This document shows positions 1 to 64,000 of a stretch of DNA of 64,000 bases, in pieces. Position numbers and translations under genes: made by a program. How positions within the stretch are numbered: the first letter of the stretch is position 1; each line of letters begins with the position of its first letter. Below the pieces are notes generated by a model. It saw only the letters and a list, made by a program, of their open reading frames with translations. It did not search any database and was not told the origin of the DNA. The stretch is taken from the NCBI GenBank assembly GCA_002261195.1, contig MVBO01000007.1:227447-291446 (forward strand). The letters are read 5' to 3'. Origin of the DNA: Bifiguratus adelaidae (lineage: Eukaryota; Mucoromycota; Endogonomycetes; Endogonales).

Positions 1-1
1 G

Positions 2-208
2 GAATTCTCTCTCATCAATATTGATGACGGCTTCCTCTCATTGATGACCGCTGATGGTAGTACCAAGGATGATGTCAAGGTCCCCGAGGGTGATCTCGGT
101 GAGAAGCTCGAGGCTGATTTCGAGGAGGGCAAGGAGCTCTTGGTCACCATTTTGAACGCTATGGGTGAGGAGGCTGCCATCTCCTACAAGGAAGCCCCCA
201 AGTCCTAA
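2..208 (+). CDS. EIF5A: Translation factor eIF5A, C-terminal part (5' truncated)
   Basis: The open frame entering the window ends at TAA 206-208 and encodes the last 68 residues of eIF5A, the factor that helps ribosomes through difficult peptide bonds and termination. The OB-fold part is recognisable from the run INIDDGFLSLM, then DDVKVPEG, then the C-terminal FEEGKELLVTILNAMGEEA and the terminal KEAPKS. The hypusine-lysine domain lies before the window. No intron is seen in the visible part. Codon use favours C- or G-ending codons (GAG, AAG, CTC), as expected of a highly expressed gene. Family assignment is firm; the gene start is not visible. Confidence 0.93.
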   Translation, partial: EFSLINIDDGFLSLMTADGSTKDDVKVPEGDLGEKLEADFEEGKELLVTILNAMGEEAAISYKEAPKS

Positions 209-698
209 ATGCGCATACAAACTCAAGTCTGATGCAGTGTGGGATGTTGGGCCGGTTACTTCGTTTCGAATATCCTGATTCGGATTACCGTTCATGGATA
301 TCCCTTCTCTTTCTCTGTATCCTCTTAACTCTTCATATTCCCCCTCTCAGAAAATGTTTGTATGTGAAGGTCACACTTCATGTATGTTTTGCATAGCAAT
401 CCATTATACAAAATCTCATTCATCATCTGCTGCGTATCTTTCCGCCAAACAAATCACAAACGTGGGGTCTAAGCTTATCATGAGCTTAATTATGTTGTGC
501 CTCGCTTGTCCAACCTTGTGACTAGGTGTGCTATTGCCTTGCCGTTGAGTTGGCCTTCTCGACCCAATGAGCCTTTCGTTGGAGCAAAGCTTAGTGTCTT
601 GCTTGCCCTGTAAGCAGGATCTCCTAAATATGGTAATCGCATACTACTTGATTCGCGGACCCGCGTGAGAAGTGGATTGCAGGTACCGCGTGGGAGTA
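209..698. other. Intergenic: eIF5A 3' region and Sld3 promoter
   Basis: About 490 bases between the eIF5A stop and the first ATG of the next gene. It contains T/C-rich stretches near 300-350 that fit a 3' untranslated region. I see no conserved frame, RNA gene or repeat here. Confidence 0.5.
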
Positions 699-3600
699 AT
701 GAGCTTGACTCGTCGAGCGAACAGAAAGTCCCCACCGCGTATTGTCATACTGGTCGATCGACAAGAACTATTGGAAGGATCAGACACACGTGATCATGCC
801 GGCGCTAACCGTATAGACGATACTCAGTTGGCAGTCTTTCGGCTTCTTCTCTACTTTTACAATCGGGTGGATCATAGAGTGACGTGGGGATGGAAGCTTT
901 TTGATTCTCGAGAAGAAACAGTGTTGCCCCCTCCGTCCAACGAGCTTCACGACCTCAGCACCGCAAGTTTTCAAAGATTTGAGGAACAATTACGGGCCTG
1001 TATTCGGACTGGCGACTCGCAAGGGTCCGTTGATCACGGTCGCCTTGATGCAAACCTCCACCCTTTCCAGTTTGTCACCTCACCGTTTCAAAAAATTCGT
1101 ACCAATCTAATTCAATTGCTCTCCGACTTTCCACTCCATCATCATCTTGTCTCGCAAACCGCTACTCCTACAAAACATCGACGAACACCACGCGCACATG
1201 GTACAGGAGAGTCTATAACACCGGTATCCATTAAGAACTATGTCTACATATTTACGAAATTGCCATCCAGTCACGCCGATCTGGCCATGTGGATGTCTGG
1301 TCGGGTGGGATCCATGCAGACATTCCTCACCTACGAAGGTGCAAAAATGCAGTGCCTTGGTCTATTGGAAAGAGTTTGGCAAGGCTTGGTGATGAAGGGC
1401 ATATGGGAGGAATGTGCCGAATTACGGGTTTCGGTCAATGTCGTGGATTCCTCGAGCCTGTCTCGTTATTCAACTCTTGACGCAGCGGAGGAACGAATTG
1501 ATCGAGTAATACTTGAGCAATTTCAATCCATATTGCATGCGCTGGGCGGCAAGACGATTCCACGACACTTACTCTCCATCTCTCAAGATAGGCTTGGAGG
1601 CAATTCGATCGATACCTTATTACGATCTTTTCGCAACGAGAAGATCGATCTTACGTTTGGCATGATGATAAGGTCGACTCAGAAGGGGTCTATGATTCAG
1701 CGCATCGTTCAAGTACAAAGAGTTCACGAGCCTGGAAAATCGGTCTCCAAGGCACACCAGATTTTGTTGCTGTTGACGGACGAAGGTATAATCATCATCC
1801 ACATGATTTGGCTCTTTCGCGAGTATAGGATTAAGGCCCATTCTCTTAGGCCGACAAGATCACCCTCTAGCTGAAGTCGTTCTGAAGAGTCTGGTAAAGT
1901 AAGTATTCGTTTGCACTCTCTCGAACTACACTAAACAAGATGGAGTAGATATGGACTCGACGATGTGCCAAACAGCCTCTTCCACACTCTCAAGAGTATC
2001 CGCATCCTGCGTGTGGTAGATCCTTGGTTCGTCAATGTTAGCATGTACAATGATGACGAAACAACGAGCGATAAGCAGTCCTTCTCGATATCAATGCGAC
2101 CCTTACAAAACGATGACCAGAAGGAACAGGAATCTGCATGCTTCCAGACTGCGCTGCGTTTATGCCGACAAGTCATGCGAAAGAATCAGTCTTTCCTCGT
2201 AGAACTTGTTCCCGACGAGATATACCCAGCGATCGAATCCCCCACCATTGCCATTCTCCAACCTATCATGTATGGAATTCTGTCGCTACGGATCCTGAAG
2301 CCACTGGACGTTTGCATTCGCCTATCATCCTTTGTTTCACGTTCACAGCCCTCGCTATCCGCCAACAGCAACATTTACCTATCATACTCAACACTAGGAA
2401 CACTTCTCACCTCACCACAACACCTTAATGCCATTTATCACGATACGATGCCCGGTCATGAAGACGTCTGCCCTGTAGATGATGCCTTGCTTGACACCGA
2501 TTTGCCTGAGCAATTCTTCGAGATACTCGAAACACAAGAACAGAAAGAAAGTTCTGTGTCTACCTTGAACGTTGCCACAGCTCAGCATAGCTTCTTTGAC
2601 CTAGAAGCGGCGCCAGTCGAGCAGGGAGTATATGAAGAGGAAGCTTCCGCGGCAGATATACCCACGACTCTATCTCAAGTGGTTGAACAGTGTCTCAAGA
2701 TGTATTGGAGAACGCTATATGGAGGCAAAACGCTATTCTCCTTTGCAAAAGACTTGGCAACGATCATGGAAGCTTTCCTAAAATCCTGCCACGATTCGTC
2801 CGAATCCTCTCACGACCTTGTGGCTCAATTGCGGAAAAATGTATTACTCAATGTTCACGCGTTGGACAAGCGCCACCAGCATGTCATTGGAAATCACATC
2901 AACGCCTATCTTGATGACAGCTCATCGGAGCCTGGATCCGTGTTGAAAGGTGACAGCGCCATTACTGATGATGAAGCCGAGCAATTGGAGTCCATCCTCG
3001 CTCAAATGAAGCAAAGCAACGGAGTTAAGGTTAAGGACGTGCTCAAGGGCCTGCGAACTACAGAGTAAGTAAAGATAACAGATTCTTGAATGTCCTATGA
3101 ATTGAACCCCATTCGCCCAGAATGCAAATGCAGGTTATCGTCTTGCTGCAATGCCTTGCTTTATGCCGCAAATATCCAAGCAATGTCGCTGACCTTGGTG
3201 CTGAAGGTGCAGATGCGCCTTCGCAAACCCAACAGCACCAGCGTAGCAATGTGCGGCGGCCTGCACGAAAGATATCCCCCACTGAGCGCGATCTCACCAG
3301 AAGCACCATCGACTTTTTTGACCATTTATCCATCTTGGACACCATTGGAAGCGACATCTCCGGTCTATTTGGACATGGCGACAAATCTAAACACAACACC
3401 GCAACTTTGCACAAGAGCGAGTCGAACGCCACCCTCATCGCCATCACACATCCCGAAAACATTCGCAACTTCTTTGACAATGTCATTGCATTCACCTTCA
3501 AGACAAGAGTGTCAGGCAAACTACTGGATAAGCTCCGGCAGAAATGCGGATGGGAAGAAGAATTCCATCGAGATGAACCACCCTTTATACCACCTCCCAA

Positions 3601-3754
3601 ACGTACCATTGAAACACCCATCGAACTTCCCACCAAAAAGCCACGATTACGACCAAGTGGCATGTATATCAGCAGTAAGATACTCAAGAGAGAGGTGGAA
3701 GTAACGCGCAAGTTGGCAGATGGTCTCAAAGCCAACTTGTCCAATAAAGGATAA
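699..3754 (+). CDS. SLD3: Sld3/Treslin-type DNA replication initiation protein
   Basis: Likely exons are 699-1785, 1829-1898, 1940 (or 1946)-3064 and 3121-3754, about 970 residues. Sld3/Treslin loads Cdc45 onto the Mcm2-7 helicase when phosphorylated by CDK and DDK, in the nucleus. The N-terminus (PPRIVILVDRQELL, then RVTWGWKLFDS) resembles the N-terminal fold of metazoan Treslin. The middle part (MYWRTLYGGKTLFSFAKDL) matches the Sld3-Treslin domain, and the exon joined at 3064/3121 continues it with MQMQVIVLLQ. The C-terminus is basic (ILKREVEV). The first ATG in frame is 699. The acceptor of intron 2 is uncertain by 6 nt, which keeps the frame. The stop lies only 22 nt before the next start on the same strand. 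Orthology rests on remembered domain patterns, so a profile search would help. Confidence 0.72.
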
Positions 3755-3776
3755 TAACGCACCATTTTTGGACTGC

Positions 3777-6352
3777 ATGGGACCACGGCATGGCTACAAG
3801 CCATTGTCCACAGAGGATGAGGACAGAGGAAACCCCCTGTATACACGGGAGGAGAGTCCTGGTCAGGAACAATGGCATGCATTCGACGACGGTGTCCGAA
3901 GCACGGCAAGGCCTCGGTTACTCCAGAGTCTGTCCTCCAATATTAAGGCCCCATTGGGACGTTTGAGGCGCCGATCTTCGTCCCCAGTCGCTGCACCGTT
4001 TGTTTATGTACCGAGCGAGAATACTGACGACCCCTCGACTCAGATTCCATCAGAAGTGGTGTTGGAGATTCAGGCCGGCATCACTGAAGGCAACTTATTC
4101 AATGGCGCAGACCCAGGGGATGATAATGAGCCTTACTATCCTCAGCAGGGTTTTTCAAACAGAGATTTGTCTAACGCCAGTCCGGGCACGAAGCTAGCAA
4201 AAAGCGAGTGGCAGGTTATTCAAAAGAAGACGAGAGATGGAAAGCGAACGGAAAAGTTTGCGGAGATTGCTCGCAAGGTGCTTGGTGTACCTGAGCTAGA
4301 AGGTGGAGCAACCATCCTTGGTAGTGTCTTTGTGCCATGGGGCCATGGAGCTAGGAATCGACGGAAGGTAAGTCCACTCATTGCCACGTCGAGATGATGC
4401 ATTGATTTGCCACTATGAAGGGCAAAGGTTCTACCTGTCCAAAATCACCTTATACTACATCCGAGCGGTTCAACGATCTGGTGGAGTCGGTTCGGACGGC
4501 AATCAACAACAATATCCATCCTTTGCGTATCTCTCAGGGTTCCTCTGGGTCGTACTTTTGTCGAGATTTGGATGGCAAAATTGTTGGCGTCTTTAAGCCC
4601 AAAAATGAGGAGCCTTACGGACACTTGAACCCCAAGTGGGCGAAATGGATCCACAGAAATTTATTTCCATGCTTTTTTGGCAGGAGCTGGTAAGATATCC
4701 TTATGCATGAACGCACATTGTCGCTCACTCCTTACCTTTGCAGTCTCATACCCAACCTTGGCTATATTTCGGAATCGGCAGCATCCTTGTTGGACGCCAG
4801 ACTCGAACTACACATCGTCCCGCCGACACATATTGTGGAGCTTTCTTCGAAATCGTTCCACTATGACTATTTCGATCGACAGGCTTTTAAGATGAAGCAT
4901 CGACCGTTGCCACCCAAGATGGGAAGTTTTCAAGTTTTCCTGGAAGGTTACAGAGATGCTAGCGTGTTCCTGCGAGATTTTCCTTGGCATGACCGGGACC
5001 ATGATCTCGCCACTGAGGAGCGACGGACTCAAGCTCTGTTCGGTTGCTTTACCGGGCCTGTGTCCGACAACGAAGCTAACGGTGGGATGATTCGCCAGGA
5101 TGTGCTGGAGAGAGTGCATGCCGCAGCGGATGCAAATGCGGCAATCAATCACGACTCGGAAGGTACCAATGGCAAAGAAACCTCGGCTTATGCTCCGAGA
5201 ACGATGGCAGTGAACGAAGTGGACGGCACCGGCGAATTTCTAAAACAGGATGAAGAGTTCCGGTGGACAAAGAGCATGCGCATTAGCTTCCGCGAACAAT
5301 TCGAAAAACTAGTCATCTTGGATTACCTCATGCGGAACACAGATCGAGGTGCAGACAACTGGATGATTCGTTTGTGCAAAGAAGACGATGCCGTCCAACC
5401 TCATCTTCATGTTGCAGCCATCGATAATGGACTCGCATTTCCCTACAAGCATCCCGATGCCTGGCGTTCTTACCCTTATGGATGGCTTTACCTGCCAACC
5501 TCGCTCATTTTACCCGCCTTCTCTCAAGGCACAAGGGATACCATCTTGCCACTTTTGTCGTCGCCCATCTGGTGGCGCGAGACCATCGCACAGCTTCGGC
5601 AGTTGTTTGAAACTGATCCGGACTTCGACGAGCGCATGTTTTTGCGACAAGTCGCGGTTTTAAAAGGCCAAGGTTGGAATCTCGTGCAAACCTTAAAGGA
5701 TCCAAAAGCCGGCCCACTGGATCTAGTAGCCCGCGATCGCTATGTTGTATGGGAAGAAGAGGTGACAGTTCAAATCAACAATAGCATGCATATGGATAAT
5801 TTGGCCAGAGACGCTCGTATGGCCAGCAGTGCTCGACCCCGAGCCAACACTGTTGGCGTTACCGACAACAATTCGCACCCATCGCCCGAGGCACCCCTGC
5901 CCAGTGTGCCCGAGACCTCCGAAAGAAGCAATACTCTATTGGCCTCCAGTCCAAAATCTGCAGATCTTCTTGACTCTTTATATCAATCTGTGGACTCTAT
6001 CTTGACCGCGAAAACGGATCATTCGGTGGAATATGGCGAACGTGCCAACACGGTCAACCACTCTGATCAGCCATCAGTGGCGCTTTCAAAGTCGATGACA
6101 TTGCCAGATCGATCATCCGCTCAGCTGGGACCATCCAATGATGCTCCAAAACAACCCAGTCCACAGAGGATGCTATCGTCACCATCGATTACACCCAAGA
6201 TTAGGAGAGGACTTAAATCGTTCCGACGACGACTTTCGCTCGATTCACATGACAGACACTTTTACGCTGTGCCGAATGCGCGCAAGATCAAGGTGGTCGT
6301 GGAACGGGTCATGCGAGTGAAATCAAAACGGCCGTGGTTTACCGGCTGCTGA
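3777..6352 (+). CDS. LSB6: Type II phosphatidylinositol 4-kinase
   Basis: Exons 3777-4367, 4421-4689 and 4744-6352 give about 822 residues. Type II PI4-kinase makes PI4P on Golgi, endosome and vacuole membranes. The kinase core is plain: [19 protein letters not shown] (nucleotide loop and lysine), [20 protein letters not shown] (the palmitoylated cysteine segment, completed exactly across the second intron), and the catalytic [12 protein letters not shown] charged N-terminal tail of about 200 residues and a long Ser/Pro-rich C-terminal tail flank it, making it longer than yeast Lsb6 (about 600). The start chosen is ATG 3777, because the only upstream in-frame ATG (3720) lies inside the preceding coding region. 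A basic [11 protein letters not shown] stretch near the C-terminus may bind membrane. Family assignment is secure. Confidence 0.93.
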
Positions 6353-6401
6353 GTCGCATTCCAGAGCATACCATGATACCCCATTCAACACTTGCAGGCA
6401 T

Positions 6402-6427
6402 ATCATCATCATCATCATCATCATCAC
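6402..6427. repeat. (ATC)n microsatellite
   Basis: A run of about eight ATC/TCA units lies between the convergent LSB6 and UBE2O stops. It is outside coding sequence. Confidence 0.9.
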
Positions 6428-6497
6428 CAAAGCTCTCGCTTAGCACATTTTGAAAACATGGCCATTCAACTGTGTACAATATAGTGACAATCTAACA

Positions 6498-9400
6498 TTA
6501 TGTGGAAGGCAGCTTGGCCTCTAAAATACTGATCATTCTATGAAGGGGACCGCGTGCACCATGGCTCACGGTACGGATGAAGCTCCCTTCCAACTCGTTC
6601 TCGTTCGCCTCGTCAACGACGTTACCCGTTTCCGACGCGAGCAGTATACGTTTTCCGTCATTGATTACCTCTCCTAAATGACCCTGCCGATAATAGTAGT
6701 CGCTCACTTCCTCCCCAAAACCTTCAGGTGGCTTCGTCAAGATATGTTGGATGAAACGCAGCGAAAGGAGATATGCTTTTTCATTGTAGAGTCGGGATTG
6801 GGTGGCACCCTCGATTCCGCCTTGAAACTTTTCAAATCCGGCTTCATTGTAGTAAGGTGTCCGTGTGAGGACGAGACCTTGAATCGATACGAGCAATTGA
6901 AGGATGTTTGAATCCAAGTGCCACGTCTCGGACTGATCTTTTCCGTGCCAAGTACCGAGTAAACTTAGACAGACTTTGCCGTCCTCGTACAAGTTTGGAT
7001 TGATCCTTCCCAACCCTCCTGTCCAACTATGGAATGATGTATGGGGTGGCGTGTCGGGGTAGTCGCGAGGGAGGGAAAAATCAAAAACGAACATTGCATT
7101 TTCATAAGGCGTTCCTTTCGGTCCAATGATGATGGCACGCAATAGGTCCATGCGATCTTCGAAAGCGCGCACAATGATACCATCTAAACCTATGCATAAG
7201 ATTTTCTGAATCATACATCGCGCTTGATTATATACCTGGTAATGATGATTGCAAGAGCTTGTATTCTAGTTGCAGTCGTTTATGGAATGTTTTGGAATGA
7301 GTCTATTACGGAATAGTCAGTTATGTTTCTTTGCACCGCGCTGTATCACGCTCACCAAGGATGGTTTGCTTGCAAAATGATGGTCTGAAGGCACGTTACT
7401 TTGGAACTTGAAAGCCATCCAAAGCTCCGCGTTAGAGCCGTTCAACTTATCATTGTTCACCATTGGGTCTCGATCTGCCTTGGGATCGAGTACTGTAGAG
7501 TCCAACGGCTTTGCAAGTGACGACATGGGTACCGTGGGCACCTTATCTGCTTCAATGACGGTCTTGGAGAGAACATGTACATTGTCTACATGGCTGTTCG
7601 CATCTTCATCGTTGTCCGACAAGTCCTCGTCGTGGTCTGATCCCTCATATTCATCTTCTGTCTCCCAGCTACCGTCGCTATCGCTTGGCATATAATCGGC
7701 GTCAGAACCTTCAAAGAGCGCGTCTGGGTCATCCAGGTCGATCACAATCACGCCTCCTATTGGTAGCTCAATATGCTCGCCGCTCAAAATTTGAACCGTT
7801 AACGTTGGTCTGTCTTTGTGGATTTCGATTATCTCCCCAAACCATGGTCGGTCTTCGTAAGCGGTGCTAACAAGATTGCTGCTTCGAAGTTTTTGCGCAA
7901 GATGTTCGAGTGATAGAGCCTTCTCCTCGCTTTCAATGGCCTGCCAATCGTTGATCACGACGGTATCTGCACAAACCGTTCAATCGATCATAGATAGCGC
8001 CATTGTTGCACTTTTGCGCATACCTCCAAGGCGCACCGATAGGACGTCCGTTCCGGAAGCCACTTCGTAGAAACTCCGCAAATCTTCATCAGGCTGTGAT
8101 ATAGTTAGCCTTGACCTGTGACAATTATGGACGCTGACATACCAACAGGGCATCTCTCGCATCGTTCACCCAACGTACCAGACACGTTCGATCACGCGCA
8201 TTGGCGCTTTGAACTATGCCTAAGCGATTGAGACTCGCGCGCATCTCTGGACCCATGTCATCCTCTAATTGTTTATCTAAGACGTAATCCCGTGGCCAGA
8301 CGTCCTGATCATCGACATTCTGCAGCATGGTTGAGCGATGAGTGTGCGGGTGAAGTTGTACTCACCATGTAGGGTATAAGATCGGGGGTGCGAACATTTA
8401 AGCTAGTTGTGGTATTTTGCCACTCTACGTCCACATACGACCTAATAGCTATGATTTCCTATGAAGCGAGGTCAGCATAAGTGAATACCCTCTTAGTCGA
8501 GAATAACTCACCATCACACAAGTCTTCCATTCATCTCCGAAAGGGATGAACCAGAGTCCATTCTCTGAGCACATGTTATTTGGGATTTCGAATTAGAACT
8601 CGGTCCGTACCTTCATTCTCCTTTTCGTCTGCAAAGACAACCTGATCGCCTATATCAAATGACGCATGTTGCGCAGCCGATTTGAAAACTTGGATGTCTT
8701 CTGTGGATACGACATCTGTTCTAGGCGTGCTTGCGCTCTGAGATGTGTCATACATGGTCAGCATATGGTCGCTTTGCTGCTCACCGCCATACGTACGTTG
8801 GGCCTTTGAGCTATCCAAGTCATCAAGACCCTCTTTGGTGCAATCTTTCCAAGTATCCCCACAAGGTCTGTCTTGCTGGACGGCGGATGCCCTCTGATCC
8901 AGTGGCACGAATCTATGGCATCCTTATACAATTTGACTTTCTAAAGCGCGGTCAGCAAGTTGACTTCAGCAAAAGAACCATGTTGGCGCACCTGATTGAC
9001 AAAGAATTGTGCACTGGAAATAGTCAAGCCGGTCAATGTCGCACAAACACTATGATGTTCAGCTTTTACTCACTCCCAAAAGCACGAATCTTCGTGAATT
9101 TTCTCCATGCTTTCCAAATCGTCCTCGGGAAAATTGGGTACGCATATTGAACCATCCGCAAAGACCACGTGGACCTCGTAAAAAACCTCTTCTACTGTTC
9201 CCAGCGAATCTTGATATGCGACGCGATCGCCTAGTCAACGGTAAGCAAACACATTACGTAATTCAGCATCTGAACTGACCGATCTGCACACCAGAGTAAT
9301 ACTTTAATCGCTTTGTGTCGATATTGTGTAATTCTTCACCCGTATTCGGTTGCCGCAGATCAACCTCGACACGGACGTTGACGACCGTACCCGATTGCAG

Positions 9401-9820
9401 ATCTGAGGCTTTTTTCTTCACCACATCTCCATACAGAAGTGATCGATCCATGACTATAAGCTCATCCTCATGATAGAATTGGGGCGGTTCGCCAGTAAGC
9501 CAAGATACCGTTACATGCTTGTGAGGCACCTGTAGCCCAATGTCCATGATATGCGCTTTTGTCGCCTTCTCCATGTTCCAAACTTACAGGTCCTCGAGCT
9601 GGTGCATCCTCGTCATCTGAATAGACCTCTGGCATGTTCTCAAGACTTCCTTCAAAGTCGTGCCACGTCCTCGTCACCAACCCGAGTCTTTGTTCGGGAT
9701 CACCTTTCCGCACCACTGTATCCTCTAGATACACCTTTGGAGAGGTCAATACCAAGTCTGCAACAATAAGCTTCTTCCGCTCACGTTTGCACTAAACCTT
9801 GCTTTCTCCGTCTGCGGCAT
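6498..9820 (-). CDS. UBE2O: UBE2O-type E2/E3 hybrid ubiquitin-conjugating enzyme
   Basis: This is a large ubiquitin ligase that acts as both E2 and E3. Phase-consistent exons, 5' to 3': up to about 9757-9588, 9529-9280, 9230-9074, 9013-8992 (22 nt), 8940-8797, 8737-8611, 8564-8512, 8458-8366, 8319-8143, 8093-8024, 7966-7356, 7302-7236 and 7189-6498. Repeated SH3-like segments (GDRVAYQDSLGTVEEVFY; DVWPRDYVL; GDTVVINDW) precede an acidic stretch and a C-terminal UBC fold. The UBC fold has EDRMDLLRAIIIGPKGTPYE and the catalytic cysteine in GKVCLSLLGTWHG. The start is unresolved. ATG 9820 works only with a 35-nt intron (9792-9758, GTGCAA donor), which gives 886 residues. Otherwise the frame is open back to 9791. 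The family call is strong. Confidence 0.88.
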
Positions 9821-9902
9821 GGCCCTTCTCTAGCCTTGCTGGCTCGCAGTCGAACTCTTTCGCTCCCTTCACTGCTACGCCAAAGAAGGAAAGCGAGAGT
9901 CA

Positions 9903-9914
9903 GGTGACGTCACC
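9903..9914. promoter_or_regulatory. Palindromic CRE (TGACGTCA) between UBE2O and U2A'
   Basis: A perfect 12-bp palindrome, GGTGACGTCACC, contains the CRE/ATF core TGACGTCA at 9905-9912. It sits in the short gap between the divergent UBE2O and LEA1 genes, where a bZIP factor could serve both promoters. Function is inferred from the motif only. Confidence 0.5.
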
Positions 9915-9962
9915 CTTTGCAGAAAAGTGAATGAACCGCTTGCGGGCGTTGACAGCTGCATC

Positions 9963-10800
9963 ATGAGGTTAACGGCTGATGTGATCGGCGAGGCGGCCAC
10001 ATTTATCAATACAGTCAAGGACAGAGAACTGGATCTACGAGGTAGGTGTTTAGTGGTCTCTATATGCGCTGTCGAGAAGGTGTTAACCTGTTGAAACGAT
10101 CTGTAGGCCTCAATATACCTGCTATTGAGAATCTCGGAGCAACAAAGGTAAGGCAGCATACGGTATGACGACCAATCGCTGATAAACCTTCCAGGACCTG
10201 AATGATACGCTGGATCTGACCGACAATGATATTCGCCAAATCACGAACTTTCCTTACCTTCCCCGTTTGAAACACCTTTTCCTCTCCAACAACCGTATCA
10301 GCCGCATTGACGCTCAAGCTGCCAAATATCTACCCAACCTTCTAACTCTCATGCTGACAAATAACCAAATCAATGAACTCGGCGACTTGGAATCGCTTAG
10401 CGCGTTCAAAAACTTGCAATATCTCAGTCTCCTCGACAATCCTGTGACGAAAAAGAAGCATTATCGATTGTGGACAATAAGTAAGCTGCCCAAACTACGC
10501 GTCTTTGATTTCCGAAAAGTCAAAGCTGCGGAGAGAAAGGAAGCTTTGGAACTCTTTGGACAGGAAGGCAAAGAAACGACGCTGGCCAAAGAGCTCAATG
10601 ACACGAAATCCAAGACATTTGAACCCACGGTTGAAGAGCCAAAGTCCAATCTACCCACCATGGGTCTCACTCCGCAAGAGCAACAGAGAATACGCGATTC
10701 CATCAAGCAGGCAAAGAGTTTGGATGAGATCACGATGCTAGAGAAAATGCTGCAGTCTGGTCAAATACCAGAGGCTCAAAAGCAAAGACTTGGCTTGTAG
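9963..10800 (+). CDS. LEA1: U2 snRNP protein A' (leucine-rich repeat)
   Basis: Exons 9963-10041, 10107-10147 and 10195-10800 encode 241 residues, close to S. pombe Lea1 (about 240). U2A' pairs with U2B'' on stem-loop IV of U2 snRNA in the spliceosome. The N-terminus MRLTADVIGEAATFINTV followed by RELDLRG and IPAIENLGAT is diagnostic. Five leucine-rich repeats follow (HLFLSNNRIS, LMLTNNQINELGDL), then the cap segment LDNPVTKKKHYRLW. The C-terminal QEQQRIRDSIKQAKSL helix is also typical. All three exons join in phase with GT-AG introns of 65 and 47 nt. Confidence 0.95.
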
Positions 10801-10810
10801 AATAATTGAC

Positions 10811-13800
10811 ATGTTGAACAGTAGAGACAGGCAGCTACAGTGCCTGCTTTGGCTGGTGTGTACGCTTGGTCTCTTGTTCTGTCTGAGCGTTGATGCCGCC
10901 CTGTCTGCGAATCAGACGAATGCCTTGTTATGGGGAACATATAGACCCAATCTGTACTTTGGAACAAAGCCGCGCCTACCAGAGTCGTTGATGACGGGTC
11001 TGCTATGGTTCAACTCTGCTTCACCTGAAGGTATGCGCAGTAAGTGGTCTTCCGAATACCTTGACAGGTTCATCTCACTATATGCGGTTACAGCTATTCG
11101 TCACTCGTGCGAACAAGGAGACAACCTGGCTGGCTACGGTTACAATAAACACGACGGACGGGAGTATGCCGAGCAGACGATCCACGATGATGCCAATAAC
11201 CTGGTTATCACCACACAATTCGTCAAGATACCTGGTGGTGAGCATGGAGGACATTGGATTGCTCGCATCAGGGGACGCGCGTCGAACAGCGAATTGCCCA
11301 TGGCTACGACATCGGCCATGTTTTACATTGGGCTTGAAGGCTTGGGCGATTTGCAATTGACGAGCAAGAAGGATTCAAAGGTGAGGAATTGATTGGCAGA
11401 GAGCATGGATATTCATTTCTGGAGCTAGGGCATCTCCTCGGATGTACATTTGAAAGGATCAACTCCCGACCTAGGCAGCTTTGAAGCTCATATCATGGCT
11501 GGTGAGTCCCTTGGATACGTCATTTAACTGTGCAGGTATTCATGGCTGCCTGCAGGTACCAATTCTGCAAGGCCATCGAATGGATTGGGTGTAGATCTCT
11601 CCAAAACGCATTATTGGATCACACGGATACAGGATGGCATGTTGTGGCGTGCAAAAGGTAGTGCATTCTGTCTGAGATGGCAACATTAATTCATCGAGTA
11701 TTAATTAGAGGCGATTCTGGAGAATATCATCCGCGAAGCGAATCAGAAAGCAGCAAAGTACGGACACGAGGCAAGCTTGCAGAATCTTCCTGCGCTCTTC
11801 ACCCTCTCCGACAAGGCCGACAGTAATGGTGATCCAAATCTCTTTGTATTTCAGTTACAGTTTCAAGGCGAATTTGAGGTAGCTTTTTGCCATTTCTGTC
11901 CATGTCAAGCCCTGACTTCGTTATACAGTTTGATGTGGTGTTTGATTCCAACAGTTCTCAGGAAAGAGCTCCAATAGATCGTAAGTCGGAGCGAGTCTCA
12001 CGCAACGTCGAAATTGCTCACTCCTCGTCCTAGGAGCTGCAATTTTGGAATTGATCGACGAGCGGCGTTCAGCCTATGACCAGCGTTTCGACCGCATTTT
12101 CGAATTGGAAAACAAGAACTTTTCGCCAGCTGAGATTGATTTCGGACGGTACATGCTGTCCAACTTGCTTGGCGGTATTGGATACTTTTATGGCTCCAGC
12201 ATCGTTCAGACGACAGCTCAAGGAGTCATCTCTGACGAGGACGACGAGGATTTCCGGGACGAGCTCGACGCACTTGTCAGTCAAGATTCTGCACCAGCTT
12301 TGACTGAGCCTCAAGAGTTATTTACTGCCACGCCCAGTCGACCCTTCTTTCCGCGTGGTTTCTACTGGTAATGGGCATTAGCAAGTGAATACGGAGCACT
12401 AAGCACAATGTAGGGACGAGGGATTTCATCAGTTACTGATCGGTAAATGGGACAATGATCTGAGGTAAGGCGCCATGAATCAGATTTTGGCAAAAGCGGT
12501 ACAAACTAACATTGGATCGCAGTCTCGATATTATCGAAAGCTGGATCTCACTCATCGACAACAATGGATGGGTAGCACGCGAGCAGATTTTGGGTGATGA
12601 GGCACGCTCCAAAGTACCTGAGGAATTCCAAACACAGTTCCCCGAGTACGCCAATCCACCAACGTTGTTGCTGGCTATCCAAGCGTTTGTCAATAGACTC
12701 GACAAGGTCCTTGAAGGTGTTGACTCTGGCGTACATATGGCCCATGATCCTAGATTACCTGGTGGCCAACAGATCCACTTTAGTGGTGTGAATCAAACAG
12801 CGTCTTCTCCCACCCGTGATGCCGATCGCAATGCCTATTTGCTCGACCAAACGCTCGCAAAAAACTATCTCCTTCGCATCTATCCCAAACTGCGATTGAA
12901 TTGGAACTGGTTCCGCAAGACACAACGTGGTGAACTCAAGGAATGGGGACGGAGAGCCAAATCTCGAGAAGCCTATCGATGGCGAGGCAGGACGCCAGAC
13001 CATTGTCTGACATCCGGACTGGATGATTACCCTCGGGCTAACCCACCCCATATCGGAGAGTTGCACGTGGACTTGCTCTCATGGATGGGTTTTGCGACCA
13101 AGCTATTGGGTAATATTGCAAGCAAGCTTGGCGACCCATTCGAAGAGGATGTTGAAGAGTATGCTGAGGTAGAGCTAAACATTCTACGAAATCTTGATGG
13201 TACGGACAGTTCGCCTTTGCCCTGATTAACGCTGCTTGATTGACCTTGCCTTGTCCAGACCTGCATTGGATCGACCAGCAAAAGGCCTACTGTGACCTGA
13301 CTGTGGATGAAGAGACGAGTAAGTTAAGCAGAGAGTGATACAAGCTGCTTTACTCATGAATCCTAGTGAACTCCGTACCGGTCTGCCATCAAGGATACCT
13401 TTCCATATTCCCGATGACTCTTGGGCTCTTGCCCGCCGACTCACCCAAGCTAGGTGCCATCTTTGACATGATAGAAGACCCCGAAAGGATGTGGTCTCCC
13501 TATGGCTTGCGATCCCTCTCGAAAAGCGATCCGTTATACAGAACGGGTGAGATCTATTGGCGAGGACCCGTGTGGATGAACATCAATTACCTCGCCTTAC
13601 GCAGCTTGCACTTGGTCAGTCTTCTGTGGGGTCTCGTGATCATTTACTGACTGGTGCATTCTAGAATTATATGCATACTCCAGGACCGTACCAAAAACAA
13701 GCTCAGAGGATATACAAGAACCTTCGACGCAACATTATAGACAACGTTTATAGAGTCTATGAACGAACTGGATTCGTGTGGGAGCAATACTCGGATATAG

Positions 13801-13877
13801 ATGGAGAAGGTCTGCGTAGTCATCCCTTCACTGGATGGACAAGTCTGGTGCTGTTGATGATGGCGGAAGAGTATTAG
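10811..13877 (+). CDS. CWH41: ER mannosyl-oligosaccharide glucosidase (glucosidase I, GH63)
   Basis: Twelve exons: 10811-11039, 11094-11380, 11429-11501, 11556-11657, 11709-11878, 11929-11980, 12034-12367, 12414-12464, 12523-13199, 13259-13318, 13367-13614 and 13665-13877. The product has 831 residues, the usual size. The enzyme removes the outermost glucose from N-glycan precursors in the ER lumen. A hydrophobic signal anchor covers residues 9-30. Conserved GH63 blocks are RHSCEQGDNL with KVPGGEHGGHW, YWDEGFHQLLIGKWD, EYANPPTLLLAI, RWRGRTPDHCLTSGLDDYPR, IYWRGPVWMNINYLALRSL and EGLRSHPFTGWTSLVLLMM. The first intron (11040-11093) is 54 nt, in frame and stop-free, so its retention would only insert residues. 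The assignment is secure. Confidence 0.95.
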
Positions 13878-14253
13878 GATAGATCATTAACAGGTCTTTG
13901 TTTTGGCCATGTACTGATATACATTCTTGTCTAAGCGTCTCTTCCACTCACTTACTCACCCTTTAACCTCGCTGACATAGTGCAGGTGCTTGATCTCGTT
14001 AGTATGAGCACAAAACACCGCATTCCCTCTGCAAAAACAAGGCATCAGCATCGTGTCTTGCAATGTCCCACCATCACTCAAACGTCCTGTGTCATCAGTA
14101 GGAACAATTGGTACAATATATAAAAGCTGTTTCCGCATGCTTGCATTCAGTATCCCATGTCTCATCACTTGACCATGACCCCTCAATTGCCATCCAACAT
14201 CTCCCAATACTTACCTGCAAGAAAAAGAAGTGGCTTAATTAACGTTGATCCAA
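13878..14253. other. Intergenic between CWH41 and the CCDC137-like gene
   Basis: About 375 bases. A 251-nt frame open on the minus strand (14207-13956) has no recognisable motif and no good start context. TATATAAAA near 14117-14125 may be a core promoter element for the downstream gene. Nothing else was seen. Confidence 0.4.
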
Positions 14254-15188
14254 ATGCCGCACAAAAGACGAAAGCTCAGTGAGAGAAAGGCAGCAAGAGA
14301 GGAAACGTAAGGTTGAATGCTTGTTGAATGATAAAGACTTAGGGATATATGCGCAGGGATCTGGCTCCTGTGAGTGTCAGTCGAGATGCTCCTCGAGGAT
14401 TCCGAGACTTGATGCAGCTACAAACCTTGGCTGAAAAGAAGCAGCAGCAAGCCAAGCCAAAGCCTAAGCCTAGTAAGCAAGAGGTAAGCGTGCCTAGAGA
14501 CACGACCGAGAAGGAGGGCTGACAGGCTGGCATAGACCAAACTTGAAATAAGGCCTGGCGAGCGCATGAAAGACTTTCATCGGTAGATAGCTCTTTCATT
14601 CAATGTCATATGTATGTTCATGCTTGTTGTTCTAGCCGTGTTGACGAGGAAATGAAAGACCGCATGCTTCACTCTTTGCAAAGGAGCAAGACGACGAGTA
14701 TTCGCAAGAAGAAGAACAGAGAACAACGTAAACTGAAGCAAAAGGCCAAAATGATGGGAGATTTGGAAGAGCTGGAAGCCAAGGACTTTGATCAGTTGCA
14801 GGACAAGGTCAAGTTTGGTGAGGTGGCTCAAGCACCACCGACGTTGACGAAAATACCCAGGAAGATTGGCGGTGGACAAAACAAGGTAAGGTCGAGGGAA
14901 GGCATTGACTTGGCCAATCAGTATCGCTCATTCTGTATCGTTTCGTAGGCGGCATTAGCAGCCTTGTTGGCAAAGGGAGAAAAAGAAAAGACGGAGGATG
15001 GCGGCAATGAATCGTCCGAGGACGAAAATATGAAGGAATTCAAGGCTTTGAACCGGCGAAAGCTCAGAAATATGGACCCAGCGCAAAAGCGTGTATTGGA
15101 AGCGCAACGCGAGAAGGCTGTTGCATTTTATCGGGCGCAAAAGGCAAAGCGATTGACTGCGGCTGGGAAAACACCATTCGGCGTATAA
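14254..15188 (+). CDS. CCDC137-like basic nucleolar protein
   Basis: Exons 14254-14306, 14357-14483, 14536-14582, 14636-14885 and 14949-15188 give 238 residues. The start is ATG 14254, whose exon MPHKRRKLSERKAAREE joins in phase to TDLAPVSVSRDAPRGF. The protein is very lysine/arginine-rich, with a conserved-looking block LEIRPGERMKDFHRRVDEEM, a coiled, charged middle (RKKKNREQRKLKQKAKMM), and a C-terminus of repeated charged helices. This order resembles coiled-coil protein CCDC137 and its fungal relatives, which are nucleolar and probably linked to ribosome assembly. The assignment is from pattern memory. The coding call is firm because all five exons keep phase; the name is moderate. Confidence 0.75.
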
Positions 15189-15378
15189 TAGATTATGTAC
15201 AACCTGTAAACCTCTCAACTAACACCATTCAAGTGTATCATATTCACCATCACGCACACTTCCTTTTCAGAAGACCAGGTCTCGATCGCTTATCAAAAGG
15301 CATTTAATCTACTCTTCCAATGAGATGGATATTGGTCTAGTTCATTGTGAGGATTCGTGGATTAGATATATATAGTAC

Positions 15379-18300
15379 TTAATCAGCTTCCGCATCGTCC
15401 TCTACAACGCAAATGATCAGTGGCGAGCTTTGACGCATGTAAACCTTGATGACACCTACCAGCAATGATGCGCAGAAACACTTCTTCAAGGGTGGTTTGC
15501 GAGAGACCCCAGTCAGTGATACCATACTCCTTCTTGTGAGCCTCAATCTCTCGGAAGAGCATAGGAATCAAGCCCTTTTGCGCCTCGAATTCGTAGGACA
15601 CATGAATCACAAAGCTGTCGAGCTTCGTCGCACTTGATGGCAACAAGCTCTCAATGTAGTTGGAGACTCGTTCGGTATCTTCTGGCTTGCACGTGAACTC
15701 GAGCTTGAATCCACGGCCGTATACTTCCTTCAGTCGTAATTGGTTGCCCAAACATCTGAAGGTACCTTTGGCCATGATACCGATACGATGGCATAGAACT
15801 TCCGCTTCTTCCATGGAATGCGTGGTCAATATGAGAGTTCTTCCTTGCTTGGCTTCGTTGATGATGGTCCAAATGAGACGTCGAACTTCCGGATCCAAAC
15901 CGGTCTAGAAAAACGCGAATCAGAAAGCGTTCAAACCGTTGTCGGCAAACTTACGGTTGGCTCATCCAAGAAAACAACGCCAGGATCGCCAATGAGGGAA
16001 ATAGCAATACTCAAACGTCGCTTTTCACCACCCGACAAACCCTTCGATAGTCGATTGCGGAATGGTTCAAGGCTCACCATCCTCAAGGACCGCATCATGG
16101 CAGCATTTTCTTCTTTTGGTGGAATACCTTTTAGACGCGCGTAAAAAAGGAGATGTTCTCCCACCGTAAGGTCATCCCACAGGATGTCATGTTGTGGACA
16201 AACGCCAATTGAACGGTACACGTCCGACATTTGCGTCCTGGTGTCGTAGCCGGCAAGAATGGCTTCTCCGCTCGTGGGCTTATAAAGACCGGTGAGTATG
16301 GAGATCAACGTAGTCTTGCCGGCACCGTTAGGTCCAAGCAGACCGAAAATGATGTTCGGCTCCACGGCAAAGGACATGTCTTTCACCGCCAACTTATTTC
16401 CGGCGCCGTAGAGCTTTCGCATACGTTTCATGACCAGGGGCGATGACGGGTCATAGTCACCGCGCAAAACACGAGCTCGCTCTGCTTTGACGTCGGCATC
16501 CTCGAACTGTGTCTCCTCTGGGTCAACGTCGTTAGCAAGCGGGCCATTTTCCAACGTGACATCGCGAATCGCGTGACGTTCTTGTCGTCGCTGAAAGAAT
16601 TCCGTCACCGGAAAGTGCCATGGCTTGCGCACACCATATTGAGAAGGAAGGACGCTGCTAAGATAAGCGGCTATGATCAAGTAGACAACTGCCTCTACCG
16701 CAAGATAAATGAGGGCGCGAAGCACTTCATCGTCACCACGGAGATCAGAGATGCGGTAGGGTATGGGAGCTTTCCCGATGGTTCGTCGAGAGAGCAAGCT
16801 AAGTGCGCGATAGAAGGCAAAGGGTGGCCATATAAAGTATCCCTTCGGAGCTTGATTCGTGAAAAGAAAGTCAAGAGCCGCATTGATAATGACACCTCCA
16901 AGGACGATCAAGAAGGTAACTACCAAGGCTGTTCGATTCTTATTGAAAAAGGCAGCGAAAAAGAAGGCGAGAGCATTCTGCGTGAATCCCCAGATGAAGA
17001 ACAAGAGGAGATAGACGCCTGGCTGAGTCCGCGTGAATAGTTCCATCTGGCAAGCAAAGCCAGCAATGATGAAAACGAGCGTGGAAAGAACGTGAAGAGA
17101 GTAAAAGTGGAGGTAGTGGGTCATGTAATAGGTTCGCACTTTCAGTCCATTCTAGATAATGTTGGTCAAGGCGTCCAAAAGCCATGTTCACTTACCATTT
17201 TCATCATCACCAAGATCCGCTCTTCCTTCTCGCGTACAAGAATAATAACAAAGATGGGCAACAAGAATGACACACCAAATGGATAGAGCACGCGTCCAGC
17301 CAGGGTGGCAATGGGTATATTGACCTGGGAAGAATAGTAATCCGGCATAACACGGTAACCATGGGTGATGGTGGCATTGGCCAAGGCGCTTGCATTGGAT
17401 GCGCGCATGAAGGCGTTGGAGAGCATACTTTGCTGTACCATTTGTCTGAAGCCCCTCGATGGGAATGAAGCTGCATTTGCAAGTCGCGAGTCCGTACCGT
17501 ACTGCAGAGTGTAATTCCATGTCTTTGCGTCAGTGTTGATGGCGTCAAATATCAAGGCGCCCCAGGGCATTTCGGTCACAATGCTTGCAATATTTGCATA
17601 AAATTCAAGGGTGACTTCGGGAGGAGGGTTGGAATCCAACAAGGCGGACTTGTTGACAGTGGAGAGTTGGTTGATGGTGTCTCGAATCTTGGCCGTCAGG
17701 TACGAAGTAGTGTTGGAACGGGGCTCGGAGGAATCAATTTTGATGAAATAAGGCACCGGCTGGAAATCGGAAAGAACATATCGTTGAGTGGGATCGGAGG
17801 TGGCATTGTTGATGGTGATGTTGGCGTAGAGATTGAGGTCGATCGAACCGAGTAATCCAGTGGAAGTGGTGTCGTTCGGCCAAGGAAAGCCGGCCTGGCC
17901 AGGTTGAGGTCCAGAGTAGTTTGCATTTTGGCCAATAGGTAGGTAAGGTAAGAACTGCGCAATTTGCGCGTACTGTGGGTTGGCACCAATGATAGCCGAT
18001 GGATTAAGTGCGGCGGACGCATTGCCTCCAGTAGCAGCTAAGGGATTGCCGCCTGCTGAGCCGCCGGATAGACCCCCGGCTAATGTGGCAACGCCTTGAA
18101 TACCGCCCGGAATAGAGACGCTAGGCAGCTGTGGTTTTGCACCAGAATTCACGCCAGTATTATCCCACACATAGGCCCATGGCGATGTTTGCGATTGCGA
18201 AAGGTCGATAGGGTAGGCGAGATTTTGAACGGAAAACCAGCCTCCTTGTGGGTCAGGCTGGAATGTACTATACCCAGAAATCAGCATTCAAGCCCACGAA

Positions 18301-19110
18301 CTCTTATCAAGAAACTTAACCTATCCCTCCGGAAAGCATTGGCAATCTGTGGGTTATTCTCATATGGCGCGCGATATTCGTAATCGTGCTCAAACCACCA
18401 GACACAGCCTGCAGAAATTTGTGGTCCAAGCGTTTGTGGAATGACCTTGTAGTTGGTGAAATTGATGTACTTAGCGTCGTTGGGTGCCTTTGGATACTGT
18501 GAAATAGGTACACCAGGGAGCGTAGAGTTATCCGTAACGCCCAAAGCGATGCCCTGAGCGTTGGTGGCGTTCTGGTCGGAACACGTAATAAAAACTGCCA
18601 TGACATCAGTTGCACAATCTAAACCAACAAAGCACTACTCACCGCTTGGCGGACTAGTATTGACAACGAGCATCGTGATGATAAAGCCGAGCAACCAGCT
18701 GACAACGACCATCAACAAGGGGCACAAGGCCACACAGCAGATATTGACCACATACTGCCGCTTCTGATAAGCAAGCGTTTTACGTGTCTATGCAAAGACA
18801 TCCAGCAAGATAGGCATCGTCAGTACAAGGCTTGCTCTACTGGCCAAGCACTTACCAACGCACGTATCTGATAACTCTTTACCGGTCGAGGCGACTTGTC
18901 CGCCAAGACCGTCTCTGTGACTGGAAATGTACTTTCACTTCCTTTCCAATCCACTCCATTGGCGTCTTTGCTATGGCCATGCTTGTCTGAGTCCCCATCT
19001 GACATTCGCTCATCGATAGTCGTCGACCCTGGAGTCGATATCACCGAGGCGCTTGTGGGTGCTCTACTATCATTTTCATTCACCGTCTCAATGACATCAC
19101 GGCCATCCAT
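15379..19110 (-). CDS. ABC transporter, ABCA (ABC1) family, half-size
   Basis: Exons, 5' to 3': 19110-18856, 18787-18643, 18594-18321, 18267-17196, 17151-15955, 15904-15460 and 15401-15379, for 1136 residues. ABCA transporters move or flip lipids across membranes. Residues 1-85 are a Ser/Thr/Asp-rich cytosolic tail. A first membrane helix (ICCVALCPLLMVVVSWLLGF) is followed by a large extracytosolic domain of roughly 400 residues, with several N-x-S/T sites. Five more hydrophobic helices lie within about 565-740. One nucleotide-binding domain then shows Walker A GPNGAGKT (near 855), Q-loop CPQHDILWDD, signature LSGGEKRR, Walker B VVFLDEPT and H-loop THSMEEAE. There is a single TMD-NBD unit, unlike animal full-length ABCA. 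Substrate is unknown. Confidence 0.9.
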
Positions 19111-19355
19111 GGCGTATCAGCCTAGACCGTTGTTGAGAGCGGTAACTGCAAGAAAGCGAGGGAGGAAAGGGGCAGAGAACACAAGACGAACGCTTCGATC
19201 GTTGGCAAAGAATTCGTTTCATTCCACGCTGCGATTTCCTTTTTGGGAAGCCACGTTTTGAGATTGTTCTTTGATCTCGCGCGTCAAAGGTTGGCTTCTA
19301 GAGAGCCATTGCGCGCTACTCAATGTCCCTATAGCACAGTGTACATGGACGAGGA

Positions 19356-19364
19356 ATGACTCAT
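19356..19364. promoter_or_regulatory. Gcn4/CPC1-type box ATGACTCAT
   Basis: A perfect 9-bp palindrome matching the Gcn4/AP-1 consensus lies 126 nt upstream of the rvt start codon. A half CRE (GACGTCA, 19373-19379 area) follows closely. In yeasts and Neurospora this sequence is bound by the amino-acid-starvation activator Gcn4/CPC1. Its use here is inferred from sequence only. Confidence 0.55.
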
Positions 19365-19430
19365 GTCCAACGACGTCATAGAATGGGGTGGCGCAGTTGG
19401 ACTGCATGTGCCGCAGCCACGGCGCCAAGC

Positions 19431-19436
19431 TATAAA
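19431..19436 (+). promoter_or_regulatory. TATA box of rvt
   Basis: TATAAA lies 54 nt before the ATG at 19490, downstream of the Gcn4-type box. The spacing is reasonable for a core promoter, and no other TATA-like element lies in the gap between the ABCA gene and rvt (19111-19489). The rest of that 379-nt gap holds no coding signal. Confidence 0.5.
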
Positions 19437-19489
19437 TTGATTGCGCGGATGATCTTGCACGCTCTCATCCTTGCTCTTGCCTACCGATC

Positions 19490-22021
19490 ATGGAGACTAC
19501 ACTCAACCAGCTCTACTACGAGGTCACCACCGTCAAGATCAATGAGTTGCAAAGTCGAAAGGCGCTTGTGCAAGATCACTATGACCAGGTACTGCGTGAT
19601 GTGGCGGCTGCGCACAACCTTCACGCAAAGGTTCGTCTTCTCTATGAAGGCATTCATGGGTCTCCTTTAGTAGAAGATCGACTTTCCGTGGACCGGGCTG
19701 GCTCATTCGTTAAGAGCATACATCGTGATCCATCCATAAGCCCAGCTCTCCTTGAGCACTGGCAAAATGTACTGCTTGATCAGGTGCATCACTCCATGGA
19801 AAAGTGCAGATATTCCTGCCTGCTTGGTTTCATCCTGCAGGAAGAGCTATCGACTTGCAAATCGCCTTTGTTTGAGGCCTCAGACTTTCTCATGGTCAAG
19901 AACGACGCTGCCGGTCCAGCCAATGAACGCGAGAAGACCATTCAAGAACTCGAAAAGCGTGTGTTTCGTGCTGGAACAGTTGACACTCGAGCTTTCCGTG
20001 AATACTTGAATCGTTTGTTTGATATGAAGGATCCCAATGTCAAGTCCGCTGTCAACGACTCTCGGCTTGGCACCAAAAACTTCTGTGATCATCTGCTTAT
20101 GGACACCATCGAACCTAAGGAGGTGAAACTATGCATCGAGGCTTTGCTCGCCTCTAATCTCATTGATGGTCCAAAGAAAGAGGCATTGCAACAGCTCAAA
20201 GACAATCCACAGTATCTGCAAGATTTGGGTACATTGCTCACGAATCGGTTGCATGCCATCGATCAATGGAGGTGGCCTGCAGGAGATGTCTATGTCGATG
20301 TAAGAAGGTCGATTCAGGGAAGATACCGAGCATTTTTGGAGGAGGAAGTTAGTACAGCTCTCTTACTGCAATACGTTGGTGTCAGACTTTCGGTGCATAT
20401 CCGATACAATCTGACGCTCCTATATGAGAGCAATGTTTGGAAGCTCAACGACATGGCTAATGAAGGAATTGAAGAGATACGACGAAGCACACACAAAGGG
20501 GCACTGTTGTCCATGCTTCCATCTACTTTTGCAGCGCAAGGCACCGCGGCCGGTGTATACGATGAAGCTTCGGACTCTGATTGCTTTTGTACCACCAAAC
20601 GAGAGAACAATGCTGTGGACGTCAAGAACAAGATCATACATGTGCTTTCTACCGAAGCACAGCTGTCCAAGGCTATGCACCCAGCTGAACTCTTCACGGT
20701 TGTCCGTACCGATCTCGAATGGTTTGGACCATCGATACAACATCATGCAATCAAGGTTCTGCTTGAGTTTCTTGGTGTTCCCGACTTGTGGGTTAACTTT
20801 ATGATGCGTTTTCTGCAAGTGCCTATGCGTTTTACTCGTGACGCAGCTGAAGAGCCCAAGGTTCGCAAATGCGGAGTACCTATTTCCCATCCCTTGTCTA
20901 CGCTGTGCGGCGAGATTCTCTTGTTCTTTATGGAGACCGCCGTCAACCAGCAAACAGGCTTGTTGCTTTCTCGGGTTCACGACGACTTTTGGTTCTGGCA
21001 TCACAAGCAAGATAAAGTCATTAAAGCATGGCAAATCATGCAGGAGTACGCGACATTGGTGGGTCTCAAGTTCAACGACAAGAAGTCTGGTTCTGCTGTC
21101 ATTACAGCGGATGCAGCTCCCGGAGTTCAGGCGCCTTTTGGACCGGAAGGCTTGCCTCAGAATACGGTGCGATGGGGCTCGCTTGTTTTGGCAACCGATG
21201 GATTGTTTCTGATTGACAAGGAGGAGATCAAGCCTCGCCTGGAAGAGATGAAGAACCGCCTGGCATCTGCAAAGACAATCATGTCTTGGATCAATATCTA
21301 CAACAAGTTCATGGCATTTTTCATTCGGGGATGTGGTAAAACAGCCAAGGTCCTCGGTGAACAGCACATAATCAAGGTTGCTGATACGTTAGCATGGATT
21401 CAAAGACAAGTCTTTGCAGCACATGATGGGCAAGTACTGGCAGCCCTGCAATCTCAATTTCCTCTGCTACAACAAGAATCCATCATGGATATGTGGGCAT
21501 TTTGGCCGCTTGTGGCAGGAGGTCTCGGTATTCACAATCCGTTCTTGGATATCAACGCCATGCAAGACGCCGTCGGGCCTGATGAGATCATTGACTTTAC
21601 GGACCTTCCACAAGGAGACGAACATGAATGGAAAGCCAATGAAGAACGCAAAGCCAACGCCATTAAGGACGGTAAAGGATATTCATGGGAAGCGGCATAC
21701 AAGCCAGAAAGCTTTGATCAGTATTGCGAGAAACGGGAGAAATCAGATTCTAACAGATGGTACAAAAGATACAAGGACTTGACGAGCCTCGTGGAGCCGA
21801 ACATACCCAAGACCATTGCCAAGGATGCGCGTGACCAATTGGATGCGGCTCTAGGAAAGAGAAATACGTCTACCGCGACTTATGCACAACGCGTCATTGG
21901 CTATTACGAGAATCAGCTCGGTCGCACTCTTGGGACTTTGCAGCTGATTGATTTGAGTCTGATACCCAAAACACTCGTCGACTCCCTTAGAAAAGCTAAG
22001 ATAGATTGGGATGACGAGTAG
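19490..22021 (+). CDS. rvt: Cellular reverse transcriptase-related protein of the rvt class
   Basis: A single 843-residue frame starts at ATG 19490. The N-terminal 300 residues are mostly helical, with predicted coiled segments. The polymerase core follows: motif A is RTDLEWFGPSI (aspartate 408), motif B is CGVPISHPLSTLCGEIL, motif C is RVHDDFWFW (Asp 498 and 499, with His in place of the usual Tyr), and motif D/E is GLKFNDKKSGS and VRWGSLVL. There is no endonuclease, RNase H, gag-like or zinc-knuckle domain, no LTR, no poly(A) tail and no target duplication. It sits neatly between two single-copy genes. This combination fits rvt, the domesticated reverse-transcriptase gene class known from fungi, plants, protists, rotifers and some bacteria; Neurospora RVT polymerises NTPs in vitro. 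The cellular role is unknown. Confidence 0.85.
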   Translation: METTLNQLYYEVTTVKINELQSRKALVQDHYDQVLRDVAAAHNLHAKVRLLYEGIHGSPLVEDRLSVDRAGSFVKSIHRDPSISPALLEHWQNVLLDQVHHSMEKCRYSCLLGFILQEELSTCKSPLFEASDFLMVKNDAAGPANEREKTIQELEKRVFRAGTVDTRAFREYLNRLFDMKDPNVKSAVNDSRLGTKNFCDHLLMDTIEPKEVKLCIEALLASNLIDGPKKEALQQLKDNPQYLQDLGTLLTNRLHAIDQWRWPAGDVYVDVRRSIQGRYRAFLEEEVSTALLLQYVGVRLSVHIRYNLTLLYESNVWKLNDMANEGIEEIRRSTHKGALLSMLPSTFAAQGTAAGVYDEASDSDCFCTTKRENNAVDVKNKIIHVLSTEAQLSKAMHPAELFTVVRTDLEWFGPSIQHHAIKVLLEFLGVPDLWVNFMMRFLQVPMRFTRDAAEEPKVRKCGVPISHPLSTLCGEILLFFMETAVNQQTGLLLSRVHDDFWFWHHKQDKVIKAWQIMQEYATLVGLKFNDKKSGSAVITADAAPGVQAPFGPEGLPQNTVRWGSLVLATDGLFLIDKEEIKPRLEEMKNRLASAKTIMSWINIYNKFMAFFIRGCGKTAKVLGEQHIIKVADTLAWIQRQVFAAHDGQVLAALQSQFPLLQQESIMDMWAFWPLVAGGLGIHNPFLDINAMQDAVGPDEIIDFTDLPQGDEHEWKANEERKANAIKDGKGYSWEAAYKPESFDQYCEKREKSDSNRWYKRYKDLTSLVEPNIPKTIAKDARDQLDAALGKRNTSTATYAQRVIGYYENQLGRTLGTLQLIDLSLIPKTLVDSLRKAKIDWDDE

Positions 22022-22110
22022 AAAAGTATACCCTGCATATTGTACATTATTATTGTATTTACATGTATGTAATAGCACATTGAGAAGCAAATAGAATCGC
22101 AGCGGAAGAT

Positions 22111-24819
22111 CTACTGGCTGCTTTCGCTCAATGGAATATAGCCTTGACCTCGCCGCTGGTACCAAAGGTATCCATACCATCCGAGTCCGACAGTAAAGCC
22201 GATGATGCCAACAACAATAAGCATCCATCCCCACCATGGGACACCACCCACTTGGCCGTCGGCATATCCACGCGGAATTAGAACGCGATTGATGGACAAG
22301 ACTCCGCCACCACATTGGCCAACATCACACGACACCTTGCCGAAGCCAAGAACAAGTGCATGTCCATTCTCATCGTCACCATGCCCTTTCACTTGAATGG
22401 CTTGGTTGGTCGGAGAATCATCCCAATTGAGGAGCTGTAGCAAGTCTGTACGCTTTTCCGGGTTGGTCAAAAGTGTTGGCAGGGATGAACGGTCCGTTGC
22501 ATCACTGTTCTTGTCTGAGCTGTCGAAGATGCCCTTGGGGATGATATGCATCATCGCGATCTTTGCTAGCTTTTCACGATCATCATATAAAGTGGTAAGA
22601 TTGAATTTAGAGAAGGCTCTGTCTGTCGGCGCTAGGATGGTATAGTCACTTCGAGAAGTCAGGAGATGAGTCAAATTCGTCAGGCGCAAGATGTTCATGA
22701 AGGTGTTGGCGTGAATACCCTTGAGCAAGTGCTGAGCAGTCAGGTTGAGACGAGGAGGCAATTGGACGCGATCCACAATTTGAGCGGAACCGGTGGACAA
22801 AAGTAAATCCGACTGGATAACATTACCGTAGACTTGCGACTCGCCATCAAATATGTTTTGATCACCTCCTTGTTGACTGCCTTGAATCCGCAGCATACTT
22901 GTGCGACCCTTTTGATCGGTCGGTTCATCATTCCAGACTTGTAATTGCTCACCGTCGAGTAAAGTTTTGAAGGTGCGATGAATGCCTCCCTTTAACTCGG
23001 TGTCGTAAATGACCTCGTCCACAACGTGATATAATAGGACCTTTTGCAGATCTCGACGAGCATCGGCCGACTGTGAGATGAGATACTGTCCGATAAGACC
23101 AAGCCGGGTGAAGGCATCATTGGTCGGGACAAACACGGTCGTTCCGGCTGTGCGTTTCAGCTTGGTTTGCAAGCCAGCGGCATAGGTCGTGGCGACAAAG
23201 GTTGATAAGGTCAAATTCTTGACCAAGGTCTCCAGCAGATCTCCCGGCGGGCGTAAGACTTGTGAAAGTGTATAGACGACATGAAAATCCAGCTCAACGG
23301 GGTCTCCAACCACCCCAGCGTCGTTGAACATGACATCCTTCCCTTTCCAGGATGACGGCAAAGGTGACGAATCACGGTCCAGAGATACTCGCACGCGTTG
23401 CGATTGTCCTTTAAGGGAATCGCCAGCAAGCACCGTCTTCCACAAGTCACCATCGCGAATGGACTTGCGCGGGTTCCGTCCTTGAACGATATGGTATTGT
23501 AAGAACGCCTTCATAGCGGGTGAGTGGGGATAGGGTAGTTCTTCAACCTCCAAAGCTTCATTTCTCGGCACAAGAAAGGTATATTGCGTAGTGTCCGACT
23601 CGTTGCCGCGTATCGGAGCATCCAAATATTCTCCGAGTCCGTTATCGTCACATAGTTGAACAAACATAGTTGCGTTCAGACCGTGCAAATACATCCGGAC
23701 AGTCCACTGAAGCAGGTCGTCGGGAAGGAGCAGAGTTGGAAGCGACTGAATTGCGCCGTTGGCTGCCAGAATGTCTGTTTGCTCTTCCTCCAACTGGTGT
23801 GAGTCAACTGTCATGTAATATTCTGGACTGATTTCCACATTCAGAGAGTGAGCCGACAATGTTGGCACTAGCGATGGGTAAATGACACATATCAAGGTAA
23901 ATGCTCAATGACTTGCCTTGTAATTTGCCACTTGGACTTTCTCCCGCGAACCAAACGCCTTCGGCAATATGATGTTTGAGGACTTTTTCGAGGTCTCGAA
24001 CACCAGCATCGCTTCCCAGGTACGCCATCTCTATCGCGTTAAATCTTTTGCTGAATCCATTCGAATGTGGCGCAAAAATTGTATAAGGCCGAGTCATATT
24101 ATCGGCCGGCGGGTATGCAGCAAAGAGATGTGTCAAATTGGCGCGCTCCAAGAACGACATGAAGAGACTGTGTTGAGGATAAGATGGTAATGTAGACACT
24201 GCAAACAGTCAGCATATCCAGCGGTTTATCAAGGACTTGCCATGCACTCACATAAATCTGCGGGAGGTCGCATGATCTGATCCACCACATGAATCATCCC
24301 ATTGCTCGCCTTTTGGTCCTTGTTGATGATCTGCGCACCGCCAACGTATGTTCGACCTCTGCCCTTTCGTTTATTACCTTCTCGATCGACCCTGGCTCTC
24401 TGGCCAAGGCGAGGTTCAGCCTCTGATGCACTTTCATTCGAACTGGGCGACCCAAGATAGCCATCCTTGATCAAGGCTGTTTCCAACACCATTCTATCCT
24501 CGAAATCGTCACTCTTATATTCAACCGGCAACATGTGGTATAGCAAGATATCTCTAGTGATAGGATCCTTGGCCGCTTTGAAGGCTTCGTTCGTCGGAGC
24601 AAACAATGTGGCAACTTTAAGCGAATTGATATAGGGTATGAGTTCGGTCTGCTGAAGTGAACGCAATAAAGAGTTGAATTGTTCGTCGGAGGAGAGGACA
24701 TCGATGATATTGGTCGACCCTTGCGCAGTTCCAACCAGCAGTAGGCAAAGCAAGCAAACAAAGAGCGAAAGCAACGCAGGTTTGTCCCTGCGCCGAAACG
24801 CAAGGCTACATCTCACCAT
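22111..24819 (-). CDS. Membrane protein with five FAS1 domains (Fsc1-like)
   Basis: Exons 24819-24252, 24198-23917 and 23867-22111 encode 868 residues. The N-terminus carries a signal peptide (LLSLFVCLLCLLLVGTAQG). Five fasciclin modules follow, each with a TVFAPTNxAF-like motif: ATLFAPTNEAF, YTIFAPHSNGF, YTFLVPRNEAL, TTVFVPTNDAF and YTILAPTDRAF. One C-terminal helix (WGWMLIVVGIIGFTVGLGWY) leaves a 20-residue cytosolic tail. The architecture matches S. pombe Fsc1, a vacuole-membrane protein needed for autophagosome-vacuole fusion, so a vacuolar role is plausible. Intron 2 (23868-23916) starts with GC (AAG|GCAAGT); phase and the conserved sequence across the join support it. The gene is convergent with rvt, with 89 nt between stops. 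Confidence 0.85.
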
Positions 24820-24945
24820 GTCTACTTAAAGTGTCCAATGAGGACTTGTCAGACGTCTATGGAGAAGAGAAGTGGGCTCTAGTGTTGAGTGCAAAAGCAA
24901 ATGAGGAGCAAGCTTAAGCGGAGAGTCCAAGACGTCAGTCAAACC

Positions 24946-24967
24946 GCACGTGACACAGATCACGTGA
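24946..24967. promoter_or_regulatory. Two CACGTG E-boxes between the FAS1 gene and ferroportin
   Basis: CACGTG occurs at 24947-24952 and again inside the palindrome TCACGTGA at 24960-24967, in the 223-nt gap between divergent genes. Such boxes bind bHLH factors of the Cbf1/Pho4 or MiT type. A CRE-like GACGTCA lies just upstream at about 24931-24937. Functional use is inferred. Confidence 0.45.
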
Positions 24968-25042
24968 ACGTTCTTCGTTCCTTCGCAAGCTTCGGTTCTT
25001 CGCAAATATGGACCAAATCGTTACCTTGGAGGCCCATCGACC

Positions 25043-26673
25043 ATGGAGATCGAGCAGTTGGAGGAGGGCCACGCAGCAGAGCAACTAGAAAGCTCACCCG
25101 AGGCTGTCGCCAGCGACTTTGCAGAGTATAAAAAGTTGTACGTCTCTCACTTCTTTCGAACTTGGGGAGACCGGCTTTTCGAGTTTGCAGCCTCACTCTT
25201 CATCATCGACATTTTTCAGACAACACTACTTGAATCTTCATTATATGGCCTGCTGACCACTGCTTTTGCGATTATATTCAGCAATGGGATTGGTAAATGG
25301 GTGGACAAGGTGCCAAGGCTGCACGTTGTAACGTTTCTGATCCCGACACAAAAACTCCCTATCATCCTCAGCCATGTTGGATTCTGGGCATTGTTGACTT
25401 ACTACACCCCGGCTGTGGCACACGGCCAGAAGAGCACTCCTGCTTTGGTCATCTTTGCTTTCATTATCCTTTTAGGCGGAATTTACCAGGTTGCGACGGT
25501 CGGCATGAACATTGCTATCGAGCGCGACTGGGTGGTCATCATCGCCGGACAAAATTCTACCAGCTTGACAAGTAGGTGATCCGCTGTCTAACCTGTATGC
25601 CTGCTGATACAGGCCTTGCCGCAGAATTGAATGCCACATTGCGACGCATCGATCTCTTTTGCAAAATGGTGGCTCCTCTCTTTGTTGCGCTCTTGACTTC
25701 GACCGCATCTACACTCGTGGCTGTTTACTTTATCGGCGCATGGAATGTGGTCAGCATGTTTATTGAATACTTTTGCATCTACCGCGTCTATCAGGCCGTG
25801 CCTGCGTTGAAGTTACCAAAGCGACCTAAAGAAATCTCCAATGACCGCCAGTCGTTAGAATTCCTGAAAGCAAGATGGCAAGATGTGAATAAATGCCTCC
25901 AGAGTCCGATTCTTTTAGGTGAGTTTTCAACTGTGCACATTATGTTCGATCCAAGTTGTTCAACGATTATAGCCTCCATTAGCTACTCGATGCTCTATCT
26001 CACTGTGTTGAGCATGGGCGGTACAATGATTGCCTACCTGGTTGCCAAAGATTATTCAACTGCCATAGTCTCTGCCATTCGTGCTGTTTGCGTCGTAGGT
26101 AAGCGAAGTGAAAACCGGGGAGAGGGCCTCAATACATGCTAATCGAGACAAAAGCTGGTCTCGCCGCGACCTTCATTGGACCGTTTCTCACATCGCGGTT
26201 GGGACTTATTCGATGCGGATTATGGTCTGTATGGTCCCAGGTTTTCTGCCTCGTACCGGTCGTCATTGCCTTTTACATCAATAGCGGTAAAGGTGTTGTA
26301 CCGACCGTGCTGCTTTTCGTGGGCATGGCGTTGAGCAGGATAGGTCTATGGTCCTTTGACCTGGCAGAAACACAAATTATCCAGGAAGGCGTGCCTAGCG
26401 AGGAAGTTGGTCTGATAAACGGCTTCCAGTTTTCTTTATGCAATGTATTTGGTGAGTAGGCCCTATGCGACGTGAGGTAGACTAACCCGGTCCACAGATA
26501 TGCTTGGTTACGCAACGACCATTATCTGGTCCAATCCTGACTCATTTTACATTCCGGCAACTATATCGTTCGGCATGGTCGGAGGAGCAGCCGTCGTCTT
26601 CTCGGCCTATTGCAAACAGACGCGCGGCCATCTTCTTCATTTCCGCAAACTCGTAGACGTCAAGATGCATTAA
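25043..26673 (+). CDS. Ferroportin-like iron exporter (SLC40 family)
   Basis: Exons 25043-25571, 25613-25918, 25973-26098, 26155-26451 and 26498-26673 give 477 residues with about ten hydrophobic helices. Ferroportin exports Fe2+ from the cytosol, across the plasma or vacuolar membrane in fungi and plants. Diagnostic blocks are the first helix SHFFRTWGDRLFEFAASLF, the loop GIGKWVDKVPRL, and NATLRRIDLFCKMVAPL. The helix SYSMLYLTVLSMGGTMIAYL and RIGLWSFDLAETQIIQE follow. The third intron's frame (25919-25972) is stop-free and in phase, so retention would be tolerated. The gene shares its promoter region with the divergent FAS1 gene. Confidence 0.88.
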
Positions 26674-26821
26674 TGACTCAAAGGCGTAGACAATACCCCG
26701 TAGAATAATCTCAGCCAATCATCGTCGATTTGCTGGATTGCAAATGGATAGTGGGGGCGCGTTCATCTTTCAGCATTATATATATGGAATACTGGTGCAT
26801 TGTATACCTATACCCCTTAAT

Positions 26822-28994
26822 ATGATTTCGGAAACCATGCAGTTGGTCAGAGAGTCGATGCGCGTTCTTGAGGAACAAGCGCCAGACCTATGGCGCCTTG
26901 ACCGCATCGTCAAAGAGGTATTGAACAAGCTTCGTAACTATAAGGGTTTCGCGGGACTTTCCCTAGGCTTCTTGCTCGTCTTCTATGGCGCTTATCGGCA
27001 CATGATGATTCCGGCCAAGAAGCTCAGGCACATCAAGAGCGTAGACGCTTTTGGCTTCTGGAAGGCTGTGCTGACAGGTATGCCCCTGGACGAGAGAAAA
27101 CGTCGATTCTCGATCCCAGTACTAGGGTCGACAGGTATCTATATTGTGAGTGAGTGGGGCAAAGCATATGACAGGACACCATTGCTGATTTTCTCTGTGT
27201 CAGATGCCCGACCAGTTTGGATTTGGTGTGCGCGTTGCGGAACCGGTCGCCTTCAAGACTGTGCTGTTGAAGACAAGTACGTCAATCTTCCCATTCGATC
27301 TCCTTTGCCGGGTCCTCGAATTAACATAGATGCGTAGATGTCTACCCAAAGGCAACTTTCCTCGGCGAGCGTGATGATGGCAGTTTGATTGCCAAATGGT
27401 TTGGTGGAGCCTCTATAGCTACCGCCAACGGTGACGTTTGGAAGCGACATCGTCGCACCGCCAATCCCGGTAAGCAATTTGATCCACATATGTTGCACTG
27501 CGTGCAAGGCGTATAGTGACGTGGAGTAATCCAGCCTTCCATCGATCTGTCCCCGTCAAACTCTTTGGTCGACAAATGCAGGATGTTATTACAAACATTG
27601 AAGAAAGCAATTACACGGTTGACGTTGCCAATCTGTTCAAGCGGTTTACGCTTGATGTCATTGGTGAGGCAGGTTTTGGTTTTAACTTTCAGGTTAGTCG
27701 CATGCTCCTCTAAATCGATGGGCAATCTAAGAGCAACGACCAAAGGCAATCAAGGAGCCCAACAACTCGTGGATCAATGCCTACAACACAGTGATGGAGA
27801 ACATCTTCGACCCTGCAAACTTCTTGTTCCCGTGGTTGGACCAATTGTTGTACAAAATATCGGCCAAACGACGTCGGATCCACGGAGCAGTCGATACGAT
27901 GAACGACCTATTCAACAAAGTCATAGATAATAAGCGCAAGGTGATACAGGAACAAGGTCTTGGCGATGAAGATGCCGACAGCGAGAAAGACTTGTTGACG
28001 ATGATGCTTGAGGCCAATAACGATGAGCATGACCATGGCCTTCGACTGAATGACAAAGAGCTACGAGTAAGCGCAGGCTTTTCAGTTTCTGATCATTCAT
28101 TCACGACGCTGTGCACAGAGCAATGTTGTCTTGTTCTTCCTGGCGGGTCACGGTACGTAAAGGACGAGAATTGGCTTGTTTGCAACATGTTTGCTGATAC
28201 AGTTCCTACCTTGCCATGACAGACACCACGAGTAACGGTCAGCATACACCAACCGTGTTTTTGGAGTCACACTAACATTTGTGCTCTGCAGCCTTGACCT
28301 ATGCTCTCTATTACATGGCTATCTATCCGGTGAGCGCTCACGGATTGTTCAATGCATTTGTACATGCGGCTAATACTATAACCGTTCTGTAGGAAATACA
28401 AGAGCGAGCGCGCAAGGAAGCACTTTCAGTACTCGGCGACGAAGCCCACGACGTCATTCCCATCATTGATCAAGTCAAGTCATCATTCCCGTATATATCT
28501 CAAGTCATTTCCGAAACATTGCGTATCTGTCCACCAGCCCCGGACACCTTACCTCGCGACACCAAAGAGGATCTCATCATTAACAATACACTTATTCCCA
28601 AAGGTGCCTTTGTGACCTTGGATATTTTTTCGTTACATCACAATCCAGCGGTATGGGACGATCCAGAGCGGTTTGACCCCGATCGATTTGCACCTGACGG
28701 AGAATATGATCAAAAACACGCAGGTGATGGGTACATGTACGCGCCCTTTGGTCAAGGGTCGCGTATCTGCATGGGCATGCAATTCTCGTTGGCGGAACAG
28801 CGTGTGGCATTGGCCATGCTATGTAAGGGCAGCCAGGACATCGTGAGAGAGTCAATAACACTTTGTGTGTAGTGCGAAAGTTTACGTTTACCTTGTCGCC
28901 TGACAACATCCACAAAGATGGTCTCAAATTGCACTCGCTAGTCGGGGTGATGATTGTGGATAACATGAAGCTTGACTTCAAGCCAAGGTATTAG
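26822..28994 (+). CDS. Cytochrome P450 monooxygenase
   Basis: Ten exons: 26822-27145, 27204-27276, 27338-27469, 27535-27692, 27746-28066, 28119-28152, 28223-28237 (15 nt), 28292-28329, 28393-28822 and 28873-28994. The product has 548 residues. A single N-terminal membrane helix (FAGLSLGFLLVFYGAYRHM) anchors it to the ER. P450 landmarks are WKRHRRTANPAFH (C-helix), AGHDTTSNAL (I-helix oxygen-activation motif, spread over three exons), ETLRICPP (K-helix ExxR), PERFDPDRF and the haem-binding FGQGSRICMG with the axial cysteine. Similarity is to CYP4-like fatty-acid or alkane hydroxylases, but no subfamily or substrate can be fixed. All splice phases agree. Confidence 0.93.
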
Positions 28995-29133
28995 GATATT
29001 CAAATTTTGAACTCAGCCATGATCCCTCGGCGACAAAATAGAAATCACCCTGTTTTCTGACCTGGAACGGTGGGAGCCATCATGTCATTAGCATTCAGTG
29101 AATGGGTATTATGTTCAATTCCAATGTACGTAT

Positions 29134-31120
29134 TTACAAGTCACCACGAATCCATCCCTCAAATTTTGCTACATGCTTCTCCCATACGTGACCGTCCTGA
29201 GGGCTTGGATCTGATCCAGAGAAGCGAATTGACAGTTTGTCGTCGCCGACAGCGGGGTTTAAGAGCAGTTCACCAGCGAAGCGTGTAATATACTGGCCAA
29301 TGGTCAACGTAATGGTACAAGCTTGTCCGTTACCGTCCTCATGCCTGTCTTTGGAGATGCCTTCAACGACTTCTCGGCGGATGACAATCTCGGTATCGCC
29401 ATAACCGCGTTTATGGAGGCCGACCACAAGACAATTCCGCTTAGTATCGACGACGAGTCGACAGTTTGGGGTGCTAAAATGGGCTCCACGCGACCCAAAA
29501 GTTAATGCCTCGATGGGTACAGTCGGGCCAGCGGCTGGAAGTGTTGCAAGTGGTTTCAGATTGGGATCGAATTTGTAGCGGTCATGCATTTCGAACCGCT
29601 TTTTGAGTGGTGCAGCAACGGCACGACCATTGTTCTGTATACCGATGCCTCCCATGACATGCATCAATTTCCTAGGCAGAGAAGGATGAGCATTGCGAAG
29701 ATGCGAAGGCACGTGCTGATGAGTGTATGTCACTCTGGCTACATGCGTAGATGACCCTGATGATGTCGAGACGTGTTCATTGTCGGATAAATTGGAGTCA
29801 AAGGGGGATGGAGAGCGTGATGTGGACGATACCGAGTCGTCCCCATCGTCGGATAAAGTGTCAAGGGAAGCATTAGACGAGCCCCTTGGTCGCTTACTGA
29901 CTTCTTTCCGCTTGCCAATTGGGTGACCATCCACAGAGGCATAATGCTGCTTGTCCTTTCCTGAAGTCTTCTTGACCTTCCGTTCAACTTTAGTTTTCGT
30001 GCCTTTGCCTTTGGACGCACTCTTGTTGTGTCGATCGGCGTTTGGGCCTTGGCCAGCGCTCCCGACACCTTGTAGAATTTTGCCATGCTTCCATTTAACT
30101 CCGCATGCGTTGCATAGTGTTCCGGCACCATGTGGACCTCGACGCCACATTGGAGTAGATTTTGATCCGCAATAAGCACATTTTTTGACGGATTTACTCG
30201 GCGTATCGTATGTTGTTTCTTCGATACCGCTCTGGTCAGTTGTTTCGTCTTCCTTAGAAAGGGCCTGTGACGAGCGTCGGGCGTACGGAGTAGGCTTGTC
30301 TTCGTCTTTGTCGGCATCATCATCTCCACCGTCGTCCTCGTTCTGTTTGGCATTGTCTGAAGGAGACAACTCTCGTTTGACCCGCTTATTGGTGGGAGAG
30401 CGTGAACGTGGTGGCGTAGGCGGTCGCACAATGCGATTGCCTTTCAAAGCGTTCAGCGTTGTTTGGCGATCGAAGGGATGGGAGTGAGACACGTTGATGT
30501 CCTCGTCACTTCGTCGTTTGGATGGCGTAATGGATATTGCTGGAGGTGGAGAGGGAAAGGATTCGGCTGTGCCAAAAGACAATACGGAGGGCCGGATCGG
30601 AAGAACAGTTGAGTTAAGCGGTTGAGACGAGAAAACACGGTCTGAGGATGAATGTGACTTATTTGTTGAAGTAGACGCATGAGTGATGATGGCCGTCGAC
30701 ACTTGCGTCAATACCTCAGCTGCCTCTGTGGCGGACTCATCGACGTCCATGGAGGTAACCTCAGGCACCGGGAGAATGGGGTGTGCTGCATCGTCATCAA
30801 GAGTTTCCACGTCGACATCAGTCTCTTCCTCACGTGAAAGTGTTGCATCAGCTAATGTGGCTAGGGCATCTGTGGCATCAGATGTCGCATTGGTTGCACC
30901 ATCTTGACCAATGCTGTTGCTGCGCAATTCGCCGTCGGTGACCTCATCTACAACCAGACCTTCAACCGGAGCATCATGACTGCCTTCGTCTCGATCCACC
31001 TGACGACTGTACGATAAAAGCCCCGTCAGAAAGCCTGCATACACCACAGTGGCTCATGATGATGCCGCAGTACACCTACCTTATCGTCGAATGAACCGGA
31101 GCCACAGAACCAAGAGACAT
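29134..31120 (-). CDS. GATA-type zinc-finger transcription factor
   Basis: The main exon is 31006-29134. A small first exon, 31120-31080 (MSLGSVAPVHST), joins in phase across a 73-nt intron and supplies the only convincing ATG. The total is 637 residues. One GATA finger near residue 290 has the spacing C-x2-C-x18-C-x2-C (CAYCGSKSTPMWRRGP ... CNACGVKWKHGKIL). The rest is low-complexity: acidic and Ser/Pro-rich segments, a bipartite basic region (NKRVKREL), and a globular-looking C-terminal 140 residues with ALTFGSRGAHFSTPNC and WEKHVAKFEGWI. Such factors control nitrogen, iron or light responses in fungi; the target here is unknown. The gene is divergent from the DGK gene. Confidence 0.85.
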
Positions 31121-31424
31121 CCTGACAAGCGGTAAGAATTATCTCCTAGGTTCAAACGCTCAATGAAACAGCAAACAGGCTGAAGCAAAGCCAAGCAGTA
31201 GACGAACGTAGTCTTGAGACTGAGAATGATGGCAATGCAAAGGCACTGCCGGGGCAAGTCCAGGTCTCCCAATCGAACTAGACAATAGACCAGCGGATAT
31301 ATGCAATCCAACAATAGTCGTTACTATAGTCCGTCAACCATAGATGATGCCAAGAACAAGGAGCTCAGAGCGTCCAAAAGCCTCTATGCGCTTTTCACCT
31401 TTCCCTCCCAACCATTCAATGGAT

Positions 31425-31443
31425 CACGTGCAGCTTGACGTCA
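31425..31443. promoter_or_regulatory. E-box plus perfect CRE in the GATA/DGK divergent promoter
   Basis: CACGTG at 31425-31430 and TGACGTCA at 31436-31443 lie six bases apart, about 60 nt before the DGK start codon. The whole gap (31121-31501, 381 nt) carries no coding signal. These are plausible bHLH and bZIP sites; function is not shown. Confidence 0.45.
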
Positions 31444-31501
31444 TCTTACCTTACCTTGCTAGTTCAGAACGGCCGATGGTTTTCGTACTGCTTACTTGCT
31501 C

Positions 31502-33301
31502 ATGGTCAACGTATCGGAAGGACCACCGCTACCTTCAAAAGAGAATTTGGAATTGGTATTGTTTGTAAATCCTCTCGCTGGCAATAAGCAAGGTAGGTGA
31601 GGTTTATACGGCTCTATAGGCATACATTAAGCATAAGTAGGTGAGGCCGTCCTCAAGGTCCGAGCATCGGCGATCGAGTTCAAGGGTGTGCCTCGTGTTC
31701 GTGTCCATGTATATAGTCTTATAGATGATGCGGATCGTCAAGCTGGATATGACAAGGTGAAGGAATTGATTGAGGCATTGCGAGCGGAAGTGAATCGATT
31801 GGATGTGGGCATTGAGGAAAAGGCGGAAGAGAAGGAAGCAGAGCGCTTGCTGGTGTGTGCTGCCGGAGGTAAGTCGTTGAAGATGCACATTGATTTGGCG
31901 TTGACCTCACGTGCACCAGGCGATGGTACTCTCACATCGATCGTTGATCAACTCGATCAGCAAGGCCTCGACATTTCCAAAATTAATTTTGCGCTTGTTC
32001 CTTTCGGCACCGGCAACGACCTTGCTCGATACCTCGGCACATGGGAACTGGACAAAAAGTATACCAAAGACATTTTACAGGATGGTTATCTGCGCGAATT
32101 GCTGTTCAACCAGATTCGCGGTGTGCCGAAGCGCCATGACCTGTGGACAGTCACTCTCAAAGTATACGATTTCGATGAAAAGGATGGCGGCAGTGTATGC
32201 AAAGTGTTGGGTCCAAAGTCTGCGCAAAACCTAGGGGACCCAAAACAGAATGTGACGTTACGCATGGCCAACAATGGGGCCATAGGCGCACAAGCCTACG
32301 TAGGTGGCGACGCCGAAAAGCATCGCAAGAGTTCTCGCGTATTCAATATTGCCATGTATGTCATGGAAGCCGCCAAATGGGGTGCCTTCAAGACAATCCC
32401 CAACGTTGGCGTCTTGCTCGAGCGAATCGAAATCTTGGCCAGTCAGGAACTCGCGATTGAAGGGGTAACAGATGACCAAGCCTTGGAAGAAGTCATGGCA
32501 ACCCAAGGGCGATCCGACTCGCAAGCCTCCAAGGACGCAGCGCTAAGCTTCTCGCTTTCCGCTAGTGCCATTGAGTTAGTATGGCAGAATATCCCGGCCA
32601 TCTGGGGTCGTACGCTCTTTCTCTGGGACAAGGCTGAACATGGCCGTGCCAAAACTAGTCTCAATGATGGCAAGGAAGACCATACGAAACGATCAATCCT
32701 CAGTCCCCTAAGTGCCCTGACGCAAAATCCTCTTACCACCTCTCCCACCAACTCCCCTCACCCGGAAGTCTCACCGGCGCCAAAAACCAACCATGACAGC
32801 TCCCTTCACCATCCTCATGATCCCCCCCGTCAAAGCAGTAGGCTTTCCAGAAACACGCAAACCACACCAGATCTGCCTACACACCCGGATACCTGGACTA
32901 ATCAGTCCGCCTCGGACGGCAAGATTGAAATGTTTGCCGTCGAGAACCGACTCTCCTACCTCAAAAAGGAACTCGCCGTAGACCGAACACAGCTGGCTCG
33001 GATCGGTCAATTTGGCGGTGGATTTCGCCTTATCTTTAAGCCACCAAAGAATCATCAACCCTCTAGCTCATCTTTCACTGGCCATCGTCAGCGTGCACAC
33101 GCCGAACGCGAGAGTATCCGTCTGATGGTGGATGGCGAATTTTTCGTGATGCGAAAACCCAAGGTGATCGAAGTGCGTTTATGGAAACAGATTTGGGTCA
33201 TGCAATCTTCCCATGGCAGAGTCCCTACGGGTGATCAATTAGACGGGGCAGACACCAGACGGAGCCCAAGACCTCTTCCTGATCATCCTGAACCCCGATA
33301 A
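31502..33301 (+). CDS. Diacylglycerol kinase
   Basis: Exons 31502-31592, 31641-31868 and 31920-33301 encode 566 residues. The enzyme phosphorylates diacylglycerol to phosphatidic acid, ending DAG signalling. The catalytic domain starts almost at once: LVLFVNPLAGNKQGG, then the ATP-binding CAAGGDGTLTS (the GGDGT motif is restored exactly by splicing 31868 to 31920) and FALVPFGTGNDLARYLG. The accessory domain follows with LRMANNGAIGAQAYVG and VPNVGVLLERIE-like segments. A Ser/Pro-rich insert of about 130 residues separates the last conserved part (RIGQFGGGFRLIFKP). No C1, EF-hand or PH domain is present. Intron 2 (51 nt) is in frame and stop-free. The start is ATG 31502. Its stop lies 28 nt from the stop of the convergent MMAB gene. 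Confidence 0.88.
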
Positions 33302-33329
33302 TGTGTATTGTATGTACCATATATACATT

Positions 33330-34127
33330 TTATGAATCCGTCGCCTTGTGTCTTCTCTGCCTTGGTTTCTTGTACACAATCTCTTCGCCTCCTTCCTGAG
33401 CACATGACCATCGAGCCGCCACAAAGAAGTAATCGCTTAAGCGATTCATGAATATGCCGCAAGACGGTGAACAGAGCGGTGTCGGTTGCAAAAGGACATG
33501 AATCCGTCGTTCGGCGCGTCGACAGACAGATCGACAAATGTGTAAATGAGGTGTAGGAGGAGGACCCGACTATGGACATGTCAGTAAGTCATCGTTACAG
33601 TAGACTACTTGCCGGTAAGATGAATCTCGTCAAGGGCGGCAATTGGGCTTCCATCGAATCGATCCATGACTCCAATTGCCCCACAAAATGTCCATCGGGA
33701 TCAAACGCCGTCAAGGCTATAGGCGCCAACCGTCAATCAATGCATTTACGCCACAGACGCCGTGACTTGCCTTGACGTGCATCCGGCCTGTCTGACCGCG
33801 GCGTGGCAATATCCGATCCCACATCCTGTAACAAACACTGAATCTCTTGTAATTGATCCTTTAGAGGTACATGTCGAGGCGTACACTGCTCTCTCGCCAA
33901 CCTACAAGCCTTTAGGACATACGCACTAAACCGACATGCCAACTTGCCCTATGAATGAGCTCAACTCATCCGTCGTGCCTAGTGCTTCAAATACGGCGTC
34001 ATGTTTGACCCGGCGTTCTCCGGTAAACAAGGCCGATGTGCCTAGGCCGGCTTAGATGTGCACTCGGAGGCATGACCTTACCCTTGTCCCCTCCCCGTGT
34101 ATACACCTTGAGGCCACGTGTAAACAT
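33330..34127 (-). CDS. MMAB: Cob(I)alamin adenosyltransferase (PduO/MMAB type)
   Basis: Exons, 5' to 3': 34127-34082, 34041-33948, 33901-33771, 33716-33613 and 33569-33330, for 204 residues. The enzyme makes adenosylcobalamin, the cofactor of methylmalonyl-CoA mutase, normally in mitochondria. Family blocks appear in order: [90 protein letters not shown] and [14 protein letters not shown]. These carry the conserved ATP- and cobalamin-binding residues. There is almost no room for a targeting peptide before KVYTRGG, so a further upstream exon is possible. Three of its four introns start with GC (all GCAAGT); only these give the conserved sequence in frame. Confidence 0.9.
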
Positions 34128-34553
34128 GCCAAGTGAAAGTCACAGGGCCCTGTGGCCACACAGGCGGTTCTAGACTTTGTGATTATTAACCTATTCATAG
34201 GCAGACTTCTATTGCCGTCAGGGACAATGGTCTTGGTATTGTGTCATGATCTATGGATGACTGGAGGGGGAGACGGAGAGGCAGTGGATATCTCTAGTGC
34301 TACAGACAAAAGAGGAGAATGGGAGGGTGCTGATGGATCACCAAATGATCATCCCATCACTTGCGCTATTTGACACACAACTCCCGAGAACAAACAATTT
34401 ACAATGGATTCATTGTACAGTACAGGTGCACCTGAAACAGTCCCTTGATTACTGTCTCCTTTCAAGCTTGGCAACCATCACTTCTTTTTCTCTCTCTCTC
34501 TCTCTTGTATATACTCTAGACACAGCTGGCCTGTTGTTTCCCTTCCTATCTTT
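34128..34553. other. Intergenic promoter region of MMAB and the PH gene
   Basis: About 425 bases between divergent starts. A (CT)n run at 34490-34505 lies about 50 nt before the PH gene start and may be a 5'-UTR or promoter pyrimidine tract. No coding or RNA gene signal was seen. Confidence 0.5.
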
Positions 34554-35567
34554 ATGATGAATCTGGACAACTGCAAGTCGGGCTGGTTACGGCGACGCAG
34601 TAACAAATTGTTGCGAAGTTGGCAGAATTGCTGGTGTGTCTTGTTGGCATCCGAATTGAGGTGCTATGAGGATGAGGTAAGCCGCTCGATGATCTCAATT
34701 GGATGTATGCTCATGACGGCTATACAGTATGCTGCCACGCCGACGTTGACCATCAATTTGCAATCCTATCAAACCATTTCATTGACAGGGAAAGGCGAGA
34801 CATTGGATACCTGGACAATGGTGCCTCATGCCTTGATGGATGATGTCAAACCGGTTACCTTGGCGACGGTGGATGGATCCAGCGCGGTGGAATGGGCTGG
34901 AGCCATTCAATGGCGTCTGGGATCCGTGGTGAATCTGAAACGCGACAAGTCATCCCTCCCGGTAGCTACAATGCCTACGGTTGAGCACGACCTGCGGGAG
35001 CAGGGACAAGATCCCCTTCGACACAGCAGGACGCTTTCGCGCGCAGACAGCGACGTATCCTCCGTGCCTTCACTGGTGAATGGCATGTACGATATCAGCC
35101 TGTTTGATGACTATCGCGGTGCTCGTTCGTGGACGGACGATGAAGAGGAGGACCAACCTCCTTCAACACCGCCGCTAGTCATGCCCGATATCTTGCTCGA
35201 AGCTTCGGCCATGTCCAAGCACCGACGCTCGCGCACACGATCAGGTTCCGAGATAACTCCCTTTAAATACCCGGTAGAACAGAAAGTCCAAGTGGACAAT
35301 GACGAGGCAGCGCACGTGGAGGATGATGTCCGTTATCCACTCGCCTCGACGCTTGACCCCTTTCTGACTGAACCGCCACAGCGCACCATGCAGTCTTTCA
35401 CGCAACGACGCAACATTGCGATTCCACCGATCCATGTCGCATCGCCCAGACGCCAGCCTCTGTACCAAAAACCCAACAGTTACCCTGTCTATGCCACCGC
35501 CAAGAAGGTGCGCTTTGTGCCAACCGTCAAGATTATTGGCCATTCCAACGTCATCCAGTCGGGGTAG
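34554..35567 (+). CDS. Pleckstrin-homology domain protein
   Basis: Exons 34554-34676 and 34728-35567 give 320 residues. A PH domain occupies about residues 6-120. It begins SGWLRRRSNKLLRSWQNCWCVL and LRCYEDE, and ends with the tryptophan helix AVEWAGAIQWRL. The 51-nt intron is in frame without a stop; removing it restores a normal strand order in the PH fold. The remaining 200 residues are disordered, with basic and Ser-rich patches (KHRRSRTRSGSE) and a C-terminal KKVRFVPTVKIIGHSN. Two adjacent ATGs (34554, 34557) are possible starts. It probably binds phosphoinositides at a membrane; I cannot name an orthologue. Confidence 0.8.
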   Translation: MMNLDNCKSGWLRRRSNKLLRSWQNCWCVLLASELRCYEDEVSRSMISIGCMLMTAIQYAATPTLTINLQSYQTISLTGKGETLDTWTMVPHALMDDVKPVTLATVDGSSAVEWAGAIQWRLGSVVNLKRDKSSLPVATMPTVEHDLREQGQDPLRHSRTLSRADSDVSSVPSLVNGMYDISLFDDYRGARSWTDDEEEDQPPSTPPLVMPDILLEASAMSKHRRSRTRSGSEITPFKYPVEQKVQVDNDEAAHVEDDVRYPLASTLDPFLTEPPQRTMQSFTQRRNIAIPPIHVASPRRQPLYQKPNSYPVYATAKKVRFVPTVKIIGHSNVIQSG

Positions 35568-35705
35568 AATGATGATGTCTGATGTGTATATACCCATCCA
35601 TGGGTCCAGAGACCTTTGTTCATGTTGCATTCTCATGATACTCGTTGATCGAGTACAATGCATTGCATATATTTGCGACTAAAACTATCGATATATGTGC
35701 ACAGT

Positions 35706-37220
35706 CTATTTCTCTTGCTTTTGATCCACCACCATGGCGCATATAGCGGCGCCAATGGCCGAACCATCAGGAGCATGCACAAGCTTCAATCGATCCCCAA
35801 ACGAGGCACCAAAGATATCCGCCAAGGCATGTCGTAGCTTTTGCTCCATATTGGGATAATGTTCATAGACGGACCCGGTAAAAGCCACGACGATATCCTC
35901 ATCTTCCTTGGCAAAATGGCGCATGTCGCGACGAATGAGGGCAGCCACGGCGGCCGCCGTCAATACAGCCGTACGGTTTCCAATGGTCTGGACAATGTGT
36001 TGGATGGCAGATAAGTCTTGGTCGGTGGGTTGCGTATCGATGGTATAGTGTTTTCGCAAAATATCAGCAATGTCGTTCAAGTCTTTTGCTCTACACAGCA
36101 TACCGTTTAGATGAACACGCCACGGATATCTTACCACCTACCGTTCAATTTCGCTCATGCGGGCCGTTTCAAAGGACAGAGGCGCTTCCATGCCTCGCGG
36201 CAAGACACCGCCAAACAAGGCACCTTGCTTGACGAAATCATGAATGACCAAACGCACCAATTCACCAATCCACAAGCCCGAAATCATGGTTTCAAAGGGT
36301 TGGAAACCTGGATGGGCGGTTTCCGAGTCGACGATATCGTCGTACTTGGTTCGGGGTAGTTCGGTATCGGATCCCATAATATCCCATTCGGTATTCATGA
36401 TCATCAAATCTTCGGGATCGTGTTGAGCCACAATGTCAGCGGGTAGCTTGATGATATCCTTGACCTTTTCGCAGTTGGCTGCGTTGGATCCGGTACCAGC
36501 AATGACCGAGATGCGGACATGGGGATTCTTGAGGTAGGCGGCGGCGATAAGAGTTCCGACGGTGTCGTTCAAGACAGCATTGACATGAACATTCATCTTT
36601 TGACGCCGAAAAGCGGCGTCCATCATTTCTACCAGGTCATTGCCTTCTACACCTTCAATGACGAATCCCTTGCCCATCCGCAAGCAATTGCCCTTATCGA
36701 TGGCGGTCAAGCTACGAGGCAAAAGAGATGAATCGACAGTCGTCTCAAATGCACTGGGCCTAGACACTTACTTTATGGGAAAACTCCAGGTCACACCCAT
36801 ACTCAACGGCTCTTCGTGACGAACCTGCGCCTCCGAAAACAAGTGAGCCGCCTTCTCGGTGATGAGAACACGAGTCGCATCGGCAATCCAATCAAAGAAG
36901 GCATCCGCTTTACCCGTCTGCAACTCCTTGGTCACCTTTCGCTTCTCCTCAATCAACTCAATCTTGCCGTCACCCAACAACTGGACTGCCGTGATGCGGA
37001 GATTCGTTCCACCCAAGTCCATGGCGAGGTAGGTGCCTTGTTCTTGTCCAGTGGGTAACGCCGTGACGAATGAGGGGATCATGGTCGAGATGGCCTCGCT
37101 GGAGGTACGTAGACCGGTATCGCACTCACCATTCAGACCGGTAATGACTTTTTCAACCTGTTGAGGAGTCAAGTTAAAGGCGCCGTCAAACTGTTTGAGA
37201 AGCGTCTCTTGGGTGGACAT
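35706..37220 (-). CDS. Hexokinase
   Basis: Exons 37220-36772, 36711-36142 and 36090-35706 encode 467 residues, a normal fungal hexokinase length. It phosphorylates glucose and other hexoses in the cytosol. Diagnostic parts are the phosphate-1 loop YLAMDLGGTNLRITAVQL, the substrate motif MGVTWSFPIN, the catalytic VNAVLNDTVGTLIA, the phosphate-2 loop SVIAGTGSNAA, and NTEWDIMGSD. The adenosine motif GDRLKLVHAPDGSAIGAAIC comes near the end. Asparagine of the FPIN motif is completed across the first intron. Whether it is a hexokinase or a glucokinase in specificity cannot be told from sequence alone. Confidence 0.95.
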
Positions 37221-38585
37221 GGTAGAAGGACGTGGGCACAGAAAGTGAGGGAGAGAGAACAAGAGAAACAGAGAGTATGGTATTCGAGGACACACCGAGC
37301 GATAGATTCGAGACCGCGCAGTGATACGAGATGGATAAGACAAAAAGGAATGTTTCGGATCATCGGTCCAGTGAGCCGATGGGAGTAACGCTATGGCCAA
37401 GTGCGACATGGGAAGAATAGGGGTAAGAAGGAGTAGGCACGCACGTGGCGGTTTGCATGGTTGTGCAGCTGTGGGGGCAGCGTTGCAACATCTCCACATG
37501 AAGATGCATTTTGCCTTGCCTGTTTCAGGTCGTGTACGGTAACCATGGGGTACATTCTCCGCTTTCGACCTCTCTCTGCAGGGCCAGACGCACACAAGGA
37601 GTTTTTCAACAGTGGCTTGGTTCTCTTGGACCAATCCTTGGTGTATGTGTGTATTTGTTTTGCTCTCCGTGGTGTCGTCCTTGCACCTTTCTACGAGGCT
37701 AGGACAGTAAAGTATGTGGCGCAGAAAGGCGCCGGAATTTAAGGAACAGAGATCACATGGTCTGGATCTGGTACAACAGAAGCAAGCAAGTATGGCTTGG
37801 CTGTATGGTGAACATCCCCCTTTTTCCTTCCCTCGGCTCTCGGCATATCAGTGAAGCAAGGGCAAGACAAAATGCCCACCTGGACTATGCATGTCTCTCT
37901 AGGGATACTGTAAGCCTATCGTCTAATGTATCAGCCACATTAAATTTCTCGAGAGGAGAGCACAGAGAGTATAGAATATTCCCCAACTGTGGCTGTGAGC
38001 AAATGATAGAACTCCGCTTGTCATGAAACATGGCTTGTTGACCAACTCTGTCAAAAGTCTTAGCTAGCCTCCTTCCTTGGCAGAGCGAAAAATAAAAAAC
38101 AAGCCATCCGCAAAGCGTAAATAAACATCCCCCTCACCCCGGCCTTATTTCACACCGATGGATAATTTTACCTCCCATACCGTGTTGTGCACTGCATCGG
38201 ATCCATGTGTCAGCAATTAGACATAATTTGCGCACACACAATATTCCGGGAGCCCATAGTACCGCATTGGGCCCACCCAAAAGGCGCTGCCGGTAAAACG
38301 AAATCTCCCTTCAACCCCCTTTCTGACACGTGCGCCAAATCGGCAATAACGGCAACAGTGGCAAATATGACTCAGATGCCCCCGCGCCCATGCTTTACCC
38401 GGACGTTTGGAACACACCATGTGGCGGCTGAGGAGTAGCGCTTAAATGATATCCGCGCATTCTGATTGGTTCGTGTCACATCCAAAATTTTCCTTTAAAA
38501 CGGGCCCTTGGCACCTTGGCGTACGGCATCATGTCTCTTTGCGCCCTTGTCTATGTTGCTTACATTTCATATTTCGCCTCATTCC
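37221..38585. other. Long divergent promoter region (hexokinase / receiver protein)
   Basis: The longest gene-free stretch, about 1.36 kb. Three CCCCT stress-response-like elements occur at 37817-37821, 38130-38134 and 38316-38320. An ATTGG (CCAAT box) lies at about 38465-38469, 120 nt before the receiver gene. The open frames inside (for example 37757-38026) show no domain or good start. It is best read as promoter and untranslated sequence. Confidence 0.45.
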
Positions 38586-39173
38586 ATGGCTGCGCAAACG
38601 GGGTTAATCACCCCAGAGGACGAAGAGACTTACATCTTGGTAGACAAGCCCTTGACAACATGGGCCTTGCCTACACCACCCAACACACCGGATACTTTAC
38701 TGATTGAACCATTCGAATCGCTCTCTCTCACCTCTGGTGAATCTCTCCACATCCTTTTGGTCGATGACAATCCACTCAACAATCTATATCTCCAACGCCA
38801 AATTAAAAGACATCCACCTCCGGACGCCTACGAAACCATGTTCATTACCTGTGTGACATCGGGTGAAGCTGCGCTTTCTCATCTCGCTCAACATCATGTG
38901 GATTTGGTGCTCATGGATATCGATATGCCCAAATTGACCGGGCTGGATACAGCCTCCCTCATCCGATCCGGTAAAACATCCACACAACCCGACGCATTCT
39001 CCATCCCATCCACCAATGTCGCCGTGCCTATCATTGCCGTTACGACGCATGATGGCCATGAATGGAACGACAAGATACACAAGGCGGGCATGGATGGGTT
39101 AGTGGTTAAGCCGGTTATCAAGATGGCAGAGGTATGGGAGGTTTATCGCGATGCTAGAGCAGCTCGCGCTTAA
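38586..39173 (+). CDS. Stand-alone response-regulator receiver protein
   Basis: An intronless 195-residue protein; an alternative in-frame ATG at 38553 would add 11 residues. A receiver domain fills residues 58-190: the acidic pair in HILLVDDNPLN, the phospho-acceptor Asp 111 in VDLVLMDIDMPKLTG, the switch threonine in IIAVTTHDG and the conserved lysine in GLVVKPVIK. All catalytic residues are present, so it should take phosphate from a histidine phosphotransfer protein. There is no DNA-binding or kinase domain. The N-terminus holds a proline-rich stretch with TPPNTPD. In fungi such proteins feed osmotic or oxidative stress MAPK pathways; the partner here is unknown. Confidence 0.88.
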   Translation: MAAQTGLITPEDEETYILVDKPLTTWALPTPPNTPDTLLIEPFESLSLTSGESLHILLVDDNPLNNLYLQRQIKRHPPPDAYETMFITCVTSGEAALSHLAQHHVDLVLMDIDMPKLTGLDTASLIRSGKTSTQPDAFSIPSTNVAVPIIAVTTHDGHEWNDKIHKAGMDGLVVKPVIKMAEVWEVYRDARAARA

Positions 39174-39341
39174 CGCCTTTCAGTGTGTACATATACCCTT
39201 TGTAGACGTGTGCTGTTGAACAGTGATCTGTTTGTATTTCTAGGATTTCAATAGATGTAGGAGGGTGCTAGTGTAGAGCCTCCAATATTCTCATCGTGAT
39301 TTTTTATCTTGTAATATACCTTTGCGCAATATGATCTAGAT

Positions 39342-40665
39342 TTAAGCTTCAATCTGTTTCGTCTCTTGGCCTTCTACAAATGGCGTCACCAACATTTGTG
39401 AAAAGGATTTCAGGTCTTCTACGCCACGCACTTCCTTGGTCAACAATGGCATTTTGACCACATGGAAATCTTCGTACAAGTCATAGATTTGATCAAGGTA
39501 CTTTTGCTGCATCTTGTGACGCACCGAACAGTGCTCGCAATTGCTGCCTGGCTTGGGGAATAGAAGCTGATTAACCACAATGTTGTGTGTGTCAATGTGG
39601 TAAGCGGTCAATTCTTGAATCATGCGTTCTGTTTCGTAAAGCGACAAGAATTCGGAGATGCAAACGCACACAAAAGTGGTAATGTTCTACGATGTGTAAG
39701 GAGCAGGCCATGCACGCTTACATCAACTTACGGGATCCTTGAATTGATTATTCACCTCGGTGATGATGGATCGCATCTCCTCCAATTTGACAAACATGTC
39801 TTCTTGATTTGCATTGACACCCATCATGCCAGACATCTGCAAACATTAGCCTTTAGGGGTTGACTTACATTGCCTGACGTACCTGGTTAATCATGGGCCC
39901 AAATCGACCGCTCAAAGCACTAACTTTAGCTAAGGCTTTCTCGAGAACGGATGGAAAGGACAGGAAACGCAAGGTATGACCGGTTGGCGCCGTATCAAAG
40001 ATGATGGTAGAGTATTGCATGGTCTTGACTTGCCTAACAGTGACATCAGCAAGCAGTTGACAAGACCAGGAAAGACTTACTTCATAACCTCCGCAAAGCC
40101 CATGGCCTCATCGACGCCTGGAATAGCAAAAGCAAGATCTTGGAACATGCCTCCCATGCCAGATTGCTGCTCGGCTGCACAACTGTGACGTTAGTCTCTG
40201 AACATGTCATTGCGCGGCTACACTTGCATTGTTCAATCATTTCCTGAATGCTCGAGGTAGGGTCAATTTCCTACAAATGCATGCAACCATCAATATCCTT
40301 GAGACTGTCGCACAAGTAGCGCATGCTTTGCCGCGGACCTACCATGGCATACAAGTTATTGAAACCATTGACCTTGGTCGCCTCTTTGCCAAACTTTTGA
40401 CCGAATGCATCCGAAAGATTGTGAGCTGGATCGGTAGAGATAAGCAAAACACTCTCGCGCTTCTTGGCTAATTGAATGGCCAAAGAACAAGAGGTCGTTG
40501 TCTTGCCTAGTGGACACCATGTGAGCAGTCCATCCTTTCGACTGTTGAAATGAACCTACCGACGCCTCCTTTACCACCAACAAAGATCCAATGTAAAGAG
40601 TCTTGGTCAATGATGTTTTGTAGAGTAGGTTCGAGTGGTTGCAGATCGTCGTCCATGTCTGCCAT
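39342..40665 (-). CDS. GET3: GET3/ArsA-type ATPase for tail-anchored proteins
   Basis: Exons, 5' to 3': 40665-40560, 40506-40343, 40270-40228, 40174-40081, 40033-39883, 39836-39732 and 39686-39342, for 335 residues. Get3 carries tail-anchored membrane proteins to the ER Get1/2 receptor. The deviant P-loop GGKGGVGKTTTSC spans the first intron. Switch I is [18 protein letters not shown], switch II is [18 protein letters not shown], and the zinc cysteines sit in [11 protein letters not shown] methionine-rich client-binding stretch ([18 protein letters not shown]) is present. Intron 3 (40175-40227) begins with GC (AAT|GCAAGT): using the nearby GT would break the frame. It is convergent with the receiver gene. 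Confidence 0.95.
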
Positions 40666-41027
40666 GCTAAGGAAGGTTCTAGTGGAGTGAGATGGAACGC
40701 AAAGACGAATTCAGGTCGTCATTGTCTGTTGAGGGTGGGTTTGTGGGCTATGCAGCGTAATCCTGGCTGCTTTTATACAAGCCATTCTCTCGTAAGGTCA
40801 GAGCATGTGCCATATCAGGGACGCGTGTCTGACGGGCGAGGGCGGATCCATGCGCTCTACGTGCCCTTGTTGCGTGTCCCTTCTTGCCTAGTTCCACTAA
40901 ATCCGATTGGATGACAATGGACGCGTCAGGTGTGACTGTTTAGGTAACTGCGCTCGGACTGACATGATGCGCATCGCGAAACGGAATAAATAGGCCATGG
41001 TGGAGTGGATGGAAGGCATTGACCATC
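40666..41027. other. Divergent promoter region GET3 / SDR gene
   Basis: About 360 bases with no coding signal. It contains ACGCGT elements at about 40821-40826 and 40920-40925; these are MluI-box-like, but no function is shown. Confidence 0.4.
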
Positions 41028-42024
41028 ATGGCATTCAAGTGGACAACCACTGCTGAAGAAATTACGGAAGCGTACAATGTGAATTTGAAGGGCAATGTAG
41101 CCATCGTCACGTAAGTGTAAGGAATTACCGTACGATTTCCAAAAACTCAATCGCATGGTTAGCGGAGCCAATTCGGGTATCGGTACCGAGACTGCTCGGG
41201 TTCTGGCATTGCGTGGGGCTCGAGTCATTATCCCTTGCCGAACCATGGAAAAGGCAGAAGGTGCCATCACAGAGATCAAGAAAAGCGTGCCCAATGCAGA
41301 CATGATTCCCATGCAATTGGAACTCGGTGACTTGTCTTCTGTACGCTGCTTTGCCAAGGCCTTCTTGGGTCTCAACCTTCCCCTACACATCCTCATCAAC
41401 AATGCCGGCATCATGGCTTGCCCGAAATCGTACACCAAGGACGGCTTCGAAACACAATTTGGCGTCAATCATCTGGGTCATTTTCTTCTCGTTGCTTTAC
41501 TGACCGATCGGCTAAAGGCCAGTGCTCCCTCACGTATTGTCATTGTCAGCTCATGCGGCAACGCACAAATGGCGCCACGCGAAGGCATCGATTTCGATGA
41601 TTTGCCAGCTAACAAGCAATACAATTCCTTTCGACGGTATGGTGAATCCAAACTCGCCAACGTTTGGCATGCCAAAGAGCTTCAACGTCAATTCGACGCC
41701 GAAAGTGTCGATATCACCGTCACTAGTCTACATCCTGGCGCTATCCGCACTAATCTACAGAGATCTACTGGATTGGCGGAATTTTGGGATTTCGTCAAGA
41801 CCGGCAGTCACTGGGGATCCATGCTTGAGGAGATGAGAAAGATCAAGACGATTGGTCAAGGTGCATCGACAAGTGTGTTTTGCGCGGTATCACCAGATGT
41901 CATCAAAGGCGAATATTATGCGGACAACAAGGTCAACCGCAATCTTCTCCATGAGGAAGCCGATAACTTGGACAAGGCAAGGACGTTATGGAAGGTGTCT
42001 GAGCAGATGGTTGGCCTGGTGTGA
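41028..42024 (+). CDS. Short-chain dehydrogenase/reductase (retinol dehydrogenase/WWOX-like)
   Basis: Exons 41028-41110 and 41163-42024 encode 314 residues. It is a classical NADP(H)-type SDR: cofactor motif TGANSGIG (completed across the intron), basic RVIIPCRTMEKA after strand 2, NNAGIMACP, catalytic serine in IVIVSSCGN, and the active-site YGESK with LANVWHAKEL. SLHPGAIRTNLQR follows. The layout resembles the retinol-dehydrogenase/WWOX-oxidoreductase group common in fungi, whose substrates are mostly unknown. No signal peptide or membrane helix is visible, so it is probably cytosolic. Confidence 0.92.
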
Positions 42025-42218
42025 TAGATGTGACCTCTAATGCCGCTGAAGATTCGTAGACGAATATAATTAATGAATTTGTGCTTAAGGTTGATCAGTA
42101 CTGCGTGAAGGCAAGCAGTGATTGGGCCAAGAGACGCCATGGCCAACTCATTTATCACTCGGCGGCATACCAAAATATAAAGGACAAACGAGACACGCAT
42201 GCTCATCATCTAGCTTGC

Positions 42219-42678
42219 ATGTCTGTTTGCTGGTATTTCTCCTTTCTTACGATGTTCGTGCTCGCAGCAGGCGACACGACGACCGTTGCGCAGCCAGAGG
42301 CAACATTGACCAGTGTATCTTCGAGTACACAGTTGAGCTCGACAACCATTCCAATGGTCACTGTGTCGGCTAAACCAACCACAGTGACATATGACACTAG
42401 GGTTTCTCAGTTACCCACCCCTTTCTTCGTGACACAATGGACAGAAACGCCCAGAAGTGTACCGGCCAGCTACATTCAAAGTTTGTTAAACTTGCAGAAT
42501 GGTACGGCTATTGGTGAAGGATTGTTTAGTTTCACCCCAGGACCACTCCCCACGTAAGTGTGGAACGCCCGTACATCCCGCTTGTATTTCTAACCTAGTG
42601 TGATGTAGTGCTACAAACGATACTGCGCATTTGTTTGACTTCGCTACGAGCACCACCCAGCCTACGTCCACCATCTGA
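42219..42678 (+). CDS. Small secreted Ser/Thr-rich protein
   Basis: Exons 42219-42553 and 42609-42678 give 134 residues. A signal peptide is clear (SVCWYFSFLTMFVLAAG). The mature part is over 30% Ser/Thr, with TTVAQPEATLTSVSSSTQL-like runs and two N-x-T sites (QNGTAI, ATNDTA). It has no cysteine pattern after the signal, no GPI-type tail and no known domain. It is likely an O-mannosylated wall or secreted protein. The intron joins in phase and both sides share composition, which supports the model. Confidence 0.6.
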
Positions 42679-42738
42679 AGCTTAATTTACCCGAATTAGG
42701 CATCACCAAACGTCAGAAGGCGAACACAAACATTCAAC

Positions 42739-43110
42739 ATGGACCAAGAAAATCTCCGAAGAGAGTTTCACGAGACGGTAGATGCCCTCCGTAGTAAAGA
42801 AACACTTCTCCACAGATGTATAGATACAACGTGCGTATTATAAATCGAGACATAGGCAGGTTATTCTGTCAGGAGTGGTTGCAAGACCTTTGACATGTGC
42901 ACCCTCTGCAGCAGCAAGACAGATGAAAAGTAATGTTTGTTTGCCCAAGTTGGCTCGTGAATCCTTATTTGGGGAATTTGGTCGTTTAGGAAGGCCATTC
43001 AAGGTTTAAAACAGAGGATCGGACTGACAGAGATCCCAATCGAGACAATTAGGTGCATATTCAAATTATCGCGATTGGAATTGTGCCTTGACCATCCCCT
43101 TGATGGCTGA
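42739..43110 (+). CDS. Small spliced gene of unknown function (89 residues)
   Basis: Three exons, 42739-42830, 42873-42929 and 42990-43110, join in phase with introns of 42 and 60 nt (GTGCGT...TGTCAG and GTAATG...GTTTAG). The product starts MDQENLRREFHETVDALRS, an amphipathic helix, has a cysteine cluster CKTFDMCTLC in the middle, and ends with helical IPIETIRCIFKLSRLELCL. I recognise no family. The C-x6-C-x2-C spacing could hold a metal or a disulfide. No single frame here exceeds 100 nt or so, so simple ORF scans would miss it. Evidence is splice logic only. Confidence 0.45.
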
Positions 43111-43194
43111 ACGCCCTTGGAGCGCCTTGTTTCCAAGGACAGCTTGATACGTCTATACTAATATATCTTTTGTTCTACGGCCTCATATTCTGTC

Positions 43195-46100
43195 ATGACC
43201 ACTTCACAGCCGTCAGGTAGCCGACGGCAACCCGCATCCGGCTACTCAGTCTCGCCAAGTACCAGTGTTCTCGTGAATTTGAAAGAATTGGACACGGAGT
43301 TCTTGGTGGGTAGTATTCACATGGTTTCTTGGCATGCTTCTTATTCGCGGTTCGATAGCGTTTGAGCACAGACATGCACAACATTGGCTTTGTATATGAT
43401 GCAGATGTTTTGAATGACAAGCCATCCGACGAACAGAATACATCCCCTGCAGACTCACCGGTCACTGGGACGTCTTCACCCGATTTGCCCAACCCTACAC
43501 AGCATCAATCACATACCAAAGCACCATTTTACTCGAAAACGGGCTATTATATAGATCCGCGACCTGTTCATCAGAGGCCAAGTATACCCAGCTTCCAGGA
43601 ACACATCTCATCCGTCGCATCCAGCTCAGCGCAGAGACAGACGCCCGAAGATGTCGCAGCCATCAAAGTAGCCCTGGCTCAAATTACATTAGAGCTGAAC
43701 CAGACATCAAGTCACCTTGTTGCAAACAGTGCGGCCAAGACACCGGTCGACGGTGCCAAAGCTGTGATCCAGACTCCTCCCATCCATTCCCCATGTCCAG
43801 CATCCTCGACAGGTACCTCCGACAAGGGCTCCTTTTCCACTACGACGACATTCAGCGACAAGACGTACGAAAGCAGATTGGACCTCAGCAACGGCATTCT
43901 CGAAAACTATAATGAAACGGTGTACAGCCGAGACTACCTCGATCGTTGCCATTACAACTTTGTCGGCGTCGACAAATATCTTGGACCGATCTGTATCTCC
44001 CTGTTGGACGAACCTCAAGATACGCATTATGGAGCCATTGTTCGAACCCATCATCTCCTCACGTCGCTCAAATTTGCAAAGGCATCCGTCAATGAACATG
44101 CACTGAATAACTCTAGGGCAATTCATCGTGGTGCATCCATCAGTTCCTTGAAGATGTCTGAGAGTATGATGGTCAACGTGGAGACCTCCAAATTCTCCGT
44201 CTCGGCATCATCCATGCAAGGAACGTTGTACGTGATCATGGACCTCTACATGCAAGAACTGCGTACGGTCAGACCCGAGACATTTCGACGATTAAACATG
44301 GCTGAAACGACGATACCCAGTGATCTTCGGTCGGTGGGAAGTATCGGTGATCTTCGTCAGGCTTCCAGAAACTTGCTTCAGATGGCCAAGGTGAAGCAGC
44401 AGGTCACTTTTGCGAGCCATTACCATCTAGCGAGTTTGTGCAAATCTGGCTTGTGTCAAGTGGAGGAAGATGACGCGTTGGATGGAGGTATCTGTCAGGA
44501 TCTAAGCGCTCTTCATGTTAAGATTGTAAGTGAACGTTAATTTTGATCGTCGATCTAACGAGACGACGATTAGGTGAGGCGATCCCAACCCTTCGATGTC
44601 GTCTTGCGATCCAGCAAAGAGCAGGATCAAACCAACCGTAGGTGTCGAATATCACACGTTCCATGTTAACACCTTGTGTAGAGGACAGGAACAAGTTTTG
44701 CCATTTTCTCGGCATGTTAGGCTATCCACTTGATATGGCCCTGTTGCCCATGGTACCAAGATCATCCAGCAATGAGAATGTAGCAGCCAAAGCCATAGGA
44801 CATCTGCCAAAGCAGGTGCATTCAGATACGCACGTAAGTTGTCGGGGATGATGCAGAGCTAACAGGATCAGTAATGCTTACGCGGTATCTAGAACGGAGA
44901 ACGTCGAAATCAACACATTGAGGAACTCATTCACTCTGAGAAGAAGTATGGGGCAAATTTGAAGATTCTGAATGAGGTAGGGTAGTCAGCATTGGAGGAG
45001 AAGAATCTCCGGCGGCGCATGCGACTCACTATGGACTTGTTTAGCGTTTCAATCGACCCTTGCAAAAGTTGTTGCTCAGGAACAATTCCAAACACAGTGG
45101 TGCCATCAAGTGGGATCTGAACAAGATCTACATCAATGTGGAAGAGTTGTACAAACTGCACCGAAACCTACTCGGAGACTTGCTTGCCTTACAGGCGGGT
45201 ATCACCGTCAATGGCGGCCTTGGCAGCGTTCTGCTAAAACATGTGAGTCATCTATTCTTGAAGCGGCCATGAATCGTTCACTGAATCCTGCTTATCCAGA
45301 TGAAGCTGTTCGCTGATCCATACAGCCATTACCTTCTTAATCGTGAAGAAGGTGGCCGATATCACCTCCAACTGATGGAAAAGAATGACCGCTACAAGCG
45401 TAGCATCAAGGTGAGGATGCTCCGACAAGGAATCGGAGCTAACAGCTTATCCAGCGACTGATGAAGGATTGCGACATTGCTGGTGTCAAGGTGTCGCTGC
45501 AGAGTTTGTTCATGGAGCCTGTACAACGTATACCGCGTTATAAGTTACTGATTGATGGTCTGTCCTTCCGCCTGGTTTGTATTCCAAATGTTAACCATAA
45601 TGTATTACAGAGATCCTAAAACGGACTCCGGAAATTCATCCGGATGTGCAAGACCTACGTCTTGCTCGAGAGACTGCTTCGTCCATTGCCATGATGATGG
45701 AAAAGGAGCAATTGACAGCTGCAAGAACTTTTAGACACATGTTTGACACCATTCAAGATGTGCCGGTAAGGCTATCGCGCTGGGCATAACCCGCCTTCTC
45801 ACATTGTTTAGGCAACACTATTCAGCGGCCACCGTCGGCTCATGAAAGTCATTGATGCCGATGAAATTGACATGCTCGACAGCACCAAGATACTTCGCAG
45901 AGTATCCATCTACATTTGCAACGACCTAGTGATGATTGTGAAGCGAAGACATGAGGATGTGAGGGGATATACGTCCTTGCCCCCCGAGCCAACCAAAGGT
46001 ATTGCAGATGAGCGACGGCCATTGAGCCACATGCCATCATTTGAGGACAAGAATGCCTTGAAAACGCCACGACCGGGTCAAAGCACCGTCTTGAAGAAAA

Positions 46101-47637
46101 ATCGTGATCTTAAATTCAAAAGTTGGGCTCATATTTCGGATATTGACTTGCTCGACGGTATCTTTGAGGACAGTGGTAAGTCGAGGAGTTTGACATCATC
46201 CGGTAGATTGAGCGCCAAGCTGATGTGGTTTCTCTGCCCAGATTCCATGCAATCACGCGGATTTCTGCTGCGAGTGACAAAAACGTCGCTCAAAAGCGAT
46301 GATTATTTCTCACAGCAACTTCGTAGATACCGTTTGGCAGATTTCGAAGAAGACAAGCGACGCCTATTTGAATTTTTTGATCGTCAAAAGGCCCTCTTCC
46401 GACCTCCAGGTAATTCAATGAAGTAATTCGCGGAGATTGATCTGACGCACGTATGCAGGTCATAAACCGCTGACATACTACCATCGTATGGGAGATGTCG
46501 ATATCTTTAGCAACATCTACTATGAGAGCGACTATGAAAAGCTGTCCACCAAGGTTGGTACGCTCTGATGGCGATCGATGCTCCTGACATTTCTTCACCC
46601 CAGAACAATATTGCAATCGTCATTGATGCCGAGGCAGGCCAATCGCTGAAGACGTGCGAGAAATGGATCAATTGTCCAAGCGTCATTGGATATGTTCAAT
46701 CGAATCCACTGGATCAGTATCGCATTTGCTTCAAAAGTACGCAAAAGTTACGCGGATCTTTGCGAAATGGCAATACATTGCGCAATGAAGATACGGGCGT
46801 GGATTATCCGCCGTTCATGGATCAAGGGGACTTTGAGATGATGATGTTTGAACGAGGCAAGTAATTGTTCCTTTCTAACTTCATGCCATGCAAAGCTGAT
46901 CCTATTGTTCAGTCATTGCCGCAGAAAGTGGCCTGAGGAGTTCAGAGCAATCTTCGCAGCAATGGCAAGAAAGCTGTAGTTTTATGCTAGACATGATTGT
47001 CGAGAAATACAACCGCAGATACCCACAAATGGGTTTCAGCAAGAGCAACGTTCAAGGTTCTCAACTTCTCACATCACCCTCTCAAACCAATCTTTCTTTG
47101 CGAGGTATCAGTAATTCCTTCTCCATGATGATGGCACCCAAGGAACGACGCCGTAATCAATTCATCGTACCTGCGTCTGAAAACGGATTAGCGCAGTACA
47201 TGCAGGACAAGGAACTCTCCAGACCACCCTCCATCATTAGCATCAATTCCACTTGGGAAGAAAATCTGCAGCCTGCTCCACAACGAAAACCAGCGACCTT
47301 GGGCAGGAACGCTGTTCACCCCGCCGGTACAGTCAAGACATCCAAGCAATGGTATCGTCTTCGGCACGGCAACGATTCAACAACGTCCTTTACTTCCACC
47401 ATCTCCACCTCATCCACAATTTCCTCCCTCGCCCACACCCAGCGCATTCCTGCCAGTCAAATCTTTCGCAAGTCGAACACGACTGGAGCTGATCTATGTC
47501 ATGCATCTGCTCCTGCTCCTCCCAAACTCTCACATCATCGTACCATACAAGGCGTCGGCACGACCATGCAGGATCCCCAGAGTCGACGACGAGGCTTTTG
47601 GAACGAACTGCATCGTAATCTGAGCATCAAGGGATAG
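43195..47637 (+). CDS. RhoGEF (DH-PH) with N-terminal RapGAP-like region
   Basis: Thirteen exons: 43195-43309, 43372-44525, 44574-44637, 44682-44833, 44893-44976, 45045-45242, 45300-45410, 45455-45557, 45611-45765, 45812-46409, 46459-46553, 46604-46856 and 46925-47637, for 1264 residues. After a disordered start, about residues 210-500 resemble the first half of a RapGAP domain: CHYNFVGVDKYLGPICISL, GAIVRT, then FCHFLGMLGYPLDMAL. The second, catalytic half with the asparagine thumb is missing. A DH domain follows (HIEELIHSEKKYGANLKIL; EPVQRIPRYKLLIDEILKR), then a split PH domain, and a Ser/Thr-rich tail. It should activate a Rho GTPase. The intron after 46856 is GC-AG. A 66-nt stop-free intron may exist at 46176-46241. 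Confidence 0.85.
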
Positions 47638-47768
47638 TGCTGCCCCGCATGAGAGAAGAAGCGAGTGTTCAAATGTATATTTTCTGCATCTAGAGTAATG
47701 TACAATACAAGCCATGTCTAACTGATCCAAGCCCTCTATTCCTTCTTGGCCGGTTTTTTCGCTGCAGA

Positions 47769-48368
47769 TTAACAAACGGTCAATGTCATGGGGTCAAGTT
47801 TGCGCATGATGCGATACTTACTGCCGTATTTTGACCGACTCGTCATTCGGTTCGGTACACCTTGCAGATCCAGTGCTCCGCGAATCAAATGATAGCGAAC
47901 ACCCGGAAGATCCGGGACACGACCACCTCGAACTAGAACGACAGAATGCTCTTGCAAGTTGTGTCCTTCACCAGGTATATAAGCCGTAATGACCTTGCCG
48001 TTGCTCAGTTTCACACGCGCAACCTTCCGCACGGCCGAGTTTGGTTTCTTGGGTTTTGTTGTATAGACCTTGGTGCAGACACCTTTCCGTTGGTAACATT
48101 GATCGAGCGCCGGCGTCTTGGACAACTTGATTTTGGGCTTCCTTGACTTTCGGATCACTTGATTCAGCGTTGCCATAGAGCGTTGCAGTATCGACGTGTT
48201 CAATGAGTTGATTGTCGTTTTCCATGCATCATCCACGCATCGTGTCGTTGCAATCCGTAGGAGTGGTGATGCTGGAGTGATCCATGTTGAAAATGGCTTT
48301 ATTATATGCGGCGTTGCACTGGATGTATGCGTCCTCAATCTTCCTACAAGTCCAAAAGCACTCATCAT
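47769..48368 (-). CDS. MRPS12: Mitochondrial ribosomal protein uS12m
   Basis: An intronless frame of 199 residues. The C-terminal 124 residues are a bacterial-type S12: [72 protein letters not shown] and RSKYGSKY. The PNSA loop that monitors codon-anticodon pairing is intact. About 75 residues precede it, rich in Ser, Thr and Arg with few acids, fitting a mitochondrial presequence. The first ATG pair (48368, 48365) is taken as the start. The gene is divergent from RRP43, with only 57 nt between start codons. Confidence 0.93.
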
Positions 48369-48425
48369 AGTGACAAGAAGACAAGCAACAGCGAAAGCAA
48401 ACAATCAAAATTTGCTTCTTGGGCA

Positions 48426-49454
48426 ATGACAGCGTTACCAGAGCTTTCCTTCTCAGTCTTTCAACGACTACAACCAGCAGAGTATCAGAAGCGATTCTTG
48501 GCACAGCATGTGAGGCCCGATGGAAGAGGATTGGACGAAGCACGGCCGACAGCGTTGACCATGGGTGCGATCAGTACGGCCGATGGAAGCGCGTTGGTGA
48601 GAATGGGTGGTACGACCGTGGTGGTAGGGATCAAGGCAGAGGTCGGTGTTCCTCCCATGGATCGGGATAACGTTGGCTGGATAGGTGAGGTCGATGGAAA
48701 ACAAAGATTCTGAGCGACAAGGACTGATGTGGAGTGAAATAGTACCCAATCTAGAGTTGGCTCCGATATGTCATCCCTCGGCACGGCCGGGGCCACCGAG
48801 TACTTTTGCTCAAGTTTGTTCACATCGACTTTACGAGATACTCATAAATGAGAATGCGCCGGTCATTGATCTCAAGGATTTGTGCGTTGAACAAGGCAAA
48901 GCATGTTGGGTACTGCATATTGATGCCGTGTGTCTGGCCCTTGATGGGTCCGTGTTGGATGCAGCTCTCCTAGGCATGGTTGCTGCGCTCAAAAACTGTA
49001 AGTAGTGCACTGCATTGGACACATAGGATGACTCAATCGTTCAGTACGTCTACCGGAGGTGATTTATGACGATGAAACCGTCACGGTTGCTAATCCCGAG
49101 GACGGCCAAGAGGAACCTCCCAAAACTGCCCTCAACCTTCACCATCTCCCTCTTTCTTCTTCTTTTGCCATCATACCTGCTGAGGATACTCGGACAAGTT
49201 CGGCGTCATCACCGCATATGCTCTTGGATCCTACAACCGATGAAGAAGAGCTGACAGAGCAACGGTTATGGGTCGTACTAGACGCAAAGAGTGAGGAGTT
49301 GCTTTGCATCCAAAGGCTGGCTGGCTGGGTAGAAGGAGCAGATGCCCGCTGCACTGGTACGGGCGGTACAGTGAGCATGGACGTCATCAAGAAGGCCATT
49401 TCGCAGGCGAAGGAACGAGCCACATATCTCCAGGCATTGTTGGGAGATTTCTAG
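48426..49454 (+). CDS. RRP43: RNA exosome core subunit Rrp43 (RNase PH-like)
   Basis: Exons 48426-48684, 48743-48997 and 49045-49454 give 307 residues. Rrp43/EXOSC8 is a catalytically inactive RNase PH-fold ring subunit of the exosome in nucleus and cytosol. Typical sequence includes FSVFQRLQPAEYQKRFL, VRPDGRGLDEARP, ADGSALVRMGGTTVVVGIK and VPNLELAPICHPSARPGPP. WVLHIDAVCLALDGSVLDAALLGM follows. The usual Rrp43/EXOSC8 start (RL.P.EYY.RFL) separates it from Rrp42 and Rrp45. The acidic C-terminal insert (DPTTDEEELTEQ) and GGTVSMDVIKKAI are as in the family. Confidence 0.9.
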
Positions 49455-49560
49455 AATTTTGTACATTAGACTACGCAAGCAGACGTGGGCATAAAACATG
49501 ATGATGGCAACGGTTGGCTCATCGATGAATCATCCCGTCATCGACGTGTTCCATGCATCA

Positions 49561-51189
49561 TCAGTATTCTGTAAAATCAACATGCCCCGTCGTCATGGCG
49601 TGTGCGCGCGCATCTATCCATGGCATTAGCATTCCACAGCCTATCGATATCCACGGTGCCCACCTTTTTCGCCCTTGAGACCCTTTTGACAAATGCCGCA
49701 TCTAAGCGTAAAATTCTCCAAGTCGGTATATTGACCCATCTGCGCAAGCGTTAAGGACAGCGTACCCCACAGCTACATGTACTCACGGCTCGTAATGTTG
49801 AAGCCAACTGTTGTACATTGGCTCTCACGAGATCGGCTTCGCTGGCATCGAACCGTGTCTGATCAAACGCTTCCGGGGCTCCCTCCGCTGGACTTAGAGC
49901 CAAGGCATCATAATCTAGGATCGATTTCCCGGTCAGCTTGTGAGGTTACAGTGAGAAGCAGTATATGTACGTATGCCACTGTAGAGGATAAACACCTCAT
50001 CGCTGTATGCGCCTTCGCCTATGAACCGATATACGGGAGGTTGATGAGCAAGAAGGGGTCTAGCAAAGTCTTGCCCTACCGAATCGATCCGTTCTACCCG
50101 TCTGAACATCGACGCTACTGATCACTAGGATCAATCAGTAAGCGAATGGATATGTGCCATTGCTTGCCTTTCCTTACCTAGTTGAAACACTTTGGAAAAT
50201 ATAGACAGCTCTAAGAATCACTTATGAGTGAATCATTTCTTCAGCCGACCTGTCTTTGAAAGCCTTACCAATGGCACCACCCCAGCTTTCATCCTTGAGT
50301 ATCCATTGACAGTATTGTTGCGGTGGACGACTATTCATCATTAGCCACATGCGATCCAATGACAGATGCCCTGCACTTACCCCAAAATGACCTCCGAAAA
50401 CTCGACAGGATGTTGCAATATGTAATCGCAAACAACTATGGTGTCCATCATTGAATATGCGCAATAACGAACTGACATGTGTCAACCTACCCTGTCGCAG
50501 TTGACGCGCAGACGTCTGCTTCTTGTCCAAGACATAGCTACTTAAAACTTGAGCGACGCATAAAGATTACGCCGTCTTGCTTACCCTAGTGATCATTCCG
50601 TCAGTCTCGTATCGCATCATCGCATCCATATAGATAAAGACACTCACCCACAGAATTGAATAGACAGGAATTGTCGTCTGCTTGCGTCTAGCATGCATCA
50701 GTCATATTGGCACCACATACTGGTGTTTTGCAACTCGACCCACCCGCAGTATCATCTCGCCTTGCGCCATTGAAATAGCAGCGCTCTCAGCACCTACTAT
50801 GGATGCAGTGTGCGTTGTAGAAGCTGGCGAATTGGACTCTTGGACTCTTGGACTGGTCGGTGCTGCTGAGGCAACGGTAGAAGCGACGCGGCTCACGATA
50901 AGCGCGTCGCCGTGCTTGACTTTCAAATCTTTGAGCAGAATATCGGGCGACGCACTGAGGACTTTGGGTGGGAATCCATTCTTGACTATGCGCGGAGAGT
51001 GTGAGACTAGCGTCGGCGGCATGACAGCAAAACCCCCTCAAGGAAGAGGCAGCATTTACCTTCAATCTCGCTTGTGGGATATTGCGTAACTTGCGATATA
51101 GCTTCCAGCAAGTCTTTGTACGTGGACGTATCGGACAGTGTGGGTGGCAGGGTCTGAGCAGCGTTACCGTAGCGGATTTTGAGCAACAT
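49561..51189 (-). CDS. OTU1: OTU1/YOD1 deubiquitinase with UBX-like and C2H2 domains
   Basis: Thirteen exons, 5' to 3': 51189-51060, 50985-50744, 50687-50648, 50585 (one nucleotide), 50537-50491, 50435-50381, 50330-50269, 50210-50178, 50124-50080, 50018-49971, 49914-49787, 49739-49664 and 49613-49561, for 319 residues. Otu1 trims ubiquitin chains with Cdc48/p97 in ERAD. An N-terminal UBX-like domain binds Cdc48 (NGFPPKVLSASPDILLKDL). The OTU core has ADDNSCLFNSVGYV with the catalytic cysteine, WILKDESWGGAIELSIFS, and FILYSGIHYDAL with the catalytic histidine. A C2H2 finger ends it (FTLRCGICQKGLKG ... HAMTTGHVDF). The one-base exon is needed to keep the frame right after the active site. Confidence 0.9.
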
Positions 51190-52255
51190 GCCGCAGGTCC
51201 CTTTACAACCTCGGGGTACTTTCCAAATTTGGAGAAGGAATGCAGTGAACCCAACGGCAAATGACCTTCACGACTGCAGCAAGAAGTATGGTCGGAAGAC
51301 CCAGACTATTGTTATTTTCGAGTTTCTTTTCTCTATATTAACAATGTAAGAACGAGAGCAAGAAGTGTAATTGTACGTATAAACAAAGTGTGAACATTAT
51401 ATAGTTTTCTGTGAAGCGACAAGCATTACGTTCTATCCAATTCGACTTGCTCGATTTGGTGGCTTTTGTCGCGTGCGAGGGGGAAGTAGTATACACACGG
51501 CCCGTTCACCGTTGACGCCAACGTTGATCCAGGCATGCAGTACATGAGATCCCTTGATTGTTCTCCGGTTCTCGTTGCGAGCTCGCTGCTTCGTCGAAAC
51601 GAGCCGTGCCTTCTCATCCTCACGATTCCCTCCAGCCTGGAAACTCCGAACTCCAAATGGTTCGTTAGACCGAGATGCGTCAAGTACCGGGCCAATCTTC
51701 AAAACTTTGTATTCCTACTTCGGCCATATCCACGAACTGTTCCAGCGTGACATCCTCGTCAGTAAGCGATCCAAAATGGACGACCATATTGTGTAATCTT
51801 TGCGCGAAGATCCGCCATCATATGACCTTCGACATATGCCTACGTCAGCCAATAGTGAACGCCAACTGCCAATGCAGCCTGAAACGTCCAATCATTCCAG
51901 TTCTGAGCTTTGCGGAAATGTCTCTTGTGATGCGGGGCGCAATGTCAAAGGCATGCGGTTGTTCAGGTCTAGCGCGAGAACCATTCAGGCGAAGTAGCCG
52001 TAAACCGGGCTAGCATTTGCCAAGTCATGGGGCAAGTGTTCAGCAAGTGGTCTATGGCCCAACCTTTGGAAATATGGAGAACAGAGACGGAGAAGGAATA
52101 CAATCGCGCCGCGAGCCATTTCACATCGCACAAATAGGGCAAGCCCTGATTTCCTTATTGGATCATAAGTTTTTGAGACGCATGGAGAACTATGCAAGGT
52201 AAAGCATGGGTGTGTATGTATGCGTAATCATTATGATAGACGATTCATGGGAATA
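51190..52255. other. Unresolved 1.07-kb gap between OTU1 and SLT2
   Basis: No whole gene could be built here. Minus-strand fragments look protein-like: a frame at about 51798-51716 reads MVVHFGSLTDEDVTLEQF, and about 51640-51430 reads a basic helix-rich end. Another at about 51990-51870 reads APRITRDISAKLRTGM. They lie in different frames and I could not join them with consistent splice phases. It may be a small multi-exon gene, a decayed gene, or chance. Confidence 0.3.
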
Positions 52256-54044
<1,789 letters not shown>

Positions 54045-54173
54045 CTGCAGGGTCGAATCAGCGCAACGCCGCCTGCGCGCCCAAAAACCGGTCTGAGGAT
54101 GCTTAATGAATTAACGGTGAAAATATTGTAAGCGGCCGAGGCGATCAGCTCCTCTCTCTCACACACGTTCAGT

Positions 54174-54732
54174 ATGAAGCATCTCGCTGCTTATCTACTT
54201 CTCATTCAAGGTGGTAACGCCAACCCCTCTGCTGAGGATATCAAGAAGGTTCTCTCTTCTGTTGGTATCGAGGCCGAACAAGCTCGTCTTGATGCCTTAT
54301 TGAAGGACATTCAGGGCAAGAGCATTGACGAGGTATGTTATAGGGTTTGTGGCGAGGTTCTTGTGTTTTAGGGGAATAGTGTGGCCTTGGATGGCAGATC
54401 GCAACTGCTTTGACCTACATGACAGTCGGCAGAAGCATAGTGTTTGCACGAAAACCGGTGGCTTAGACTTGCGAATACCGTGCTCACTATTCTCACCTCC
54501 CTTAGCTTATCGCTGAAGGTCAACCCAAGCTCGCCTCTATTTCTGCTGGTGGTGCTGCTCCCGCTGGTGGTGCCGCCGCTCCCGCCGCCGGTGGTGCTGC
54601 TGAGGAAGCCAAGGCTGAGGAGAAGAAGGAGGAAGCCAAGGAGGAATCTGACGATGTGAGTATCTGCTATTCAAGCGTGAATGTGGACTAATGGCGTTGG
54701 CATAGGATATGGGCTTCGGTCTATTCGATTAG
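54174..54732 (+). CDS. RPP2: 60S acidic ribosomal protein P2
   Basis: Exons 54174-54332, 54506-54655 and 54706-54732 give 111 residues. P2 pairs with P1 on the ribosomal stalk that recruits elongation factors. The N-terminal dimerisation domain begins [19 protein letters not shown] and [18 protein letters not shown]. It is followed by an Ala/Gly hinge and the acidic [14 protein letters not shown] tail. The first intron (173 nt) is long for this window, a common feature of fungal ribosomal-protein genes. The start is only 129 nt from that of the divergent SLT2 gene. Confidence 0.96.
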
Positions 54733-55300
54733 ATGTATCGCTTCAATGACATGTACACAGACAATGTCTTGTAAATGCCTCCCAAAAGATCTTTGCAACT
54801 GCAATCTTGCCTTTCTCTTCCCATGACTGTGTCAAAACGTATCAACATCGTTTGTACGCACAACCGACTAATAGCCACGTTTATCTGTATTTATTTGACG
54901 GATCATTGGATATGTGGAACGCCCCGTGCTTTCCTTTCAAGGCATCCATGGCCAGACTTAACACAAATGCAAAATCGGCTGCACAGATTACATGAATATA
55001 AACAAGTGTGCACTAGGCGATCGTTCGTTGGTCTTACTCTTCCATGGAGCACCATGGTGCTTTCTATCATTTGTCAGTCACGCACGGTTCCATGCGACGA
55101 TCTCGGGCGCAATTTCCTTGTGTCACTTTAAAACTTTTTGGACCACATGAATTGCTTCTTTGGCCCTTTGATCGTTTTTCCCATTCGGACCTTCTACCCT
55201 GCACGCTTGCGCGCTTGTTCGCATGGCATGTTGATTAGAAATATATATTTTACGAATGGAGACTGATCTATTTCACTAATAGGGTATCTGTGGGAGTCAG
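54733..55300. other. Intergenic before the methyltransferase
   Basis: About 570 bases: the P2 3' region, T-rich, then A/T-rich sequence near 55235-55255. A stop-free frame (55044-55238) lacks any motif. The first exon of the methyltransferase may lie in the distal half, but I could not identify it. Confidence 0.35.
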
Positions 55301-56527
55301 GTGGAAAGAGACGAAGAGGTTGCGATAGACAGAACGCTCAAGTCCAAGGAGTCGCCAGGACTTGCGCACAACCTCGACAGGTCTCCAGGGAGCGCTCTTA
55401 GTCAACAAGAGGACCTTGAGCATGGGTATCACTCCGGTCGCGTATACCATGCCGAACATATTTCTGCTTACCTATTACCCAACGACCTCGAAGAAGCAGA
55501 TCGGATGCAAGAGCAGCATTGGATTATAAAAGAGTTTCATCGAGGGTAGGTTAAGCACTCGCGTTTGGGCGTCATTTGACATGGGGACAGCAACTATAAG
55601 GCGCCTGTACATCAGCTCTTATTGGATGGTGCCAAGGTTCTGGATGTGGGGTACGTGTGAACATCTTGCATGTTACGCACGATTGTCATACACAACTGAT
55701 CGTAATTTAATCTAGATGTGGGCCAGGCACATGGATCTTGGTAGGCTATTAGGCTCTCAACTCCCTCTGTAGCCATGGTTCTAACGTTTATCCTTAGGAT
55801 ATGGCGCACGATTACCCCGAGGCCACGTTTTATGGCATCGACATCTCTCCCACGTTTCCCCGAGATATCCGACCCCGAAACACACACTTTCAGATTGCAG
55901 ACATTCTCAAGGGCTTACCGTTTCCCGACAACTCGTTTGATTACATCTTTCAGCGGTTCCTTGGACTTGGGTATACCCCTGTCACCTGGAAGATTGCGAT
56001 GAAGGAGCTGAGGCGTGTGATCAAACCTGGCGGTTACGTGGAATTGATCGAGGTGAGTCTGCCGAAGGTATCGTGACGGGAAAGCTCATCAAGGGTAGGC
56101 GACCTTCGATGGCGCCAACGCCGGGCCAATCTATTCGGCGTTACTGGAAGGACGTAAGTATACGCGGCGATGTGTGACACAAGTAGCTGATCATTGGATA
56201 GTCATTGCAACCATGAACGAGCGAAATATTGATCCAACCGCGCCTGTTCACATATCCAACATGCTTGCACTTGTCACTGACAACCCAGGCACCATCACAG
56301 CCGGCAAGTTCGCAATCAAGGTCGGATGGGGAGATGTTGTGGGTGAATTGACAGGTAGAGACCTCATCAGGACGCTGGCGGGTTTGGAAGGTGGCATTAT
56401 CAAGCATCGCAATATCACACCTGAGCAATATGCGGAGGAGCTCAAGCAATTACCGGCAGAGTTCAAGAAGCACGAAACGCTCATATACGAATATTACGCT
56501 TATACCAGGATTTCAAAAGATGTGTAA
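55301..56527 (+). CDS. SAM-dependent methyltransferase (class I), start unresolved
   Basis: Exons from about 55301: 55301-55545, 55591-55650, 55716-55740 (25 nt), 55798-56052, 56099-56153 and 56202-56527, for 321 residues from 55301. Fungal methyltransferase landmarks are RVYHAEHISAYLLPND, EEADRMQEQHWIIKE, and the SAM-binding motif I VLDVGCGPGTWILDMA assembled from three exons. FYGIDISPTFP, LPFPDNSFDYIFQRF and ELRRVIKPGGYVELIE follow. The family is the large LaeA/UMTA-like group with unknown substrates. No in-frame ATG lies at the 5' end; 55301 follows an AG, so an upstream first exon or a later start is likely. All other joins keep phase. Confidence 0.8.
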
Positions 56528-56628
56528 ATATGTGCATACGATGCGCAAGAATATGAGCTCATTAGCCAATATGAAGTAGCAAACACGACTATATTCTAAA
56601 TGATTGAACACCTCCATCATACTGCCAA

Positions 56629-57810
56629 TCACGCTTCAACCTGTTGATCATTATCGCGAACGGTACAAGAGCCATCAGCATGTTCAAGTCGCAATGCTTG
56701 TAAGTCACTCAAGAAATCGGACATGTCGAGCAGTTGCTACGAGGACAATGAGTAAAAATCACACCATCACGGGCTCATCACGTCCACATACCGCTTGCTT
56801 GGCGCTATCGGCATCCTTCCGTTTCAGTTTTTCCAGCGCCTTAGTCGTCCGTTGACGCGCTTTTTCAATGTTTAACAACTGTGTTCGTAGCTGTTGTTTT
56901 TCTCTGCGCGCTTTCGTCAAGGAAGCTTGTAGCAGTAGATGCTCGTCATAGGCATCTCTCTATCAAATTGGTTAGTCCACGTTGACAAATGTTGACAACC
57001 TGCCTGTTCCTTGAGTCGTCGCTGCAATTCTGCACCAAAAATTTGGACACCGGTGCGGATGGCTTGGTCGTCAATGTGATCGAGAGCGGCTTCCAACGCT
57101 TCTTTTGCCATCTCCCATACCGTGTCCATTTCATTGTATATCTTTGTTCGTGTGACGTTTTCGGTGTATTGCCGAACGGATTCGCGATCAGCGAGCTCTT
57201 GCGCTTCGCTTCGTCGATGATGAATTGGATTACGGGTTTCTCTTGCTTTGGCCTGAAGCCGAGTCTTGGAAGGAAGGATGCGTGTGAAGGGAAGTAGGGT
57301 TGTCTGAGATAGGCCAGGGCCAATCGATGGACCTTTTTGTTCGGTGGCTGCTTCTGGCTTCATTTTGCGTCGCTTTTCGGACTTTTTGATGATTCTCCGC
57401 TTCAAGGGTGGCTCCTCAACGTCATAATTCTCTTTATCGCTCTCTCTGAGATCCGAGTCTTGCAGTTCTCGCTTCACAATTGTGGGTGACGGCGTATGTG
57501 AGGGGTTATCAATAGCAGGGGATTCCGACAAGGCCGGCTCGTCATGTGTTTCAAGACGCTGCTGTGAAGTTAAAGGTGATGGTGAGGGAGACGGTGAAGG
57601 TGAAGGTGACGGCTGTGATGTAGTTGTCTGTGTTGTTTGGGAAGCTGAAATAGTAAATCCTCGAAAGGCAGCTTGATACTCTCTGCATGTCATCGCATTG
57701 GGTAAGTTTGCAGAAGGAGAACTAAGTCCATCATATCCTTGCTCTTACCCTCTGCCGCGTCTACGTGATGCAATCTTTTCTCTTAACCTGTCTGGTAACG
57801 CAACGTCCAT
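56629..57810 (-). CDS. Coiled-coil nuclear protein, possibly kinetochore CENP-U/Ame1-like
   Basis: Exons, 5' to 3': 57810-57749, 57682-57004 (or 57000), 56959 (or 56955)-56792 and 56736-56629, for about 338 residues. After MDVALPDRLREKIASRRRGR comes a Ser-Pro repeat region (six SP units), a basic nuclear signal (KRRIIKKSEKRRKMK), then long helices ending in a coiled coil (KARREKQQLRTQLLNIEKAR) and a last exon LLDMSDFLSDLQALRLEH. Disordered basic N-terminus plus a C-terminal coiled coil resembles inner-kinetochore CENP-U/CENP-Q proteins, but I see no diagnostic motif. Intron 2 fits either a GC donor or a shifted GT-AG pair, both in frame. Confidence 0.6.
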
Positions 57811-57917
57811 GGTGAAAAAGAGAGACAGAGTCGCGCGCCAGACACGCGCCTTTCAACATTTCCAAATCTGGACATTAAGTTGCTGTCAAGCAAAGCGCAG
57901 AGCAGAGAGAGAGAAGG

Positions 57918-59162
57918 ATGACTTTTCTTCACCTCATTGCCTATGCCGGGGTTGGTCTATCGTTTATCTTTGTCACTCTTAGTCTAAGTAAGTAGGGTAT
58001 TACTTGGTGAAGGTTTTTGCGAGTGGCGCAAGCGTTTTATCTACGTTGCTTGCTTGCCGTGGTCGGCACAAGTACACTCACTCACAATCTACGTCACTTT
58101 CTACAGCATGTGGTCTATACTACCTTGCCGAACTGGTATGTACTGTGTCTGACCTGAACAGACAAGTCAAGTGTCGAATGACCCAAATCACTCACCGTGA
58201 TGCCTTCCCCCTGAACAGGTTGAGGAGTACACGGTACTGACCAGGAAGATCATCACGTGGATGACCATGGTATGTCTTCGATGTCTCCTCAAACAATAGA
58301 AGATACATCATCCGCTGATGTATATGATAGACGATAGCCGGTCTCCATGTGCTACTGCTGTTGATCGACCGGTACCCGTTCTTTCGCACGGTATTCTCCC
58401 TCACATGTCTAGGCGTGTATAGCCTCAATCTCAAAACATTTCCATTCATCAGTTTGACAAGTCCACCTTTCTTGGCGAGCTGCGGTAGGTGTGATCTTGT
58501 TGTCGGATGTGTCATCCGTGCTTAACCGGTGACAGTCTTGGTGCTTTTGAATCACTACCTGTGGTTCACCTACTTTTCATCGCATTACGAGCCTTTTATG
58601 GACATTGCGTCCTTCTTCGGCATCATGGTGTGGTTGGTTCCATTTGCTTACTTTATCAGTCTAAGCGCCAATGACGCTGTATTGCCTACAAGTGGTAAGT
58701 TGTCCAACAAGGGAAATTTTGGTTGCTAAAATACGCGCAGATGTTACCAACCCTACACCGGTACAAGGACATCAAGCTCTGCTCAAAACCATTCTCGAGT
58801 ATCTTCCTCGCATTGGCACCAAAAAGCGAGACAACAATGGCGTATTCCCAGCCTCGTCTTCCCAAGAATCATTCCAACGGCCACCTATGGGATTTGCGCC
58901 ACCGAACGAAACCCCACTTTATACGCAGGAAGCCGAGGTGCCGGATTACGCCTTTCAACCATACCAATCGCAAAAGTCATCGCAATCCACTCCATCACCC
59001 GCACATTCCATGGCCCCACCATACGATCCCAGAGACCAAAGCGCTAGGAATGGGACAGCTGAGACTGCCTATGCTGGCAAGATCACCCCCGGATTAGGAA
59101 ACATATCCAACTCCAGCACGACCCGAGTACATGCCGGCCGGCGGCGAAAATACGTAAATTAA
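57918..59162 (+). CDS. SVP26: ER-Golgi membrane adaptor Svp26/TEX261
   Basis: Exons 57918-57987, 58107-58135 (29 nt), 58219-58269, 58331-58484, 58536-58694 and 58741-59162 encode 294 residues. Svp26 helps package membrane glycosyltransferases into COPII vesicles. Four hydrophobic helices are spread over the first five exons: FLHLIAYAGVGLSFIFVTL; TIAGLHVLLLLID; FFRTVFSLTCLGVYSLNL; and DIASFFGIMVWLVPFAYFI. Family blocks are CGLYYLAELVEEYTV, DRYPFFRTVFSL, FPFISLTSPPFLASCV and LLNHYLWFTYF. The cytosolic tail is longer than in yeast (about 140 residues) and rich in Ser, Pro and Gln. Confidence 0.92.
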
Positions 59163-60068
59163 GGATAGCGAGCACATGTGCAGGGCAACTGTATTCTAGC
59201 ATGTCAAGTATGAGCACGTTCTAATCCTTGCGTTATCCTGGCTCGCACAAAAGCCTCAACTGCTCCACTAGGTTGAGCGGAGGTTACTCAGAAACACGTG
59301 GACAAGTGCAGAAAAATTCGCGGTAAATCATTGGTGCGAAACTTGTCACCCCAAAATTAGCGTCATGTGCGGAGATTCTCGACGGCTGCACCGTCGCCTC
59401 TTTGCCGCTTAGCCGAGCGGAGTCTGAGGATCCTCCTAGACTATTCATCACGGACAGCCGCAGTCTTGACGTGCCACCGCATGGCACATGCAAACGCATC
59501 GATGCAAGCCGTGCTTCGAGAGGCCAGGTGAATCCATGCACAGTGCACGCAGGCTTGGATCCCGCGCACCTGATTGGATCAACTGGATCTAATCAAGCAA
59601 ATTCAAGGCCCGAGGCAGCATTAGCCCCCCATTACCCATTTTTGCACAAAACGAGTAAAGAAAGCCCAGTGTGACTGACGTAAACCGCACGAGTATCTTG
59701 ATCTGGCTAAGTCGAACGGTCACTCCTACACTTGCTTCTTGTTCCGGTCTGACCAAGCTTATTTTGTCATGCCTGTACCGATCTCTCAACCGTCATACCG
59801 GACTCTATGGCAGATTGTTGTTGCTACACCCCATCCCAACCATGCTGGCTGACCCATTGTTTCTATTTTGTCTGAGTTTAAAGCGAAAGGACATGCGAGA
59901 ACAGAAAATTTTTCTCGATTGAAAGGCATCTCGTCACGTTCCAAGCCCAAAATTTCTCAGTCAGGGTTCTGGTTCCACCCCTTTCTACAATTGTCTTCCT
60001 CTTTCTCTCTCGCACCATTTCTTTTCTGCTCTCCTTCGTTTTGGACAAGCATTCATTCTGGTGGTCTT
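59163..60068. other. Promoter and 5' leader of the bHLH gene
   Basis: About 900 bases with no coding signal. A CACGTG E-box lies at about 59296-59301. A strongly pyrimidine-rich tract (roughly 59975-60060) runs up to the bHLH start and is probably its 5' untranslated region. Confidence 0.45.
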
Positions 60069-61788
60069 ATGGTCCCTGTTGCTGATTTCCAGTATCAGTT
60101 TGTGCACTCTCCCTTGTCCCCAGTCCACGACGTCAGTTCAAGCTCGACATTTAGTTCTATGCCTGTATCCTACAGGGCGGCACGGCCATTTTCTGCGACA
60201 TCGCATGTATCCAAGATGCCGAGCGTTGCAGCTGAGCCAAAGAATGCTCTCATCGGCGAAATGACTCTTCAGTACGACTCGTCGACACCTTCATCTCGTG
60301 GATCTTCGCCAAGATCAGATGTTGAAATTATGCCTCCTTCTGCCGATCCCTCGGGCGATGAAATATCTGATGACGACGATGAGATGTTGCAGATCAAGCA
60401 TGAGTCCGGCGAGCTGCCCATCACAAATGGACCACTTTTCCTCAATTTTACCCCAGATCTCAACCCCCAAATGATGAGCAAACGGAAGCCCAAGAGCCGG
60501 AAACAGCACTCTTACAAAGTCAACGGTGTGAATATTCTCAACAGGTATGGCGCTTTTGACTGCGGCCCGCTGTGATGGCGTTTCTTTGTTCTCATTCCTT
60601 TGCAGAAATTCCGTTGATAGTAAAACGGCCATGGAACGCCTCAAGCGGCGCCGTGAAAATCATAATTACATCGAGCGCCGTCGTCGAGACAACCTTAATC
60701 ACACCATCTTTGAGATTGCAGAGCTAGTACCTGGTGCTCAGCAAACGGGTCAGAAAGCAAACAAGGGCAATATTCTCCGCTTAGCCCTAGATCACATCAA
60801 GGTAAGCCTCCGAGATGAGATGGGGGCGCAGTCCGCCATTGTCTGTTTTCGGATGGGATTGTCATGAGAACAAATGGCCGTCGTTACACATATCGCTTAT
60901 TTGGGAATTTACTTCTACTTGCAGGATTTGCATGCCGAGATCCGGCGACTCAAGTCTCTAAGCCTTGAATGTGATGGCAGCAGTGGTGTGGCGAAGAAAG
61001 AGATTGAATCAATGGATGTATCACACATAGGAATGTCAGGATCTTCTGCAACCTCACAAAGCCCTCATGCTCCCACTCAACCTACATCGGTGCCTCACCA
61101 ACATGCTCCCATGTTCGTCTCAGCTCCTCAACACGGCAACTATAACCAGCCTCACACATTACAACCTGGCCAAACGCTCACTCCACCGAACTTGTCACAA
61201 CCGAGAACAAATTCACCTCATTCTTTGCCCAATTCACCAGCATTGCATCCCATCAATGCACCTGGCAATTCACAGCCCTCAATGTCGCATTCCGTACCCA
61301 CCTCTCCAAACCGAAACTATTTTCCACAATCGGAGCCTTTGCCCGGACCTGCTGGAGGACTTCCATCTATGATGATTCCTCCTATGCCCGGCCACTTTTC
61401 CCATCAAATGCAACCTCATGTCTTGCCGGGTTCTCCGCAGGGACATGCGCCCGCAAGTGCACCAGCATTAGGCCCGCATGTCCACAAAGTTCCCTCACCA
61501 ATGCACAATACTTTGCCTTCCCAAGCACCATCCCATCAACTTCCGCCGCCCTCTAATCCTGGCAATCGCATGATTATGTCTGCGCCTATGGCTTCACAAC
61601 ATCACATGCGTCCACCTCACGGACAAGCCGTTGCCTCACCCATATCTCCGATCTCTCCATTGGGATCCCAAATGCAAATGCATTCCACCGGATTACCTCC
61701 GATGCACTCTATGGAAGCCAGACCTTTTCATGCTTCTATGAGAATGGCTGGATCAGAGCAGCTCTACGGTGGCGCATGTCGCTATTAA
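60069..61788 (+). CDS. bHLH transcription factor
   Basis: Exons 60069-60544, 60606-60801 and 60925-61788 give 511 residues. The helix-loop-helix domain starts about residue 170: basic region RRRENHNYIERRRRDNLNHT, helix 1 IFEIAELVPG, loop with QQTGQKANKGN, helix 2 ILRLALDHIK, then a short zipper-like DLHAEIRRLKSL. H-x3-E-x3-R in the basic region predicts binding to CACGTG-type E-boxes, like USF or MiT proteins. The N-terminus is acidic and Ser-rich (SGDEISDDDDEML). The C-terminal 280 residues are Pro/Gln/His/Met-rich, typical of activation regions. The intron 2 position is between helix 2 and the zipper. Targets are unknown. Confidence 0.9.
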
Positions 61789-62359
61789 ACACATTATCAT
61801 ACAATTGCATATACAAGTGTAGATAAAAGGGCAACAAGCATACATTCAGCTACACACGCCTTCCATTTTGAGGTGTTTCCATTGTGCATAAACGCCCAGT
61901 AGAGAGAGGCTTTGACACAATCTCTCGGGCAGTCTTGTCCTCTTGGTGCTTCAGTCAGAGGTTGACGCACTTGTAACTCTGACAGACCCCATACTATCTG
62001 ATCATTGCGGACTTTTCGCGACCGGTTGAGCATCGCCCTGCACCTCGCTCTCGTCGTTTCATCCTCCCCCTCCTTTAGGTCATTCACTCTCTTGGCTCTG
62101 ACCACTTCCGCTTGGGACTAGGCTTGATAAGGCTCACTTTGGACGTCAAGTTTTCTTGAGCACAGACGTGTGTATTGCCAGGGCATGTCAATCTGATCAG
62201 CCCGATACCTTGCAAGCACTTGGCATATCACTAGCGCGCGGAGGCAGCTACAAGAGACACGATCTAGGTACTGGTCGTTTTTACGCGGTGTGTCCACGAG
62301 TTGAGGACCTCCGAGTCAGCGTGAACGGGTGTGTTTCGCTAGTCGACTAGACAGAGACC
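61789..62359. other. Intergenic with a doubtful short minus-strand frame
   Basis: About 570 bases. A 78-residue minus-strand frame (62033-61797) has a CPRDC and a CVAEC pair and a hydrophobic end, but no known family and no supporting context. Otherwise this is the 3' region of the bHLH gene and the promoter of the arrestin gene. Confidence 0.35.
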
Positions 62360-64000
62360 ATGCGTTTCAGACGGGTCAAGGAGAATCCCAACTTTTACAT
62401 CGCCATCGAGGAGGAACGGTACTACTTTCCGGGCGAGAACATCAAAGGTAGGTAAGCGATATACTAGCGGAATCCAGCCTGATCGATGCGGATAGGCAAA
62501 CTACATGTAAAACTTTCAAAACCGACAAAGTCATCGGCCATCCGCATTACCTTCACTGGTGAGGTCATCCTCAATGTGAAGGAAAAGCAAAACTTCCGGC
62601 TTTTCCATGAAGAGCTTGAAGTATTGCGTCAAGCGGAGGAGGCTTCAGCAAATGGGTCGGATGGCAGCAGCACGGTGACATTGGATGGAAAAGATCATGA
62701 GTTTAGTTTTGAGTTTGCGGTACCGGACGATCCTCATCTTCCCAGTCATTGTGAGGTAGGAGACATGTTGGTCACCGAGATTTTTTGACGTAACTCATGC
62801 TTGCCTCAGCTTTTCAAAGATGCCAAGGTCCTCTATATCATGCGGGCAATTCTTGAACGACCGTTTGTACCCGATACGATGTCTTCAAGAGCGGAACTCA
62901 ATATTCCAGTACTGCAACGTATTGATGTGGACGATGTGCGGTATTCTAGAGGGTTGATTGGGTACAAGGACTTTCCATGGGCGGATCAGGATGTACGAGA
63001 TCCACGCAATTTCAAGCGCGGTGTCATCAAGGTGTCGATCCCAAAGAGCGGATATGTCCGAGGTCAGTCGTATAGACATGGTGCATTGCATGGACTTAAT
63101 CACAGTCTAGGGCAACCTATCCCTGTCAACATATCAACGCATTTGTTGCCTCCTATTGAACCACGAACAAGCAAAGGACTCTTGATATCTCTTCATCGTG
63201 TCGCCATATTTCGAACGAGAGCGTGAGTATACAGTACGCTGGTAACAAGCCCGACTAACATCCGTGTTCATAGAAACACTTCCCACACCACTCGCCTTAG
63301 TATTAAGGACGTGCAAGTCAACCCTCAAACAATTCTCTCTTCTCCCACCATCACCGAACAGCTTCTTATTCCGACACATACACCGCCGTCCATTGAGGCC
63401 GAGCTTCACTCCTTTCGTATGATGAGCGTCCGATATGAGATTGTTATCCGGCTAGATCTAGATAGCCCCGAACGGAAACGAACACACAACCCTTTGAAGA
63501 AGGCTGCAGGTACACATAACAAGTATCTGGCAGAGATCATTATTCCCGTAACCGTTGGCACCTATCCATTCGCAACTCTGCTCATCGACGATGACGATGA
63601 TAACTGGACAGAGGAGATGAGCACATTATCTCTTACCACCACCGGCGATGAACCCCTTGACGGCAACCACGGCAGTGATGCATCTCTGGTCCCGCATCCC
63701 TTCCCGACAACATCATCTGGTCAGCCTAACTCACGACAGCGGCCACATATCGAAGGCAGAAAATCTGGCAGCAACAACACATCCGCGCAGAGCTCGATTA
63801 TGCGCTCAGACTCACAAGTTTCCATCTCCTCACAATCCTCTGAAAAGTCTCGCAAGTCCTGGAATTCAAATGGATCCCTCGGCCGGCAAACAAGTACCAG
63901 CACTACCAGAAGCGCGCCGGTAGTCGCTCAAGCTGGCAGAGGCAGTGTTTACAGCGAAACTGGAGTGCTCAGGTTGAGCTCAAATGTGCTCCCTCAGTAC
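62360..64000 (+). CDS. Arrestin-related trafficking adaptor (alpha-arrestin), 3' truncated
   Basis: Exons so far are 62360-62447, 62496-62755, 62810-63062, 63111-63222 and 63274 to the window end, 480 residues in an open frame. Alpha-arrestins link plasma-membrane transporters to the Rsp5 ubiquitin ligase. The arrestin N-lobe shows FYIAIEEERYYFPGENIKG (the classical family start), LSKPTKSSAIRITFTGEV and FEFAVPDDPHLPSHCE. The C-lobe shows GVIKVSIPKSGYVRGQPIPV and VRYEIVIRLDLD. Afterwards the chain becomes Ser-rich. No PPxY motif, the usual Rsp5 docking site, is seen before the window ends. The gene continues beyond 64000. Confidence 0.88.

What the first reader, a model, noticed from the sequence alone, without database searches (positions are those of the whole stretch)
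19490..22021. A complete cellular reverse transcriptase gene of the rvt class
Seen directly: one intronless 843-residue frame with all catalytic RT motifs, including the metal-binding aspartates D408 and D498/D499 in an unusual HDD motif C, and no endonuclease, RNase H, gag, LTR, poly(A) or target-site duplication. It sits between ordinary genes with short gaps. Known: rvt genes are rare, single-copy, domesticated RT relatives with a patchy distribution; Neurospora RVT forms multimers and polymerises NTPs. Inference: this is a functional, vertically kept cellular polymerase of unknown role, and the best candidate here for an under-described system.
Basis: partly seen in the sequence, partly recalled or inferred. 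Interest (0 to 1): 0.85.

Follow-up and report, generated by a model that had tools for sequence, protein, structure and literature searches.

The report
A fungal rvt polymerase gene, confirmed
This fungal gene encodes a host-owned relative of reverse transcriptases of the already described rvt family, best matched among bacterial protein models by a group filed with phage-defence polymerases, so it is a sound new member of a known but poorly understood family rather than a new system.

Summary
Window 19490-22021 (+) is one intact 843-codon frame with all RT catalytic residues, the only copy found in its 18.6-Mb genome, without endonuclease, RNase H or poly(A). It is an rvt gene: it aligns end to end with a rotifer RVT-like protein (29-30%) and Umbelopsis proteins (43-47%), and groups with the latter at full support. 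It stays apart from LINE, LTR and group II RTs; a telomerase domain lies elsewhere in the genome. Two details fail: HDD is the family norm (101 of 104) and the family is widespread in fungi. dN/dS and synteny could not be tested. The useful addition: PADLOC model RT_UG37, a bacterial RT class filed under defence-associated RTs, matches the protein at 2.8e-62 (next class 4.9e-7) and all 23 rows of the alignment, window included. Protein-primed, untemplated polymerisation is the likeliest mechanism, fitting conserved C-terminal tyrosines and published reports of non-templated activity and a role in starvation and antibiotic stress. Verdict: new member of a known kind.

The parts
19490..22021 (+). 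rvt gene, complete coding sequence, 843 aa plus stop, no intron seen
19490..20251 (+). N-terminal region (residues 1-254): long helix 4-40 and helical domain; also matched by the bacterial UG37 model (profile 7-269, E 4.3e-12)
   Evidence: model; UG37 stretch
20288..20341 (+). fingers beta-hairpin (residues 267-284) with conserved R272, G277, R280
20429..20611 (+). loop 2a, the insertion between RT motifs 2 and 3 (residues 314-374, 61 residues; short for the family); limits drawn by me from the model
   Evidence: feature named in PMC5718144
20693..20734 (+). RT motif 3/A (residues 402-415, FTVVRTDLEWFGPS): catalytic D408; G413 at the D+5 position usually held by an aromatic steric gate (recalled)
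20969..21001 (+). RT motif C (residues 494-504): HDD, D498/D499
21218..22018 (+). thumb and C-terminal helical domain (residues 577-843)
21881..21883 (+). Y798, conserved C-terminal tyrosine, candidate primer residue
   Evidence: 99 of 104 full-length relatives, window included
21905..21907 (+). Y806, second conserved C-terminal tyrosine
   Evidence: 80 of 104, window included
19356..19364 (+). ATGACTCAT, a bZIP (Gcn4/CPC1-type, recalled) site in the upstream spacer; a lead only
   Evidence: controls negative
15931..17139 (-). upstream neighbour: frame with ABC transporter domains; not part of the rvt gene
22111..23895 (-). downstream neighbour: fasciclin-domain frame, convergent; not part of the rvt gene

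Best explanation
It is the rvt gene of a fungus whose nearest relatives found here are Umbelopsis: a host-owned RT-fold polymerase present once in the genome. Likely mechanism: the protein forms homomultimers, starts synthesis on its own C-terminal tyrosine (Y798, perhaps Y806) and adds nucleotides without a nucleic-acid template, using D408/D498/D499 and two metal ions. The product stays tied to the protein, and the enzyme is called up under amino-acid starvation or translation block. Shown here: family identity, intact active site, conserved tyrosines, one copy, kinship with the bacterial UG37 model. Inferred from the family: multimers, priming, lack of template, stress role.
For: End-to-end match to Umbelopsis and rotifer RVT-like proteins (E down to 1e-245); an RVT profile from the 16 A1 rows left after removing the window and its 6 closest relatives scores the window at 554 bits over residues 4-841. 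D498/D499 104 of 104, D408 101 of 104, Y798 99 of 104, Y806 80 of 104. The UG37 model matches at 2.8e-62. The nearest solved structure by sequence is DRT9, a protein-primed defence RT (PMC12483538 passages). Graded constraint against Umbelopsis isabellina: palm 58.9% and fingers 59.3% identical, loop 2a 33.3%, N-terminus 31.7%. Non-templated polymerisation and stress relief reported for rvt proteins (PMC10680173, passage); terminal transferase activity and induction on protein-synthesis block in Neurospora (PMC3520738, passage).
Confidence: 0.6

Rival explanations
1. An RT remnant or captured piece of a retroelement (LINE, LTR or group II intron) that happens to be intact.
For: RT fold; best fold matches are R2 and LINE-1; weak match to the group II RT model (E 4e-4, 19.6 bits against a cut-off of 300).
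Against: In a small RT-core tree the 8 RVT rows split from 4 reference RTs (this genome's LINE and LTR pieces, a group II RT, a UG17 RT) with support 0.937, though the LTR piece aligned poorly; the RVT profile scores the own LINE and LTR at about -3 and -2 bits, the group II RT at 13.6 and the UG17 RT at 26.1; one copy found; no element-type domains; no poly(A) or target-site duplication seen.
Confidence: 0.02
2. A telomerase-like or telomerase-replacing enzyme.
For: RT fold with weak telomerase matches.
Against: A telomerase RNA-binding domain (best piece 53 bits, cut-off 25) lies at C273:64109-64658 of the same genome; the window protein shows no such domain; the gene lies about 89 kb from the nearer contig end.
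Confidence: 0.02
3. An RNA-templated polymerase (RNA-dependent RNA or DNA polymerase) with an undiscovered RNA partner, as in DRT2, DRT9 or DRT10.
For: Closest solved protein by sequence is DRT9, which uses a noncoding RNA; G413 at the steric-gate position could admit ribonucleotides (inference); the upstream spacer folds slightly better than shuffles (z -1.77; 6 of 100 shuffles fold as well).
Against: No Rfam match at the gathering score in 14000-28000; the downstream spacer is not unusually structured (z 0.58); rvt catalysis is reported as non-templated polymerisation (passage).
Confidence: 0.15
4. A kept but catalytically idle scaffold.
For: Three of 104 full-length relatives (Clarireedia, Rutstroemia and an unnamed one) carry E in place of D408, so catalysis may be dispensable in places.
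Against: The window keeps D408, D498 and D499, and constraint is highest in palm and fingers; catalytic residues are reported as needed for stress relief (passage).
Confidence: 0.08

Closest known systems
Eukaryotic rvt (RVT) cellular genes, e.g. the Philodina roseola reverse transcriptase-like protein G3KGX1 and fungal RVTs
   Same: Full-length homology (29-30% to Philodina, 43-47% to Umbelopsis), catalytic residues, loop 2a, C-terminal tyrosines, one copy found, no mobile-element domains.
   Different: Shorter loop 2a (61 residues; Umbelopsis-type rows 51-58) than in the 97 other full-length relatives (64-172, median 77).
Bacterial RT class UG37 (PADLOC PDLC03776, filed under DRT)
   Same: Profile match 2.8e-62 over the RT core and, as a second stretch, the N-terminal domain; all 23 A1 rows match, up to 7.6e-90.
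   Different: The UG37 model stands for bacterial proteins; no bacterial UG37 sequence was obtained, and I saw no test of defence activity for either side.
DRT9 (9ioa, 9nlv and others)
   Same: Best sequence match in the PDB, around motifs B to D (E 5.2e-6 with the A1 profile); its DNA synthesis is protein-primed (passages).
   Different: Only about 90 residues align; DRT9 needs a noncoding RNA template and makes poly-dA.
R2 and LINE-1 ORF2p RTs
   Same: Best and longest fold matches.
   Different: No sequence-level grouping of this genome's LINE piece with it, no endonuclease, one copy found.

Membership tests
rvt (RVT) cellular RT genes | Full-length homology to named RVT proteins | tested here: met
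   98% of the query covered, 29%, E 4.1e-102 to Philodina G3KGX1; 100/100 clade with Umbelopsis in a tree of 40 of 104 full-length relatives
rvt (RVT) cellular RT genes | RT catalytic aspartates | tested here: met
   D408, D498, D499
[quoted passage not shown]
   61 residues between 313 and 375; 127 residues between R280 and D408, against about 62 in a group II RT counted by eye on the sequence; shorter than in relatives outside the Umbelopsis group
rvt (RVT) cellular RT genes | Single copy, no element domains, target-site duplication or poly(A) | tested here: met
rvt (RVT) cellular RT genes | N-terminal coiled coil for multimers (recalled from the 2018 paper, not held) | tested here: inconclusive
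   Helix 4-40 predicted; heptad periodicity not above permutations
rvt (RVT) cellular RT genes | Conserved C-terminal tyrosines (recalled as needed for priming) | tested here: met
   Y798 and Y806 present and conserved; their use in priming is not testable here
rvt (RVT) cellular RT genes | Purifying selection (dN/dS) | not testable with these tools
   No DNA of relatives at hand; only protein-level constraint
rvt (RVT) cellular RT genes | Non-templated polymerisation, stress induction | not testable with these tools
   Needs experiment
UG/Abi RT class UG37 (PADLOC) | Match to the class model far above other RT classes | tested here: met
   2.8e-62 against 4.9e-7 for the next class; own LINE and LTR pieces do not match at E <= 0.01, a UG17 RT only at 3.7e-8
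UG/Abi RT class UG37 (PADLOC) | Anti-phage or antiviral activity | not testable with these tools
   No assay; the PADLOC label does not show it
LINE / LTR / group II intron RT | Family model above cut-off and element domains | tested here: not met
   RVT_1 20.9 bits against 29.6; group II 19.6 against 300; no further Pfam domains
Telomerase (TERT) | Telomerase RNA-binding domain | tested here: not met
   No match in this protein; found elsewhere in the genome

The most novel reading that the evidence does not exclude
Eukaryotic rvt genes, this one included, are the eukaryotic branch of the bacterial UG/Abi defence-type RT superfamily (class UG37). The enzyme works like AbiK and other class 1 DRTs, by protein-primed untemplated synthesis triggered when translation stops, so fungi may still carry a working abortive-infection-style polymerase. 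The UG37 kinship is strongly supported at profile level; the class 1 comparison and the defence or shut-off role are inference.
Probability: 0.25. Interest if true: 0.8.

Novelty: new member of a known kind. Interest (0 to 1): 0.4.

Why it matters
A 2017 review calls rvt genes the only RT group represented in both bacteria and eukaryotes, of obscure origin (PMC5718144, passage), and their product and purpose are still open. This member adds, by its kinship with Umbelopsis, a lineage outside the mushrooms and ascomycetes, with the shortest loop 2a group, and the UG37 link ties the family to defence-associated RTs, several of whose mechanisms have recently been described (passages). That makes concrete predictions (self-priming on Y798, an adduct on the protein) that can be tested in a non-pathogenic fungus.

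Tried and rejected
Gcn4/CPC1 site: ATGACTCAT at 19356 is the only ATGASTCAT in the window (0.87 expected by chance) and one of 124 in the genome. It would suit a starvation response, but I looked for it after reading the sequence, and the wider TGACTCA is not enriched in the window (10 found, 12.05 expected). Of four amino-acid genes used as positive controls (HIS1, HIS3, HIS4-like, ARG1), none shows a clear upstream site: ARG1 and HIS1 have none in their loci, HIS4-like none in the 600 bases upstream of its first in-frame ATG, and HIS3 has one 7 bases before its match, possibly inside the gene. For 15 of the 124 sites loci were fetched; I scanned 10 frames near 9 of them: 4 had any Pfam match and none was an amino-acid biosynthesis gene. 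Kept only as a lead.

Bacterial and viral relatives: two genome-contig scans and two viral-contig scans confirmed none. Plasmids: one UG17-type RT, none, one group II RT and three non-RT places at E 2 to 8. Phages: none. A region search gave 139 hits, 120 listed; the listed ones with source names were eukaryotic, the rest are unnamed. So no bacterial UG37 protein entered a tree.

Coiled coil by heptad test: not supported. Local noncoding RNA partner: none found. A repeat of the protein search with the alignment added no new protein. Window organism: not identified; I considered Bifiguratus from recall only and do not claim it.

Row choices: the tree used 40 of 104 full-length relatives, picked by me; alignment A2 used 65 of 104; the 104 are those of 800-990 aa among 138 proteins held, window included.

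Full report
What is there. The frame 19490-22021 (+) runs 843 codons from ATG to TAG. At the local base composition the chance of that is about 5e-20, and 60 base-shuffled windows gave at most 251 open codons. Its first- and third-position G+C (0.568, 0.515) lie within the range of seven other frames of the window; its second-position value (0.363) is the lowest of the eight. The window lies at C251:227447-291446 of an 18.63-Mb, 286-contig genome; the gene is the only place in that genome found with the protein or with the UG37 model. With the general RVT_1 model 20 places were found, this gene among them.

Family. A protein search returned 23 proteins at E <= 0.001, the window itself included, among 7,989 scored candidates. 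The nearest are four named Umbelopsis proteins and two unnamed ones at 43-46% over the full length; then come Coniferiporia (Hymenochaetales), bdelloid rotifers (Philodina roseola G3KGX1, 'Reverse transcriptase-like protein') and ascomycetes at 25-32%. In the alignment of all 23, D408, W411-S415, D498 and D499 are invariant. A region search with relative P0011 found 139 proteins at E <= 1 among 518 candidates, 120 listed: many Agaricomycetes, ascomycetes, the rotifer Adineta and the moss Ceratodon. So the family is broad in fungi.

Detail in 104 full-length relatives, window included (of 138 proteins held). D498/D499 104 of 104; H497 101; D408 101, with E in three; Y798 99; Y806 80; G413 100. 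The D+5 place of motif A, where common RTs carry an aromatic 'steric gate' (recalled; F in the group II RT by counting), is glycine in this family. Loop 2a, named as a mark of RVTs in PMC5718144 (passages), measures 61 residues in the window, 51-58 in six Umbelopsis-type rows and 64-172 in the others.

Trees. In a tree of 40 of these 104, the window and the six Umbelopsis-type rows form a 100/100 clade on a long stem; rotifer rows sit with Hymenochaetales (100/100) and moss rows with the truffle Choiromyces (100/98). The root is a midpoint, so direction is not shown. A small RT-core tree splits the eight RVT rows from this genome's LINE and LTR pieces, a group II RT and a Rhodococcus UG17 RT with support 0.937; the LTR piece lacks motif A and aligned poorly. 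An RVT profile made from the 16 A1 rows left after removing the window and its six closest relatives scores the window at 554 bits; the full A1 profile scores the references at 26.1 (UG17), 13.6 (group II), -2.1 (LTR) and -3.0 bits (LINE).

Link to bacterial RT classes. The PADLOC model RT_UG37 (778 positions) matches the window protein at 2.8e-62; the next class, UG4, is at 4.9e-7. All 23 A1 rows match UG37. In nine of them scanned singly the match runs from 1.6e-49 to 7.6e-90, and in seven of the nine one stretch covers all or part of the N-terminal domain as well as the core; in the window the N-terminal domain matches as a second stretch. Controls: own LINE and LTR pieces do not match UG37 at E <= 0.01, a group II RT does not list it among its best 25 of 82 families, and a Rhodococcus UG17 RT reaches only 3.7e-8; three or four of 14 control prokaryote genomes ring at E <= 1, as any RT model might. 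So UG37 and RVT look like one family at profile level. I could not see whether this is already in print: a search for UG37 with 'reverse transcriptase' gave 11 papers, none on this subject by title, and the paper that I recall as defining these classes is not held. Nor do I know into which UG/Abi class (1, 2 or 3) UG37 falls.

Constraint. Identity to Umbelopsis isabellina is 59% in palm and fingers and 32-33% in the N-terminus and loop 2a; mean identity to nine outgroup rows is 28.3% for the window and 28.5-29.6% for four Umbelopsis rows, so there is no clear sign of decay. The window differs at 44 of 157 positions conserved in at least 80% of relatives; 18 of the 44 carry the commonest residue of the Umbelopsis-type rows, and two departures are at near-universal places, Y607F and H583R. 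dN/dS was not possible.

Mechanism. What is reported for rvt: Neurospora RVT is non-essential for growth, strongly induced when protein synthesis is inhibited, with terminal transferase activity in vitro (PMC3520738, passage); rvt catalysis involves non-templated polymerisation, intact catalytic residues are required, and the genes help bacteria, fungi and rotifers through stresses such as starvation or antibiotic agents (PMC10680173, passage). The 2011 and 2018 rvt papers are not held; what I say of coiled-coil multimers and priming on C-terminal tyrosines is recalled. Class 1 UG/Abi RTs are described as homo-oligomeric, template-free and protein-primed (PMC13275509, passage) or as template-independent and in some cases protein-primed (PMC13174585, passage). 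The window's gene keeps the parts that this needs. I therefore hold protein-primed untemplated synthesis under translation stress as likeliest (0.6), RNA-templated action as the main rival (0.15).

Verdict. A correct and well-read observation of a known family; new member, with a useful family-level link. Interest 0.4.

Noticed in passing
P0127, P0131, P0132 (Clarireedia, unnamed, Rutstroemia): These relatives carry E instead of the motif A aspartate D408, with W411, F412 and G413 also changed: a natural variant of the active site.
   Followed up: partly
P0065, P0078 and P0010, P0014 in the tree: Moss RVTs sit with the truffle Choiromyces and rotifer RVTs with Hymenochaetales fungi, as horizontal transfer out of fungi would give; the tree is only midpoint-rooted.
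   Followed up: partly
P0025, P0026, P0030: Fomitiporia mediterranea lists three RVT proteins, each with the same longest-contig length, so 'single copy' may not be universal.
   Followed up: no
P0066, P0080: Two long agaric proteins (1502 and 1439 aa) join an RVT-like region to other Pfam domains (PF17832, PF01253 and others listed), perhaps gene-model fusions.
   Followed up: no
19356-19364: The only ATGASTCAT (Gcn4-type) site of the window lies in the rvt upstream spacer; positive controls did not back a starvation reading.
   Followed up: yes
G000:C273:64109-64658 (L022-L024): Telomerase RNA-binding domain in three pieces, two stops inside one of them, which would fit a gene with introns.
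   Followed up: no
L025:4656-6020: Rhodococcus rhodochrous plasmid RT of class UG17 (1.7e-115) close to an Abi family protein gene.
   Followed up: no
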